DNA from: Candidatus Krumholzibacteriota bacterium
GTDB lineage: Bacteria; Krumholzibacteriota; Krumholzibacteriia; Krumholzibacteriales; Krumholzibacteriaceae
Direction of reading: 5' to 3'
Assembly (NCBI GenBank): GCA_030609325.1
Contig: JAUWCL010000021.1
Location: 1 to 58,152 of the forward strand
DNA: 58,152 bases
Of the stretch, positions 1 through 58,152 are shown piece by piece; the stretch's first letter is position 1, and each line of letters opens with the position of its first letter. The notes beneath the pieces were generated by a model. The model was not told the origin of the DNA and ran no database searches. It worked only from the letters and a program-made list of their open reading frames with translations. The position numbers and the translations under genes were made by a program.

Positions 1-120
1 ACGATAGGTCTCATAACCCTTGACGAGAAGTGTGCAGGAGCGCGTAGTGCGGGAAATCCGCATGCTGCGTGCGAAGTGGCGGGGGCTGGAAACGAGCTTA
101 CGGAATGGCTAGTGAGGCAC
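1..120 (+). mobile_element. Probable 3' part of a group II intron (domain 5 hairpin)
   Basis: Bases 40-72 fold as a group II intron domain 5. An 8-bp lower stem (40-47 with 65-72) contains a CGC triad paired to GTG with a central G.U wobble. It is followed by a 2-nt 3' bulge (TG, 63-64), a 5-bp upper stem (48-52 with 58-62) and a GAAA-type loop at 53-57. This arrangement (wobble triad, two-base bulge, GAAA cap) is the conserved catalytic core of group II introns. I could not place domain 6 or the 3' splice site, so the right boundary is a guess. No reverse transcriptase lies in the window; it would be to the left. The contig's other end starts another group II intron on the same strand. Confidence 0.55.
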
Positions 121-230
121 TCCCAGAGGAAACGGGGAGAAAATAGATAGGCCAGTCCTAAGGAGTACCGCGCCAGTCCTCGACCCTACCAGCATCGTGA
201 GAGCAGCATATTATTAAGATTAGGACATGC

Positions 231-259
231 TTGACAGTGTGTCAGGGTTCCCCGAATAT
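231..259 (+). promoter_or_regulatory. Sigma-70-type promoter
   Basis: TTGACA at 231-236, a 17-base spacer and GAATAT at 254-259 fit a sigma-70 promoter. A short palindrome (TGACA-GTG-TGTCA, 232-244) overlaps the -35 element. It would drive the broken secreted-protein gene starting at 361. Confidence 0.5.
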
Positions 260-275
260 CGCTAAGTGAATGAAT

Positions 276-297
276 ATTTAGCTGGTGCAAGCTAAAT
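276..297. repeat. Inverted repeat in the leader of the 361 gene
   Basis: Perfect 8-bp arms ATTTAGCT and AGCTAAAT flank GGTGCA. It lies between the promoter at 231-259 and the start at 361, so it could be an operator or a leader hairpin. Nothing in the sequence decides between these. Confidence 0.35.
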
Positions 298-360
298 GGA
301 ATTCAGGGATTAATATGATTGAAAGTGAACCAGAATTCATATTCATGGAGAGGATGCAAT

Positions 361-703
361 ATGAGAGTGATATCAACAACTGTTGTTGTTCTGGGGCTTA
401 TTTTAATTACAGGAAATAGTCTATTTGCGCAATCAATTTCAGGCGAGATACCTGTTTGTACTGCATATGGTTATCATCTTCGTCCTCAGATAGCCTCAAA
501 CGGTAGAGATGGTGCATTCATCGTTTGGCTTGAGGAAAGTGTGTCTATGTTCGATATAAAACTGCAGATGATCAATGGTGATGGTACTCGCAGTTGGGTT
601 CAAGATGGCATAATTCTATGTGAGGAGAGGAGAGTGCGGGTCCATTTCCAGCAATTATTTCTGATGATAATTGTGGTGCCATTGTTGAGAGGTTCTCAAG
701 CCG
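361..703 (+). pseudogene. Frameshifted secreted beta-propeller-repeat protein (remnant)
   Basis: ATG at 361 follows a GGAGAGG ribosome site and encodes a signal peptide ending near FAQS, so the product would be exported. Residues after it (RPQIASNGRDGAFIVWLEES, then IKLQMINGDGTRSW) match a widespread secreted repeat that ends in G-AIV-W and builds propeller-like domains. Near 622-630 the frame breaks. The next repeat ([19 protein letters not shown]) continues in another frame to about 690, where homology stops and a radC fragment begins. The family normally has many such repeats; barely two are left here. I infer a dead gene; a sequencing frameshift is the alternative for the first break. Confidence 0.6.
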
Positions 704-898
704 GCTATCTCCGCGTCCGCGGCGTTCATAATCCTGGTGCTTAACCACCCGACCGGAGATCCGACTTCGAGCAACGAGGACATCGACCTGACAACCAGGT
801 TTGCCAAATGATGCGAGTTGATAGGCATTGATCTGCTTGATCATGTCATTATCGGAGAAGGCTGTCATTGCAGCATGAACGAACAGGGAAATATTTGA
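704..898 (+). pseudogene. radC: radC C-terminal fragment (JAB/MPN domain)
   Basis: Translated from 704, this stretch reads like the RadC C-terminal JAB/MPN metalloprotease-like domain. It includes a [15 protein letters not shown] segment (canonical HNHPSGDPxPSxEDI) and then CELIGIDLLDHVIIGEG. The first metal-binding His of the HxH motif is changed (LNHP). An in-frame TGA sits at 809-811 in the middle of the domain, and the N-terminal two thirds are absent. It is therefore a fossil joined to the end of the broken propeller gene, with a terminator right behind it at 905-930. RadC-family proteins are commonly carried by mobile elements, which fits the decayed surroundings. Confidence 0.75.
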
Positions 899-904
899 AC
901 ATAA

Positions 905-930
905 AAGACCCTCTAAGTTGAGGGTCTTTC
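905..930 (+). terminator. Rho-independent terminator
   Basis: Nine-bp stem AAGACCCTC/GAGGGTCTT with a 6-base loop, followed by a T-rich run. It sits just after the radC fragment. Confidence 0.75.
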
Positions 931-980
931 TTATGAAAAACTACTATACTGTCAATGATGAATATGATACAATTCCGCCT

Positions 981-1040
981 TGCCCTTTTCATGGTATTAT
1001 CGATGAAGTGAAAATATGGAATATGGCTCGTCATCCGTAG
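981..1040 (+). pseudogene. LamG-domain C-terminal fragment
   Basis: The reading frame 981-1040 encodes CPFHGIIDEVKIWNMARHP and a stop, the typical last strand of a LamG (concanavalin-like) domain. Bases 987-1020 match 1904-1937 of the intact LamG lipoprotein gene downstream at 32 of 34 positions. It therefore looks like the tail of a deleted tandem paralogue. No start or upstream domain remains. Confidence 0.65.
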
Positions 1041-1201
1041 TCGATGTGACATGATGTAAAATTTACTTAACTTAGATATCGGCTGGAAAGGAGGTGTTGA
1101 AATATAGCCGATAAGAAAACGCCCCTGAGTTCCTAGCGGCAGTTCAGCGGTAGCCGAATCCTTAAATATGGTTAATCAATAAAGTTGAGGGGGATTTAGT
1201 A

Positions 1202-2368
1202 ATGAATAGAATCTTTGGTTTTCTTATCTTCTTCGCTGTTTTACTCAATGTCGGCGGTTGCGGGCGCGATGATGGTAGAGTCGCTGACCCACCAAACATT
1301 AAAACGTCTAACGAAACTACACCTGCAGTATCTGTTGAACTAATCAACCAACAAATCCTTGTCGCATACTACCCATTTGAAGATAATGCGAATGATGCAA
1401 GTGGCAATGGCTACGACGGGACAGTTGTCGGGGCAAGCTATGTATCGGGTCATGATGGCAATGCACTTTCATTCGATGGCGACGATTACGTACGAATCCC
1501 TGGTGTCGGGTTACTGGATGCCCTACCCGGGGACGCGATGACTATCGAGGCGTGGATAAAGCTAGATCCCACCGCGCCAAATCGTAACATAATTTGCGAG
1601 CGCGAACTTGCCGGCGGTGATTGCTGGCCATGGCTCCTAATGACATTCAACAATCGAGAGCTGTACGGATTGGTGCGTGGTTGTACAGGAGCCGTCTCAG
1701 GCCCTGTTCTTGATCTTGACAGGTGGTACCATGTGTCTCTTGTTTATAAGGTTGTTGGTGGTCAAGCCATTGGCACGCTATATGTGGACGGGAACGTAGT
1801 AGGAACAAACCAGGACATGGAGACGAGGAATTCGATCGGTGGAGATATCTTCATTGGGGCTGCTATGCGTAGCGACTATGGATTTGAGGACTTTCAAGAC
1901 TTCTTCCATGGTATTATTGATGAAGTGAAAATATGGATTGAAGCAGCATCGGTAGAAGTGTATATGGACATCCACCCGGAATCATGCCCGAATCCTATCA
2001 ACTATAGCTCAAAGGGCGTGATGCCGGCAGCCATCTTAGGCGCCGCGGATTTTGACGTGAATGACGTTGATATCTCGACAATACTTCTCGAAGGCGTTGC
2101 ACCAATAAGTTGGAGCATAGAGGATGTATCTACTCCCGTCCTAAACGGTGATGTGTGTGAATGCACGACAGAAGGACCCGATGGCTTCTATGATCTCACG
2201 CTCAAGTTCAAGACACAGGAAATTGTTCAAGTTATAGGACCAGCCCAGCCTGGCGACTTCGTTATGCTGACCATTACCGGTCTTCTGCTGGACGGGACTC
2301 CATTCGAAGCAAGTGACTGTGTACTGATCGTTGGAGGGAGCGACAAAGCTAATTTTATAACTGAATAA
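1202..2368 (+). CDS. LamG-domain lipoprotein with C-terminal DIKPGxCPNP-type domain
   Basis: The 388-residue product starts with a lipoprotein signal whose lipobox ends in GGC (Cys about residue 20), so it should be anchored in a membrane facing the periplasm or outside. Residues about 50-250 form a LamG/concanavalin-like domain (PF13385 type: YYPFEDNANDASGNGYDG at its start, GIIDEVKIW at its end), usually a carbohydrate-binding or adhesive fold. Residues about 255-380 are a second domain (DIHPESCPNPINYSSKG, PAAILG, LLEGVAP, CECTTEGPDGFYDLTLKF). It is paralogous to a domain in the large surface protein at 35434-37701. The start follows a GAGGGGGAT ribosome site, and a strong terminator follows at 2415. 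Binding target unknown. Confidence 0.8.
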   Translation: MNRIFGFLIFFAVLLNVGGCGRDDGRVADPPNIKTSNETTPAVSVELINQQILVAYYPFEDNANDASGNGYDGTVVGASYVSGHDGNALSFDGDDYVRIPGVGLLDALPGDAMTIEAWIKLDPTAPNRNIICERELAGGDCWPWLLMTFNNRELYGLVRGCTGAVSGPVLDLDRWYHVSLVYKVVGGQAIGTLYVDGNVVGTNQDMETRNSIGGDIFIGAAMRSDYGFEDFQDFFHGIIDEVKIWIEAASVEVYMDIHPESCPNPINYSSKGVMPAAILGAADFDVNDVDISTILLEGVAPISWSIEDVSTPVLNGDVCECTTEGPDGFYDLTLKFKTQEIVQVIGPAQPGDFVMLTITGLLLDGTPFEASDCVLIVGGSDKANFITE

Positions 2369-2414
2369 GAGATACTTACTCTTATTGAGTTGGCGAAGGA
2401 CTGTAAATGAACAT

Positions 2415-2440
2415 AATGGGAACCCTCTTCGGTTCCCATT
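2415..2440 (+). terminator. Rho-independent terminator
   Basis: Perfect 10-bp stem AATGGGAACC/GGTTCCCATT with a CTCTTC loop and an AT-rich tail, 46 bases after the LamG lipoprotein stop. Confidence 0.8.
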
Positions 2441-2900
2441 ATTTATTTATTCGACCTGTTCCTTCCATTAATTCCAACCAAACAGAACCCGACGCTCCAC
2501 ATATCCAATAATTGCAGATTCCGACGCATCCCCAGCCGACGCGATCCAACCCAATCGAGCGTCGGGGGGACCCCAGTGGATTGGGCGGGGCAGATGTCTG
2601 AGGTCGTGGTGTAGATCAAAAATCTGGGAAATATGATTGACTCCCGATGTGGAACCAGATTAGATCCGACACCGCGAGACACAGACAACCGATTCCGAAA
2701 TACATGAAACGTTTCACGTGGGACCTCTTTAACGATACATTGGTTTTATTGCACCCTAAGATGATTTGTCAGTAAGAGCCGTCATGCATTCTTGGGAGTT
2801 AGAGTCATAACTCACGAATAGATTGCTCAACATTGTATCAGAAAAAAGTCCAACACTTTCGGCTTCGAACTGATACCTGAACTCCGGCAAATGGAAAATA
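2441..2900. other. Gene-free stretch
   Basis: Nothing with coding character was found on either strand. The only distinct element is the 12-bp palindrome at 2705-2716. The bases next to 2901 lie downstream of the minus-strand sulfatase-modifying-factor-like gene and carry no clear terminator. Confidence 0.5.
2705..2716. promoter_or_regulatory. LacI-family-like operator palindrome
   Basis: TGAAACGTTTCA is a perfect 12-bp palindrome with a central CG, the form typical of LacI/GalR-family operators. It is not upstream of any recognisable gene here, so it may be an orphan site or chance. Confidence 0.3.
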
Positions 2901-4124
2901 TCAGTCAACAACACTGCGACAAACCCGAAAACCAATTGATCGGTAGGGAAGCGGCATGCCCCAATAGCCCCCGCGATATGCTGAACGACAATAGCGTGCA
3001 TCATCGAACATACATCCTCCGCGAAGAACGCGATAAATTCCGGCTGATTCACCAACAGGATCCGTTTCATCTCCACTGTAATCACGACCATGATAAAAGT
3101 CGTTACAAAACTCCCATACGTTTCCATGCATGTCGTACAATCCAAATGCGTTGGCAGGGTAACTGCCGACAGGTACCGTAGAACCCTCGTAGGATCCAGA
3201 GGGACATTGGTAATAAGGAGCATTGCCGGCGTAGTTCGCCTCGGATCCAGCATCCAGACAGTTGCCGGTATTAAACGGTGTTTGCGTATCAGCACGGCAG
3301 GCATATTCCCACTCAGCCTCTGTCGGAAGCCGGTACCCTTCGGCATTGTATGGATCGTGCCCATTACACTCCCATGTACTGTGGTCGTAAGCCTTCGATA
3401 GTCCTTCCTTAAGACTCAACCAATCACAATAAGCAATTGCTCCGAAAGAGAATACCTCTTTAACTGGGTGGTTTTCCTTTCCTGAATCGACTGTGAATGT
3501 GCCGGCGCTGAAAGATATCTCACAGTATGGAGAATCCAAATCCAGAAGTTCCTCCACAGAACCATCTATTGCATCCTGAAGGCTTGAAATTGTTGCTGTC
3601 ACAAGAGGTGGATTCTGATCAAGTGCCCACTGGGCCATATACGCATACTGCTGATTTGTCACCTCTGCCTCAGACATAATGAAATCATTTGTCAGGTTCA
3701 CCGTATGCTGTGTTTCATTACTAAATCTAGAGTATTCCTCTGAAGGGCTACCCATTAAAAAAGTGCCCGCAGGTATAAGCACAAAAGATATTTCTTCTGC
3801 GTAGAAGGCACTAAACGTTATTACTTCTTTCGAGTTAAGAGTTTTATTTTCACTGGGTGGCGACAAATAACCACTAACAGCCCCCCCAGTTATTGAGTAT
3901 TCACCTAATTCCATATCGGCCATTGTCGAATCACCTGTGTTGCTAGCATTAATGCCATTAGGTCCGGATATTTCCCAAGGCGCATTGATCGTGTTTGGTT
4001 CTGGATCAATAATAATTGTTCCTCCCTTTTCACCTTCTGTCGATACTACACCTCCATCTTCCCCACAACCAGCGACTGCTATCAATAAAAGTACAAGAAG
4101 AGATATTCTGATACCCCTCATCAC
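2901..4124 (-). CDS. Formylglycine-generating-enzyme-like (SUMF1/FGE) lipoprotein
   Basis: The 407-residue product has a lipoprotein signal with lipobox VAGC near residue 19, then a PEGA-like beta-sandwich stretch (about residues 35-105). A long FGE-sulfatase domain (PF03781 type) follows, from LIPAGTFLMGSPSEE to the C-terminal GFRVCRS. Family hallmarks seen are EVTNQQYAYMAQW, RLPTEAEWEYACR, GLYDMHGNVWEF and RVLRGGC. True formylglycine-generating enzymes use a close Cys pair near the C terminus. Here two Cys occur (RGGC and RYC) at a wider spacing, so activity is doubtful and a binding or structural role is as likely. It is encoded alone; the next gene (4285) is divergent. Confidence 0.8.
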   Translation of the reverse strand: MMRGIRISLLVLLLIAVAGCGEDGGVVSTEGEKGGTIIIDPEPNTINAPWEISGPNGINASNTGDSTMADMELGEYSITGGAVSGYLSPPSENKTLNSKEVITFSAFYAEEISFVLIPAGTFLMGSPSEEYSRFSNETQHTVNLTNDFIMSEAEVTNQQYAYMAQWALDQNPPLVTATISSLQDAIDGSVEELLDLDSPYCEISFSAGTFTVDSGKENHPVKEVFSFGAIAYCDWLSLKEGLSKAYDHSTWECNGHDPYNAEGYRLPTEAEWEYACRADTQTPFNTGNCLDAGSEANYAGNAPYYQCPSGSYEGSTVPVGSYPANAFGLYDMHGNVWEFCNDFYHGRDYSGDETDPVGESAGIYRVLRGGCMFDDARYCRSAYRGGYWGMPLPYRSIGFRVCRSVVD

Positions 4125-4284
4125 GTTTGCTCCGACAGGATTGAGTTTCGCCTCCAGTATAGCCTGCCAGTCCCCTTAAAGATGACAAAGTCTGTTGGTT
4201 GAAAAGCCTTACGGACAGGCGTATAATGTCTGCCGTGGGACCCATCTGTTCTACGTTTTATTCATTCAAAGGAGGGGTGCGATC

Positions 4285-5688
4285 ATGAAGAGACTTGCCG
4301 GTCTTGTTTTTGTCATGACGGCTGCAGCGTTTATAGTCATCGGATGCAGCAATGTCAATGATCCCGCCGGGAACGATAATTCGGAATATAGTGCAATGTC
4401 GGCACTTGCGAATGGAAACGGGATCCCGGCCATCAGCGCATCGGTGGACCTCATCGCTGGGAGGACCGAGGATGTCGGCGAGGTGAGCTGCTGGATCAAG
4501 GGAGACAATCTCTTTGTCCTCTATTCGATGGATATGGGCTGGAAGCTTGCGGAGACGCAGCTGGTCGTGGCCGGATCGAAATTTGATATCGAACTCACCA
4601 ATAATGGAAATCCGAAGGTAGGACACTTCCCGTGGAAGACGGAGCACGAATCACCTGTCGACGAGTATCTGTACTCGATCGCGCTGGATGAACTGGGATT
4701 TGACTATAACGGAGAACTGGTCATAGCCGCGCACGCAGCTGTTCTGCATTATTCTGAAGGTGGATCGATCGAGAGGGAAGAGGGCGCCTGGGCCTATGGA
4801 GAGCGATTCACTGGCGTAGAGACGGAGTATACTGACAAGCTCGAGAAGCCCGACTATTTGAAAGATGAAGGCGGATCAGATATGCCCGAGAAAGAGTCCG
4901 TCGACAGCGGCAACTGGTCGATGTATTTCACCGTCGTCGGTTGGCAGATCACGGTGAGAGAGCTGACGATAAACGAAATCTACTACTGCGGGTGCAACTC
5001 ATCGAGATTTTATTACTACGACCAGTTCATCGAGCTGTACAACGCCTCGCCCGACACGCTCTGGCTCGACGGCTATCTCGTCTGCCGGAACAGCCAGATC
5101 TACAACATTATCAATCCAGGGGCCGAGGATTACGCACTTGCCTATTACGTCTACGCTTTCCCCGGGGAGAAGGGGGTTACGCGCGAGTGTCCGATCGCTC
5201 CCGAGCAGTTCCTCGTTCTTGCCAGCGACGCTCTCGATCATACCGCCTCTGGCGGGAGCTGGTGCGTCGACCTCTCCGGCGCCGACTGGGAGTTTTTCAA
5301 TCCGGGGGGAAGCGATTACGACGTTCCTGAGGTTCCCAATCTCTCGCCGGTCTCGAACGTCGGAAGCGATTTCTCGATGAACCTCTCCCACAGCGCCGTC
5401 TACATCGCAACCGGAGAGGAATGGTCTTTCGGGATGCATTTCGACGGAACCAGCATGAAGGAGTACATTCACATACCGCTCTGGACGATAGTCGACGCTG
5501 TCGAGTACGCGAACAACGCCGACGTGACGAAATACATCACGTATCGTATAGACGCGGGACTGGCGGGAAACGGGATGAGCAAGTACAGCGCCCGGTCGGT
5601 GCAGCGCAGGCTCCCCGGCCTCGACTCGAACAACAGCACATTCGACTTCCATATAGTCTTTCCGCCGACGCCTGGGTATGAGTATTAG
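4285..5688 (+). CDS. Lipoprotein with DUF4876/lamin-tail-like domain
   Basis: I chose ATG 4285 because AAGGAGG lies 9 bases upstream and the protein then begins with a clean lipoprotein signal (lipobox VIGC). The 467-residue product has an N-terminal region of unknown type. A domain follows that starts near residue 230 with LTINEIYYCGC and continues YYYDQFIELYNASPDTLWLDG. This is the signature of DUF4876 proteins and resembles lamin-tail (LTD) beta-sandwich domains. It ends with LPGLDSNNSTFDF, also typical. Such proteins are extracytoplasmic in Bacteroidota-like bacteria, and their function is unknown. Confidence 0.7.
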   Translation: MKRLAGLVFVMTAAAFIVIGCSNVNDPAGNDNSEYSAMSALANGNGIPAISASVDLIAGRTEDVGEVSCWIKGDNLFVLYSMDMGWKLAETQLVVAGSKFDIELTNNGNPKVGHFPWKTEHESPVDEYLYSIALDELGFDYNGELVIAAHAAVLHYSEGGSIEREEGAWAYGERFTGVETEYTDKLEKPDYLKDEGGSDMPEKESVDSGNWSMYFTVVGWQITVRELTINEIYYCGCNSSRFYYYDQFIELYNASPDTLWLDGYLVCRNSQIYNIINPGAEDYALAYYVYAFPGEKGVTRECPIAPEQFLVLASDALDHTASGGSWCVDLSGADWEFFNPGGSDYDVPEVPNLSPVSNVGSDFSMNLSHSAVYIATGEEWSFGMHFDGTSMKEYIHIPLWTIVDAVEYANNADVTKYITYRIDAGLAGNGMSKYSARSVQRRLPGLDSNNSTFDFHIVFPPTPGYEY

Positions 5689-5724
5689 AGCCCGTGATGA
5701 TGTGATCTGGTTAGTGGTTGACAG

Positions 5725-6972
5725 TTATTCGTAGTGCAACGCATCGATAGGATTCAGCTTTGCTGCCCGCATCGCTGGCCAGAACCCGAACGTCAGTCCC
5801 ACCGCTGTGCAGAACGCCAGCCCCACGATCGTCCATTCCATTGGCACATGCGCGGAAAAGTCGGTCACGAGGCTGATGATGTTCCCCAGCCCGAACCCAA
5901 CGGCGACGCCGATGATCCCCCCGATGTTGCAGAGGATGATCGCCTCCATGAGGAACTGCAGCATGATGTTGCGGCGCCTCGCGCCGAGCGCCTTTCGGAT
6001 GCCGATTTCCTTGGTGCGCTCGGTGACCGAGACGAGCATGATGTTCATTATCCCGATGCCGGCGACGATCAGCGCGACGATGCCGATAGCGAACGAGCCG
6101 GCCTTTATCCCGGCGGTCGTCTGGTTGAACGTCCTGATGTTGCTGTCGTTGGTGAATATCGTGAAGTCGTCCTCTTCGTGGGGCTTGAGGCCCCGCTCCA
6201 TCCGCATGACCGTCCTGGTCTCGTCGATCGCCTTCTGAAGCAGCTCGGGCGTTTTTGCCCGCACGGTGATGTTCACCGAGCGCTCCTCGCCGTTCGGTCT
6301 GCGCGTGCCGTATATCTTCTTGAAATGCGTTATCGGGATGATCAGGTACTGGTTGAACCGCCCGCCTATCGCCGAGCTCTTGTCCTCCAGCACGCCGATG
6401 ACCTGGAACTTCCTGCCGTCTATCTTGATCGTCTTCTGCAGGGGGTCGGACCAGGGGAAGAGCTCCTGCGCGACGCCGTGTCCGAGGAGCACGACCCTGC
6501 GGCCGACGCTCACGTCCTCGTGGGAGAGGTTGCGGCCGAGCTGGACGTAGTGCGTGTTGTTGGTAGTGTACTCGGGGGTGCCCCCGCAGATCATCAGGTC
6601 GGGGTTGGTCTTTCTGTCGCGGAACGAGGCGACGTGGGTGTAGCCCCAGAGCTCGGGGCCGACCAGGTCGACGCTCTTTACCTTCTTGCGGATCGCGTCG
6701 GCGTGCTCGGTGGTGGTCGGGCGGCGCGCCTGGATCTTGCGGAATTCCTCTTCGCTCATAGCTCCGGCGGCGGCCTGCTTCTGCACCTGGAAGGTCTGCG
6801 TGCCGAGGACGCTGATCTCCTTCTCGATGGAGGTCTGGACGATCGAGATGCCCGTCATCACGGCGATGATCGAGGCCACACCGGCGATGATGCCGATCAT
6901 CGTCAGAAACGACCTCATCTTGTGGGCCTTCAGTGCCGAGAGCGCCATTCTCAATGCTTCCAGTACGAACAT
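5725..6972 (-). CDS. MacB/FtsX-family ABC transporter permease (second of two)
   Basis: A protein of about 415 residues. It has an N-terminal transmembrane helix (MIGIIAGVASIIAVMTGISI), a large MacB_PCD periplasmic domain and three C-terminal helices with the FtsX-type motif MLVSVTERTKEIGIRKALGA. It ends in PAMRAAKLNPIDALHYE, the standard terminus of MacB-like permeases. ATG 6972 is preferred because GGGAG lies upstream; an alternative TTG is 21 bases earlier. It is the last gene of a minus-strand operon: adaptor (8302), permease (7015), then this one. MacB-type systems act as mechanotransmission transporters driven by a cytoplasmic ATPase, but no ATPase is encoded in or next to the operon. 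Confidence 0.88.
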   Translation of the reverse strand: MFVLEALRMALSALKAHKMRSFLTMIGIIAGVASIIAVMTGISIVQTSIEKEISVLGTQTFQVQKQAAAGAMSEEEFRKIQARRPTTTEHADAIRKKVKSVDLVGPELWGYTHVASFRDRKTNPDLMICGGTPEYTTNNTHYVQLGRNLSHEDVSVGRRVVLLGHGVAQELFPWSDPLQKTIKIDGRKFQVIGVLEDKSSAIGGRFNQYLIIPITHFKKIYGTRRPNGEERSVNITVRAKTPELLQKAIDETRTVMRMERGLKPHEEDDFTIFTNDSNIRTFNQTTAGIKAGSFAIGIVALIVAGIGIMNIMLVSVTERTKEIGIRKALGARRRNIMLQFLMEAIILCNIGGIIGVAVGFGLGNIISLVTDFSAHVPMEWTIVGLAFCTAVGLTFGFWPAMRAAKLNPIDALHYE

Positions 6973-7014
6973 GTCTGACTCCCGGGCGGACAATACGCCC
7001 GTGCCGCGGGGCGC

Positions 7015-8256
7015 CTACTCATAGGCGAGCGCGACGATCGGGTTTAGCTTCGCCGCCCGCATCGCGGGCATTATTCCCGAGACGATTCCTATCATGAACG
7101 ATACGAGGATCGCCACTATCACTATCGGCAGCGACACCGCCGCCGGCATCATGAACTTGTTTATCAGCGCCGCGACAATGTAAGAGAACACCAGCCCGAT
7201 CGTGCCGCCGACCGTGCAGAGGCAGCACGACTCGAAGAGGAACTCTGTCAGTATCATCCCGCGCCTCGCGCCGACCGCCTTGCGGATGCCGATCTCGCGC
7301 GTCCTCTCGGTGACCGAGACGAGCATGATGTTCATCACGCCTATCCCGCCGACGAAGAGCGAGAAGCTCGTGATGATGAACCCTATCAGGATCACGATGC
7401 CCATCACGTTGTTGTAGGCGCTCATAAGGCTGTCCATGCTGTTGATCGAGAAGTTGTCCTCCGCAGTCGGGCCGAGCTTGCGGATCTTCCTCATCTCGCT
7501 GACCAGCTCGTAGCGGAAGGTCTCCAGCTCCTCCTGGCTCGGCGCCTTGGCGGCGATGGTGAACTCGCGGTTCCTGCTCCCGTAGGCCTTCGTGAAGCTC
7601 GTTATCGGGACGAATATCCGCCTGTCGAAGTTGGGGCCGCCGAAGAATCCGCCGCTGCCCTGCGTCTCCATCACGCCTATGACGCGGAATGCGTAGCGGC
7701 CTATCTTGATGTCCTTCTGCAGGGGATCGGTGTTCCTGAAGAGCTGCTCGCGGATCTCGCTGCCGATGACGCAGACGAACTTGCGGTTGTGGACGTCGGA
7801 GGCGCTGAAGAAGCGGCCGTGCTCGGGGACGCCGCTTGCTACCATCATCTGCTTATCGGTGGTCCCGATGACGATGAGGTTCTCGAGGACCGTCGACCTG
7901 AACTTGACGTTTCTGCTGGCGTAGGTCGACGGGTTGATCGCTATCGTGCCCTGCATGCGGCGGGCGAGCTCCTCGGTCTCCTTGTACTTGATATGGGGGC
8001 GGTTGCGGTACTTGAAGTAATCCCCCGTGATGATCCACGGCATCCTCGAGACGTAGAGGACGTCGGAGCCGACCGCCGAGATGCTCTCCTTGAAATTGTT
8101 CCCGAGGCCGTTGGAGACGGTCATCGTGGTGGCGATGGCGAGGATGCCGATGACGATCCCGAGGGTCGTCAGCGTAGCCCGGCTCTTGCTCGCCCGGAGC
8201 GCCCTGAGGGCGATGGCGAACGATTCTCCGATATTGTACAGAAATGAATGCATCAT
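7015..8256 (-). CDS. MacB/FtsX-family ABC transporter permease (first of two)
   Basis: About 413 residues with the same layout as its neighbour at 5725: one N-terminal membrane helix (TLGIVIGILAIATTMTVSNG), a MacB_PCD periplasmic core and three C-terminal helices bearing MLVSVTERTREIGIRKAVGA. It ends PAMRAAKLNPIVALAYE. ATG 8256 and ATG 8253 are both possible; the ribosome site is weak. The two permeases are clear paralogues and probably pair as a heterodimer. The gene follows the adaptor gene at 8302 by 45 bases and precedes the second permease by 42 bases, so one transcript is likely. Confidence 0.88.
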   Translation of the reverse strand: MMHSFLYNIGESFAIALRALRASKSRATLTTLGIVIGILAIATTMTVSNGLGNNFKESISAVGSDVLYVSRMPWIITGDYFKYRNRPHIKYKETEELARRMQGTIAINPSTYASRNVKFRSTVLENLIVIGTTDKQMMVASGVPEHGRFFSASDVHNRKFVCVIGSEIREQLFRNTDPLQKDIKIGRYAFRVIGVMETQGSGGFFGGPNFDRRIFVPITSFTKAYGSRNREFTIAAKAPSQEELETFRYELVSEMRKIRKLGPTAEDNFSINSMDSLMSAYNNVMGIVILIGFIITSFSLFVGGIGVMNIMLVSVTERTREIGIRKAVGARRGMILTEFLFESCCLCTVGGTIGLVFSYIVAALINKFMMPAAVSLPIVIVAILVSFMIGIVSGIMPAMRAAKLNPIVALAYE

Positions 8257-8301
8257 TCGTAACAATGTTCGGCGCCCTGGTATTTGAACCCAGGCACTCC
8301 G

Positions 8302-9591
8302 TTATCCGCCGTTCTTCTCTTCCCTCTTCGCCAGTACCGGCGTATTGTTCCCGAGTTCCTGACTGATTGCGCGGTAGCTGCCCGATACGATCTCGTCGCC
8401 CACCGACAGCCCCTTGACGATCTCTATGTGGGTGTCGCTCTGGATGCCCGTCTCGACCTGCACGGCCTTCGCGAGACCGTTCTTGACGACGAATACTATC
8501 GAAACGAACCCGTCCCTGTCGGGGGTGTACCCCGGCTCGGAGGTGCTGTCGGCGAGCGCGTCGCCCAGGGCGGCGCTCTTGTCCTTTGCCGGGCCCTGCG
8601 GTTGGAGCTGGTCGGGGGTGCGTACGGTGACGCACTGAATCGGCACGCAGAGGGTGCTGTCGCGCGTTTCGATGACTATGTCGGCGCTGGCCGTCATGCC
8701 GGGGCGCAGCTGCTCGACGGGATCCAGGATGGCGAGCTTGACCTCGAACTCGGTCTTCTGGTCGGTCGAGCCCATGCCGGAGATGTTGGCGCTGCTGGCG
8801 ATCTCGCGCACGATGCCGCTGAAGACCCTGTCGGGCATGGCGTCGATCTCGATCGATGCGCTGTCGCCGAGGCTCACGCTGACGATGTCGTTCTCGTCGA
8901 CGTTGACGAGCGCCTCCATCTCGGAGAGGTTCGAGACGATCATGATGACGTCTTCCTGGAACTGCGATCCGAGCGCGATCTCGCCGACTTCCTTGTTCAG
9001 CATGCTGATCGTGCCGGTCATAGGCGCGTATATCGTCGTCTTGGAGTGATTGTCCCTCGCCTGCTTGACGGCGGCCTCGGCCTGGGCGACCTGCTCGAGG
9101 ACCGACTGGTACCTCGCCTTCTCGATCTTTACGGTCGAGAATGCCTGGTCGTATATCGCCTCCGACTCGAGGTTGCGTTTTACGAGGGTCTCGGTGCGCG
9201 CGAGGTCCTTCTCGGCCTTGACGACCGTCTCTCTGGCCAGCTCGGCGTTGGCCTGGACCGAGCGCAGGCTGGCCTCGGACTGCTCGAGGGCGGCGACGTA
9301 GCGTTCCTGGTCGAGGCGGACGAGCAGGTCGCCCTTTTCGACCCAGTCGCCCTCCTTGACGCCGAGGAAGGTGATCTTGGCGGCCACGTCGGCGCTGATC
9401 TTCACCCTCGTGCGAGGCTCGATCTTGCCGGTGGCAGTTACAGTCTCAATGATCTCTTGTTTTCCGGTTAAAATGGTCTGAACACTTGTCTTACTCGTTC
9501 CGTTCTTGTTCGCCATAACCACAACAATGACGATTATGACGACTGCAACTGCCGCAAGAAATATGATCCGTTTCTTCCCTAACCTGGCCAT
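8302..9591 (-). CDS. MacA/HlyD-family periplasmic adaptor protein
   Basis: The 429-residue product has one N-terminal membrane anchor (IIFLAAVAVVIIVIVVVMA) followed by a barrel-sandwich half-motif (GKIEPRTRVKISADVAAKI, VKEGDWVEKGDLLVRLD). A helical hairpin (about residues 95-175), the second lipoyl half (APMTGTISMLNKEVGE) and beta-barrel domains follow. This is the membrane-fusion-protein fold that links inner-membrane MacB-type permeases to an outer-membrane channel. The start has GGGAG at a good distance. It heads the operon with the two permeases; neither an ATPase nor a TolC-type channel is nearby. Substrate unknown. Confidence 0.88.
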   Translation of the reverse strand: MARLGKKRIIFLAAVAVVIIVIVVVMANKNGTSKTSVQTILTGKQEIIETVTATGKIEPRTRVKISADVAAKITFLGVKEGDWVEKGDLLVRLDQERYVAALEQSEASLRSVQANAELARETVVKAEKDLARTETLVKRNLESEAIYDQAFSTVKIEKARYQSVLEQVAQAEAAVKQARDNHSKTTIYAPMTGTISMLNKEVGEIALGSQFQEDVIMIVSNLSEMEALVNVDENDIVSVSLGDSASIEIDAMPDRVFSGIVREIASSANISGMGSTDQKTEFEVKLAILDPVEQLRPGMTASADIVIETRDSTLCVPIQCVTVRTPDQLQPQGPAKDKSAALGDALADSTSEPGYTPDRDGFVSIVFVVKNGLAKAVQVETGIQSDTHIEIVKGLSVGDEIVSGSYRAISQELGNNTPVLAKREEKNGG

Positions 9592-9698
9592 TGCCTGCTA
9601 CTCCCTGGTCTGAATACCCGGACTGTCTGACATAAGTATATACCGAATCCCTCAATAAAATATTCGACACCCTTTTATACGGGCGGGGGAGGGATAAG

Positions 9699-9726
9699 TT
9701 GCACGTGGACGGGAGCCATTTAATCT
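9699..9726 (+). promoter_or_regulatory. Sigma-70-type promoter
   Basis: TTGCAC at 9699-9704, a 16-base spacer and TAATCT at 9721-9726, placed 55 bases before the secreted-protein start at 9781. Confidence 0.4.
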
Positions 9727-9780
9727 GCTATAGTTACGTGAGTCAAGTAAAGCTTCAGAGCTTTGAAGGGGGGGATCTTC

Positions 9781-10596
9781 ATGAAGCATCTTTCATGTAT
9801 CAGTATCCTTGTGGTTTGTATTGTCACTGGTCTTTCTCCCGGTGTTTCAGCCGAGGCCTGGTGGCATCTTGCACCACCCATGATTACGGCTCCCGCCCCG
9901 AACGCACAGTTTGCAGTTAACGAATTTATTATGTACAGCTGGATGCTGCCCTGGGGAACGCCGCCTGAGCTTATCTCTCACTATGAACTCCAGTTTGCGA
10001 ATGCCTATCCCAATACGATCAACCTCTTTGAGCCGGAAGCTGGCGGAGGTGTCTGCGACTGGGATGCAATAAGGGAAGTCGAAGGAACTGCGTATGTTGC
10101 CAATCATCAGAGTAATCATGAGCCGATATACTTCAGGGTCCGTGCCGTGTTCCTGGGCGGTCAGAAGACCAACTGGGGCGTCAGTTATCACAGGGTGGGA
10201 GACTTTCCGGACCAGCCGGCGCCTCCGGCGATTATCGCTCCGTTGAAGCAGAAGTTCGATTGTAATCCCAGTGTCTATCACGAGTGGACCGAGGTTCCGG
10301 GCGCGGTCGAATACGAGTTTGCCTTTGCGCATGCCTTCTGCAACACACCGACTCTGCTGGAGAATTGCGACCTGGAGGTCAGGGCTCCTGTTACGTATAC
10401 CTCGTTCTCCGGGAAGCATGACTGCCTCCATCTGCCGATTTATTTCCTGGTGCGTGCGATTATGGATGATGGATCGAAGACGAACTGGGCCATCACGTAT
10501 TACTACATGACGAAGAACTGCATTCTCTGCGGTGTATGCGGAACGATCGCAACCGAGGAATCGACCTGGGGCAAGATCAAGAGCCTGCACAAGTAG
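9781..10596 (+). CDS. Secreted protein with two fibronectin-III-like segments
   Basis: ATG 9781 follows GAAGGGGGGG and gives a 271-residue protein with a signal peptide cleaved near VSAEA. Two similar segments follow, each with Y-FA-A and a P-IYFRVRA or P-IYFLVRA strand, then TNWGVSYH and TNWAITYY. This suggests two tandem beta-sandwich modules of fibronectin type III kind. The mature part holds several Cys, including a C-terminal CILCGVCG cluster. No enzyme motif is visible. It stands alone between the divergent adaptor operon and the antitoxin gene. Confidence 0.65.
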   Translation: MKHLSCISILVVCIVTGLSPGVSAEAWWHLAPPMITAPAPNAQFAVNEFIMYSWMLPWGTPPELISHYELQFANAYPNTINLFEPEAGGGVCDWDAIREVEGTAYVANHQSNHEPIYFRVRAVFLGGQKTNWGVSYHRVGDFPDQPAPPAIIAPLKQKFDCNPSVYHEWTEVPGAVEYEFAFAHAFCNTPTLLENCDLEVRAPVTYTSFSGKHDCLHLPIYFLVRAIMDDGSKTNWAITYYYMTKNCILCGVCGTIATEESTWGKIKSLHK

Positions 10597-10719
10597 GCGT
10601 TCCTGTGACCGGTCACCCTGGGTCTCGAGAAGCAGAGAAGACTGTCTCGGGAAGAGAAGAGGCTGACAGTTACTTGGCGGCCTGAATGCTCAGTCGCTCC
10701 AGGATTCACCCGACAAAAG

Positions 10720-10734
10720 TAACAAAAAGTGTTA
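10720..10734 (+). promoter_or_regulatory. Inverted repeat, possible AbiEi operator
   Basis: TAACA-N5-TGTTA (10720-10734), followed by the AT-rich TATATAT, lies 30 bases before the antitoxin start. AbiEi proteins are known to repress their own promoter by binding inverted repeats. Read outward, the half sites (AGTAACA and, on the other strand, ATAACACTT) resemble the direct repeats before the second antitoxin at 26197-26227. Confidence 0.4.
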
Positions 10735-10764
10735 TATATCCAGCGTGAATCCCTGGAGGGGCCT

Positions 10765-11547
10765 GTGAAAGCATCGGATCACATAACGAAACTGGCCGCA
10801 AGCGGACGGTATCATTTCTTGACCGGGGAGCTTGCCCGGTCGATCGGTTCGTCGGTGAATGCCGCCCGGGCAGCGCTTCGGCGGCTCCGGAAGAAGGGTC
10901 CGATCGCCACTCCATACCGCGGGTTTCATGTGATCGTCCCGCCGGAATACCGGAGTATCGGGTGCCTGCCGGCCGACCAGTTCATCGGGCAACTCATGGA
11001 GCATCTCGGACTTTCGTACTACGCCGCGCTTCTCAGTGCCGCCAGATATCATGGTGCAGCTCACCAGCAGCCACAGGTCTTTCAGGTCATCGTGCGAAAG
11101 AACCGCCCCCCGATCGAGTGTGGCGGTGTGCGAGTGGCTTTCATGGCCCGCCGGAACATCGATGAAATTCCGGTCGTTCCGTTCAATACGCCGCGCGGTC
11201 CTGTCCTCGTGTCCAGTCCGGAGGCGACTGCGTTCGACCTGATCGGATATCCGGCCCACGCGGGCGGACTGGATAACACGTCTTCGGTGCTGGCCGAACT
11301 GTCAGAGTCGATAGATCTGAAAAAGCTGATCTCGGCCGCTGCGCTTTCGCCGACTCCCTGGGCCCAGCGGCTCGGTTATCTTTTCTCTGTTATCGGCGCG
11401 GAAGAGCATGCAGACGCACTCGCCGATTATATAGCACGATCGCCTCACGAGACCGTGCTACTCGACCCGGCCGGGCCGAGAGTGGGAGCTGTACGTGAGG
11501 CGCGCTGGAAACTGTTTGTCAACACTGTAGTGGAGCCTGATCTGTGA
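10765..11547 (+). CDS. AbiEi-family antitoxin / transcriptional regulator
   Basis: GTG 10765 is chosen because CTGGAGGGG lies just upstream, giving 260 residues. The N terminus is a winged helix (LTGELARSIGSSVNAARAAL, RRLRKKGPIATPYRGFHVI) as in AbiEi_4 antitoxins. A conserved core (GLSYYAALLSAARYHGAAHQ, VFQVIV, GVRVAFMARR, VSSPEATAFDLI) and a C-terminal helical domain follow. In type IV AbiE systems this protein represses the operon and counters the nucleotidyltransferase toxin AbiEii without direct binding. The toxin frame starts in a 4-base overlap (GTGA) but is cut to 47 codons. The intact antitoxin therefore now precedes a TOTE-type primase-helicase. Confidence 0.85.
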   Translation: MKASDHITKLAASGRYHFLTGELARSIGSSVNAARAALRRLRKKGPIATPYRGFHVIVPPEYRSIGCLPADQFIGQLMEHLGLSYYAALLSAARYHGAAHQQPQVFQVIVRKNRPPIECGGVRVAFMARRNIDEIPVVPFNTPRGPVLVSSPEATAFDLIGYPAHAGGLDNTSSVLAELSESIDLKKLISAAALSPTPWAQRLGYLFSVIGAEEHADALADYIARSPHETVLLDPAGPRVGAVREARWKLFVNTVVEPDL

Positions 11548-11687
11548 TCCCATTCGATTTCATCACCGAGTGGCGCCAGTCCGCTCCCTGGGATGCCGAA
11601 GATGCTGCACGGTATGCACGGAAGGAATTGCTGGTTCGCCTGCCGGGTGACCCATGGAAAGGCGGGGATCGTGGCGCCAGGGCTTAG
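11544..11687 (+). pseudogene. Truncated AbiEii toxin, N-terminal stump
   Basis: The frame from GTG 11544 (overlapping the antitoxin stop) begins IPFDFITEWRQSAPWD, the start of the AbiEii nucleotidyltransferase toxin family (typically IPRxFIxEWRxxAPW). After about 17 residues the similarity ends, and an unrelated tail runs to a TAG at 11685-11687. A full toxin has roughly 250-300 residues with a GG/S-DLD nucleotidyltransferase motif, all absent here. The next gene starts 2 bases later, so the stump may now serve to couple translation into the primase-helicase. Confidence 0.7.
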
Positions 11688-11689
11688 AT

Positions 11690-14200
11690 ATGCGTGATCG
11701 TGGCAGAACTGAAATCCTGGCAGAGCTGGCAGCGGAAGAGGCGCGTCTCTCCAAGCTCGAGGAAGAGCGAATCTGTCTCCAACAGCGGATTTCTGACCTT
11801 CAGGCCGATTTGTCAGCTGCCGGCGAGCCAGATTCATCCGAACAACAGGCCGATGCTCCAGGAGCGGCGATTCCGACAACGACTGGTGAGAAGATCGCTC
11901 TCTTCCGCAGCCTCTTCCGGGGCCGCACGGATGTCTTCCCCAAACGGTGGGTGAACACGAAAAAGGGAACGGCGGGATATTCACCGGCTTGCGCAAACGA
12001 GTGGACTCATGGCGTATGCGATAAACCCCGCGTCAAGTGCGGCGATTGCCCAAACCAGGCCTTCCTGCCAGTTACGGATCAAGTCATCCTCGAGCATTTT
12101 CAGGGCCGATACGTGGCTGGTGTCTATCCGCTCCTGAAGAACGAAACATGCTGGTTTCTCGCGGTCGACTTCGACAAAGGACCGTGGCAGGAGGATGTGG
12201 CTGCATTCGTGACGACATGCCGGCAAATCGGTGTGCCGGCGGCTGTCGAACGTTCGAGGTCCGGTGATGGCGCCCATGTCTGGTTTTTCTTCCAAACGCC
12301 AGTGAAAGCAAGAGCTGCGCGGGAAATGGGGTGCTTCCTGATCACCGAAACGATGGCGCGTCGACATGAACTGCCAATGAACTCATACGACCGCTTCTTT
12401 CCCAACCAGGATACGATGCCTCGGGGAGGCTTCGGCAACCTCATCGCTTTGCCGTTCCAGGATGGACCACGCCAGGAAGGAAACTCTGTGTTTGTTGACG
12501 AGCAGTGGTTTCCCTACGAAAACCAGTGGCGCTTTCTGGCTTCGATTCTTCACATAGATTCCGATAAAGTCGTATCCCTCGCGCAGGAAGCATCCGAGAA
12601 AGGTCTCGTAATCGGTGCGCAAATGGGCGAGCTTGATGACGATGTTGAACCCTCCGCCCCATGGCTTATATCACCGGCGGGCAACAATTCGAGACCAGTG
12701 ATCTCGGAACACCTTCCTTCACGGGTCCGCGTTACTCTGGCACAGCAGTTGTTTGTCGAGAATGCTGATTTGCCATCATCGCTCCTGAACCAGATCAAGC
12801 GTATCGCTGTGTTCCAGAACCCCGAGTTCTACAAGAAACAGGCGATGCGGCTTTCCACGGCCTTAACGCCGCGATTGATTTCCTGCGCTGAAGATTACCC
12901 GCAACATATCGCATTGCCCCGGGGATGTATTGGTGACCTTGAAGAATTACTGTCCTTCTACGATGTCGCATTGGAGATCGAAGACGCCCGTTGTGCGGGC
13001 AAGGCTCTCGATGTGCGCTTCCATGGCGAACTGACACCGGCTCAGGATCAGGCTGTACGCTCATTGCTCGCATACGACATCGGCGTTTTCGTTGCGCCTC
13101 CAGGCTCGGGAAAGACCGTCGTTGGAACTTATCTCGTTGCATGCCGAGCGTGCAGCGCTCTGATCCTCGTTCATCGTACGCCTCTTCTGGAGCAGTGGAT
13201 CGCCCAGCTGGCTGTTTTTCTGGATCTCGACCCGAAAGAGGTCGGCCAGATTGGCGGTGGTAAGCGCAGGCCCAACGGCACTCTGGATGTTGCCATGATC
13301 CAGAGCCTTGTGCGCCGGGATTCTGTCGACGAACTCGTCCGGGAATACGGGCATGTCATCGTGGACGAGTGCCATCATGTTCCGGCAGTCTCTTTCGAGC
13401 GGGTCATGCGCGAAGTGAGAGCGAAGTATATCACGGGCCTGACTGCAACGCCGCGCCGGCGTGATGGCCATCATCCGATCCTCAAATTTCAAATCGGACC
13501 TGTCCGATGCTCGATCGACCCGAAGAACCAGGCAGCCGAACGATCGTTTGAACACCGACTCGTCCTGCGAGAGACGGAATTCAAGCTGGCGCCCGATTCT
13601 GCAGGTTGCGGGATTCAGGAAATCTACCGGCAGCTGACGCTGGACGAAGACCGCAACAGCCTGATTCTCGATGACGTGATCAGTGCTCTCGAAGAAGGCC
13701 GCTCCCCGATTCTGCTGACGGAGCGACGCGATCATCTCGATCTCCTTGCAGAGCGCCTGCGCGGGTTTGCCAGGAACATTATTGTCATGCGCGGCGGGAT
13801 GGGAAAGAAACAGCGGCGTGCTGTGGCCGAAAAACTGGCTGACATCACCGCTGACGAGGAGCGACTCATCCTGGCTACCGGACGTTTCATCGGAGAGGGA
13901 TTCGACGATGCCCGACTGGATACGCTTTTCCTGGTGATGCCTGTGGCGTGGAAAGGTACGTTGGTGCAGTATGCCGGTCGCCTTCATCGCCGACATGGAA
14001 CAAAAACGGAAGTTCGGATCGTGGATTACGTCGATCGGCGCGTGCCCATGCTCAATCGCATGTTTGACAAGCGGATGCGCGGCTATCGAGCCATGGGGTA
14101 CACCCTTGGCAAATTGCCCAAATCGGGCACCTGTCCGGGCGATGAACGTGTGGTCATACTTGACGAAGAAGAGATCGGATTGGACGATGACCTTCTTTGA
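11690..14200 (+). CDS. TOTE conflict-system primase-helicase
   Basis: With ATG 11690 the protein has 836 residues. An N-terminal coiled coil (about 5-45) precedes a four-Cys cluster (Cys 101, 110, 117, 120; GVCDKPRVKCGDCPNQAF). An archaeo-eukaryotic-primase fold of the TOTE type follows, with DFD at 160-162 and the GAHVW His near 196. The C-terminal half is an SF2 helicase: Walker A PPGSGKT (Lys near 475), DECHH at 559-563, LTATPRRRDG and QYAGRLHR. All key residues seem present, so primase-coupled DNA unwinding is plausible. TOTE proteins are known from biological-conflict and mobile contexts. An upstream ATG (11654) lies inside the toxin stump and is less likely. No clear ribosome site precedes 11690, so translational coupling is likely. 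Confidence 0.85.
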   Translation: MRDRGRTEILAELAAEEARLSKLEEERICLQQRISDLQADLSAAGEPDSSEQQADAPGAAIPTTTGEKIALFRSLFRGRTDVFPKRWVNTKKGTAGYSPACANEWTHGVCDKPRVKCGDCPNQAFLPVTDQVILEHFQGRYVAGVYPLLKNETCWFLAVDFDKGPWQEDVAAFVTTCRQIGVPAAVERSRSGDGAHVWFFFQTPVKARAAREMGCFLITETMARRHELPMNSYDRFFPNQDTMPRGGFGNLIALPFQDGPRQEGNSVFVDEQWFPYENQWRFLASILHIDSDKVVSLAQEASEKGLVIGAQMGELDDDVEPSAPWLISPAGNNSRPVISEHLPSRVRVTLAQQLFVENADLPSSLLNQIKRIAVFQNPEFYKKQAMRLSTALTPRLISCAEDYPQHIALPRGCIGDLEELLSFYDVALEIEDARCAGKALDVRFHGELTPAQDQAVRSLLAYDIGVFVAPPGSGKTVVGTYLVACRACSALILVHRTPLLEQWIAQLAVFLDLDPKEVGQIGGGKRRPNGTLDVAMIQSLVRRDSVDELVREYGHVIVDECHHVPAVSFERVMREVRAKYITGLTATPRRRDGHHPILKFQIGPVRCSIDPKNQAAERSFEHRLVLRETEFKLAPDSAGCGIQEIYRQLTLDEDRNSLILDDVISALEEGRSPILLTERRDHLDLLAERLRGFARNIIVMRGGMGKKQRRAVAEKLADITADEERLILATGRFIGEGFDDARLDTLFLVMPVAWKGTLVQYAGRLHRRHGTKTEVRIVDYVDRRVPMLNRMFDKRMRGYRAMGYTLGKLPKSGTCPGDERVVILDEEEIGLDDDLL

Positions 14201-14541
14201 TCGAACGACCGAAACTTGCATTCTCCGCAAGAAGAGGGCAGCGTCGGAGGACGTGTCAGAATAGATATATTTTTCTGAATGCTATGTTTTTATCCTTGAA
14301 CTTTGCTTCTTCCGGGGGTACATTCTGAAGCTAAGCGAAACAAGGAACTGAAGAACAATGCCCCGCTCCCGCCAGGGACCGGGACATCAGGCGGTCGGAG
14401 GCCGCAGGTCGAAATGCTCATACATCTGGAATCCAATCAAATGTTATTAGGCGCTGCAGTAAGTAGTTAGGTCGGGCAGCGAGCCCGACAGGCAGCGTGT
14501 GACTCACACTCACTTTAATGTGAGAGGGAGTAGTGTGTCTG
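14201..14541. other. Gene-free stretch with two hairpins
   Basis: No coding sequence was recognised. A hairpin GTCGGGC-N5-GCCCGAC lies at 14471-14489, without a T-run. A second inverted repeat, CTCACA-N10-TGTGAG (14503-14524), touches the GAGAGGGAG ribosome site of the next gene. The second could be an operator or a ribosome-site-masking hairpin. Confidence 0.4.
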
Positions 14542-15858
14542 ATGGGTTCCAGAAAGATGACCAGGAATCGTCGTGCCCGGTTCCGTGCGAGCGCAGAGCA
14601 CAAGGACTCTCGTCGACAGGCCTACAGAAGGGTTGACAAAAACAACGAGAAAACGAAAAGCGCCTGGACGGAAGAGACCCGCAACAAGTACGACCACATA
14701 AGCAGAAGAATAATCGAAGGCCTGTTCGACGGATGGCAGAAATTCGAGAAAATAAACCTGCCCAATGGTCTCGAGCGCCTTCAGTCGACGATCTGGTATT
14801 CGCCCAACGCGAATTTCAGGGAGAAGTTCCGGAAACTGCTTATGACCATCGTGGACTGTTCGCCCGATCTGATTGACAGGCGGTATTTTCCCATTCTCGA
14901 AAACCTCACCAGGCATAACTGGATCAGACCCCTTGGTGACTGGAAGGTGAGAGGCAAATCGGAGAATGCCCGGTTAAGGTCCCTCATCGATCATCTGGTC
15001 GTCAGGTATCCTGTCCCCGAGTTCCTCTACAAGCTTCTCGGATTCGACCAGTGTAACTGGAGCAGTATGACGTTTTTCATCTCGGTGGCAAGTGGCGCAA
15101 GGGTGGTGAACAGCTTCAACGGCTATTGCCTCGAGATCCCGATGACCAGGCGGATGTGCCACAACTTCATGCAGATGCCTGCGGATACTCCCTTCTTTGC
15201 CGCCGTAAGGAACGCACAGGTGAAGGCCCTCGGGGGTGACAGGGAGCTCGCCAGGGCGATCAGCAGCACCTCCCTCGGACGGGGTGTCCGGGAGGACGAA
15301 GTTTTCTGGCTTGCGGTGATTCGCTGGTTCTGCGAGCAGCCCGATATCGAGCGCAGTCAGGTCGGCCCGCTCATCGACTATATCGAAAACAGCCGCACGG
15401 TGGATCCCGCATACTCGATGAAAGGGCGTACCGTGCGATCGCTGACCCGCGGGATGGAGGAGTGGCACAGGCAGCTTGCGCTGGAGAAGAAATTCCATGG
15501 ACTCATATTTACCCCGAGCGGTATCAATGAGGGTATCTGGGAGCTTGAGGCCCGGCATGACAACAGCGGGAAAAAGATCATATGGACGATCGAGGAGGTG
15601 CTCACATCCAAAGTCCTTCATGCTGAGGGAAAGGCGATGAAGCATTGCGTATACATGTACGTATCGGATATTCAGAAGGGATATTGCTCGATCTGGTCTT
15701 TGAAATATGATGGGATCAGGGCATTGACCGTGGAAGTCCTGGCCGAATCGAGAACGATTGTTCAGGCTAGGGGCAAGTGCAACCGTCCCCCTAAAAGGTA
15801 TGAGCTGAATATTCTCAAGAGGTGGGCTCAGGAGAATGGGTTGAGGGACGTAACATAA
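14542..15858 (+). CDS. PcfJ-like domain protein
   Basis: A 438-residue protein (an alternative GTG lies 9 bases upstream, but it sits too close to the GAGAGGGAG ribosome site). It has a basic N terminus and a long helical middle. Its C-terminal domain fits the PcfJ family: LHAEGKAMKHCVYMYVSDI, GYCSIWSL, LTVEV, IVQARGKCNRPPKR, WAQENGL. PcfJ-like proteins are found on conjugative plasmids, phages and genomic islands; their molecular role is not established. It lies 341 bases after the primase-helicase on the same strand and probably belongs to the same accessory island. Confidence 0.75.
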   Translation: MGSRKMTRNRRARFRASAEHKDSRRQAYRRVDKNNEKTKSAWTEETRNKYDHISRRIIEGLFDGWQKFEKINLPNGLERLQSTIWYSPNANFREKFRKLLMTIVDCSPDLIDRRYFPILENLTRHNWIRPLGDWKVRGKSENARLRSLIDHLVVRYPVPEFLYKLLGFDQCNWSSMTFFISVASGARVVNSFNGYCLEIPMTRRMCHNFMQMPADTPFFAAVRNAQVKALGGDRELARAISSTSLGRGVREDEVFWLAVIRWFCEQPDIERSQVGPLIDYIENSRTVDPAYSMKGRTVRSLTRGMEEWHRQLALEKKFHGLIFTPSGINEGIWELEARHDNSGKKIIWTIEEVLTSKVLHAEGKAMKHCVYMYVSDIQKGYCSIWSLKYDGIRALTVEVLAESRTIVQARGKCNRPPKRYELNILKRWAQENGLRDVT

Positions 15859-15982
15859 ATAAGGTGACAATCTAATTGCGGTTCAAGGCTTGTAGTCGAC
15901 AGTATTAAACATGCCATGTTACAGTCAGGACCGGGGTTGTCGACGTAGAACATTGCCCGGGAATAACTGATCGGGAAGGTAT

Positions 15983-16990
15983 ATGACCAGAGACTATGCA
16001 TCTCTTGCCCTCAGGCACGCTCCTGTCCTGAAACAGAAGGTCAGCGAGTTCAATCCCCGGGGGGATCTCATCACGCAGGTCGACCTGAGCGGCGATCTCG
16101 AGGGGCTGGTCGGCAACTGGGCCTATGTCAGTGACGAGAGTAACGAACTCCCCGCGGCCGGATACTACTCGGTGGTCGAGACCAGAACTCATTATTTCAT
16201 CCTCTACGCTTTCTATCACGGGCAGGACTGGTACGACGGCGACAGGCTGGCCGACAAGATCCGGAAGATGTTCGATGAGCACCTCCATGACATGGAGGGC
16301 TCGCTGGCTGTCGTCACGAAGAGGGAAGACGAAAAGGACGAGCGCGTCGACGCCTTAATAACGATCAGCCATTTTCATTTCTATTGCTACGCGGGATGGA
16401 TGAGTAGCGATGATGAGTTCCTTTATCCAGGCGACCGGTGGGAGAACAGGATCCGGGGCCTGACGGCGAGCATCGACGGGAACATCTGGCCGACCGAGGA
16501 CGGCGACAGGACCAGGTTTTCACTCTACGCGCAGGCGAAGGGGCACGGGATAAGGGGCGACCGGAAGAAATGGGGCTCCGAGCGGCACATCATCCATTAC
16601 TACCCCTCGCTGACCGGGAGCGAGGTCCCCGGCAGCGACGAGAGTGCGTACAGGGAATACAGTGGTTACAGGTTCCAGGACGTCAGGTACAGGCTGATCG
16701 ATTTTCACGAGCCGGGAGGACTATGGGAGCAGAGGAACAACACGAATGTCTTCCAGGCGAACGCGATGGGTCAGGCGGCCCTCGTCATACTCGACGAGTT
16801 CGGCAACAGAATTGCCGGCTCGGCCAACCCGCCCTGGGGCTGGGCCGATATCGACGACCGTCACAGTTGCGGTGAGCTGGCGATCAATCCCGCCCGGCTC
16901 GTTTACGACTATCTGGACGGGCTGGGAGAGTTCAGCCTCGAGTACATCTACAATCCCTACATCGGCATCGGACAGGGATCTATGATCTGA
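15983..16990 (+). CDS. Conserved hypothetical protein, Vps62-like fold possible
   Basis: The 335-residue protein has no signal peptide. Its start (LALRHAPVLKQ) and the segments HYFILYAFYHGQDW, HLHDMEGSLAVVTKR, DALITISHFHFYCY and GHGIRGD resemble a loose family found in bacteria and fungi. In that family an Asp/His-rich core (HE-DWE-like) sits in a beta-sandwich, as in Vps62- or necrosis-inducing-like proteins. The match is weak and no activity can be claimed. It precedes the TraB/GumN gene by 45 bases on the same strand. Confidence 0.55.
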   Translation: MTRDYASLALRHAPVLKQKVSEFNPRGDLITQVDLSGDLEGLVGNWAYVSDESNELPAAGYYSVVETRTHYFILYAFYHGQDWYDGDRLADKIRKMFDEHLHDMEGSLAVVTKREDEKDERVDALITISHFHFYCYAGWMSSDDEFLYPGDRWENRIRGLTASIDGNIWPTEDGDRTRFSLYAQAKGHGIRGDRKKWGSERHIIHYYPSLTGSEVPGSDESAYREYSGYRFQDVRYRLIDFHEPGGLWEQRNNTNVFQANAMGQAALVILDEFGNRIAGSANPPWGWADIDDRHSCGELAINPARLVYDYLDGLGEFSLEYIYNPYIGIGQGSMI

Positions 16991-17035
16991 CAAAAGTGGA
17001 CTGGATCGAGCGAAAAACGAGAAGGAGGGAATCTC

Positions 17036-17902
17036 ATGAAGAGAATGTTGCTTGTTGCCATGCTTCTTATCTTCCCATTCGTAAATCTGAATGCGGAGTC
17101 CATGATCTGGAAGGTGGAGAAGGGATCCGAGGTCGTGTACATCGGGGGGACGGTACACTTACTCAGAAAATCCGATTATCCGCTCCCAGAGGAATTCCTC
17201 ACTGCGTTTACCAACGCCGACATCCTGGTCCTTGAAACCGATATAGGTGAGTTAAAAAGCCCTGAGGTGCAGCAGAAGATCATGGCAGGTGCGACCTATC
17301 CGTCCGGCGAGGGGCTCGACCAGATACTCTCGAAAGAGGCCTACGATGCTTTGGCGGAATACTGTCAGCAGAACGGCCTCCCTGTCGCGGCGATGAATCA
17401 GTTCAAGCCGTCGCTGGTTTCACTGACTATTCTGGGGCTCGAGCTGCAGAAACTCGGGTTATCTATGGAATTCGGAATGGATACCTATTTTTATCAGCGT
17501 GCTGTTGGTGAAGGAAAGGATCTGCTCTATATCGAGACGATCGATGAGCAGATCGCGTACATTCTGGCAATGGGCGAGGGGCAGGAGAGCGAATATATGC
17601 TTAAGAGTTTATCCGACCTGCACAAGATGCCGGAGGAACTCGAGGATATGATCCAGTACTGGAAGACCGGTGATGACGATAAGATGGGAAACCTCCTCCT
17701 TGCTGGAGTCAGGGAGGATCACCCTGAAATATATGAATCACTCTTCAAGGAACGTAACGAGCGATGGCTGCCTGAGATCGAAGCGCTATTCCTGACAGAG
17801 GAGGATGAGCTGGTACTCGTCGGCGCCGGGCATCTCGTCGGTGAAGACGGGATCATCGACATGCTGAAGGAGCGCGGGTACAGTGTAGAGAAATTCGAAT
17901 GA
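17036..17902 (+). CDS. TraB/GumN family protein (putative Tiki-like protease fold)
   Basis: A 288-residue exported protein with a signal peptide cleaved near NLNAES. It carries the two TraB/GumN hallmarks: IGGTVHLL near residue 40 and GAGHLVGEDGIIDML near 266, with conserved Glu/His positions between them (VLETD, FGMDTYF, ETIDEQ). The family shares a fold with Tiki metalloproteases, and several members are thought to be periplasmic proteases or chaperones. ATG 17036 follows AGAAGGAGGG, an excellent ribosome site. Confidence 0.85.
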   Translation: MKRMLLVAMLLIFPFVNLNAESMIWKVEKGSEVVYIGGTVHLLRKSDYPLPEEFLTAFTNADILVLETDIGELKSPEVQQKIMAGATYPSGEGLDQILSKEAYDALAEYCQQNGLPVAAMNQFKPSLVSLTILGLELQKLGLSMEFGMDTYFYQRAVGEGKDLLYIETIDEQIAYILAMGEGQESEYMLKSLSDLHKMPEELEDMIQYWKTGDDDKMGNLLLAGVREDHPEIYESLFKERNERWLPEIEALFLTEEDELVLVGAGHLVGEDGIIDMLKERGYSVEKFE

Positions 17903-17957
17903 TCCTTTGGGAATGGTCTGTTATCCGCCACGCCGGGATTTATAAGGAGTAAGTACT

Positions 17958-18347
17958 ATGGGAACAGAATTCACCGTAAAATGCAGGAAGTGTGGTCATA
18001 AATTCCAGGTGAGCTCTGGGGGTGGTTTCTTTTTTCATCTTCTCCACTGCGATTCTTGTGGAAAGGACAAGTCAATCACTTTTGATCAAATAGGAGAAGC
18101 TCATTTAAAATATTTAAAGGGCTTTAAGGGACCGTATTGTATCGCCTCAAGCGAGCATGATAAGAATGTCCGAGACAACTATCTTGGTAATCCTATCTCC
18201 GAGAAGGAGTATCATGAAACAATAGAAAAAATAGCAGGCAAGTGTAAATGTGGAGGTCATTTCCGATTGAATGCGACTGCGAGATGTCCAAAATGCAAAT
18301 CGGATGACTTTGAAGAAACAGATGGACCTTTCTGTTGCTATGATTAG
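17958..18347 (+). CDS. Small multi-zinc-ribbon protein
   Basis: A 129-residue soluble protein with four Cys-x2-Cys motifs (CRKCGHKF, CDSCGKD, CKCGGHF and CPKCKSDD) and a C-terminal CC, enough for two zinc ribbons. Base composition is AT-richer than the flanking genes, suggesting recent acquisition. The start has TAAGGAG 10 bases upstream. A 93-base imperfect hairpin begins 13 bases after the stop. Function unknown; nucleic-acid or protein binding is a guess. Confidence 0.7.
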   Translation: MGTEFTVKCRKCGHKFQVSSGGGFFFHLLHCDSCGKDKSITFDQIGEAHLKYLKGFKGPYCIASSEHDKNVRDNYLGNPISEKEYHETIEKIAGKCKCGGHFRLNATARCPKCKSDDFEETDGPFCCYD

Positions 18348-18359
18348 CAGAAGTGTTTA

Positions 18360-18452
18360 GGGGCGGCGCGGCGTATCAAATTGTTCGCGGCTGCGCTTGT
18401 CACCCGGCCTGCGGGAGCATGCCGGGCGCCAAGGCTTCGCATACACCGCCCC
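18360..18452. repeat. Long imperfect hairpin element
   Basis: GGGGCGG (18360-18366) pairs with CCGCCCC (18446-18452). Inside, GTAT pairs with ATAC, CTTG with CAAG, and CCCGGC with GCCGGG around a 12-base loop. The result is a 93-base interrupted stem. It is GC-rich beside an AT-rich gene. It may be a terminator, a small repeat element or a folded recombination site; no integron core sites were found. Confidence 0.4.
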
Positions 18453-18484
18453 ATAGATAGTCAAGAAAAAATACAGCAGGGGGG

Positions 18485-18540
18485 TTGACATCTGATGGTG
18501 TTGTAGATATATTACAACAGTGTTGTATTTGTGGTACAAC
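18485..18540 (+). promoter_or_regulatory. Promoter overlapped by two identical operators
   Basis: TTGACA (18485-18490) and TATATT (18508-18513) at 17-base spacing form a near-consensus sigma-70 promoter. Two perfect inverted repeats, GTTGTA-N7-TACAAC, lie at 18500-18518 and 18522-18540, with centres 22 bases apart (two helical turns) on the same DNA face. The first covers the -10 box. This is a textbook autorepression layout for the XRE regulator encoded 38 bases downstream. Confidence 0.8.
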
Positions 18541-18577
18541 ATTCCGGCAGGGGCCAGACAGGTGTAAGGAGTTCATT

Positions 18578-18952
18578 ATGAATGGAAGGACAAAATTTGG
18601 AGAATTCTTCAAGGAGAAGCGGATAGCGCTGGGGCTTACGCTGAGGGAATTCTGCCGGAAGAACGGATTCGATCCTGGAAACATCAGCAGGCTCGAACGG
18701 GGAATATTGCCGCCTCCTCACGGTGAAGAGCAGAGGATCAGGTATGCGGAAGCCCTGGAGATAAGGAAAGGCAGCGATGACTGGCTGCAATTCTTCGATT
18801 ATGCGGCCACCGGGCTGGGCCAGGTCCCGTACGACATCATGAGCGACGAGCTGCTGCTGGCAAAGCTGCCTCTGCTGTTCAGGACCGTCAGGGGGGCGGA
18901 TCTGAGCAGGGAAGAGCTGGAGAATATGATCGATGTATTGAAGGAGGAATAA
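18578..18952 (+). CDS. XRE-family transcriptional regulator
   Basis: ATG 18578 (TAAGGAG upstream) gives a 124-residue protein. Its N-terminal helix-turn-helix (FFKEKRIALGLTLREFCRKN, then NISRLERGILPPP) belongs to the lambda-Cro/XRE class. The C-terminal part is helical (LSREELENMIDVLKE) and may mediate dimerisation. It is followed within 75 bases by an ImmA/IrrE-type peptidase gene. XRE plus ImmA pairs are known switches in which the protease cleaves the repressor to induce a mobile element or stress genes. The twin operators at 18500-18540 are its likely binding sites. Confidence 0.85.
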   Translation: MNGRTKFGEFFKEKRIALGLTLREFCRKNGFDPGNISRLERGILPPPHGEEQRIRYAEALEIRKGSDDWLQFFDYAATGLGQVPYDIMSDELLLAKLPLLFRTVRGADLSREELENMIDVLKEE

Positions 18953-19026
18953 GGCTGTAGATACTTATCTGCTAAACAGGGCTGAATTCATCAGGCACTA
19001 TGGGAAAGGGCGGAAGGAGATCGGAA

Positions 19027-19650
19027 GTGATTGTGCCTCATTTTATCGGGTATGGAGAAATCGGAAAGAGAGCCGGGGAGTTCTTGAGGGAGTATCACCC
19101 ATCGCTTGAATTACCGATACCGATTGAAAGAATAGTTGAGTTCGGCCTGGGCCTTGACATTGTACCGATGCCCAATCTGTACACCAACTTTAGAATAAAT
19201 GGATTTCTGACCGCTGATCGAACCGCTGTCTATGTGGATGAGAGACAGTACTTGTTTTATCCAGAGAAATACAGGTTTACGCTGGCGCATGAGGTCGGCC
19301 ACCTCGTTCTGCACGGTGGCTTCTATGCTGATATAAACGGGAAGAACCTGGATGAATACATTGAATATATTGGATGCATGGGCGAGGAGACGCTTGACAG
19401 ATTCGAGGTTCAAAGCAATCTGTTCGCGGAACAGGTGCTCGTTCCAGAGAGAGAATTGCTGCGGGTGACAAGTGAAGTCATCGAGCAGCATGCGGAGGAG
19501 CTCGAGAAGATTGGTGCCAGTAACCAGGTTATATTGCCGTACATCTCCAATTTCATAGCGAAGGTCTTTGAGGTAAGTCCGGCCGTTATCGAGTGCAGCA
19601 TCAATCACCTGGAAGATGGATTAACATTGACAGAAACCCGGCCGCTGTGA
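19027..19650 (+). CDS. ImmA/IrrE-family metallopeptidase
   Basis: The zinc-binding helix LAHEVGHLVLHG carries the HExxH motif (residues 88-92 counting from GTG 19027), and a downstream Glu-rich helix (FEVQSNLFAEQVLVPE) supplies the third ligand. GTG 19027 is preferred because GGAAGGAGATC lies upstream; ATG 19000 would add 9 residues. The gluzincin-like DUF955 core is complete. In ImmR/ImmA and DdrO/IrrE pairs, the peptidase cleaves the partner XRE repressor. The gene order here (XRE then ImmA on one transcript) fits that role. Confidence 0.85.
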   Translation: MIVPHFIGYGEIGKRAGEFLREYHPSLELPIPIERIVEFGLGLDIVPMPNLYTNFRINGFLTADRTAVYVDERQYLFYPEKYRFTLAHEVGHLVLHGGFYADINGKNLDEYIEYIGCMGEETLDRFEVQSNLFAEQVLVPERELLRVTSEVIEQHAEELEKIGASNQVILPYISNFIAKVFEVSPAVIECSINHLEDGLTLTETRPL

Positions 19651-19711
19651 CAGCGTTTGCGGTGAAGGTGGTAAACGGGACCAGTTACATTCACACAAAC
19701 GAGGAGGGAAG

Positions 19712-20059
19712 ATGGAGAAGGGATCGTTTTCCTGGATCATGTTCTCCTTTGATGGGAGAGTGAACAGGACCGTCTACTGGATCTACAACGTCATCGTCCT
19801 GAACGTTGTCTACTGGGGGATATTCCTGCTCGCTTCGCTGATCGGTGGGGAGGAAGGCTCGGTCATCGGTTATTCGGTCGGATCGATAGTCATCCTGTGG
19901 TCATGGCTGGCTATAAGCATCAAGAGGTGCCACGACCGGGGCAGAATGGGAGCATTCGTTCTCCTGGCCTTTGTCCCGCTGGTAAACATCTGGTATCTGA
20001 TCGAGGTGGCATTCCTGCCGGGAACCGAAGGCCCCAACAAGTACGGTCCCAAGCCCTGA
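19712..20059 (+). CDS. DUF805 membrane protein
   Basis: A 115-residue protein with three hydrophobic segments and the DUF805 signature: FSFDGRVNRTVYW at the start, AISIKRCHDRGRMG in the middle and FLPGTEGPNKYGPKP at the end. It is an inner-membrane protein of unknown function, common as a short single-gene unit. It is preceded by GAGGAGGGAAG and followed by a strong terminator at 20095. Confidence 0.88.
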   Translation: MEKGSFSWIMFSFDGRVNRTVYWIYNVIVLNVVYWGIFLLASLIGGEEGSVIGYSVGSIVILWSWLAISIKRCHDRGRMGAFVLLAFVPLVNIWYLIEVAFLPGTEGPNKYGPKP

Positions 20060-20094
20060 TCGAGCCTGATCAGAAACAGATTTACTAGAAAAAC

Positions 20095-20119
20095 GGGGTG
20101 GATCCGCAGGATCCACCCC
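20095..20119 (+). terminator. Perfect stem terminator between convergent genes
   Basis: Perfect 11-bp stem GGGGTGGATCC/GGATCCACCCC with a GCA loop, between the DUF805 gene and the convergent TPR gene. A-rich bases precede it on the left and CTCTCT follows it, so it may act for both strands. Confidence 0.7.
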
Positions 20120-20144
20120 TCTCTGCGCCTCGTCCTTAGGACTT

Positions 20145-21215
20145 CTATTCCGGGCCGGCGGCTAACGTGTCGGGCTTTACCAGTCCGGCAATCCCGATCG
20201 CCAGCGAATCCGGCAGGGCTGTGGGTTCTGACGATTCCTTGCCGGTCCCGGCGAGCTTCCAGTCCTCCATCTCATCGATGAAACGCTGCGCATAGTCTTT
20301 CATGTCGATCGCTTTCAGACCCGGCTCCTCGTCGACGTTCTGGACGCGGACCAGGTTGGCGCAGGCCTTGTCATGGCCGTCATCGGCTTCGAGGGCGGCG
20401 CCGTAGGCCGCCGCAGCGGAGCGGAAGCGGCCGGTACGCTCGAGGGCCATCCCGAGGTTGTTCCAGAATATCGCCCTGGTGCTGTCGATCTGCGTGGCGC
20501 GGGCGAGCGGGAGCAGGGCATCCGCAAAACGCTCCTGCCCGATCATGATCAGAGCCATGTTATTCATCGACCAGGCGTCCCTGTCGTTGATGCCGATGGC
20601 GGCGCGGTACGACTCGATCGCCTCGCCGGTGCGTCCCAGCTGGTCGAGGGCCCGGCCCTTGAGGCATAAGGCGACATTCGAACCGGGGTCGACCCCAAGC
20701 GCCCCGTCTATCCTGACGAGCGCCTCTTCCGGCCGGCCGGTGTCGAGGAGCACGCGGCTGAGGTTGAGCATGCTCTTAACGTGGCCGGGAGCGAGGGCAA
20801 GCGCCTTCTCGAACGACTCCTCGGCGTATTCGTAATCGCCTGCCTTCCAGGCGGAAAGACCGAGCATGTAGAACCCCCATGGATTCTCGTCCCTGTTGCC
20901 CGTGTAGATCGTGAACAGCTCGACTGCCTTTTTGTACTGCCTGTCGTTATAGGCGGCTTCGGCATCCTCGTAGGCGACGAACTTCGGCAACTCGGTTTTC
21001 TCCGGCTTCGCGACGGTGTGGTCCTCCACCGGAACGGCCTTGGGCGCGCTCGATACCGGCGGCTGATTGGTCAGTGCGGGTCTGGTCGTCCTGTCGACCC
21101 TGCGGCGGGCCGTGCGGTTGGTGTTGTCCTCACCGCAGCCGGTGACGAACGCGGCGATTATCAGTACCGCGGCGATCGCGATGCCCGTGACCCTTATTCT
21201 GAGTGTGCTCAGCAT
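20145..21215 (-). CDS. TPR-repeat lipoprotein under sigma-54-like control
   Basis: ATG 21215 is selected because AAAGGAGG lies 8 bases upstream and the product (356 residues) then begins with a lipoprotein signal (lipobox VTGC). A Thr/Pro-rich linker is followed by about six tetratricopeptide repeats (from YEDAEAAYNDRQYKKAVELF through FRSAAAAYGAALEADD), a protein-protein scaffold exposed to the periplasm. A GG-N10-GC element at 21301-21286 and two palindromes at 21397-21446 upstream indicate activation by an NtrC-type regulator, whose gene lies immediately upstream. It is probably the direct target of that two-component system. Confidence 0.82.
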   Translation of the reverse strand: MLSTLRIRVTGIAIAAVLIIAAFVTGCGEDNTNRTARRRVDRTTRPALTNQPPVSSAPKAVPVEDHTVAKPEKTELPKFVAYEDAEAAYNDRQYKKAVELFTIYTGNRDENPWGFYMLGLSAWKAGDYEYAEESFEKALALAPGHVKSMLNLSRVLLDTGRPEEALVRIDGALGVDPGSNVALCLKGRALDQLGRTGEAIESYRAAIGINDRDAWSMNNMALIMIGQERFADALLPLARATQIDSTRAIFWNNLGMALERTGRFRSAAAAYGAALEADDGHDKACANLVRVQNVDEEPGLKAIDMKDYAQRFIDEMEDWKLAGTGKESSEPTALPDSLAIGIAGLVKPDTLAAGPE

Positions 21216-21285
21216 GTCGGGCCTCCTTTCGGGTTTACGCCCTTGCGGGCTCGGGTTGGTGAACTGCTTTCGTAATGGATAGAGG

Positions 21286-21301
21286 GCAAGCGGAGGACCG
21301 G
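21286..21301 (-). promoter_or_regulatory. Sigma-54-type -24/-12 promoter
   Basis: On the minus strand the site reads CGGTCCTCCGCTTGCC. GG at -24 and TTGC at -12 have the exact spacing required for RpoN, although the bases between depart from TGGCACG. Transcription would start near 21275, 60 bases before the TPR lipoprotein start. Two enhancer-like palindromes lie about 110-160 bases upstream. Confidence 0.6.
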
Positions 21302-21396
21302 ATATTTCATGGAAAATGCTACTTGATTCAAGATGTTGATATGTAATGTGTTGTAGAAGTAATGACCGGCCGGCTCGTGGCTCGTTTTGGTGGATT

Positions 21397-21446
21397 GTGT
21401 CCAACGGGACACGCTGTGGCAATGCCCGATGTGTCCGTGCGGACAC
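21397..21446 (-). promoter_or_regulatory. Two enhancer-like palindromes (GTGTCC-N4-GGACAC)
   Basis: Perfect inverted repeats GTGTCC-N4-GGACAC occur at 21397-21412 and 21431-21446, with centres 34 bases apart (close to three helical turns). They lie about 130 and 164 bases upstream of the predicted sigma-54 start. That is the usual place for tandem upstream activator sites of NtrC-family regulators, and the regulator gene ends at 21458. The differing N4 centres (AACG, GTGC) argue against a simple duplication. Confidence 0.7.
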
Positions 21447-21457
21447 GTCGGGGGAGG

Positions 21458-22813
21458 CTATTTTTTCCTGATGTTATGCCGGCGCATGATTTTCAGGAGA
21501 GAAGCGTGGTCGGCGAGCCCGAGGCCGGACGCAGTCTTTGTGATCTGCCAGTCGTTCCGCTCGAGGGCGGCGATGATGATCCGCCGCTCGGCATCCGACT
21601 TGAGCTCCTGGAACGTTCCCGCTTCGGATACGGAGGCCGCTCCCCGGCCCTCGCGTACCTCCGCCGGCACGTCGCCGGGGCTGATCGTATCGCCTGCGGC
21701 CGAGATGACCATCCGCTCGATTATGTTACGCAGCTCGCGTACGTTGTTGCGACGCCACTCGAACTCCATCAGGAGAGAGAGGGCATCGGATGAGAGCTGC
21801 TTTACCCGCACGCCGAACCGCGTGCAGATGGTCTCCAGGAAATTCGCGGCGAGTTCGGCGATGTCGGAGCGACGGTCGCGCAGCGGCGGAACATGGATCA
21901 TGTGGACGTTTATCCTGAACATCAGGTCCTGGCGGAACCTGCCCGCTGCGACCTCGGCCTCGAGGTCGAGGTTCGTGGCGGCGACGACGCGTGTGTCGAC
22001 GTCGATCATGCGGTCTCCTCCGACGCGCATCACCTTTCGTTCCTCGAGTACGCGCAGCAGCTTGGCCTGCGCGGCGGCGGGCAGCTCGCCGATCTCGTCG
22101 AGTAAGAGGGTCCCGCCCGTGGCGAGCTCGAAGGCTCCCTTGCGTGTGCGGTCCGCGCCGGTGAACGCGCCCCGCTCGTGCCCGAAGAGCTCACTCTCGA
22201 CGAGGTTCTCGGGCAGCGCAGCGCTGTTTATCGCGATGAAGGGCAGATTTGGCCCGGGGCCGAGGCGGTGGAGCTCGCGCGCGACCAGCTCCTTGCCCGT
22301 GCCGCTTTCCCCTGTAACCAGAACGGGGCTCGGGATGCCGGCAACGCGGGCGATCTGTTCGCGGAGCTGTCTTATCGCGCCGCTCGAACCGATGATCGGC
22401 GAGTCGGCGCCGAGATCGCGCCTCAGCGCGGCGACCTCGGTCTCGAGCCTGACCCGTTCGAGGGCGTTCTCGACCTCGCGGGAGACGCGCTCCATCGATT
22501 CGGCCTTGTCGATGAAGCTGTAAGCGCCGAGATGGATCGCCTTCATGCAGCGGTCGAAGTCGCCCGTGCCGGTATAGACGATCACCGGCGTCGGATCCTT
22601 CCGCTCACCGAGCCGGCGGAGGACCTCGAACCCGTCGACGCCGGGCATCTCGAGATCGAGTATGACGCAGTCGACCGCCTCGCTGGCGATCATGTCGAGC
22701 GCCTGCTCGCCGCCGGTGGCGACGATCGTCTCGTAGCCGCCGACGCGCTTGAGGTCGTAGGCGTACTGCTGAGCGAGGGGGAGGACGTCGTCCACTATCA
22801 GTACAAGCGCCAT
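21458..22813 (-). CDS. NtrC-family sigma-54-dependent response regulator
   Basis: 451 residues in three parts. The receiver domain has acidic pocket Asp8/Asp9 and phospho-acceptor Asp53 (ILDLEMPG). The AAA+ domain has Walker A GESGTGKE at 168-175, the sigma-54 contact loop GAFTGA at 215-220, Walker B LLLDE and R-finger region LRDRRSD. A C-terminal Fis-type helix-turn-helix spans about 405-447. The intact GAFTGA loop shows it should activate RpoN promoters. It starts 4 bases after the kinase stop, and its likely target is the TPR lipoprotein gene just downstream. Confidence 0.93.
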   Translation of the reverse strand: MALVLIVDDVLPLAQQYAYDLKRVGGYETIVATGGEQALDMIASEAVDCVILDLEMPGVDGFEVLRRLGERKDPTPVIVYTGTGDFDRCMKAIHLGAYSFIDKAESMERVSREVENALERVRLETEVAALRRDLGADSPIIGSSGAIRQLREQIARVAGIPSPVLVTGESGTGKELVARELHRLGPGPNLPFIAINSAALPENLVESELFGHERGAFTGADRTRKGAFELATGGTLLLDEIGELPAAAQAKLLRVLEERKVMRVGGDRMIDVDTRVVAATNLDLEAEVAAGRFRQDLMFRINVHMIHVPPLRDRRSDIAELAANFLETICTRFGVRVKQLSSDALSLLMEFEWRRNNVRELRNIIERMVISAAGDTISPGDVPAEVREGRGAASVSEAGTFQELKSDAERRIIIAALERNDWQITKTASGLGLADHASLLKIMRRHNIRKK

Positions 22814-22817
22814 CTCG

Positions 22818-24494
22818 TCATTCTCCAGCTTCCGCGGGCAGATGTATGATCATCCGGGTCCCCGCGCCTGCAGTGCTTTTTACGTCTATTCTGCCGTCCA
22901 GGTCCATCACGAGCCTCCGTACGATCGATAACCCCAGGCCAGTCCCGTCCGTCTTCGTAGTATAGAAATCATCGAATATCCGCGCCTTCTGCTTGTCGCT
23001 CATCCCCGCGCCGGTGTCGGCCACCGTGACCCGGATCCATGTCCGGCCGTCGTCACCCGGGACGTGCTCCGTCGTGACGGTTACGGTCCCGTGATCCGTC
23101 TCGATACTGTCGATCGCGTTGCGCACGAGGTTTTCGAGTATCCGCCGCAGCGCCACGGGATCGGCCTGGACCATTGCTCTTTCGCAGAGGTCGGCTCTCA
23201 GCCGGGCCGGCCCCGTGCACTGGAGGTCCGTTACGATGCTGGAAGCTGCAGCGCTCACGTCGCACGGCCGGCGATCGAGGCGAGGATACAGGCGCGCGTA
23301 GCTCGATGCAAGGTCATCGAGGTATCCGATGCTCGAGTCGAGCGTCTCCTCCCGTTCCGCGAAGACCTCGGGCATCTTCTTCGGGTCCTCGCGCGAGAGC
23401 TGCGACAGGTGGCGGATCACGTTTCGGATCGGGGTCAGGCCGTTCTTTATGTCGTGGTTTACCTGTCTTGCCATCTCGCCCAGCGTCGCGCGGCGCTCGG
23501 CGTCCCTGATCCGCAGGGCGCCGGCCCGCAGCCTGTCGGTCATGGCGGCGAGAAGGCTCGAGAGGGCACCGATCTCGTCTTTGCGATCGGTCTCGAACTC
23601 GACATCGAGGCGATCGAGATCGATGCGGGAGGTCTTCCCAGCGAGCTCGGTGAGCGGCCGGCTTATCCGAGAGGAGAGCCAGCCCACCAGGATGATGGCG
23701 GCAAGGCCGGCGACGGCCAGCACGATGAGGAACCAGCGGTCGATGCTCCGGCGAAGATCGTCGAGCCCGGCAAGGTCATGCGTCACGCTGAAGCTCGCTT
23801 CATCGAGCTTCATGCGATCGGCGCCGATGTACGGTACCCTGAGCTCGCGGACGATCGCCCGCGCGGGAACCGGCGGCTTTGATCCGCCCGGCGGAACCAG
23901 GGTCACCGCGAGGTCGGTCTCTCCGGCCAGACGGGAGAGGAAGCGCTCTTCCACCGCCACTCCGCCCGTAACCGTAAACAGGCGGCCGCCGATTTGCAGC
24001 GAGTCGATGCGGGCCAGTACGATCAGCAGTTTATCGGGAGTGCGCACCTCGAGGAGCGCAGTTCCACCCGGCGCCGCGGCGAGCAGTCGCGGGAGCTCCG
24101 GCTCGAGACGGTCGTATTCGTTGCGGAAATGCCCGGAGCTGATGATGCGTCCCGCCTGATCCTGAATCTGGAGCATCGAGAGGCCGGCTATCCGCATCGC
24201 GCCGCCGGCGTAATCGAGCAGGTAACGGCGTTCGCCCTGGTCGCGTACGACCGCGGCGCTGCGAAACCGGTTGTCGTCGAGGATGGCCTCACGCAGGGCG
24301 GCGAGGGAGGCGGCGATCGCGGCGCTGTCCTGCTCGATGTCGTCCTCGATGACCGAGACCAGCGCCGTGACGCGCTGCTCGTACTGCGCGATGAGGCGCC
24401 TCGTCATCTCGAACCTGATAAGGAGTGAGAGGGCGATCATCGGCACGAGCACGGCCGAGAGGAAGATGACGAGAAGGCGATTACGGAACGACAA
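22818..24494 (-). CDS. Membrane sensor histidine kinase
   Basis: 558 residues. Transmembrane helices lie at about 6-27 and 253-275, bracketing a periplasmic sensor of about 225 residues. A HAMP linker follows (about 275-325), then a dimerisation helix with His347 in QVNHDIKNGLTPIRN. The HATPase domain has N box NLVRNAIDSI, G1 DTGAGM and G2 GTGLGLSIV. The NHDIKN form of the H box is that of NtrB/NtrY-like kinases paired with NtrC-type regulators. It starts from a TTG whose GGGGAGG ribosome site lies at the end of the binding-protein gene, so the three genes are co-translated. Confidence 0.92.
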   Translation of the reverse strand: MSFRNRLLVIFLSAVLVPMIALSLLIRFEMTRRLIAQYEQRVTALVSVIEDDIEQDSAAIAASLAALREAILDDNRFRSAAVVRDQGERRYLLDYAGGAMRIAGLSMLQIQDQAGRIISSGHFRNEYDRLEPELPRLLAAAPGGTALLEVRTPDKLLIVLARIDSLQIGGRLFTVTGGVAVEERFLSRLAGETDLAVTLVPPGGSKPPVPARAIVRELRVPYIGADRMKLDEASFSVTHDLAGLDDLRRSIDRWFLIVLAVAGLAAIILVGWLSSRISRPLTELAGKTSRIDLDRLDVEFETDRKDEIGALSSLLAAMTDRLRAGALRIRDAERRATLGEMARQVNHDIKNGLTPIRNVIRHLSQLSREDPKKMPEVFAEREETLDSSIGYLDDLASSYARLYPRLDRRPCDVSAAASSIVTDLQCTGPARLRADLCERAMVQADPVALRRILENLVRNAIDSIETDHGTVTVTTEHVPGDDGRTWIRVTVADTGAGMSDKQKARIFDDFYTTKTDGTGLGLSIVRRLVMDLDGRIDVKSTAGAGTRMIIHLPAEAGE

Positions 24495-24499
24495 GCAGC

Positions 24500-26005
24500 T
24501 TACCTCCCCGGCGGCACCGCAGCTTCCTGCGGCAACGCGCCGGTGACGAACGGATTACCATACCAGTCTATCGAGAGGCCGGCGGCTCCCCTGCGCATGA
24601 TCACGTGCCGCCGCGTATCGACGAGCGGCAGCAGGGCGCGGGCGAAATCCCCGCCGAGTCCCGTCAGCCAGCGCGCGTTCTCGACCAGCAGCTTCGCCTC
24701 GTTGCACGGGTCGGGCGGATTCAGGGGCAGCGCGATGATATATGCGAAGTCGTCGCCCTCCAGCAGGCTCTCGCGGATCTCCGCCCCGGTGGCTCCGGCA
24801 GCCGCTATACCCTGCGCCTGACCGGCGAGCTCTGGTATGGCCGAGGAGATCTGCGTCGCCTCGGGCGAAGCGCCGGGACCGGCCACGGCGAGCGCGACTA
24901 TACGCTCGGCAAGATCCCGGGCGACGGGATCGGATCTGTCATAGAGGATACGCCGCGGGGCGGACGGTGCATACGCACTGTGCGTCAGGGATGGCCGCCA
25001 CTCTGCGCCTTCGAACAGGACGGCGCATCTGTTCAGCCCGTCCCACCAGCAGGAGGCCTGATGTCCGCGGGCGACGCCGCGAACCGCGTCCTGCGCCAGG
25101 CCGTCGGAGAACTCCCGGGAGATCCCGGCGGGGATGCGCCCCGAGCGGATATCCCGCACGCGCGATGTCGAGAGAAGCACGTAAGTCATGTTCCAGGGGA
25201 GGGGGGCTATCTCGAGGTGCGGCCGCGCGGCGGCGTATTCGATGACGTCCGGATCGGCGGTGATCATGATGTCGACAGTTCCCTCGAGCAGGTCGCGCGC
25301 GTCACGGGCCTCGGGCTCGATGAACCGGATGACCGGTCCGTCGGCGTTAAACGCCGGGGATGCCGTGAAGGAGCGCCTGTGCATCAGGCTCGCCCACATC
25401 GGCTCCGATTCGATCCGGTAAGGGCCTGAGCCGATGGGCCAGCGGTGCGGCGGCGCATGCTTCGCCACCGCGAACAGACGGGTGGACACGGCGCCGGGGA
25501 TGTCTTTGTGGGGCCGTGAGAGGTAGACATGCACGCTGCGTTCGCCGACGACGGCGGCCGAGTCGACGCCGGCGGCCCAGATCAGCGCTTCGGCATTCGG
25601 GCGCTGCCAGCACAGGACGACGTCGCGGGGGGTAACAGGACTTTTATCCCAGTACCGTGCGTCCGGCCGCAGATCGAATGTCCAGCGCCGCCCGCCCTCT
25701 CCGCTGTACCACGATGCGGCAAGACCCGGCCGTACCTTTCCCCGGCAGTCGATCGTGACCAGGGTCTCGTAGAGGTGACCGAACAGGATCCGCTCGCTCT
25801 CGCTGCGCGCCGCCGGCGCATGAAGCGGATCGACCTTTCCGGGAAGGGCGATCCGGATCGTGTCGGCCCATTCGGCAGGCGCCGGCAGGACGAAGCACTC
25901 CGGGGTGAGCGCGGGCCCTGTCTCCATCGCACGCCGTCCTCCGCAGGCGGAGAGCGTCAGCATGCCGCACAGGGCGGTCATCAATACTGTGAACGATTTA
26001 CGCAT
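24500..26005 (-). CDS. Solute-binding lipoprotein, SBP family 5 (oligopeptide/nickel type)
   Basis: ATG 26005 gives 501 residues beginning with a lipoprotein signal (LTLSACGG); ATG 26029 is an alternative. The rest fits the SBP_bac_5 family (DppA/OppA/NikA): DTIRIALPGKVDPLHAP, ILFGHLYETLVTIDCRGKVR, PGLAASWYS, RRWTFDLRPDARYWDKSPVT. It sits 5 bases upstream of the histidine kinase, and no ABC permease or ATPase gene is near. I infer that it serves as a periplasmic ligand receptor for the kinase instead of feeding a transporter. The ligand is unknown. Confidence 0.82.
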   Translation of the reverse strand: MRKSFTVLMTALCGMLTLSACGGRRAMETGPALTPECFVLPAPAEWADTIRIALPGKVDPLHAPAARSESERILFGHLYETLVTIDCRGKVRPGLAASWYSGEGGRRWTFDLRPDARYWDKSPVTPRDVVLCWQRPNAEALIWAAGVDSAAVVGERSVHVYLSRPHKDIPGAVSTRLFAVAKHAPPHRWPIGSGPYRIESEPMWASLMHRRSFTASPAFNADGPVIRFIEPEARDARDLLEGTVDIMITADPDVIEYAAARPHLEIAPLPWNMTYVLLSTSRVRDIRSGRIPAGISREFSDGLAQDAVRGVARGHQASCWWDGLNRCAVLFEGAEWRPSLTHSAYAPSAPRRILYDRSDPVARDLAERIVALAVAGPGASPEATQISSAIPELAGQAQGIAAAGATGAEIRESLLEGDDFAYIIALPLNPPDPCNEAKLLVENARWLTGLGGDFARALLPLVDTRRHVIMRRGAAGLSIDWYGNPFVTGALPQEAAVPPGR

Positions 26006-26196
26006 CCTGTTGAATATACCATCTATCATATCGAGGAGGAACAGATTCGATGAAGGCCCGATTCCCGGCTGCCGGACATGAGTATCAGGAACTCTGCCGT
26101 CATACATGTTCGCTGGAGGGCTTTATCATGGAAGCTTGTTAAAGAACAGGTGAGCCGCTTTCATTTTTTTACGGAAAAAAGACAGCACAGGGGGAT

Positions 26197-26233
26197 AGTA
26201 ACACTTGACATGCACAGTAACCACTTGTATGTT
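26197..26233 (+). promoter_or_regulatory. Promoter with tandem AGTAAC-type operator repeats
   Basis: TTGACA at 26205-26210 and TATGTT at 26228-26233 with 17 bases between form a strong promoter. AGTAACACTTG (26197-26207) and AGTAACCACTTG (26216-26227) are direct repeats about two helical turns apart. The second fills the spacer, a position suited to repression by the AbiEi-like protein encoded at 26264. Confidence 0.6.
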
Positions 26234-26263
26234 AGCGTGCAAATGCAATGAATTGGAGATGAT

Positions 26264-27250
26264 ATGAGTGGCAAGCTTTCTCAGCTTAAGCGATATCTAC
26301 ACGAGACGTTGGGGGTTGAAGTCTGCCCCACTCGGTGGGATGAGGAAACGCGGCTGCCGGTTTTCCTCCGGAATCTTTACACCTTCTTCGGAGTACAGCT
26401 GCTGGAAGCGTCTTGTCTGCTGATGCTGGACAAAAAAGAGCAGGAGCAATCACCGGCAACCATCCGCAAGCACATGGATCAGGTAAAAGCCAGATGGGAT
26501 GGAGAGGTCGTGTATGTGCGGGCAAGAGTCACCGCCTACAATCGCAAACGGTTGATTGAGCACAAATTGCCTTTTGTGGTTCCCGGTAACCAGATGTACC
26601 TGCCCATGCTGGGTATCGATTTGCGTGAGCACTTCAAAAAGCTGCGTACAGAAACTCACAAATTCAGCCCCTCTACGCAGGCACTGGTCATCCATGTATT
26701 GCTCCACGGAACCACAAAGAGGATATTTACGCCGACCGAAATGGCCGGGTTTCTTGGGTATTCTACGATGACGATGACTCGGGCCTTCGATGAACTGGAG
26801 TCCTCCAACCTGGGTGATATCTTCCTCGAAGGCCGGGAACGATGTGTTCGATTTGCCAAACCAGAAAAAGAGATCTGGGCAAAGGCCCAGCCATTTTTGC
26901 GCAGCCCGGTTAAAAAACGATTCCACATTGAACCGCTGAACGCTGATTTACCGGGCCCCTGCGCCGGTTTAACCGCACTGGCTGATTACACCATGCTGGC
27001 TGAACCGGCCAATTCCGTTATTGCTTTGAGTGGAGAAGACTGGAGATCATTGAAACAACGTCACCAAGTCAATGAGTTCCCCTCCCGGGAGCCCGGGGCA
27101 CTGGAGATCGAAGTCTGGAGCTATGCCCCAAGCCTGTTTGCCAAAGGCAAGGTGGTGGACCGCTTGTCGCTGTATCTGTCGCTCAAAGAAAGTCAGGAGG
27201 AGCGGGTTGAAGCAGCGCTTGAAAAAATGATGAAGGGGCTGCAATGGTAA
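26264..27250 (+). CDS. AbiEi-like antitoxin / winged-helix regulator
   Basis: The 328-residue protein lies 7 bases inside a toxin-like frame (its stop overlaps ATG 27244), as in type IV toxin-antitoxin pairs. The central part contains a MarR-like winged helix (TKRIFTPTEMAGFLGYSTMT, MTRAFDELES). The C-terminal half has an AbiEi-like core (LTALADYTMLAEPANSVIAL). GGAGATGAT precedes the start. I infer that it represses its own promoter and once neutralised the nucleotidyltransferase encoded next. It is unrelated at sequence level to the AbiEi at 10765 beyond this general plan. Confidence 0.7.
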   Translation: MSGKLSQLKRYLHETLGVEVCPTRWDEETRLPVFLRNLYTFFGVQLLEASCLLMLDKKEQEQSPATIRKHMDQVKARWDGEVVYVRARVTAYNRKRLIEHKLPFVVPGNQMYLPMLGIDLREHFKKLRTETHKFSPSTQALVIHVLLHGTTKRIFTPTEMAGFLGYSTMTMTRAFDELESSNLGDIFLEGRERCVRFAKPEKEIWAKAQPFLRSPVKKRFHIEPLNADLPGPCAGLTALADYTMLAEPANSVIALSGEDWRSLKQRHQVNEFPSREPGALEIEVWSYAPSLFAKGKVVDRLSLYLSLKESQEERVEAALEKMMKGLQW

Positions 27251-27486
27251 AAGGGCTGGATCTCTTTAGAGAACACTTTCGTGGATACGCTGATCGCTAT
27301 GTGCTGATCGGTGGAACTGCCTGTGATCTGGCGATGGGTGAAGCCGGGCTCGATTTTCGTGCTACCAGAGACCTTGATATTATCCTGATGGAAAAAGAAG
27401 AAATCGACTTCAAGTCTTTGGGGTTGGGCGCAACAGACCGTAAATCCGTTCTGGCGGGTATCCGGAGGATTTATAGCCTTGATTGA
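27244..27486 (+). pseudogene. Internally deleted AbiEii-like nucleotidyltransferase toxin
   Basis: Residues 1-50 carry the start of an AbiEii/DUF1814-type nucleotidyltransferase, including the GGTA and ATRDLDI active-site signature (residues 23-26 and 40-46). The chain then jumps to EIDFKSLGLGATDRKSVLAG, which resembles the far C terminus of such toxins, giving only 80 residues instead of 250-300. The junction falls near 27393. Without the body of the catalytic domain it should be inactive. It overlaps the intact antitoxin gene by 7 bases. Confidence 0.7.
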
Positions 27487-27548
27487 TTAAAGATCAATGC
27501 CAGGCAATTGGGTGAAAATTTTCCCATAATTCCAATGAGGGAGACAGG

Positions 27549-28865
27549 ATGACGACGGGGAAAGATTTCGAGATCACAGATCTGGGCCCGTGCGAGATCG
27601 ATTCGCCGCTTCACAGGTTCTGTCACCCGGACGGCCGCACCTTCTCATTCACCGATGACAGCGAACGTATACTCGTCGATCATCGCGTTGCCTCGCTTTC
27701 CGGGGATGCCGGCAAAGCGGACGGTTTCGCGTCGCTCGAACGCGCCGGGGCGCGCAGGAAGATCTTCTTCGATCCCGCCGGGACCACCGTCGGCATCGTT
27801 ACATGCGGAGGGCTCTGTCCGGGGCTGAACAATGTGATCCGTGACATCGTCATGACCGCCAGTCTCCGCTACGGCGTGCGCCGCGCAATCGGATTTCTCT
27901 ACGGCTACCGGGGGCTGACCGGGAAGGATTCGCATATCGAGCTGACCCCCGAGGGAGTGAGTGAGATTCACGAACTGGGCGGGACGATACTCGGCTCGTC
28001 ACGAGGGTCACAGGATGTGGGCGGGATGGTCGACAGGCTGGAAGAGCTCGAGGTCAATATCCTGTTTGTCCTTGGCGGCGACGGGACGATGAGGGGCGCG
28101 CTCGCGCTGATCGGAGAGATAAAGAGACGGAACCTCGAGATCGCCGTCGTCGGGATCCCCAAGACGATAGACAATGATTTCAGGTTCATGGACCGGAGTT
28201 TCGGATTCCTAACCGCGTATTCCAAGGCGATCGAGGCGATCGACTCGGCGCACAGGGAAGCTCAGGCCGCTCCGAACGGCATCGGCCTGGTGAAGCTGAT
28301 GGGACGGCACTCCGGCTTCATCGCCTGTGCCGCGACCCTCGCGTCGAACCAGGTGAACTTCGTGCTGATCCCCGAGGTGCCCTTCGAGCTGGATGGCCCC
28401 AATGGATTCCTCGAGGCGCTGCGGAAGCGCCTCGAACTTCGCGATCATGCGGTGATCGTCGTCGCCGAGGGAGCGGGGCGGGAACTCTTCGGAGACGAGG
28501 ACAGGCAGCGGGACGCTTCGGGCAACATCGTGATGGGAGACATCGGGGCGCTGCTTACCCGGCGGATAAAGGATAAGTTCAGCGAGGACGGGACGGAGAT
28601 AATCCTGAAGTATATCGATCCGAGCTACATCATACGGAGCATCAAGGCGAGTCCCGCCGACAGTGTCCTGTGTACCGGCCTCGCCATAAATGCCGTCCAC
28701 GCGGCGATGTGCGGAAAGACCGGGATGGTCATAGCATTGTGGCACAGCGCCCTGGTCCACGTTCCGATGCTCCGGGCGATCCAGGAGCGCAACGTCGTCG
28801 ATCCGGAAAGCGCGTACTGGCTGAGTGTTCTGAGCACCACCGGCCAGCCGGTGGCGTTTTATTGA
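27549..28865 (+). CDS. pfkA: ATP-dependent 6-phosphofructokinase
   Basis: The 438-residue enzyme phosphorylates fructose 6-phosphate in glycolysis. Visible motifs are the nucleotide loop TCGGLCPGLNN, GGDGT at 176-180, catalytic PKTIDND at 204-210 and the MGRHSGF substrate segment at 250-256. Glycine after GGD (GGDGT) is the state of ATP-using enzymes. A Lys before TIDND (PKTIDND) is otherwise seen in pyrophosphate enzymes. This G/K mix is known in the long plant, trypanosome and spirochaete-type ATP-PFK clade, so ATP is the likelier donor. An N-terminal extension of about 75 residues fits that clade. The start has GAGGGAGAC upstream. Confidence 0.9.
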   Translation: MTTGKDFEITDLGPCEIDSPLHRFCHPDGRTFSFTDDSERILVDHRVASLSGDAGKADGFASLERAGARRKIFFDPAGTTVGIVTCGGLCPGLNNVIRDIVMTASLRYGVRRAIGFLYGYRGLTGKDSHIELTPEGVSEIHELGGTILGSSRGSQDVGGMVDRLEELEVNILFVLGGDGTMRGALALIGEIKRRNLEIAVVGIPKTIDNDFRFMDRSFGFLTAYSKAIEAIDSAHREAQAAPNGIGLVKLMGRHSGFIACAATLASNQVNFVLIPEVPFELDGPNGFLEALRKRLELRDHAVIVVAEGAGRELFGDEDRQRDASGNIVMGDIGALLTRRIKDKFSEDGTEIILKYIDPSYIIRSIKASPADSVLCTGLAINAVHAAMCGKTGMVIALWHSALVHVPMLRAIQERNVVDPESAYWLSVLSTTGQPVAFY

Positions 28866-28972
28866 CAGTTGCCGACGACAGCCTCGGCGAGGGGTATAGG
28901 ATGAGCGGCTGTTACAGGCGGAATACGGCAGTCGCGATAGCGTAAAATAATTTAAATTACGGCATTATTACC

Positions 28973-29169
28973 TTGCGGTTGGCTCGAATAGTGCTATCTT
29001 CTGCGCGTGACAGATAGATTTGGGAGCGAAAACACTAAGCGATTCAGATAAAGACGGTAGACAGAACCTGCCTTATTGATCTTCTCCATTATCGGCTTCA
29101 CTTGATTCCTCTCCAAAAAAAACTGTTAGTGATATTTTTCACTCATTCGAGACCATTTAGGAGGTCAAG
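28973..29169 (+). promoter_or_regulatory. Promoter and long leader of the RRM gene
   Basis: TTGCGG (28973-28978), 16 bases, then TATCTT (28995-29000) form a probable promoter. This leaves a leader of about 160 bases with A-rich and pyrimidine-rich tracts before TAGGAGG and ATG 29170. Small RRM proteins in bacteria are often cold-regulated, so the leader could act in cis, but no defined fold was recognised. Confidence 0.4.
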
Positions 29170-29448
29170 ATGAAGCTTTATGTAGGAAACCTTTCGTTTG
29201 ATACGGGGGAAAGCGATCTTCGCACCGCGTTCGAGGCCCACGGCAACGTGGACTCAGTAGCAGTCGTTTCAGACAAGTACACCGGCCGCTCCAGGGGCTT
29301 CGGTTTCGTCGAGATGAACAACGACGAAGAGGCCAGGGCCGCGATGGCTGACCTTAACGAGAAGGAACTCGACGGCCGCAAGCTGAACGTCAACGAGGCT
29401 CGTCCCCGCGAGGACAATCGCGGTGGCGGATCCAACCGCGGTTACTAA
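29170..29448 (+). CDS. RRM-domain RNA-binding protein (cold-shock type)
   Basis: A 92-residue protein that is one RNA-recognition motif plus a short Gly/Arg tail. RNP2 is LYVGNL (residues 3-8) and RNP1 is RGFGFVEM (residues 42-49), with all three aromatic RNA-stacking positions intact. The tail EDNRGGGSNRGY is much shorter than in eukaryotic glycine-rich proteins. It resembles the Rbp proteins of cyanobacteria, Bacteroidota and other phyla. TAGGAGG lies 7 bases before ATG, and a strong terminator follows at 29516. Confidence 0.93.
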   Translation: MKLYVGNLSFDTGESDLRTAFEAHGNVDSVAVVSDKYTGRSRGFGFVEMNNDEEARAAMADLNEKELDGRKLNVNEARPREDNRGGGSNRGY

Positions 29449-29515
29449 GAACCTGATCGCACACTGAGGTCAATACGGGTCGCAGGCAGGGCGCCCGGAT
29501 GATCATAGATGTAGG

Positions 29516-29538
29516 GGGGAGCCGGATTCCGGCTCCCC
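29516..29538 (+). terminator. Rho-independent terminator
   Basis: Ten-bp stem GGGGAGCCGG/CCGGCTCCCC, 3-base loop, then TCATTTTATT; it ends the RRM gene. Confidence 0.85.
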
Positions 29539-29777
29539 TCATTTTATTCATAACGGGAATCTCGCAAAACAGACAATTCAGGGTCGTCGCTGACAGGCAA
29601 CTTTGGGATTACGTCGGACTTTGACGATTATTACGTATCGATCGCGGATATGAAGGAGATATTTATACGCCCGGAGAACACCCCCTCCCAAAATCTCGCA
29701 CGCAGCCAGGCCTGCGCCCGGGTTCACGGAGACGAAGAAGATGGTGCTTCTGAGGTAGATCGTTCATACTGGGCGAC
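29539..29777. other. Gene-free stretch before the rRNA methyltransferase gene
   Basis: A short coding-like patch (GNFGITSDFDDYYVSIADMKEIF, around 29590-29665) reads well but has no start or family match. It could be a remnant. Nothing else is recognisable. Confidence 0.3.
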
Positions 29778-30917
29778 ATGTTCGCCTATCAGAAAACCAA
29801 CCGCTATTTCGCGCAGACCGCCAACGGGCTTGAGGCCCTGGGCGTCGAGGAACTCGAGGCTCTCGGCGCCGCGGACGTCAAGCCGTCGTATCGAGGGATA
29901 TACTTCTCCGCGGACCATGCCGTGATGTACCGGGTCAACTACATGGCCCGCCTCGTCACGCGGGTACTCGCCCCGCTGCTGACCTTCGACTGCCACAGCG
30001 ACAGGTATCTCTACAAGACCGCGCATTCGATGCCCTGGAATGAGCTGCTCTCACTCGAGACGACCTTCGCTATAGACGCGAACGTGACCGGCAGCCGCAT
30101 CAAGCACTCGCAGTACGCGGCGCAGAAGCTGAAGGACGCGATCGTGGACCGGTTCCGCGAGGAATGCGGGGAGAGGCCCGACGTCGAGCTCCGGGACCCC
30201 GATGTCTGGCTGAATCTGTACATCCACAACAACAAGGCGACGATCAGCTTCGATACGTCGGGGGGATCTCTGCACCGGCGCGGTTACAGGGTCGTCTCGG
30301 TCGAGGCGCCGATGCAGGAGACGGTGGCCGCGGCGATTATCAGGTTCACCGGCTGGAACGGCGAGCGTCCGCTCTACGATCCGATGTGCGGCTCCGGCAC
30401 CCTTCTGTCCGAGGCCGCAATGCATTACTGCGGCATCCCGGCAGGCTATCTTCGTGCGAGGTTCGGATTCGAGCGGCTGCCCGATTTCGACAGATCGCTC
30501 TGGGAAAAGGTCAGGCAGGAATGCGACCGGCAGATCCGGCCGCTGCCGCCGGGGCTGATTTCGGGGAGCGATAAATCCCGCGCCGACGCCGAAGCGGCGA
30601 AACAAAACTGCCGTGAGCTGCCCGGGGGAGAGCATATCTCGATCGGGGTGCGGCCGTTTCAGAAGATCGACTCTCTCGATGACACGGTGATCGTCTGCAA
30701 TCCTCCCTATGGAGTGCGCCTGAAGGATGCCGGGGATCCCGGCAGGCTTCTCGGTGAATTCAGTGCGTTTTTGAAGGAGCGCTGCCGGGGGGCTGTCGCT
30801 TACGTGTATCTCGGGAAAGAGGCGCAGCTCGAGAATATCCCGCTGCGGCCGTCATGGAAGAAGCCGATCAGGAGCGGCGGGCTGCACGGATACCTGGCGA
30901 AGTACAAGATCCGCTGA
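29778..30917 (+). CDS. rlmL: THUMP-domain 23S rRNA guanine-N2 methyltransferase (RlmL type)
   Basis: 379 residues matching the N-terminal methyltransferase half of E. coli RlmL/YcbY. A THUMP RNA-binding domain (about residues 45-160) is followed by a Rossmann methyltransferase with AdoMet motif LYDPMCGSGTLLSEAA (199-214) and catalytic NPPYG (308-312). In the RlmL family this enzyme makes m2G2445 in 23S rRNA. The second RlmK domain of the gamma-proteobacterial fusion is absent, as in most bacteria. The ribosome site is weak, so the start is uncertain by a few codons. Confidence 0.88.
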   Translation: MFAYQKTNRYFAQTANGLEALGVEELEALGAADVKPSYRGIYFSADHAVMYRVNYMARLVTRVLAPLLTFDCHSDRYLYKTAHSMPWNELLSLETTFAIDANVTGSRIKHSQYAAQKLKDAIVDRFREECGERPDVELRDPDVWLNLYIHNNKATISFDTSGGSLHRRGYRVVSVEAPMQETVAAAIIRFTGWNGERPLYDPMCGSGTLLSEAAMHYCGIPAGYLRARFGFERLPDFDRSLWEKVRQECDRQIRPLPPGLISGSDKSRADAEAAKQNCRELPGGEHISIGVRPFQKIDSLDDTVIVCNPPYGVRLKDAGDPGRLLGEFSAFLKERCRGAVAYVYLGKEAQLENIPLRPSWKKPIRSGGLHGYLAKYKIR

Positions 30918-30957
30918 GGCAGATAACAGCCCTCCTGTCTACAGCTGTTTCAAGCCT

Positions 30958-31152
30958 GTGGGAGTGAGGAGAGACCTGCTTCAGGACATCAACCTCGAAA
31001 TAGGCGAGTATGAGGCTATAAGACTCACTGATTACGAAGGGTTGGATCATTCTGAAGCCGCAGTGGAGATTGAGATCTCCAAGTCTACATTCTCACGATT
31101 GATTGAAAAGGCGCGAAAAAAGGCGGCAATATCCATTTCCGGGATAATGTGA
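30958..31152 (+). CDS. DUF134-family small DNA-binding protein, start uncertain
   Basis: The frame encodes CFKPVGV, LEIGEYEAIRLTDYEGLDHSEAAVEIEISKSTFSRLIEKARKKAA, the helix-turn-helix core of DUF134 proteins. The family pattern clearly begins upstream (PPVYSCFKPVG from about 30931), yet no ATG lies before GTG 30958 after the preceding stop. The true start may be non-canonical or the N terminus may be lost. Its stop overlaps the next gene by 4 bases (GTGA). In anaerobes DUF134 genes often cluster with iron-molybdenum-cofactor-like NifX/DUF5320 and zinc-ribbon genes, which fits the next two frames. Confidence 0.7.
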   Translation: MGVRRDLLQDINLEIGEYEAIRLTDYEGLDHSEAAVEIEISKSTFSRLIEKARKKAAISISGIM

Positions 31153-31313
31153 TAAAATGCAGGGGCTGTGGACATATATGCAATATACGCATGGGCGTCC
31201 GGTTCACAAGATGTCCTGCCTGCGATTCGGGCGAATTACTGAACCTGGCCGGCAGTTTTGGACACGGCGGGTGTTGCGCTGACGGCGATGAAAAGGAGAA
31301 GTATCGTGAATAA
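31149..31313 (+). CDS. 54-residue zinc-ribbon protein
   Basis: GTG 31149 overlaps the DUF134 stop and opens a frame encoding two Cys pairs, IKCRGCGH and RCPACDS, then GGCC near the end. This is a compact zinc or iron-sulfur binding protein. It is shorter than usual gene-finder limits. The 4-base overlap upstream and 8-base overlap downstream imply translational coupling in a three-gene unit. Confidence 0.6.
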   Translation: MIKCRGCGHICNIRMGVRFTRCPACDSGELLNLAGSFGHGGCCADGDEKEKYRE

Positions 31314-31542
31314 CAGGGGAAATCGGCAAGGTGACGGCCAGGGACGTGGAAGGGGTTCCGGTGGTGGCGAGAGACTCGGGCGAAATAAAGGCGGCGCCTT
31401 CGGCCCGGGCGGGTTCTGCGTATGTGCGGGATGCGGGGAAAAGGTCCCTCATCAGCAGGGCGTTAAATGTACGACGCTGAAATGCCCGAAATGCGGGAAG
31501 CCGATGGTCAGGGAAGAACTGCTGGACCAGAAAGATCGATGA
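31306..31542 (+). CDS. Glycine-rich zinc-ribbon protein (DUF5320-like N terminus)
   Basis: GTG 31306 with AAGGAG 8 bases upstream gives 78 residues. A Gly/Arg-rich N terminus is followed by FCVCAGCGEKVPHQQGVKC, LKCPKCGKPMVRE, a pattern common in anaerobic bacteria and archaea next to DUF134 and NifX-like genes. Five Cys in CxC-x2-C and CPKC arrangements suggest a metal centre. It overlaps the preceding 54-residue frame. Function unknown, likely redox or metal related. Confidence 0.7.
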   Translation: MNNRGNRQGDGQGRGRGSGGGERLGRNKGGAFGPGGFCVCAGCGEKVPHQQGVKCTTLKCPKCGKPMVREELLDQKDR

Positions 31543-31561
31543 AATAAAACATACGGAATCA

Positions 31562-31781
31562 ATGATAGAGAAATACGACATCGCAGTCATCGGCGGCGCC
31601 TTACGTGATAGAAGGATTGATCGAAGAAGGAAAAACCCTGAAAAAGGACAGTCTTGTCACCGAACTCGCACCGATGCTCGTGATAGAAGTCCCGTTTTCG
31701 AAATGGTCGCATCTGGTGTACCGGCCGCTGGCCACCTATTTCACAAAACAGGTTAATTCCGCACACTCAAGGGTATGGTGA
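31562..31781 (+). pseudogene. Frameshifted small gene (unknown, possible flavoprotein start)
   Basis: From ATG 31562 the frame reads MIEKYDIAVIGGA, a dinucleotide-binding start as in thioredoxin-reductase-like flavoproteins, then turns into low-quality sequence after about 31599. From there a different frame reads YVIEGLIEEGKTLKKDSLV, then TELAPMLVIEVPFSKWSHLV and TYFTKQVNSAHSRVW to a stop at 31781. The second part looks like real protein but I do not recognise it. Either one short gene has a frameshift near 31599, or two fragments were joined. A GTG at 31605 could start the second part alone. Confidence 0.4.
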
Positions 31782-31785
31782 AACG

Positions 31786-32952
31786 ATGAAAAGAAATTTG
31801 ATGATGAGTATTGCGGTTCTCGGCCTTCTTATTCTTACCTGGGTGGTGGTGGCCGGGCCGGAAGAAAAACAGGCCCTTCCCGTCGAGCAGGAGTCGTCGA
31901 TAAGGGTCGGGGTGTACAATGGCGACGGGGCCAGCGCGGCCTGCGTGATCGAGACGTTCGAGGCCCTCAGAATCGACCGGGGGATCGTGCCCTCACTGAT
32001 CGGGCCCACCGATATTTATACCGGCAGGCTCGACGAGATCGACGTTATTGTCTTCCCCGGAGGGAGCGGCAGCAGGCAGAAAAACAGCATGGGCAGCGGG
32101 TCGCACGGGAAGATCATTCGCTTCGTCCGGGAGAAGGGAAAGGGCGTCGTCGGCATCTGTGCCGGCGCCTACCTCGTATCCGACTCTAAAGGTTATCCAT
32201 GCCTCGGTCTGATCGGGGCCGACACGATAGACAGGGAGCACGACAAGCGCGGCAGCGCTCTCGTCGAGGTCTCGTTCACCGAAAGGGGTCTGGAGATATT
32301 TCCCGAGATGAAGGAGTACCGGCACGGGTACATCCAGTACCACGACGGGCCGGTATTCGTTGCGCCGGCCGGAGGCGAGGGCACCGCTTACGACGAGCTC
32401 GCTGTCAACAACAGCGACGTGCATTATACGGGAAACGCCCCGCAGGGGATCACCCCGGGCAAATCGTTTCTGCTCTGCGAGGAAGCGGGGAAGGGGCGGG
32501 TGTTCGCATGCGCCGGCCACCCGGAGTCGACGACCGGCATGAGGTGGATGGTGCCGCGCATGGTCCGGTGGGCGGCTCGCAGGGAGCTCGTCGGATATCC
32601 GGCGGATGTCACAAGGCCCGGGCTCGGAGAAGCCGAGATAATGCACAGCGACGAGTTCGAGACGGAGCTCTTCTGGAAGCTCTTCGATGGCGATCCCGAT
32701 ATGAGGATCGCGGCGTTAAAAGAACTCAGGGATAAACGCTACCGCAACGGCTTCAGGTGGGCGGCCGGTATGATAAGGGATTCATCCCCCGATGTCAGGG
32801 CGTTCGCCGCCTCCGTGCTGGCCGAAGCTGAATATACCGCCGCCATAGAGGATCTCGAGGCCGTTATCCGGGAAGAGAGGGATGCCGCGTGCAGTACGCG
32901 GCTTCAGTCGGCCCTTGCAGATCTGAAACGAATGGTCGTGCATCACCGTTAG
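31786..32952 (+). CDS. Exported glutamine-amidotransferase-like (BPL_N type) protein with HEAT-like tail
   Basis: 388 residues with an N-terminal signal anchor. The main domain is a class I glutamine-amidotransferase fold of the biotin-protein-ligase-N-terminal type: VGVYNGDGASAACV, IDVIVFPGGSGS, nucleophile elbow GVVGICAGAYLVS, and GKGRVFACAGHPES with the conserved His. The nucleophilic Cys is present. The last 90 residues (LFDGDPDMRIAALKELRDKR, DSSPDVRAFAASVLAEAEY) form two or three HEAT-like repeats. Family members of this kind are often secreted, and their substrates are unknown. Confidence 0.75.
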   Translation: MKRNLMMSIAVLGLLILTWVVVAGPEEKQALPVEQESSIRVGVYNGDGASAACVIETFEALRIDRGIVPSLIGPTDIYTGRLDEIDVIVFPGGSGSRQKNSMGSGSHGKIIRFVREKGKGVVGICAGAYLVSDSKGYPCLGLIGADTIDREHDKRGSALVEVSFTERGLEIFPEMKEYRHGYIQYHDGPVFVAPAGGEGTAYDELAVNNSDVHYTGNAPQGITPGKSFLLCEEAGKGRVFACAGHPESTTGMRWMVPRMVRWAARRELVGYPADVTRPGLGEAEIMHSDEFETELFWKLFDGDPDMRIAALKELRDKRYRNGFRWAAGMIRDSSPDVRAFAASVLAEAEYTAAIEDLEAVIREERDAACSTRLQSALADLKRMVVHHR

Positions 32953-32964
32953 TCGAATAAGGGC

Positions 32965-33100
32965 TCACGGCCGCACGTGCTTGAGGTAGAGGAGGTTGTC
33001 GACGAAGTCGACCGCCCAGCGCGCCGCCGTCGATTTCGATGTGCCGCTATGCATTTCCCAGTAATTGAATATGCATGCGGGCCACTTTGTATATAGAATG
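32965..33100 (-). pseudogene. Possible 3' gene remnant
   Basis: On the minus strand the frame ending at 32965 reads KWPACIFNYWEMHSGTSKST, AARWAVDFVDNLLYLKHVRP and stop. It looks like the C-terminal end of a real protein but lacks any upstream part and is unrecognised. It overlaps the upstream region of the SPFH gene. The assignment rests only on how protein-like the translation looks. Confidence 0.25.
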
Positions 33101-33136
33101 AGTGTATTGTCCACCCCTGGAATCAAGGAGGTCGCC

Positions 33137-34015
33137 ATGCTGTTTTTCTTCATCGGAGCGGTGGTCCTGTTCTTCTTCCTGATCGGGATCAGGATCGTCA
33201 GGCCCACCCACAGGGCGCTCGTCGAGCGGCTCGGTAAGTACAACCGTTTCGCACAGCCCGGGTTCCACTGGGTATTTCCGGTGATCGAGCGGATGATCAA
33301 GATCAACGTCACCGAGCAGATGGTCGACGCCGAGCCCCAGGAGATCATAACAAATGATAATCTCAACGCGAGCGTCGACGCCCAGGTCTACTTCAAGGTC
33401 AAGGCGAACGAGGAGAGCGTGAAGAACTCGCAGTACAACGTCAACGACTATCAGTACCAGATCGTCAACCTCGCCCGCACGACGCTGCGTAACATCATCG
33501 GGACACTGACACTGAAGTCGGCCAACAGTGAAAGGAACAAGATCAACGGGGATCTGCTCACGACTCTTGCCAAAGAAACGCAGAACTGGGGCATGGCGAT
33601 CGTGCGAACCGAGCTCAAGGAGATTGACCCTCCCCAGGATGTCCAGGAGACGATGAACAAGGTCGTCAAGGCGGAGAACGAGAAGATCGCAGCGCTCGAC
33701 TTTGCCAATGCCAAGGAGCGCGAGGCGGACGGCACGAAACGCGCCGAGATCAAGAAGGCAGAGGGCATAAGGCAGGCCAAGATACTCCAGGCCGAGGGAG
33801 AGGCAGAGGCGATCAGACTCGTAAACGAGGCGGCGAACAAGTATTTTATCGGCAACGCCCAGATCCTCAAGAAACTCAAGACCGTGGAGAACTCTCTCAA
33901 AGATAACGCAAAGGTAATCGTCCCGGCCGACACCGAGCTGGTCAACGTCATCGGCGAGCTCGGCGGCGTCGTGCCCCTCGGCAGGAAGGGTGGAGCGGAA
34001 GAGCCTTCGGTGTAG
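33137..34015 (+). CDS. SPFH/stomatin-like membrane protein
   Basis: ATG 33137 (AAGGAGG 6 bases upstream) gives 292 residues. An N-terminal membrane hairpin (FFFIGAVVLFFFLIGIRIV) precedes the SPFH core (HRALVERLGKYNRFAQPGFH, EMVDAEPQEIITNDNLNASV, YQIVNLARTTLRNIIGTL, WGMAIVRTELKEIDPPQDV). An Ala/Glu-rich coiled coil and a C-terminal oligomerisation segment complete it. Stomatin-type proteins form large membrane assemblies that organise membrane microdomains, usually paired with a NfeD-like partner. None is adjacent here. Confidence 0.9.
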   Translation: MLFFFIGAVVLFFFLIGIRIVRPTHRALVERLGKYNRFAQPGFHWVFPVIERMIKINVTEQMVDAEPQEIITNDNLNASVDAQVYFKVKANEESVKNSQYNVNDYQYQIVNLARTTLRNIIGTLTLKSANSERNKINGDLLTTLAKETQNWGMAIVRTELKEIDPPQDVQETMNKVVKAENEKIAALDFANAKEREADGTKRAEIKKAEGIRQAKILQAEGEAEAIRLVNEAANKYFIGNAQILKKLKTVENSLKDNAKVIVPADTELVNVIGELGGVVPLGRKGGAEEPSV

Positions 34016-34064
34016 GGACAGGAACGGCCGGGTGCTGGAGCGCCGGAGAGAGTAAAATACATTG

Positions 34065-34112
34065 CAATCCTTTCAGGCTGTGCTAAAAGAATAATACGTT
34101 CAGAAAGGATTG
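34065..34112 (+). promoter_or_regulatory. Inverted repeat overlapping the regulator's ribosome site
   Basis: CAATCCTTTC (34065-34074) and GAAAGGATTG (34103-34112) are perfect 10-bp arms 28 bases apart. The right arm contains the AAAGGA ribosome site of the regulator at 34117. It may be a dimer operator for autorepression, or an RNA hairpin that hides the ribosome site if transcription starts upstream of it. Confidence 0.5.
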
Positions 34113-34116
34113 AAAT

Positions 34117-34617
34117 ATGATGTCCGAAGAACACAGCCTGTTTATCGAGACATGGGGATCGATGGGTGTACTGTGGGGGATCAACCGCTCGATGGCGAGG
34201 ATCCATGCTTTTATCATGCTCAACGAGAAGCCGGTCGATCTCGAGACCGTCGCCGGGGAGCTCGATATAAGCCGTGGCAACGCCAGCATGTCGCTCAAGG
34301 AACTGAGGAACTGGGGAGTGATCCACAGGGTCCATATCTCGGGGGACAGGCGCGATTTTTATGTTGCCGAGCCCGATACCTGGCGGATGCTTTTCAAGAT
34401 AGCGATCGTGCGCAAGGAGAGGGAATTCAACCCCGCCATGCAGGCCCTGCGCGATCTCCTCGCGAACGCAGGACTCGAGAAGGGGAGCGGCGTATACACC
34501 CGGATGAACGACCTCGAGAAATCGTTCAGCAAGTTCGACCGCATAATGAAGAAGGCGCTCGGCAACGAGCGGAAGAGCAGGATGATGCTCGACCTGCTGA
34601 ACGGCTTCAGGGATTGA
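34117..34617 (+). CDS. GbsR/MarR-family transcriptional regulator
   Basis: 166 residues: WGSMGVLWGINRSMARIHAF, then a winged helix (DLETVAGELDISRGNASMSL, KELRNWGVIHRVHISGDRRDFYVAE) and a helical C terminus. This is the GbsR-type MarR subfamily known from regulation of osmoprotectant and resistance genes. ATG 34117 and ATG 34120 are both possible. The 10-bp inverted repeat immediately upstream is its likely own operator. Confidence 0.85.
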   Translation: MMSEEHSLFIETWGSMGVLWGINRSMARIHAFIMLNEKPVDLETVAGELDISRGNASMSLKELRNWGVIHRVHISGDRRDFYVAEPDTWRMLFKIAIVRKEREFNPAMQALRDLLANAGLEKGSGVYTRMNDLEKSFSKFDRIMKKALGNERKSRMMLDLLNGFRD

Positions 34618-34645
34618 GCATCACCTGGTCTATATGTAGACTGGT

Positions 34646-35191
34646 TCACATCAATCTGAACGTGTAGGCGATCTCCCTGAATGTGTCGTGGAACCGGTTG
34701 AACTGGATGCCCCTCGTCACGCCGCGGAAGATGTAGATGTTCGATCCCTTTTCCTGAAAATACTCGAGCCTCGCCTCGATGCGCGGCTCCGTGTCGATCG
34801 CGTAGAGGATGTATTTCGTCTTGTGCCTGCCGACCTTGATCTCCCCGCTGTCCTCGTGCTGGTAGTACGGCTTGCTCTCGGGGAGCTTCTTCACGTAGCC
34901 GTCGAAAAACTTCTCAAGGCCCGGCCTGCTTTTCATCCGGATGACGAGTACCTCGAACGTCGTCCTCGTTATATCCGGTTCGGTGCCTTCCTCCAGCGGC
35001 GACTGCGCGACGACGGCCCTCCCGTCGCCGGGATCGTCATCTACGGTCCAGTCCGTGGGGAATGTGATGTAAAAACCGTTCACCCTGTCGCAGTATATTC
35101 CCGGTTAGTCGGGGCATCTCTTCGGGCAGGCCGAAGCTGCCGCGATCAGGATGAGCAAAAGGGCGAAATAAAAGAACCGGCTGGATCTCAT
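34646..35191 (-). pseudogene. Lipoprotein gene with in-frame TAA after the signal peptide
   Basis: ATG 35191 on the minus strand begins MRSSRFFYFALLLILIAAAS and then AC, a lipoprotein-like signal. Eight codons on there is a TAA at 35107-35105, after which the same frame continues without break (YCDRVNGFYITFPTDWTVDD and onward) to 34646, 145 residues from GTG 35083. The body resembles small PsbP-like bacterial lipoproteins. Because frame and spacing are intact, a single nonsense change is the simplest reading. The body translated alone from the internal GTG would stay in the cytoplasm. Confidence 0.65.
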
Positions 35192-35433
35192 GGGGAGATA
35201 CTGCCAGCCGGTTCCTGATATTTCAACAAGTAAAATGCCGCGTGCGACAACCCGGGGCAGTCGATATTTCGCTGGTAAGCCCCCAATCGAACTGCTATAT
35301 TTGCATCAGGTAAGCAGAGGTTCGATTTACGACAGCTAAATCCCCACCGACCCCACTTGGTCTCTTTTCCGGTCCGCCTGCCGTTGCTGCGCGGGCAGCC
35401 GGGGACAGCATTTCTTAAAAGGGGGTAAAGGTC

Positions 35434-37701
35434 ATGCGCTCTCTATTCTCACTCTCGATCATTTTCGTCCTGATACTCGTCCTGCCCGCGGATTCCGCTC
35501 AGGCGAGAGAGCAGGAACGTCTGGTGAAGGACGGTGAACGGGATAATCTCGGAGTCTTCGTTTTTAACGGATCCGGGGTCCACGACATCGGTGAGCTTCT
35601 TCTCCATACGGGAAACTGGGGGATTTTCGGATCATATCCTAGCTCGAGCTGGCCGGTCAGCCAGTTTCCGTCTGCCGAGTGGCCGGCCGGAAGCGGCGTC
35701 GAACATCTGTATATCTCCGGTATATGGATCGGTGTAATAAAGGACGGCTTGCCGCATGTATCGACTTCTGCTTTCGAGATAGAGTTCCGTCCGACCGACG
35801 ACCCAGTCGATATCATCTACAACTCGTACGAGGGAGCGCCGGGGGGGAACAGGCTGCCCTCACCGCTTGCGGACGACGATGGCGACGGTCTGATGGATGA
35901 GGACTGGCTCGACGGGCACGACAACGACGGGGACGGCCTCGTCGACGAGGACTTTGCGGCCGTCTCGCCGCAGATGTTCAGCTCGTGGTGCACCGACAAC
36001 CAGCCGGGAATAACCGGCATATATCCAGCGCACGAACCGCTGGACATTCTCGTAAGGCAGGAGACATACCAGTGGGATGACGACCGGTTCGACGACTTCG
36101 TCGGTGTGAAGTTTACTGTTACCAATATCGGGGACGAGATCCTCGAGGACATATTTTTCGGGATGTTTGTCGATGGAGACGTCGGACGCAGGAGAGACGG
36201 GGCGTACTGGGAAAACGACGCCGCAGGGTACTGGCAAGGGGTCCGGTGTACAGATCTGGGACCGGTCTCTCTCAGTATGGCTTACACATACGATGCGCTC
36301 GAAGTGGTCGGCAAGGTGACGAGTTATTACGGCACGATGATCATGGGTCATCCCGTGGACCCTCTGGGGATGACCGCGCCCAAGAGTGTCGGAGCTATAT
36401 CGTTTCAGGTATTCTCCGGCGATCAGCCGTACGAGAACGGAGGAGATCCGGTCAATGACTTCCAGCGCTACGAGTCGATGAGCAGGGCTATATTCGACCG
36501 AAACACCAATGTGCCACGCGACCACCGCACACTTATGTCCACGGGGCCGTTTGCCTCGCTCGAGCCCGGAGAGTCTTTCGTGTTTTACGTCGGGCTCGTT
36601 GCCGGCGACGGTCTCGGCGGTCTCCTCGAGAATGCGTCTTACGGTCAGCGGCTCTTCGACGGCATGTGGCTGGATGTCGACGGCGACCCGATGACCGGGA
36701 TCGACAGGAGAGAGACGCCTATATACGGTCCTGCCCAGGGAGTGGTCATCGACGCGTGCAGGCTGGAGCTCAGTGATCCGATAGATATTCTCGAAGGAGA
36801 GACTGTCTGGATAAACGCCGACTGTGAACGGGAGGACTGCTACAAGGAACTTTGCGGATACACTGAAGAAGACAGCCTCGTATTCAGGACCGGTGTCGAC
36901 GGCCGCGAAACTCAGGTTCACTGGATGCTCGAGCAGCCGCCTCTGGAAGTCCGGGCCCTCGATATAAAGCCCGGCACCTGTACAAATCCGTTCAACATCA
37001 AGCTGTTCGATTTCCTCGCGAGCGGCAATCGGAAGAAGGGCGGCGCGCTGCCCGTAGCGATACTCGGCGGCGAAGGGTTCGACGTGATGGATATAGACAT
37101 CTCCACGATCAGGCTCCAGGGAGTAGCGCCGCTGTCCCAGGGGCAGTCGTTCTGCGATGTCGCGGGGCCGGGAGATGAGGAGGAGGGTTGCAACTGCACC
37201 GTGGAAGGCCCCGACGGGCACACCGACCTTCTGCTGAAGTTCAGCAACCAGGAGATCGCTGCGACGAGGATAATCTGTTCGATACCGGTCCCCGGCGAGA
37301 AGTGGATACTGACCATGACCGGCGAGCTCGAGGACGGAACGGCCTTCCAGGCATCAGACTGCGTGACGTTCGTCGGCGAACCTCTGAAGATCGACAAACC
37401 GGACAGGCCGAATATGCTCGCGAGCGAGACGAGGCTTATGACCGCGTCGCCGAATCCGTTCAATCCGGCGACGACGATCGAGTTCGAGATCGCGGAGCCG
37501 GGCATTGCCTCGCTCCGAGTCTACGATGTCAGCGGGCGTATGATCCGGAATCTCGTGGACGGCCCCCTGCCGGCAGGCATGCACGAGGTGATGTGGAACG
37601 GACGCGACGAAAACGGTGCCATGGTAACGAGCGGAGTCTATTTCTACAGGCTGAGCGCCGGCGAGATAGTGCAGACCCGCAAGATGGTTCTTCTGCGCTG
37701 A
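35434..37701 (+). CDS. Large secreted surface protein with FlgD-like C-terminal sorting domain
   Basis: 755 residues with a signal peptide cleaved near AQAREQ. An Asp/Gly-rich calcium-type stretch (DDDGDGLMDEDW, DNDGDGLVDEDF; about 145-175) lies in the N-terminal half. A DIKPGTCTNPFN domain (about 508-650) is paralogous to that of the 1202 lipoprotein. The last 90 residues are a FlgD-like Ig domain: SPNPFNPATTIEFEI, LRVYDVSGRMIRNL, WNGRDENGAMVTSGVYFYRL. This terminus is typical of secreted proteins in FCB-type phyla and probably serves export or surface anchoring. AAGGGGGTAAAGG precedes the ATG. Confidence 0.82.
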   Translation: MRSLFSLSIIFVLILVLPADSAQAREQERLVKDGERDNLGVFVFNGSGVHDIGELLLHTGNWGIFGSYPSSSWPVSQFPSAEWPAGSGVEHLYISGIWIGVIKDGLPHVSTSAFEIEFRPTDDPVDIIYNSYEGAPGGNRLPSPLADDDGDGLMDEDWLDGHDNDGDGLVDEDFAAVSPQMFSSWCTDNQPGITGIYPAHEPLDILVRQETYQWDDDRFDDFVGVKFTVTNIGDEILEDIFFGMFVDGDVGRRRDGAYWENDAAGYWQGVRCTDLGPVSLSMAYTYDALEVVGKVTSYYGTMIMGHPVDPLGMTAPKSVGAISFQVFSGDQPYENGGDPVNDFQRYESMSRAIFDRNTNVPRDHRTLMSTGPFASLEPGESFVFYVGLVAGDGLGGLLENASYGQRLFDGMWLDVDGDPMTGIDRRETPIYGPAQGVVIDACRLELSDPIDILEGETVWINADCEREDCYKELCGYTEEDSLVFRTGVDGRETQVHWMLEQPPLEVRALDIKPGTCTNPFNIKLFDFLASGNRKKGGALPVAILGGEGFDVMDIDISTIRLQGVAPLSQGQSFCDVAGPGDEEEGCNCTVEGPDGHTDLLLKFSNQEIAATRIICSIPVPGEKWILTMTGELEDGTAFQASDCVTFVGEPLKIDKPDRPNMLASETRLMTASPNPFNPATTIEFEIAEPGIASLRVYDVSGRMIRNLVDGPLPAGMHEVMWNGRDENGAMVTSGVYFYRLSAGEIVQTRKMVLLR

Positions 37702-37736
37702 GTGCGCGTCTCTTTTGAGAAAATAGCTTTAAAGGC

Positions 37737-37780
37737 AACCCGGCCCTGGAGAGATCCGAGACTCTGGCGCCGGGTTTTTC
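37737..37780 (+). terminator. Rho-independent terminator
   Basis: AACCCGGC (37737-37744) pairs with GCCGGGTT (37769-37776), with a pyrimidine-rich T tail, downstream of the surface-protein gene. Confidence 0.65.
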
Positions 37781-37984
37781 TTTGCTTTGCAGAAGGTGGG
37801 GAATATGGTCCCGGGTAGGGGACGAGAGAGTCGGGGACGCTGTTTCTGCGTTTTGTCCGGATGCCCCGTCATTTAGTATAGCATCCTGCCCTACCCGGGA
37901 GCCTCGATTAAGGATATTGGGATGATACGACTATCCCGAGTGAAATACTGGCATGAGGTGAGGATTGGGCAAGAGAGCAGGGAG

Positions 37985-38095
37985 GTGGACGATTATCTGA
38001 TCACAGGTGATTCGGAGCTGCTGGCACTCGGGAAAGTGAGTGATACGGAGATCGTCTCTCCCCGGTCATTCTGGGAGAAGATGAAAAGTGTGTGA
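37985..38095 (+). pseudogene. PIN-domain toxin C-terminal fragment
   Basis: The frame reads VDDYLITGDSELLALGKVSD, then TEIVSPRSFWEKMKSV and stop. This is the end of PIN toxins of the PF13470 type (ADYLVTGDKDLL, IVTPREFL). The last catalytic Asp of the PIN site lies in the TGD motif. The N-terminal three quarters, including the other acidic residues, are missing upstream. No antitoxin was found beside it; it abuts a mazF remnant on the other strand. Confidence 0.65.
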
Positions 38096-38317
38096 CGCTC
38101 GACGGGTCGAATGTCAGCATGCGTTCGTATTTCTCGACGGTCCCCGCGGTGGTTCCCAAGGCGACTCTGGCTCGCGCCGCCACATCCTGCCGCGCCGACC
38201 TGTCATCCGACCTGCCGGACAGGACGACTTCGAACGGATATCCCTTGATCTTCGAAGTAATCGGGCGGAAGAGAGCCAGACGACATCACCGCGTTCGGGA
38301 ACGTATCTCCGCTCCAT
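38096..38317 (-). pseudogene. mazF: mazF toxin remnant with internal deletion
   Basis: From ATG 38317 the minus strand reads MERRYVPERGDVVWLSS, the MazF N terminus. It then skips about 45 codons and continues in another frame with PITSKIKGYPFEVVLSG, the well-conserved MazF core strand, before degenerating. Both ends of the deletion are typical MazF mRNA interferase sequence (PERGDIVWLDF and PITSKIKGYPFEV). The gene starts in a 3-base overlap with a mazE fragment, preserving the operon order. Confidence 0.75.
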
Positions 38318-38487
38318 CACCAGATCTCCCGGTCTTCGGAGCCGCCGGGCGGGATCTCGCCGTGCAGGTTCTCCTCGCAGATCCGCGAGAGCATTTCTCT
38401 CAAATCGTATTTTACAGGCCGGATGGGGCGGATGACGAGACGATCGCCTTCGAGGGACAGGTCGACCGGGGATCCTTCCTCGTTCAG
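38317..38487 (-). pseudogene. mazE: mazE antitoxin fragment
   Basis: From 38487 the minus-strand frame reads LNEEGSPVDLSLEGDRLVIR, PIRPVKYDLREMLSRICEEN, LHGEIPPGG and ends with a TGA that overlaps the mazF start. This is the second half of a MazE SpoVT/AbrB-like antitoxin and its toxin-binding tail. The N-terminal DNA-binding strand (KWGNSLAIRIP in the family) is missing or scrambled upstream. Confidence 0.72.
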
Positions 38488-38616
38488 GGATCGGCGGCAG
38501 TTTCACCTGGGCAGTACCAATGTTGTGCTGTAGTATATTTGTTCCCTCAACTAATATTATATCACTGATTCAGTGAGGATGTAGGGGGGGGATATGTTGA
38601 GCGAAAGGAACGATCG

Positions 38617-40248
38617 ATGAGGAAAACAAAAACCGCTATGCTGGTCTTAATGCTCGTCCTTGCGATTTCGTGTTCGGAGCGGCAGTTCGGTATGCCAGAC
38701 GATACGCCCCGCAATATCTCCCGCCTCGAGATGCAGTCTGTCATAGAATATCTCGCGAGCGACCTCCTCGAGGGACGCGCCCCTGGAACGAGGGGAGGGG
38801 AGCTCGCCGAGGAGTACATCCGCAGCTTTTTCAAGAGCTGCGATATCGGACCGTACCAGGGAGAGTACTTCCAGGAGTTTGCCCTCTCAGGGTTCACCAC
38901 GACAGATCTGACGGTGGAGGCGAACGGGGTGACGCTGCAGTTCCGCGAAGACGCGGTCGGCAGCTATACGCGTACCGATCCCGATTTCGACATCAGCGGG
39001 CCGGCCGTGTTCGTCGGATTCGGCATCAAATCGGACGCGTGGTCGTGGGACGACTACAAGGACGCCGACGTCGCCGGGAAGATAGTGATATGCAGGGTGA
39101 ACGAGCCGGGCCGGGGCGATCCGGAGCTCTTCGAGGGAGACGCCCTCACATATTACGGACGCTGGACGTACAAGATCGAGGAGGCGGCCCGACGGGGCGC
39201 GAAGGCGATCCTGCTCGTGCACACGTCACAGTCCGCCGGTTACGGATGGCACGTCGTGCGCAATTCCTGGGGCGGAGAGGAGCTCTATCTGCCTCTCGAA
39301 CTGGAGAACGATCTCGTCTTCCGCGGCTGGATCCGTGAGGAAAGACTGTTCGATATCCTCCAGCCTGTGGGGATCTCGCTCGGCGATCTTTTCACTGCCT
39401 CTGAGAGCCGTGATTTCACACCGGTGGATCTGCTGTTCGCCGTCTCGATCTCAGGCAGGGGCGAGTCGCGCAGCATAGACACGAGAAACGTCGTCGGGTA
39501 CATCCCCGGCAGCGATCCGGCGCTGAAGGACAGCGCGATCCTCCTGAGCGCGCACATAGACCATCTCGGAATGAGCGACACGGGGCCGGTCGAGGACAGG
39601 ATATACAACGGCGCGATCGACAACGGCTCGGCTGTCGCCGCGATGACGCTGACGGCGAAGCTGCTCAGAGAGCGGCAGGACCGCCTGAAATATTCCGTCA
39701 TCGTCCTTGCCTGCCAGGCCGAGGAGGCGGGGCTGCTCGGATCGAAATACTTTGCCGACAACCTCGATTCCGAATCCATTGTGTGCAACATTAACTTCGA
39801 GTCGTCGCCTGTCTGGGGTCCTGCGACGAGCCTCATGGGGGTAGGCTCGAAGTTCTCGACGATGGAGGAGCTCCTTATCGGCGTGGCGGACAGGATGGGA
39901 CTCGGGTACTCGGAGTTCGAGATGTCCGACCACGGATTCTTTTACCGCTCCGACCAGTTCAGCTTCGCCCGCAAGGGAATACCGTCGATATGGATCTCGG
40001 CAGGGCAGGATTTCGAGAGCGGGACGAACCACCTCTACGAGTTCTTTGTCGGCGACTACCACACGGTCGACGATGAATATGATCCCGAATGGGAACTCGC
40101 GAGCCTGCGACAGACGATAGAGGCGGCGGTGCTCCTCGCGAACCGCATCAACCTTGAGACGCCGGATATAAAGTGGAAGGGGAAGCTTGCTTTCCCCGTC
40201 GACGACGATTCCAGGGTGATCGGCACGGTCGAGAGTGAAGGAGAATGA
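38617..40248 (+). CDS. M28-family zinc aminopeptidase, lipoprotein
   Basis: 543 residues with a lipoprotein signal (LAISC, Cys19). Residues about 120-220 form a protease-associated (PA) insert (DADVAGKIVICRVNE, AARRGAKAILLVHT). The M28 catalytic domain follows, with its metal ligands visible: His313 in SAHIDHLG, Asp335 in GAIDNGSA, catalytic Glu pair 369-370 in QAEEAGLLGS, an Asp/Glu region and His in GDYHTVDDEYD. All residues for a two-zinc exopeptidase are present. It should act in the periplasm or at the cell surface on peptides. GAAAGGAACG precedes ATG 38617; the next gene starts just after its stop. Confidence 0.9.
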   Translation: MRKTKTAMLVLMLVLAISCSERQFGMPDDTPRNISRLEMQSVIEYLASDLLEGRAPGTRGGELAEEYIRSFFKSCDIGPYQGEYFQEFALSGFTTTDLTVEANGVTLQFREDAVGSYTRTDPDFDISGPAVFVGFGIKSDAWSWDDYKDADVAGKIVICRVNEPGRGDPELFEGDALTYYGRWTYKIEEAARRGAKAILLVHTSQSAGYGWHVVRNSWGGEELYLPLELENDLVFRGWIREERLFDILQPVGISLGDLFTASESRDFTPVDLLFAVSISGRGESRSIDTRNVVGYIPGSDPALKDSAILLSAHIDHLGMSDTGPVEDRIYNGAIDNGSAVAAMTLTAKLLRERQDRLKYSVIVLACQAEEAGLLGSKYFADNLDSESIVCNINFESSPVWGPATSLMGVGSKFSTMEELLIGVADRMGLGYSEFEMSDHGFFYRSDQFSFARKGIPSIWISAGQDFESGTNHLYEFFVGDYHTVDDEYDPEWELASLRQTIEAAVLLANRINLETPDIKWKGKLAFPVDDDSRVIGTVESEGE

Positions 40249-40249
40249 G

Positions 40250-40948
40250 ATGCCGCTGCAGACGATAGGGATGATCGGAGGGATGAGCTGGACCTCCTCG
40301 GTCGAGTACTACCGTATCATCAACAGGACGGTCCAGGAGCGTAAGGGCGGGAGCAGCTCGGCAAGGCTCGTCATGTTCAGCGTCGACTTTGCCGAACACC
40401 TCGCCATCCACGAGCGGGGTGGTTGGGACGCCGTCGCCGACGAAGTGATCGATATAGCACGTCGCCTGCAGGGGGCGGGAGCGGACTTCCTGATAATGGC
40501 GGTAAACACCGTCCACATTGTGGCGGACAGGGTCGAGGCAGCGGTCGACCTGCCGCTTCTTCATATTGCCGACGCGACGGCTGAAGCGATCAAATCTGAA
40601 GGCTTGCGTAAAGTCGGGCTGCTCGGGACGAAGTACACGATGAGTGAGGATTTCTACCGCGTGCGCCTGAAGGAGAAGCACGGTATCGACGTCGTCATTC
40701 CCTGTGAGGATGACATCGAGAGGATAAATACGATCATCTTCGAGGAGCTCGTCCGCGAGAAGTTCCTCAATCGATCGAGAGATGTCTGCCTCGGTGTGAT
40801 CGACAAGCTTGTCGCAGAGGGCGCCGAGGGAATAGTCCTCGGATGCACCGAGCTGCCCCTGTTGATAAAGGCCGACCAGGTTCCCGTACCCTCCTTCGAC
40901 ACGATGACGATCCACGCGGTCGCCGCGGCCGAAAGGGCGATGGAGTGA
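40250..40948 (+). CDS. Aspartate/glutamate racemase-family protein
   Basis: ATG 40250 (GAAGGAG upstream, 1 base after the peptidase stop) gives 232 residues. Family motifs are IGMIGGMSWTSSVEYYR, LIMAVNTVHIVAD, VGLLGT and IVLGCTELPLL. In this racemase family catalysis normally uses two Cys, or Thr and Cys in the E. coli YgeA type. Here the second Cys is present (GCTELP) but the first position is Val (AVNTVH). Two-base racemisation is therefore questionable; it may use another acid or have a different activity. Coupling to the M28 peptidase suggests joint amino-acid salvage. Confidence 0.82.
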   Translation: MPLQTIGMIGGMSWTSSVEYYRIINRTVQERKGGSSSARLVMFSVDFAEHLAIHERGGWDAVADEVIDIARRLQGAGADFLIMAVNTVHIVADRVEAAVDLPLLHIADATAEAIKSEGLRKVGLLGTKYTMSEDFYRVRLKEKHGIDVVIPCEDDIERINTIIFEELVREKFLNRSRDVCLGVIDKLVAEGAEGIVLGCTELPLLIKADQVPVPSFDTMTIHAVAAAERAME

Positions 40949-41033
40949 TTACCGGGATCATTTTTCCCTGACGAATGTGAAACGTGGACGGATGCAGTTT
41001 GCTGCCTGTAACCCTGTAATATAGAACCGGAGG

Positions 41034-41651
41034 TTATTCATCATTCTTCCGCGCATCAGCGTGGATTTCGATCACCCCGTTCTGCTCGAGCATCTCGACG
41101 AGGTCCAGGATCTCCGGCGAGTATGATTCTTCTACGCCGGCCTTCTCCATGATGGCCGCAGTGCTCATCGGAAAGGCGTTGGGGAAGGGGAGGTGGAAGA
41201 GAAACGCTCCCTGGGCGTTCGTAAGGTTTATCCGCCGTTCCTTCTTTCCCCGTCCCTTGCCCGACCAGATCGTTACCGAGCTGATGCGGTTTCCGCCCCT
41301 CGCCGTGGTGAATATTGCGCCTGAGTTCTTCCTCTCGCGGATCGCTCTGCCGGGCTCTTCCATGGACCTGTCCACGGTCATCCCCTTGAGGTCGATGTCC
41401 ATGGTGATCCTCGATTTCGCCAGCGCGTACCGGAAGTACGGCCTCTTTTTCTCGTAGACCTCTTCTCTGGACAGGATTCCGAGTGACTCCATCGCCTCGA
41501 GGAAGTCCTGTGCCGTGCGTATGTGAAGTCCGAGCCTCGACGCCGCCTCTGAGGCCGAGATGTCGCGGTACCTGGCGAGCAGCTCGAACATATCCCGGGC
41601 ATAATCCTTCGAGATATAATTACCGAGTTTTGCCGCTGTCGCGAAATCCAT
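41034..41651 (-). CDS. Winged-helix transcriptional regulator-like protein
   Basis: 205 residues. The N terminus (ARDMFELLARYRDISASEAA, SRLGLHIRTAQDFLEAMESL, GILSREEVYEKKRPYFRYAL) is a winged helix of the ArsR/IclR kind. A basic middle follows, then a second small helical segment (MSTAAIMEKAGVEESYSPEI) that may form another winged helix. No ligand-binding domain is recognised. It overlaps nothing and is followed on the same strand by no gene; the membrane protein at 41673 lies just upstream and is probably co-transcribed. Confidence 0.6.
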   Translation of the reverse strand: MDFATAAKLGNYISKDYARDMFELLARYRDISASEAASRLGLHIRTAQDFLEAMESLGILSREEVYEKKRPYFRYALAKSRITMDIDLKGMTVDRSMEEPGRAIRERKNSGAIFTTARGGNRISSVTIWSGKGRGKKERRINLTNAQGAFLFHLPFPNAFPMSTAAIMEKAGVEESYSPEILDLVEMLEQNGVIEIHADARKNDE

Positions 41652-41672
41652 CTTGATCCCGTGCTCTCTTGA

Positions 41673-42539
41673 TTATGAGAAAAATCCTGCCTTGACCGCG
41701 TTAAGCCTGTCGATGATCCGCACGGTCTCGCCTCTCCTGTACATATCGAGAAACTCGACGTAGAGGTCGGCCAGCGAGGTGCAGAGCTGGTCGAACGAGA
41801 GGTCGTCGCGGTAGAGATAATAATCGTCCTTCGATATGTTGACAGTGACGTTCCCTTCCGAGTCGAAGCATACCCAGGTGTCCTTCGAGATGTTTCGCGA
41901 TACGTTCCAGAGGTGCCCGAACTCCCTGCCCATCCTGATCGGGACGAGACAGACCCTTTCAGATTCGATGTAGGGGAGGGATATCATGTATTTTCCGCAG
42001 AATCGCGCGAACACGAGGATCTCGTCCCAGGAGTAATCGGCCTTCCCCGATGGGTAGGGCCGCTCCGTGAAGCCGTCTCCGAGGTCCTCGACCGGAGCGG
42101 CGGCGAGCTCGAGGATGTCGCGCCCGCGCCACCTGGCCCTCCTGGTGAACATCAGGTAGAGAAGTGTTGCTATCGACGGGATCGCCAGGATCTCGAAAAG
42201 TCGATAGAAACTCCGGTCCCTCAGGCCGAAGAGGCTGCCCGGGATGCTGGCGAATGCAAGGGTGACGGTGAGCAGGTATACCATCGATGCGATGTACGTC
42301 AGCGATCCCGATCTGCGCTGGGCGGCGAAAGCGAAACCGGTGAATCCGAGAAAGAGGAAGGTGCCAAACCATGCCACGCCGAGCCTGCCGAAGGTGACCG
42401 CCGTGATGGCGATCAGCACCAGGGAGACAAAGGCGGGAAGCAGGCCGACGAGTGAATTGTCGGGCTTGAGCTTCTTTTCGTGACTCATTCTTTTTATCTC
42501 ACTGAAAACAGGTTTCGCACTCTCGAATCTCATCGTCAT
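41673..42539 (-). CDS. Membrane protein of unknown function
   Basis: About 288 residues from ATG 42539; ATG 42488 and TTG 42566 are alternatives and none has a strong ribosome site. Four to five hydrophobic segments lie in the first half (SLVGLLPAFVSLVLIAITAV, YIASMVYLLTVTLAFASIPG, LAIPSIATLLYLMF). A soluble C-terminal half follows with KYMISLPYIESERVCLVPIR and WVCFDSEGNVTVNISKDDYY. No family recognised. It lies 21 bases before the winged-helix gene on the same strand. Confidence 0.6.
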   Translation of the reverse strand: MTMRFESAKPVFSEIKRMSHEKKLKPDNSLVGLLPAFVSLVLIAITAVTFGRLGVAWFGTFLFLGFTGFAFAAQRRSGSLTYIASMVYLLTVTLAFASIPGSLFGLRDRSFYRLFEILAIPSIATLLYLMFTRRARWRGRDILELAAAPVEDLGDGFTERPYPSGKADYSWDEILVFARFCGKYMISLPYIESERVCLVPIRMGREFGHLWNVSRNISKDTWVCFDSEGNVTVNISKDDYYLYRDDLSFDQLCTSLADLYVEFLDMYRRGETVRIIDRLNAVKAGFFS

Positions 42540-42790
42540 GGCAATAAACCCCACATTCTGTTGCAATCATTGCTGATGTATGCTTCAATCATAGTAAAGT
42601 GTAAATTAAATGAATTATACTGTCAAGGGGTAAGACCGGAATTTCCCTATTTTCAGCACCGGCAAGTCCCGGCACGGTGCTCTCCAGGTGTTATATTCCG
42701 TTGAAGAAGGCAGAGATACTCTGCAGGTTCGAATCGGGCAACTTCCGGCAGACACAGAAGATCGTCCTGCTGCGGCACCAGCCGGCAGGA

Positions 42791-43105
42791 TCAGTCGCAG
42801 TAGTCCGGCCGGTCCGAGAGATCTACATCAGGAAATTCGAAGATCAACGGAGTACAGGCACCGGTCCTGATCTCCCGTCTCATGCATCCGTGCTCGCTGC
42901 CTGGCGTCAGCTCCTCCTTATCCGCCCATGCCGCCGGTATGCTGGTCATGCCGAAGATATCGAAGGTCCTTCCCGTATCGGGCCAGGCGGGAAACCGGTA
43001 TCGGTCGGTCGCGCTTGAATCGTCCGGAGCGAAGTCGAAGGTGATGAACACTGCGGTCTCGCACTTTCTGCCGGACGAACTGTCGGGAGTGGAATTCAAG
43101 ACCAT
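42791..43105 (-). CDS. Hypothetical protein, doubtful
   Basis: A 104-residue frame from ATG 43105 reads FITFDFAPDDSSATDRYRFP, then ADKEELTPGSEHGCM to PDVDLSDRPDYCD. It has no recognisable family and lies directly after the tamB-like remnant on the same strand. It could be a small gene or further decayed sequence. The region 42540-42790 holds nothing I can identify. Confidence 0.25.
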   Translation of the reverse strand: MVLNSTPDSSSGRKCETAVFITFDFAPDDSSATDRYRFPAWPDTGRTFDIFGMTSIPAAWADKEELTPGSEHGCMRREIRTGACTPLIFEFPDVDLSDRPDYCD

Positions 43106-43107
43106 GA

Positions 43108-43274
43108 TCAATACTCCCTGCTCCAGTTGATCTCGAGCCCCTGTTCGTACTTGAGCATCGTCCTGCTGTTGATGTACTTGCCAACCGTCAGGGCCGTCCC
43201 CGTGAGCTTGATGTTTATGTCGACGTCAGTCACCTGACCTCGAAGAGCATCTCTCCGATCTCCGGGGAGTCGAA
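43108..43274 (-). pseudogene. TamB/DUF490-like C-terminal remnant
   Basis: On the minus strand, FDSPEIGEMLFEVR (from 43274) is followed, in a different frame, by VTDVDINIKLTGTALTVGKY, INSRTMLKYEQGLEINWSRE, Y and a stop at 43108. Strand patterns such as TVGKYINSRTMLKYEQGLE and a terminal aromatic residue resemble the C-terminal domain of TamB-like translocation/assembly proteins, which are over 1000 residues long. Only the last pieces survive, with at least one frame change and an apparent deletion before the terminal strand. The family call is tentative. Confidence 0.4.
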
Positions 43275-43575
43275 TGCAAATAGAGGCCTGAGTTGCAGGT
43301 ACGGGCACTTTTTACTCCTTTCGGCCGCATGATCCCGCATTCCGGGACCCGAAAAAATGCCGGTCCTGACGTTCCTCGTGATTCCCCGTTTTCACCCGTA
43401 CTGCCGTCGTCGTTTACGATAGTTCCTGTCCCGTTTCGTGCACTCCCGCCCCGGGCATGGAACTTGCCGAAATCCCCCATTACAAGTGCTACTTTTGATT
43501 AATTCTCCACCGCGTGACATTGAATTCTGCCGTTGATCCGTCATCGGCAGCAGATCGGCAGCAGAGGGGGAAACG

Positions 43576-44817
43576 ATGAGCGGATCGAGCAAGGTATACG
43601 TCATCAATCCTGTGGATCCGAAAAGCAGCGTCAATGTGTCTTCTTCGTCCGGGGAGGACGGGAAGGAACTTCCCGAGTATCTCCGGTCCCCCGGAGACGA
43701 CGGGGGAAGCGGTCGGGGAACGTCGCAGACTCGGAAGAACGACAGGCAGTCTGGCGTTACTCTGATCTTCTCGTATCTCGCCGGGCCGCTGTCCCTCCTC
43801 GCGACCCGCAGGGGGCGCAGGAACAGATTCTGGGCGGGACTTTCCGTCCTCAGCATGATTCTTATAATAATCGTCATATGGATGTGGAGAGGCCTCTCCT
43901 ACTGGTCCACGCGGGAAAACCCCGTCGTCGCCGTCATGATTCTCACGGCTGCTGCTGCGGCCATATCCGGTTTCTCCGCGTGGACGAGGGCGGTCGTACT
44001 CGCCGGGCGCTATGAGGGCCCGAGGCTGAGGCGCTCGCCCGCCTGGATGAGAGGACCGTGGGCCGCAGGCCTGTTCGGCATCATCTGTCCGGGCATGGGG
44101 CTGTTCGTCGCCGGGCGCTCGAAGTGCGCGGCGGCGGCTCTATGGATGGCCTGCCTGACCGTTATCTCCCTGCTCGTTCTCTTGAGGGGTGTATGGCTGT
44201 GGAATTTCAACGCGTATGCCGGCGCCTTCGCCGTGAGGCCGGATACGCTCGAGTACGTATTGATGGGTGCGAGTGCGGCGGCGGTTCTGGGAGGGCTGGC
44301 CTGGGTCGTGCAGGCGCTGAATGGGGCGCGCCTTGCCGGACGGGCCTCGAACCGGAAAACGGTTTCACGGAGAAACTGGGCGGTCGTCGCGCTCCTTATT
44401 TCCATTATTGCCTTTTCGATCCTTTCCAGGCCAGCCGTGGTCGCCGAGTCGCTCGACAGGGGCGCGGCAGTCGCCAGCAGCGAAGGCATGAGGATCATAC
44501 CGCTCCACCTCTCGCGGGCGGCGATCCGTCTCGATCCGTCGCGCCCGGGCTACGTCATCAGGGCGATCGGGTTTTACGAGGATTACGGCGATCAGGCAGC
44601 GGCCGATGCGATGCGCCGGGATCTCATCGACCGACTGGAACCGTCGGTGCCGCTGCTCGAAGAGGAAGGCATGGTGATCCCGACGGCCTGGATCCCGGAC
44701 GGCGAGGATGTCATTCCCGCGGCTCCCGATATCGAGACGGTCGACGCGCCGGTCAAAACGACGATCTCCGCCGAGCTGCTGATGCTCGACCGGGAGATGA
44801 GCCGGGCGGTCCCGTGA
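43576..44817 (+). CDS. Multi-pass membrane protein of unknown function
   Basis: 413 residues. A hydrophilic Ser/Gly-rich N terminus of about 60 residues precedes roughly six hydrophobic helices (WAGLSVLSMILIIIVIWMW, VVAVMILTAAAAAISGF, AAGLFGIICPGMGLFVAG, WMACLTVISLLVLL, LMGASAAAVLGGLAWVVQ, WAVVALLISIIAFSIL). A soluble C-terminal region follows (ESLDRGAAVASSEGMRIIPL, IRLDPSRPGYVIRAIGFYED) that resembles TPR-like helices. PGMGLFVAGR is reminiscent of small bacterial membrane modules with a PG-G motif. No function assigned. AGAGGGGGAAACG precedes the ATG. Confidence 0.6.
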   Translation: MSGSSKVYVINPVDPKSSVNVSSSSGEDGKELPEYLRSPGDDGGSGRGTSQTRKNDRQSGVTLIFSYLAGPLSLLATRRGRRNRFWAGLSVLSMILIIIVIWMWRGLSYWSTRENPVVAVMILTAAAAAISGFSAWTRAVVLAGRYEGPRLRRSPAWMRGPWAAGLFGIICPGMGLFVAGRSKCAAAALWMACLTVISLLVLLRGVWLWNFNAYAGAFAVRPDTLEYVLMGASAAAVLGGLAWVVQALNGARLAGRASNRKTVSRRNWAVVALLISIIAFSILSRPAVVAESLDRGAAVASSEGMRIIPLHLSRAAIRLDPSRPGYVIRAIGFYEDYGDQAAADAMRRDLIDRLEPSVPLLEEEGMVIPTAWIPDGEDVIPAAPDIETVDAPVKTTISAELLMLDREMSRAVP

Positions 44818-44819
44818 GG

Positions 44820-44925
44820 AGTCGATGTCGATTTCCGTCTGATCACTGAGCAGTACCATCTTTTTTATCTCATCGAAGCCTGACACCGTTCGGGCGACTT
44901 GGGCATATACGTCTACGAGATGCAC
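44820..44925 (-). other. Possible coding remnant (GerMN-like)
   Basis: Minus-strand frame from GTG 44925: HLVDVYAQVARTVSGFDEIK, KMVLLSDQTEIDID. It reads like the last helix and strand of a small GerMN/sporulation-type lipoprotein domain. Nothing upstream supports a full gene, and downstream it runs antisense into the 43576 gene. Low certainty. Confidence 0.25.
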
Positions 44926-45035
44926 CGGGGCGCGGTTGACGCCGGAACATATTTATCTCCTTGCATCTATTGCCCGAACGGATAGAATCGTATTAAGGGG
45001 ACATTGATAAAGGGACTCGATAAGACGACAATCGC

Positions 45036-45742
45036 ATGGCTGAAGAGAATACAGGAAGAACTGTCCCCCACTACAGGATAATCGAGAAGATCGGCTCCGG
45101 CGGGATGGGCGTGGTTTACAGGGCGGAGGATACAAAGCTCAAACATATCGTCGCACTGAAGTTTCTAACAAGAGGCGCCCTTGCCGACGACAGGGAGAAG
45201 AAACGCTTCATGCACGAGGCGCAGGCCGCCGCGGCCCTGGACCACTCCAACATCTGCACCATCTACGAGATCGAGGAAGAGGGTGACGATGTCTTCATTT
45301 CGATGGCATACATCGAGGGGAAGACCCTGGGGGATAAAACCGGATCTGATCCGCTGCCGCTCGAGCTCGAACTGATCCTCGACAAGGCTCTCGAAAAGGA
45401 TCCGAAGAACCGCTATGGGCATGCCGACGAGCTCCTTACCGACCTTCGCCGCCTCCAGAGTGCTGTTGCCGCCGGATCGTCTCACATGATCCCGGCGGTG
45501 AAGGAACGCAGGCGCAGGAGATGGTATCCGAAAATCCATACGCGCTGTCTGCCCTGGCCCGTGTCCATTCTCTGCGTGGCGATAACGATATGACTATAGA
45601 GTATCTTTCCAGGGCTGTCGACAGGGGTTATGCCGATTACGATCGTGTAAAAAACGACAGCGACCTGGATAACATAAGAGATGATCGGAGATTCGAGCCG
45701 ATTCTAACAAAACTGAAGGACAGGACCGGCAGCCGTGAATGA
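45036..45742 (+). pseudogene. Ser/Thr protein kinase with TPR tail, centre deleted and frameshifted
   Basis: The frame from ATG 45036 starts as a bacterial Hanks-type kinase: YRIIEKIGSGGMGVVYRAED (glycine loop), VALKFL with the ATP-binding Lys, HEAQAAAALDHSNICTIYEI with the alpha-C Glu, and ISMAYIEGKTLGDK. It then jumps to PLPLELELILDKALEKDPKN and RYGHADELLTDLRRL, the end of the C-lobe, omitting the HRD, DFG and APE motifs (roughly 130-150 residues). After about 45515 a different frame carries ALARVHSLRGDNDMTIEYLS, RAVDRGYADYDRVKNDSD, the terminal TPR of such kinases. The protein cannot be an active kinase. The stop overlaps the start of the next gene. Confidence 0.8.
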
Positions 45743-46832
45743 GGAAAGATCGATCCTGTCCGCCGACAGGGACCAGACGGGAGCAGGCCTGCCGGCAGCA
45801 TCGAAGATCCGCAAGGGAGTGCGCTTCTTTCTCACTCTCACTGCGGTGGGCCTTGTCATCGTTCTCTACCGTTCATCGGTCGCCGGGAGTATCGAGAGCC
45901 TTTCCGGATTCAGGTGGCAGTACCTGCTGCTGGCGCTGACGCTCGTGCTGCTCGACTGGTTTCTGGCGGGGCTCCGTATCTATACCTTCGCCGTAAAACT
46001 GCAGCCCGGCATATCATTCGTCGGGTGTGTGAGAGCCGGCCTTGCGAACATCTTCATGGGGGGTGTCACCCCGTCTCAGACGGGTGGTGGGCCGGGGCAG
46101 ATCTACGTATTGCACAAGGAGGGAATGTCCGTATTCGACGCTATGGTCGTCAGCTTTCTCGGGGTGTTCCTGGGAACGGTACTGTTCCTCCCTCTCTTCA
46201 GTCTCCTCTTTCTCCTTGTCTTCGAGCCCGTGTCTGTCGATTTCCGGCTCCAGTACCTGCTCCTGGGATCGTTCGTGATATTCATGTTCTTTATAGTCCT
46301 CGCCGTCGCCGGGCTGGTCAGCCCTGGCTTCGTCAAGAGAACGACAAGGTCCGTTGCCGGGCTGATACCGCCGCTGAACCGATGGCTCGACCGGAAGGGA
46401 TATTTCGATGTCGCGGACGAACTGGTCGACCGCTACAACCGGATGATGAAGTATTTCATCAGGAAGGGGAAGTCGGCGTTCGTCATCGGATTCATCCTCT
46501 CGGCTGCGATCTACATCAACAAGTTCACCATCGCCTGGGTCATCCTGCGGGGGATGGGGATTACAGCCCCATACCCCGAGGTCATCTATACGCAGATCGT
46601 CCTGATAATGATTTTATATTTCGTGCCTTCTCCCGGCGCGGCGGGGCTTGCAGAGATCAGTGCGGCGGAGGTGATGAAGGGAATCGTCCCCGCCGAATGT
46701 GTCGGAGCGTACGTACTTCTCTGGAGACTGTTCACCCTGCTGATCGGGCTTTCCGTCGGCGCGCTCGTGATGGTGCGTTACTTCTACAGGGGCCGGAAGG
46801 AACAGGATCGACAGTCTGTGAATATAACGTAG
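45735..46832 (+). CDS. LPG-synthase-TM/UPF0104-family membrane flippase-like protein
   Basis: 365 residues from GTG 45735 with seven to eight membrane helices. Conserved motifs of the PF03706 family are present: ANIFMGGVTPSQTGGGPGQI near residue 105 and VPSPGAAGLAEISAAEV near 295. This domain occurs alone or as the membrane half of lysylphosphatidylglycerol synthase (MprF), where it flips lipids. The aminoacyl-transferase half is absent, so a lipid or glycolipid flippase role is inferred. It overlaps the end of the kinase remnant by 8 bases. Confidence 0.85.
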   Translation: MNEERSILSADRDQTGAGLPAASKIRKGVRFFLTLTAVGLVIVLYRSSVAGSIESLSGFRWQYLLLALTLVLLDWFLAGLRIYTFAVKLQPGISFVGCVRAGLANIFMGGVTPSQTGGGPGQIYVLHKEGMSVFDAMVVSFLGVFLGTVLFLPLFSLLFLLVFEPVSVDFRLQYLLLGSFVIFMFFIVLAVAGLVSPGFVKRTTRSVAGLIPPLNRWLDRKGYFDVADELVDRYNRMMKYFIRKGKSAFVIGFILSAAIYINKFTIAWVILRGMGITAPYPEVIYTQIVLIMILYFVPSPGAAGLAEISAAEVMKGIVPAECVGAYVLLWRLFTLLIGLSVGALVMVRYFYRGRKEQDRQSVNIT

Positions 46833-46887
46833 TGATGTGGTGGAACTATAAAAACGGTTGAGAATTCAAGCAGGCAGGCATGAAAAA

Positions 46888-46913
46888 CCCCCTCCTGAAC
46901 TTCCCGGAGGGGG
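46888..46913. terminator. Bidirectional terminator
   Basis: CCCCCTCC (46888-46895) pairs with GGAGGGGG (46906-46913), with an A-run on the left and CTTTC on the right. It separates two convergent genes. Confidence 0.75.
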
Positions 46914-46990
46914 CTTTCATCCGCGGGCCGACCGCTGCTGCTTTCGCGGCGCCCGTTCTTCGTTCAGCGATCTTGCTGCTTCGCTGTCCT

Positions 46991-49900
46991 TCAGCTCTTG
47001 TCGGGATCCGCCGGCTTCTTCCAGAGCTTCTTCGGGGGATCCTCGGTGATCTTGTTCATCAGGTACTCGATCGCTTTGTCGAGCTGCGGGTCCTTGCCGC
47101 TGACGACCTCGTCGGGCATGTTCTCGACCACGATATCGGGTGCGACGCCGAATCCCTCGACGTCATACTCACCGTCAGTATTGATGAACCCGATCGTAGG
47201 CACGGTGACGATCCCGCCGTCGATCATCGGGATGTTGCGGTTCATGCCGACGAGTCCGCCCCACGTTCGTTTGCCGATCAGGGGACCGAGACCTGCCTGA
47301 CGGAACATGTACGGAAACGCGTCGCCTCCCGAGCCGGCGCGTTCGTTGATCACGCAGGCGAGATGCCCCACAGGGGCGCTCATCGGGAATCTGCGGACTA
47401 TGCCGTAGCGTGTTCCCCAGAGGCTCTTGAGTTCCTTGCCGAGCCTGTCGACAAAGAGCGAGGGCATCCAGCCGCCGCTGTTGTAGCGAACGTCTATTAC
47501 GATACCGTCCATGTCTGCCTGCGGGAAGAACTGCCTTCCGAACTCGTAGAGGCCGGTGACGGCCGTGCTCGGCACGTGGACGTAGCCGATTTCGCCGCCG
47601 GAGACGGCGAGGCACTTCTGCCTGTTTCCCTCGACCCAGTCCTCATAGCGCAGGTTGATGTCGCTTTTGACCGGTACGACCGTGAAGTCCTTCGCGTCCT
47701 TGCCGCCGGTTTCCTTGCTGATCTTCAGAACGGTCTGGTGACCGGCCGTGTTCTCGAGCAGATCGAACGGGTTGGCCGGGTACTTCAGCTCGACGCCGTT
47801 GATGGCGATCAGGTAGTCGCCCTCGTTGATGTCGAGACCCGGCTGGTTCAGCGGGGCCTTGAAGAGGGCTTCCCAGTTGCGTCCCGTGTAGATCTTCGAG
47901 AAGCGGTAACGGCCGCTCTTCCTGTCGATCTCGAAATCGCAGCCGAGCTTGCCGTTTGAGACCCTCGTAGACCTCGGATAATAGTCGCCGCCGCCCACGT
48001 AGGCGTGGCCGATGTTCAACTCGGCGATCATCTCGCCGATGATGTAGTTGAGATCGTCCCTGTTGGTCAGGTAGGGGAGCAGCTCCCCGTAGCGCTTCTT
48101 CATCTTCTTCCAGTCCACGCCGTGCATGTTGTCGACGTAGAAGAAGTTGCGCTCCATCCTCCAGACCTCGTTGAATATCTGCTTCCACTCCTTGAGGGGG
48201 TCGATCTTCATCCTGAGGTTCTTCGTGTTGATCTTGCCGTCCCCGACCTTCTTGCCGGGTGCGATTTCGATGATGCCGTACTGGTCGCGGGCCGCGTAGA
48301 TAAGCTTCTTGCCGTCGGCGGAGATGTCGTATCCGTTGATCCCCGAGATGACGGTCTTCGACTCGCGCTTCTCGAGGTCCCAGTACTTGACGGCGACCTC
48401 GATCCGGCCGTTGGGCGGGCCGAAAGTCATCGGCGGCACGCTGAACTGGGCGTAGAGGAGCTTGTCCTCGAGGCCGACCAGACCGGCGAAATTGCCCGAT
48501 CCGACAGGGAGAACTACAGTCCTCGAGTCGAATCCCTCCAGGTCGATCTCGAAGTCTTTATCCTTCTCGGCTTCCTCTTCCTTGTCGCCGTTCTTCTTTT
48601 CGTCCTTGCCATTCTTCTCGTTGGCCTTCTCTTCCTTCTTCTCTTCGCCGCCGTTCTCTTCCTTCTTTTCCTCGTCCTCCTTCACCTCGACCTCGTCGCT
48701 CTCGGGAGCGAGTATGGAGGGGGTGTCGGCCTTGAGGGTTACGGCGCAGATAACCGATGGCATCTCGTACTTGACGTCGAACTCGAAGTTGTGGAACGAG
48801 AAGTTGATTGAACGGTCCGAGACGAAGTAGAGATACTTCCCGCCGGGATCGAAGAACGGATTGTAGTCATTGTACATGTCGCCGGTGACCTTGTGCGATC
48901 TGTCTTCGTCGATGTTGTAGAGATAGATAGACGAATATCCGAGATGGTTGTTCTTCGTGTATGCGATCCACTTCGAGTCGGCCGCCCACGAGTAACTCCC
49001 GATGTCAAACAGCGGGTCTTCGTCGATCACGACGATTTTCTTCGCCTCGATGTCGACGTAGTAGAGCTGGTATGTCTCGTCGTGGAAGAGGATCTTCCTG
49101 CTGTCGGGCGACCAGGTGATGACCCAGGGATAGTTGCCCAGGCCCTTCGTAATCTGGTTTTCCTCGCCCGTGCCGGCCGACTTGATCGTGCAGATCTCGT
49201 ACTGTCCGGATCTGTCAGAGAGGTATGCGACCCACTTTCCGTCCGGCGAATACGCGGGGCTGCGTTCGCGCACTCCAGACGTGTTAGTAAGATTGCGTAC
49301 CTCCCCCTTCTCGGCGGGGACGGTGAAAACATCGCCCCTGGCGCCGAAAATCGCCCTCTTGCCGGTACTGGAGATGTTGAAATACCTGATGTGGCGTGAG
49401 GCGTTGACGTAGCGCGGCCTGCGCCAGGTGTGGTCGCTGGGTACCGATACTCTGATCCTGTTCGATTTTTCTGTTATGAGATCGAGTGCGTAGAGGTAGC
49501 CGCCGTTCTCGTAGACGATCGCGTCGCCGCCGAGACTGGGCCACTTCACGTCGTATTCCCTGTGATTGGTTATCTTCGTGATCTTGCGGGACTCGAGCTC
49601 GAGACAGTAGATATTCATCGTATGCTCGCGGTCCGATATGAAGTAGATCTTGTTCTCTCCGTACCACATCGGGAAGGCGTCGGTGCCCTCGAACTCTGTA
49701 AGCTTTGCCGACTCGTTCCTCTTGAAGTCATAGAGCCATATGTCCTGGGCCATTCCGCCCTTGTATCTTTTCCAGGTGCGGAATTCGCGCCCCCACCTGT
49801 TATAGGCGATCTTGCTGCCGTCGGGCGAGTAGGATGTGAGCTCTCCCTCGAACAGGGGCAGCGCTTCGGGGTATCCGCCCCCGGTACCGATCGTGTAGAG

Positions 49901-50329
49901 CCTGCGGTATCGCGGGCCGGGATTGGTCTTTGCCTCGCGGACAGAACGGAAGAGTATCTTCTTGCCGTCGGGATGCCAGTCGACGACGATATCACCGGAT
50001 GAATGATACGTGAGGCGCTTCGGGATCCCGCCTGTAACCGGCAGGGTGTAGACATTCGAGCTGCCGTCGTACATCCCGGTGAAGGCGATCGTCCCGCCAT
50101 CAGGCGAGAACTTGGCAAACTTCTCGCCGCCGGTGTGTGTAGTGAGACGGGTCGCCGTTCCGCCGGTCGCGGGGACTGTCCAGAGGTCTCCTCCGTATGT
50201 GAAGACGATCAGTTCCCCGTGGATGTCGGGGTAGCGCATGAGCCGGCTCTCCTCGGTCGCGGCGTATGCGTCTGCTGCTGTCAGGAGGACCAGTACCAGC
50301 GCCAGGGTCAGGAATCCTCGCTTACCCAT
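46991..50329 (-). CDS. Tricorn-like S41 protease with beta-propeller
   Basis: 1112 residues with a signal peptide (cleaved near AYAAT). Residues about 30-540 are PD40/WD-like propeller blades (KFSPDGGTIAFTG, DWHPDGKKILFRS, AYSPDGKWVAYLSDRSG). A highly charged Lys/Glu linker spans about 546-597. A second propeller part, a tricorn core domain (about 700-780), a PDZ domain (about 820-900) and the S41 peptidase domain follow, with the nucleophile region ERAGSGGDAFPYMF near residue 1000. Tricorn-type proteases degrade peptides, and exported versions are common in FCB-related phyla. GAAAGGAGAACC precedes ATG. Confidence 0.92.
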   Translation of the reverse strand: MGKRGFLTLALVLVLLTAADAYAATEESRLMRYPDIHGELIVFTYGGDLWTVPATGGTATRLTTHTGGEKFAKFSPDGGTIAFTGMYDGSSNVYTLPVTGGIPKRLTYHSSGDIVVDWHPDGKKILFRSVREAKTNPGPRYRRLYTIGTGGGYPEALPLFEGELTSYSPDGSKIAYNRWGREFRTWKRYKGGMAQDIWLYDFKRNESAKLTEFEGTDAFPMWYGENKIYFISDREHTMNIYCLELESRKITKITNHREYDVKWPSLGGDAIVYENGGYLYALDLITEKSNRIRVSVPSDHTWRRPRYVNASRHIRYFNISSTGKRAIFGARGDVFTVPAEKGEVRNLTNTSGVRERSPAYSPDGKWVAYLSDRSGQYEICTIKSAGTGEENQITKGLGNYPWVITWSPDSRKILFHDETYQLYYVDIEAKKIVVIDEDPLFDIGSYSWAADSKWIAYTKNNHLGYSSIYLYNIDEDRSHKVTGDMYNDYNPFFDPGGKYLYFVSDRSINFSFHNFEFDVKYEMPSVICAVTLKADTPSILAPESDEVEVKEDEEKKEENGGEEKKEEKANEKNGKDEKKNGDKEEEAEKDKDFEIDLEGFDSRTVVLPVGSGNFAGLVGLEDKLLYAQFSVPPMTFGPPNGRIEVAVKYWDLEKRESKTVISGINGYDISADGKKLIYAARDQYGIIEIAPGKKVGDGKINTKNLRMKIDPLKEWKQIFNEVWRMERNFFYVDNMHGVDWKKMKKRYGELLPYLTNRDDLNYIIGEMIAELNIGHAYVGGGDYYPRSTRVSNGKLGCDFEIDRKSGRYRFSKIYTGRNWEALFKAPLNQPGLDINEGDYLIAINGVELKYPANPFDLLENTAGHQTVLKISKETGGKDAKDFTVVPVKSDINLRYEDWVEGNRQKCLAVSGGEIGYVHVPSTAVTGLYEFGRQFFPQADMDGIVIDVRYNSGGWMPSLFVDRLGKELKSLWGTRYGIVRRFPMSAPVGHLACVINERAGSGGDAFPYMFRQAGLGPLIGKRTWGGLVGMNRNIPMIDGGIVTVPTIGFINTDGEYDVEGFGVAPDIVVENMPDEVVSGKDPQLDKAIEYLMNKITEDPPKKLWKKPADPDKS

Positions 50330-50576
50330 CAGGTTCTCCTTTCAGGGGTAAAGAGAAAAGGGTGAAAAACCGAATCTTTCAATTCCAGTAACATATTGTG
50401 TTATAGAGAAATAGGGCAGGACAACCCCGTAGACCGCCCCGCTTCTGTATACAGGCACACTCGTACCGATATCTATAGTACTTGTATCGGCATAAATAGT
50501 TTCAATTTTTTCGATATGGTGAAATACGGAAGGATCGCGGTTTCAGTGGGCTTGAATATGGAGTCCGGGGGCGCCG

Positions 50577-51938
50577 CTACCGAGGCGCCCGGCAGATCCC
50601 TTCATGGCATTCGAGGACGGGAGGGATCGGGACGTCGCATGTAGAGACGTACCCGTACTTCATGTTCAAGTAGTCCTCGAAGGCGTCGTGCGCGCTGACG
50701 AGGCTCTCGAGATGGTCGATATCTACGGTAGATGCGGAGTAGACGAGGTACATCCACGGTCCGCCGCACGGCTTCGACCCCACGCCGATGTACCGGCAGT
50801 CCACTTCGCCGGAGCAGTACGGAGTGCCTATATACTCGACGATCTCGTCGAACATTTCCTTCAGCCTGGCCTGGTCATCTTCCTCGCTCGTATACCCGCC
50901 CCACGGATAACCCTCGCGGGGGACACAATGCGTCCAGGATCCCTCCTGCGTCAGGTCGACCGTGATCTCGAGCTGCTCCTGACCGGCCGGGAGGTAAGGC
51001 TCCACGAAGCGGATCGTGCAGATGCCCGGTTCGAGGTTATGTATCGAATATGTCACGTCGTACAGGCAGATGCAGTCGCAGAGGCCGCCGGGAGGGTACT
51101 CTTTTCCCGTTATCGTGATCAGTCCCTCGCCGAATTCGAATTCGGCGTCAAGCGCGTCGACGCAGCAGTTGTAGGCCGTGTTGATGTGGAATATCCGCAG
51201 GGTGTTGTCGGCCGGCATCGTGTAGACCACCACGCACGAGGAATCGACGCTGAACAGAAGCGGGAAATCGGATGTGCCGGTCAGCTCCTTGCAGCCGCTG
51301 TAATCGTCTATTGTCCCGACCGGTGTCTCCCCGGAATGCTCCGAGCCCCACGGGTAGGTCTCTCTTTGGACACAGTGCGTTCCTGTCGGCTCGGCATCGA
51401 GATCTATTGTCACGGCGAGCTTTTCCGCGCCCTCGCCGATATACGGCTCTATGAACCGGATTGTCAGCACACCGCCCGTTATACCCGTTATCTCGTATGT
51501 GAGGTCGTAGAGGCAGAGGCAGTGGCACATGATAGCGTCGTCACCCTCTGTCTCCGTTATTTCAAACCCTGCAAGTTGAGGTTCGTCTTTACGACCATCA
51601 ATACAGTAGTAAACAGGATGGACGTGGCCGACGATCGTCCCAGGGCAGCAGTTGAGGCCGGCGTTGATGTGGACGACGCTCAGCGTATCGGAGCCGTCCC
51701 AGTCCCAGGATATGCAGTCGAGGACTGCCGGCGCCGCGAAGCCGAGACCGTAGATGTCCTCCTTGCATTCGGTTGCGTGAACGAGCATCCAGGAGATATG
51801 AGCGGGCACATCGTCACCCGGCGGGTCACCCGGCGGTGTGATCTCGTCGCTGCAGCTGTGTGCGAGGAGTGAGGAGGACAGGATAATAATCGACAGTGAT
51901 ATGAGACGGACTGCTTGATTTCTAACGGGAAACATCAT
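50577..51938 (-). CDS. Cys-rich lipoprotein with an internal duplication
   Basis: ATG 51938 (CAGGGGATG upstream) gives 453 residues with a lipoprotein-like signal (LLAHSCSDE). Two homologous units follow. The first has HINAGLNCCPG, CHCLCLYDLTYEI, TIRFIEPYIG, HCVQRETYPWG. The second has HINTAYNCCVD, CDCICLYDVTYSI, TIRFVEPYLP, HCVPREGYPWG. Each carries a CC, a C-C-C-Y-D-TY strand and HCVxREyPWG, suggesting a repeated disulfide-rich beta-sandwich or metal site. A distinct C-terminal part of about 100 residues has further Cys. No function is known to me. Confidence 0.7.
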   Translation of the reverse strand: MMFPVRNQAVRLISLSIIILSSSLLAHSCSDEITPPGDPPGDDVPAHISWMLVHATECKEDIYGLGFAAPAVLDCISWDWDGSDTLSVVHINAGLNCCPGTIVGHVHPVYYCIDGRKDEPQLAGFEITETEGDDAIMCHCLCLYDLTYEITGITGGVLTIRFIEPYIGEGAEKLAVTIDLDAEPTGTHCVQRETYPWGSEHSGETPVGTIDDYSGCKELTGTSDFPLLFSVDSSCVVVYTMPADNTLRIFHINTAYNCCVDALDAEFEFGEGLITITGKEYPPGGLCDCICLYDVTYSIHNLEPGICTIRFVEPYLPAGQEQLEITVDLTQEGSWTHCVPREGYPWGGYTSEEDDQARLKEMFDEIVEYIGTPYCSGEVDCRYIGVGSKPCGGPWMYLVYSASTVDIDHLESLVSAHDAFEDYLNMKYGYVSTCDVPIPPVLECHEGICRAPR

Positions 51939-52102
51939 AATCATCCCCTGGCCCGTGAGGGCGGTGATTGTCCGGTGAAGTCTACATATAATAATAGCCG
52001 CGGATAACACAGGTGTCAACCTTCCCGGCCGGCCGTATAACCCGTTGAACAGGGGGGGTTATTTCGCTAGAGTATCCGAGGGCGTATTTCAAGGCGGTAG
52101 AA

Positions 52103-54625
52103 ATGACGAAACGAACGAAAAGACTGATAGTCACACTGTGCATCATCGCTGGCGTGATAATAGCGGCGAGTATCATTCTCAGGGTCGTGCTGACGAAGGA
52201 GCGCCTAACGGCAATGATCGTTCCGAGAATCGAGACGCGGGCCGGTGCGAATATCGAGTTCACAGATATAGGCATCAGGTTCCCGTTCGGGTTCGGGGTG
52301 CGGATAGACGACTTGAAGGTCGCGAAGGCTCTGCCCGAAGGCGGCATGGTCGACCTGTCGGCATCGAAGTTTAATGTGGACGTCTCATTGACGAGCCTGA
52401 TAATGCGCAGGCCCGAGGTCAAAAGCGTCGCGCTCGGCGGAGCGTCCCTGAGTCTTACCGGCACGCAGTCGGGGATAGATATCGAGATAGACGAGCTCGG
52501 GGTGAGACTCTCGATGACTCCTTCCGATTCGATCTTCATCCTCGACCCGAAGGTGTCGGCGGGAAAGATCGTCGTCATCCCGCGCGAGATGGGTGAGAGA
52601 ATAGAACTGCCCCCGCTGAGCTTCAGCGTGCGTCTCGAGGCCTCCGCCGACCTGTCGAGGGCGGCCGTGAAGGACGGCAGGCTGGTCATCGCCGACCTCG
52701 CGGCGCTGCAGATAGAGGGCGATGTCGCGGACCTGCGAGGCAACCGCGAATTCACCATGACAGTGAAGTCGTCCGATCTCGACGCGAAGCAGCTTATGGA
52801 CCTCGTGACGGGGATGAACCTCACAGGGCTGGCGCCGTCAGCTGAGAAGGACGGGGCCGGTGGGAAGCTGAATTTCGTCGTTGAGAGCGGGACCGCCGGG
52901 ATTGAAATGAGGGCGACCGGGATGGCTTCCGATCCGTCCGGGGTTGTCGTTGGAGGGCGGCTCGATCTGGAACGGCTCGTTGTCAGCCCGAAGGAAGGAC
53001 CGAAACTCACCGCCGGAGGCGTGGTGCAGTTCTCCAATTCGGAGGTGTCGTCGAAGGGTGTCTCGCTCGAGACGGAAAGATCGAAGGCGACTGTCGCCTT
53101 CGGGATAGACATAGACAAGGCGGAGAAAAAGCCGAAATATGTAAGCTTCGACGTGCAGGCCAGGGTCGACCTGGGCGAGGTCTCCGCACTGATGCCCGTG
53201 GAAGCGGCACCGGAAGGAGCTGCATCTTCGGTGGCGGACGAACCGATAAGGATGGAAGGTATCCTGAATGCCTCGGTCAAGGGCGGCGCGCAGCCCGTCA
53301 CGTTCAGGAACCTCTTTTCCTCGAAGGACGGCGGATCGACGCCGGCGAAGATCTCCCGGGCCTGGAAGAACCTCGATCTCATCGGCACGGTCGATCTCTC
53401 CGCCGACGAGCTGCCGGGAGAGAAGGGGCCGGCAAGTATTTCTTCTCTGAAGACGACCGCTTCTATAGACGGCGGAAGCGTAAAGATCATCGACGCATCT
53501 TTCAACATGGGAGGGAGGCCGTGGAAGGTCCGGGGTGAGATGAAGGACGTCATGCCTGCGCTCGCCGAACTGATGCTCGTGGCGGAAAAGGGCGATCTTT
53601 CCGAAACGCCCGGACCGATTCTAGATGCGCTCGTCAATTCCCCCGACATATCGATATATATCGAGGGCCGCGCATTCGATGCTGCCGCCTTCCAGGAAGC
53701 CGCGGAGAAGGAAAAGCTATCGGTGGACAAGACTTCCGGGGGAGGGGGAGCCGGAGCGTCCGGCGGCACGGCGTCAGACAATCCGCTTGTTGCGAATCCG
53801 ATGACCCTCCTCATGCTGAAGAAGACGTTCATCTCGGTGAAGATAGATTCGATTATATCCAAAGGAGCGGTGCTCACGTTCCTCGACGCGCAGGGCAGGA
53901 TAAGCAACGGTGTTCTCCGGGCGAGCCCCGTGACGGTTGAATACGCCGGCGGGAAGGGAAGCGGGAGACTTGTATCCGACCTTCGCGATCCCTCGAGGAT
54001 CAGCAACGACATAGACATCGATTTCAACGGGATAGACGCCGGCAGGGCCCTTTCCGGGTTCCACGGTGTGGGAGGGCTTGTGAGCGGGACCTTCTCGATG
54101 AAGCTCGATGGCTGCTTCACGGCGGGCCCGGGGATGGACATTCTGCAAAACCTGACCGCAACGGGCAGGGCTGCCTCGACGAGCGGCACCGTTGATCTCA
54201 CCCGGTTCATGGCTCCGCTCAAATCGACCGGCCTCAACATATCCTCGATCGAGAAGTTCGATTTTCACGAGTGGACCGAGAAGTTCGTGATCGAGAAGGG
54301 AAGGGTCAGCAGCGAGGTGTGGAAGATCAGGTCGAAGAACGGTGACTGGGACATCGCCGGATCTTTCGGCTTCGACGGCACGCTCGACTACAAGGCGGGG
54401 CTCGTGATCACACCCCCGCAGCAGGCGTATATGAAGGACCTGGCCAGGTACGCTGCGATAATAGACCTGTTCAGGGACGACGAGGGAAACATACTCCTCA
54501 TGCTCGACATCGGAGGCACGGCGAAGCAGCCGAAGGTGAAACTCGACCAGTCGAAAGCGAAGGAAAAGGCGGGAAAGAAGCTGCTGGACGGAGCGAAAGA
54601 CAAGCTCAAGGACCTTTTCAAATAG
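52103..54625 (+). CDS. AsmA-family protein
   Basis: 840 residues with one N-terminal membrane helix (LIVTLCIIAGVIIAASIILR) and a long beta-rich periplasmic part. The start (LTAMIVPRIETRAGANIEFT, DIGIRFPFGFGVRIDDLKVA) and the C-terminal segment (TLDYKAGLVITPPQQAYMKD, LLMLDIGGTAKQPKVKLDQS) match AsmA/AsmA-like repeat proteins. These form lipid-transfer bridges to the outer membrane. A 752-codon open frame on the opposite strand is a composition artefact. It lies alone, with a terminator at 54664. Confidence 0.88.
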   Translation: MTKRTKRLIVTLCIIAGVIIAASIILRVVLTKERLTAMIVPRIETRAGANIEFTDIGIRFPFGFGVRIDDLKVAKALPEGGMVDLSASKFNVDVSLTSLIMRRPEVKSVALGGASLSLTGTQSGIDIEIDELGVRLSMTPSDSIFILDPKVSAGKIVVIPREMGERIELPPLSFSVRLEASADLSRAAVKDGRLVIADLAALQIEGDVADLRGNREFTMTVKSSDLDAKQLMDLVTGMNLTGLAPSAEKDGAGGKLNFVVESGTAGIEMRATGMASDPSGVVVGGRLDLERLVVSPKEGPKLTAGGVVQFSNSEVSSKGVSLETERSKATVAFGIDIDKAEKKPKYVSFDVQARVDLGEVSALMPVEAAPEGAASSVADEPIRMEGILNASVKGGAQPVTFRNLFSSKDGGSTPAKISRAWKNLDLIGTVDLSADELPGEKGPASISSLKTTASIDGGSVKIIDASFNMGGRPWKVRGEMKDVMPALAELMLVAEKGDLSETPGPILDALVNSPDISIYIEGRAFDAAAFQEAAEKEKLSVDKTSGGGGAGASGGTASDNPLVANPMTLLMLKKTFISVKIDSIISKGAVLTFLDAQGRISNGVLRASPVTVEYAGGKGSGRLVSDLRDPSRISNDIDIDFNGIDAGRALSGFHGVGGLVSGTFSMKLDGCFTAGPGMDILQNLTATGRAASTSGTVDLTRFMAPLKSTGLNISSIEKFDFHEWTEKFVIEKGRVSSEVWKIRSKNGDWDIAGSFGFDGTLDYKAGLVITPPQQAYMKDLARYAAIIDLFRDDEGNILLMLDIGGTAKQPKVKLDQSKAKEKAGKKLLDGAKDKLKDLFK

Positions 54626-54663
54626 AAAGAGCCGGACCGCAGTCCGGCCGGACATGAAAAACT

Positions 54664-54704
54664 CCCCCCGGGATCAACGGCCCTGAGCCGCTTCTCCCGA
54701 GGGG
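54664..54704. terminator. Terminator between convergent genes
   Basis: CCCCCCGGGA (54664-54673) pairs with TCCCGAGGGG (54695-54704) with one mismatch, flanked by A-rich sequence on the left and CATTTTAT on the right. A second hairpin, GCCGGAC-CGCA-GTCCGGC, lies just before it. Confidence 0.65.
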
Positions 54705-54729
54705 CATTTTATCGTGTCTTCGCGACCTT

Positions 54730-55575
54730 CTAGTTCGAGTAGTTCAGGGCCGCGGCACGTCCGGTGACCTCGACCAGGCTGTGAGTTGCGTCACAGGCGG
54801 CGATGATCGGACGGGTCTGGGCCGAGCCGGGGCTCGGACCGACCTTGAACGACAGGTTGTCGAGGTCTTCGAGTAGAAGAAGACCGAAGGTAGCGACGTG
54901 GATGTCGCCCTCGTAGGCGTAGTACATTTCCCTGCTGAAGGTAATCGCGACACCGTTGAACGGGTCGCCCATCGTCAGGGCTACTGCGTCGGAATAGGTG
55001 ACATACGAATGAGTGTACTGGGTACCGAGCTGGAGCGGGTCGCCGTTCTGATCTTCCATCGTTACCTGGAACTCAGCAGCCCACGCGCAGTCCTGGTCTC
55101 CATCCTCGAGCATGATGAATACGTAGCAGTCGAGAGGCGTGAAAGCCATCGTCTCGCCGCCGCAGACAGTCGCGTCGCTGTCATAGAAGATAGCGATCGA
55201 CGGATTGGCGGGAACCTCTACGCCGAGAGTGTAAGCGACCTGATCGGTGTTAGGCGTTCCGGCGGCGTCCGTGCAGACGACGCTGAAATTCCACGAACCC
55301 GTGCTCTCCAGAAGACCCATGATGCGGCCGTCCGAAGTAAGGGCCATACCGTCAGGAAGAGTCGAACCGGCAGCAAGGGACCAGGTGTAGGGCGCAGTGC
55401 CGCCGTCCGCTTCCAGCTGGACGTTGTACGGGGTACAGGTGTAGCCCATATCGATCGCAGCCGTGATGATCCCGAACTCGGTGGGCTCGGGAATCACCGT
55501 TGAATCGTCATCCGAACAGGCAACCATTAGCCCGGTCAGTGACAATGCCATAAGGACCAGGAAGACCTTCCTCAT
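54730..55575 (-). CDS. Lipoprotein with putative Ig (He_PIG) domain
   Basis: 281 residues with a lipoprotein signal (lipobox MVAC). Residues about 45-125 form a He_PIG-type immunoglobulin-like domain: YNVQLEADGGTAPYTWSLAA, GSTLPDGMALTSDGRIMGLL, SGSWNFSVVCTDAAG. The second half has several Cys (VCGGETMAFTPLDC, EDGDQDCAW) and is unrecognised. AAGGAGGTCTC before ATG is a near-perfect ribosome site, which suggests strong expression. A surface or periplasmic binding role is inferred only. Confidence 0.78.
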   Translation of the reverse strand: MRKVFLVLMALSLTGLMVACSDDDSTVIPEPTEFGIITAAIDMGYTCTPYNVQLEADGGTAPYTWSLAAGSTLPDGMALTSDGRIMGLLESTGSWNFSVVCTDAAGTPNTDQVAYTLGVEVPANPSIAIFYDSDATVCGGETMAFTPLDCYVFIMLEDGDQDCAWAAEFQVTMEDQNGDPLQLGTQYTHSYVTYSDAVALTMGDPFNGVAITFSREMYYAYEGDIHVATFGLLLLEDLDNLSFKVGPSPGSAQTRPIIAACDATHSLVEVTGRAAALNYSN

Positions 55576-55810
55576 GATGAGACCTCCTTCTCTTCAAGTG
55601 AGTCCTAACTGTCCCCTCGACGGACTTTTAGCAACCTGTGTGCCAATCCTTTGAGGTGTGATTTTCGACGTGTTAACGTAAGGACTTGCAAGGAGTTAAA
55701 TGTGAGGTCGGAATGGTTCCAGAAGGCCCTGAGGTGTCCCGTTGGTTCTCATAATGCCATACCCGTGCGTGTCGCGTTCCGCCCTGCTCTCTTATTGCAC
55801 GGAGTTGCCG

Positions 55811-55938
55811 CTACCGGTTCATCGTTGCGTTCTTCAACGACTTGTAGACCTCTCCGGGAGCGGATGTACCGTCTATCGTGAGCAGGCGGCCTGCGTCCCC
55901 TTGCCCGATCCCGGTTTCCCAAGCAGCACTGTTCTCAT
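55811..55938 (-). pseudogene. adk: Adenylate kinase remnant: both ends, no middle
   Basis: From ATG 55938 the minus strand reads MRTVLLGKPGSGKGTQAA, the adenylate kinase N terminus with its P-loop, and then a stop (CSR*). Overlapping this in another frame is IDGTSAPGEVYKSLKNATMN, R, stop, which matches the adenylate kinase C terminus. About 170 codons, including the AMP site and LID, are deleted. A functional adk must exist elsewhere in the genome. The rest of 55576-56094 holds nothing recognisable. Confidence 0.75.
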
Positions 55939-56094
55939 CGGCCGTCCTTTCGCAGTGAATATTTGAAGCGGCTGGATGGTATTATGTTCGGCCGGAAGCG
56001 GTCAATGAGTGATTGTCGCCCGGGCCGCGAGGCGGTATAATCCGGGCCGGGTTCGAGAGCGGCGGCTTACGCCGGGAAACTGTGGAGGTATGAA

Positions 56095-56649
56095 TTGTTT
56101 GCATGGGTATTGCTGATAGTAGTAGTGCTGCTCGTCTTCTGGGCGGTCGGCATATACAACACCCTCGTCCGTCTCCGCAAGAGGTGCAATAACGGATGGG
56201 CGCAGATCGACGTTCAGCTCAAGCGAAGGTACGATCTGATCCCCAATCTTGTAGAGACGGCCAAGGGATATCTCAAGCACGAGCAAGAAGTCCTCGAGAA
56301 CGTCACGAAGGCAAGGCAGCAGGCGATAGACGCCTCGGGAGTGAAGGACCAGGCTCAGGCCGAGAACTTCCTCAAGCAGACGCTGCGGTCCCTGTTCGCC
56401 GTTGTGGAGAACTATCCCGACCTGAAGGCGAACCAGAACATGCTCGCCGTTCAGGAAGAGCTTGTCTCGACGGAGAACAAGATCTCTTTCGCGAGGCAGC
56501 ATTACAACGACACCGTGATGAAGTACAACACGAGGACCGAGGTCTTTCCCTCGAACATCGTAGCCGGTATGTTCGGCTTCGATGAGCGCGAGTTCTTCGA
56601 GCTCGAGGAAGAGGCCCAGCGCGAAGCGCCCAGGGTCGACTTCTCCTGA
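56095..56649 (+). CDS. LemA-family protein
   Basis: 184 residues from TTG 56095 (GGAGG 6 bases upstream). One N-terminal membrane helix (AWVLLIVVVLLVFWAVGIYN) is followed by the LemA helical core: LVRLRKRCNNGWAQIDVQLK, RRYDLIPNLVETAKGYLKHE, NTRTEVFPSNIVAGMFGF. Topology is typically outside-facing N terminus with a cytoplasmic helical bundle. It is followed 5 bases later by an M48 peptidase; LemA and HtpX-like M48 pairs are a recurrent operon linked to membrane-protein quality control. Confidence 0.93.
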   Translation: MFAWVLLIVVVLLVFWAVGIYNTLVRLRKRCNNGWAQIDVQLKRRYDLIPNLVETAKGYLKHEQEVLENVTKARQQAIDASGVKDQAQAENFLKQTLRSLFAVVENYPDLKANQNMLAVQEELVSTENKISFARQHYNDTVMKYNTRTEVFPSNIVAGMFGFDEREFFELEEEAQREAPRVDFS

Positions 56650-56654
56650 TTGCC

Positions 56655-57545
56655 ATGTATGACCAGATATCGCAGAACAAGCGGAATTCCTGGCTGCTCG
56701 TGATTGTTATTACGGCCTTCCTCGTGCTCCTCGGCTACCTGATCGGCGAGTACTGGGCGAGGGGGTTCGGCTACGGCGGGATCATATTCGCCGTGATCAT
56801 TGCCCTGATCGCCGGACTGTCAACCTATTACCGCGGCGACAGGATGATCCTCGCGATAAGCGGGGCCAAACGCATCGGGAAAAAAGACCACCCGCAGCTC
56901 TTCAACGTCATCGACGAGCTCTCCATCGCGGCAGGCGTGCCTGTGCCCGCCGTCTACACTATCGATGACACGGCCCCCAACGCTTTCGCTACGGGACGCG
57001 ATCCCGAGCATGCCTCGGTCGCGATAACGACGGGCCTGCTCCAGAAGCTCAGCCGCGACGAGCTGCAGGGCGTGATGGCGCACGAGCTCTCCCACGTACA
57101 GAACCGCGACATCCTCTTCTCGATGATGGTCGGTATAATGGTCGGTTCGATAGTTCTTATCAGCGATTTCTTAGTCAGGAGCGTCATATGGGGAAGGGGC
57201 GGCAGGAGGAAGGGCAACGACAAGAGCTCCGGGCCGCTGATACTCATCGGGCTGGTTCTTGCGATCATCGCGCCGCTCTTCGCCAGGATGCTCCAGCTGG
57301 CCGTGTCGAGGCAGCGCGAGTACCTCGCCGACGCGTCGGCGGCTCTGATGACCCGTTATCCAGAGGGACTGGCAAGCGCGTTGGAGAAGATCGCGGGGGA
57401 CCGGGAGGTCCTGGAGGTTGCCAACAGGGCGACGCAGCATCTCTACATCGTCAATCCGATCAAGCCGTTCGAGAAAAGGGCCAAGTCGCTCTTCTCGACT
57501 CACCCGCCTATAGAAGAGCGGGTCGCGCGGCTTCGATCCATGTGA
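56655..57545 (+). CDS. htpX: HtpX-like M48 membrane metalloprotease
   Basis: 296 residues with two N-terminal membrane helices (about 12-32 and 40-58), zinc motif HELSH at 143-147 (GVMAHELSHVQNRDILFSMM) and third ligand region SRQREYLADASAALMTR. Two further helices follow the zinc helix, and the C terminus ends with STHPPIEERVARL, the standard M48B end. It should degrade misfolded inner-membrane proteins. ATG lies 5 bases after the LemA stop. Confidence 0.92.
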   Translation: MYDQISQNKRNSWLLVIVITAFLVLLGYLIGEYWARGFGYGGIIFAVIIALIAGLSTYYRGDRMILAISGAKRIGKKDHPQLFNVIDELSIAAGVPVPAVYTIDDTAPNAFATGRDPEHASVAITTGLLQKLSRDELQGVMAHELSHVQNRDILFSMMVGIMVGSIVLISDFLVRSVIWGRGGRRKGNDKSSGPLILIGLVLAIIAPLFARMLQLAVSRQREYLADASAALMTRYPEGLASALEKIAGDREVLEVANRATQHLYIVNPIKPFEKRAKSLFSTHPPIEERVARLRSM

Positions 57546-57746
57546 CAGGGCTGCCTGAGGCGTAAATACTCTCCGCTGATGTCTTTCTATCAGCGTGGAA
57601 TCCGTCTGCTTAAAAGCAGGTCGGAGTCCTCAAAACCACACTTTTCTAAACTCGATTTCATAAAATCTCTTTTTCCTTTACGGGCATCAAGCTCAACTCG
57701 TCCATCGGAAGCATGGTTTTGTGTTGGATGATATTAATAGAAGCCA
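57546..57746. other. Intergenic stretch before the intron
   Basis: A 7-bp hairpin CGCTGAT/ATCAGCG (57574-57595) may end the htpX transcript. On the minus strand a short run (MLPMDELSLMPVKEKEIL from about 57713) looks protein-like and might belong to a gene split by the intron, but this is unproven. Confidence 0.3.
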
Positions 57747-58152
57747 GTGCGTCCAGCGAAGGCTGGCGTGTTCAGTGGGAGTCAGTCCCACCGGGGCAAG
57801 AGTCAGGAGCCCCGTAGCTTGGATCGCACGGGTGGAGGAAACGAAGCACGTGAAACCGATCGACAAAGCCATCTTCGGGATGGTGAGCGAGTCACCGGGC
57901 CACAACGCAAGTGAACCCACAGGTGGCCCCGATAATTAATGAACCCCGGAGGCCGAGCCTACTCCCTTCAGGCGAAGGCAATATGGGTTACCGCAGCCTG
58001 ACCGATGCGGTTGCCCACTCCGGCGGGGTGGTAGGGGTAGCACGGTGACAAGGACACGCTAAGCAACTGGAGAAGCCGTCCTCGTCCCACCGAGAAATTG
58101 GTGGAGCAAGGTAGGTCGTATAACCGGAGATACCGGGAAATCGACCGAAGAC
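57747..58152 (+). mobile_element. 5' portion of a group II intron (runs off the contig)
   Basis: GTGCGTCC at 57747 fits the conserved GUGYG 5' splice end. It is followed by domain-I-like stems: CCAG/CTGG, GTGGGA/TCCCAC and CGGGGC/GCCCCG, then the conserved-looking stretches GGAGGAAACGAAGCACG and GAACCCCGGAGGCCGAGCC. The arrangement is that of bacterial group II introns. The reverse transcriptase would lie beyond the window end. It is inserted 201 bases after htpX on the plus strand. Confidence 0.85.

Follow-up and report, generated by a model that had tools for sequence, protein, structure and literature searches.

The window, by which we mean the whole stretch of 58,152 nucleotides that was analysed, carries a gene cluster whose relevant members are all encoded on the minus strand, in the order solute-binding lipoprotein, kinase, regulator, intergenic region and TPR lipoprotein. 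The features of this locus are as follows.

24500-26107, minus strand: family-5 solute-binding lipoprotein, head of the cluster, kept in many orthologous loci
22818-24494, minus strand: membrane histidine kinase with a HAMP domain, predicted partner of the regulator, which it adjoins in most orthologous loci
21458-22813, minus strand: NtrC-type response regulator, predicted reader of the motif, with a receiver domain, an AAA+ sigma-54 activation domain containing GAFTGA, and a Fis-type HTH
21461-21604, minus strand: Fis-type DNA-binding domain of the regulator, with the recognition helix region LGLADHASLLKIMRRH
21431-21446: distal palindrome GTGTCCGTGCGGACAC, centre at about -164, predicted activator dimer site, conserved in orthologues
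21397-21412: proximal palindrome GTGTCCAACGGGACAC, centre at about -130, predicted activator dimer site, conserved in orthologues
21329-21341, minus strand: IHF consensus match TATCAACATCTTG (9 of 9), in an AT-rich block between the putative enhancer and the promoter, possible bending site
21286-21299, minus strand: predicted sigma-54 (-24/-12) promoter GGTCCTCCGCTTGC, GG-N10-GC, from sequence and ortholog alignment, predicted start near 21274
21239-21250, minus strand: leader hairpin GCCC-GCAA-GGGC, within a leader element at 21222-21250, directly before the ribosome site
21222-21226, minus strand: ribosome site GGAGG
20145-21215, minus strand: TPR lipoprotein gene, predicted target, 356 aa, lipobox VTGC

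The regulator scored above the cut-offs for PF00072, PF00158 and PF02954, and the GAFTGA motif was seen in its translation; it has the domains by which an NtrC-type sigma-54 activator is defined. A single rpoN gene is present in the genome. The element at 21286-21299 shows the GG-N10-GC arrangement with TTGC at -12 that defines a sigma-54 promoter. The -24 half in the window is itself weak, matching 7 of 12 consensus bases; the promoter GG and TTGCC are invariant across 11 aligned orthologues. The solute-binding lipoprotein may be a signal-sensing partner that might deliver a ligand to the kinase. A MacA/MacB-like efflux cluster is also found in the window (5725-9591, minus strand).

The first-pass annotation had described two inverted repeats with identical arms and different centres, about three helical turns apart and 130-164 bases ahead of the predicted start, and this description held throughout. 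The pattern GTGTCC-N4-GGACAC occurs twice in the window, with the same six-base arms (GTGTCC and GGACAC) in both copies and with centres that differ (AACG versus GTGC). The start-to-start distance of 34 bp corresponds to 3.2 turns at 10.5 bp per turn, for which "about three" is a fair description, and a start near 21274, as placed from the -24/-12 element, puts the centres at about -130 and -164. The ten-base core TGTCCN4GGACA was found twice in the window against a mean of 0.07 in 100 dinucleotide shuffles, and in none of these 100 shuffles of the window were two copies present. The core matches the whole 2.63 Mb genome at four places, namely the palindrome pair and two single copies, both of the latter within open reading frames. 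The genome-wide scan therefore gave no sign that the motif is common elsewhere, the pair in the window being the only occurrence outside genes.

The comparison set comprised 80 genomes of the phylum, of which 41 have a TPR orthologue (E about 1e-40 or better). A motif with at least 10 of the 12 arm bases was detected upstream of the TPR gene in 38 of 40 orthologues, these 40 being the 44 TPR-homologue upstream regions minus four distant ones from families f3 and f6; this is the recurrence at orthologous promoters on which the first-pass annotation had staked its proposal. Two TPR orthologues, those of G049 and G058, have just 9 of 12 arm bases. When the best site was taken in each of the 44 regions, all 12 arm bases were matched in 26 and 11 of 12 in a further 7; palindromes with shuffled arms reached 11 of 12 in a mean of 0.14 of the same 44 regions, with a maximum of 2. 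The exact tandem pattern was found in 7 of the 80 genomes, with a TPR orthologue adjoining it in all 7, and no instance of it was found in a backwards control of the 80 genomes. G008, a genome in one contig, has two exact complete sites, both at the TPR locus. G036 has three; the third lies just before an HflX-like gene that lacks a -24/-12 element, and we took it as a chance match and not as an extra target.

Twelve genomes have the paired sites 34 bp apart and 21 have them 25 bp apart, the former distributed over four families and the latter belonging to a fifth. In G008, G033, G036, G009, G011, G078, G079, G076 and G075, an orthologue of the regulator (66-74% identity) is followed by the same pair at 34 bp. 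G010 likewise has the pair together with the TPR gene, at a contig end, and a degenerate pair (10/12 and 9/12) has kept the 34 bp spacing in G022. The 25 bp pair of family f5 has a strong site near the promoter and a usually weak second site. A conserved sigma-54 promoter was located about 88-114 bp downstream of the motif in nearly all TPR-homologue regions. The -24 GG stands 111-114 bp from the point at which the proximal site starts in the 34-bp group, and mostly 98-101 or 88-91 bp from it in the 25-bp group; these distances differ by increments of roughly 10-13 bp, close to a single turn of the helix. When 11 regions were aligned, most of the columns without variation ahead of the leader fell in the palindrome arms and in the GG and TTGCC of the promoter; the four central bases of the palindromes vary freely, and no other conserved palindrome was found upstream of the promoter.

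The arrangement had further been proposed to predict the motif that the adjacent regulator reads, and this proposal gained support, as the motif follows the TPR promoter and the recognition helix of the regulator is nearly invariant. Because of its position, its co-occurrence and the conservation of its helix, we infer that the neighbouring regulator is the protein that binds the palindromes. Orthologues of the regulator and of the TPR protein are both present in 36 of the 80 genomes and both missing from 34; one occurs alone in 10, several of which represent contig ends. The recognition region LGL[AS]DH[AS]SL-KIM[RK]R is near-invariant among regulator orthologues of 48-74% identity, whereas paralogues have LG(M/L)-(Q/E)R(S/A)xLYKK, which is one residue shorter than the helix region of the orthologues. 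In a general genome collection, the next regulator matches after L035 (of this phylum, the same genome as G044) have at most 46% identity.

Family f6 does not fit as well. There, the regulator beside the TPR homologues is more distantly related and differs in its recognition helix, and the member G035 (L191) has a perfect palindrome despite its different-helix regulator, which counts against our assignment. GTGTC-N6-GACAC palindromes are still seen upstream of the f6 TPR homologues in L191 (G035) and L192 (G028). The palindromes might bind a different regulator, such as a repressor or a global factor, with the neighbouring activator binding elsewhere. Other regulators with two-fold symmetry use similar sites, and co-conservation within a single promoter is compatible with another protein as the reader. 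However, many sites would be expected for a global factor, and the genome has just this one pair outside genes; the position and spacing of the sites suit sigma-54 enhancers; the alignment shows no second conserved palindrome upstream of the promoter; and the presence of the motif follows that of the regulator across genomes. We therefore regard a different reader as improbable.

We also considered the possibility that the palindromes act as RNA at the 3' end of the regulator's transcript, either as a terminator or as two hairpins in tandem. The palindromes begin 12 bases past the stop codon of the regulator in the window; in several of the orthologues they also lie close to it, and a 6-bp stem is possible for each. 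No U-tract follows them, however, and the orthologous loci in which the two genes are apart largely refute this explanation. In G042, G045, G047, G066 and others, the regulator and the TPR gene stand 1.3-2.8 kb apart with other DNA in between, and in all such loci it is the TPR promoter that has the motif, not the end of the regulator gene. (The intervening DNA of G066 includes an SppA-like protease gene, as read from the translation.) Furthermore, among 48 changed arm pairs in degenerate copies, 33 were broken, 13 became G-U and 2 were compensatory; that most changes break the pairing indicates that the letters are conserved and not the pairing. No credible match to a known RNA family was found in the region. 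Since the motif stays with the TPR gene when the regulator is distant, and since changes in the arms break the pairing, we conclude from comparative evidence that it belongs to the TPR promoter as a DNA element, and a role as RNA is very unlikely. The TPR promoter of G004 has been lost at a contig end, and the next gene directly after the regulator there is not the TPR gene but a MacA-like one that lacks the motif and resembles that of the efflux cluster in the window, which suggests a rearrangement. That the palindromes are mere chance inverted repeats is scarcely credible, for although single copies with one mismatch are about as frequent as background in most genomes, the tandem pair was never produced by shuffling and is conserved across families with fixed spacing.

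The reading that we prefer, with a probability of roughly 0.88, is that the palindromes are enhancer sites of the TPR sigma-54 promoter and are read by the NtrC-type regulator, the whole forming a dedicated two-component module. Conserved palindromes upstream of a promoter, beside the gene of an activator or its target, are what characterises enhancer sites, and such palindromes are found here. By analogy with NtrC-type activators, the histidine kinase (22818-24494) would phosphorylate the regulator (21458-22813), two dimers of which would use the Fis-type domain to bind the palindromes and would assemble an AAA+ oligomer. The intervening AT-rich DNA would bend or loop, the sigma-54 RNA polymerase at 21286-21299 would be remodelled, and the TPR lipoprotein would be made as the output. 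Binding, phosphorylation, oligomerisation, looping and activation are all proposed on this analogy. Because exact complete sites elsewhere are rare, the circuit appears to be dedicated to essentially one promoter.

Two elements between the palindromes and the TPR gene may bear on this scheme. The exact IHF match was reached by 1% of shuffles; the AT-rich block around it is conserved, but the match itself is not consistently so, and the IHF scores of most orthologues resemble those of shuffles. Three genes of the HU/IHF family are present in the genome. The leader hairpin has no second match to its pattern GCCC-GCAA-GGGC in the genome, and orthologue leaders of similar length often have a hairpin at that place with different letters. 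The folding energy of the leaders is modestly below that of shuffles, with a mean z of -0.9, for which the statistics are weak. The hairpin in the TPR mRNA leader could possibly serve as a second layer of control.

A broader proposal, to which we would give somewhat less than even odds, is that the regulator represents a distinct subfamily of sigma-54 activators that is largely limited to a single phylum. Such a subfamily would combine a recognition helix of its own (LGL[AS]DH[AS]SL-KIM[RK]R, whose turn has one residue more than that of the paralogues) with a private DNA word (GTGTCC-N4-GGACAC), and would serve just one target. Its sites and promoter would have shifted by about one helical turn between families (from 34 to 25 bp in the pair, and from 113 to 99 to 89 bp to the promoter), and the leader hairpin would add its second layer of control. 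The interest of the locus lies in the phylum-wide conservation with variable spacing, in the unusual recognition helix and in the apparent single target. A testable assignment of a regulator to its DNA word is offered for an uncultured phylum in which little experimental work exists, the candidate motif of an unstudied switch being readable straight from the sequence. The many genomes, in which the site is kept and its spacing varied, provide a natural data set on how the geometry and helical phase of sigma-54 enhancers evolve, and a TPR lipoprotein of the envelope is marked as the probable dedicated output of a sensor kinase.

NtrC acts at glnAp2 through paired enhancer sites. The present locus resembles that system in having a receiver-AAA+-Fis regulator and two palindromes about three turns apart, some 100-165 bp upstream of a -24/-12 element. 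Unlike in the NtrC system, however, the motif GTGTCC-N4-GGACAC is not that of NtrC and there is one apparent target, a TPR lipoprotein gene; the regulator scores 364 bits against a cut-off of 559 for NtrC (TIGR01818). No reports of GTGTCC-N4-GGACAC were found in the literature. The upstream activator motifs of the NifA/FhlA type, TGT-N10-12-ACA (PMC6615313), likewise have inverted TGT...ACA half-sites upstream of sigma-54 promoters, but the spacer here is 8 bases (TGT-CCN4GG-ACA), outside the NifA-type range, and the conserved arm has six bases. The activator regulons predicted comparatively in Desulfovibrio vulgaris (PMC4641369) follow the same layout, in which an inverted repeat and, downstream of it, a sigma-54 promoter are both conserved beside an activator gene; the phylum, the motif and the target are different, and that paper's text contains neither half-site string of GTGTCC-N4-GGACAC. 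A survey of sigma-54 control (PMC3162934) tied the sigma factor generally to lipoproteins and the cell exterior, which fits a TPR lipoprotein as the target.

The combination of a kinase, a sigma-54 response regulator and a TPR lipoprotein is also that of PrsK-PrsR/PrsT in exosortase/PEP-CTERM systems, and PrsT is the best NCBIfam match of the TPR protein. A PEP-CTERM gene of Aquincola is RpoN-dependent (PMC9850573). We rejected the identification of the regulator as a PEP-CTERM PrsR, as all three proteins fall well below the NCBIfam cut-offs for PrsR, PrsK and PrsT (TIGR02915, 354 versus 503 bits; TIGR02916, 84 versus 300 bits; TIGR02917, 67 versus 312 bits) and the true PrsR is elsewhere in the genome. 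It lies together with an exosortase gene on another contig (C9:44373-51772), and because the two share this contig a PEP-CTERM sorting system is probably present in the genome.
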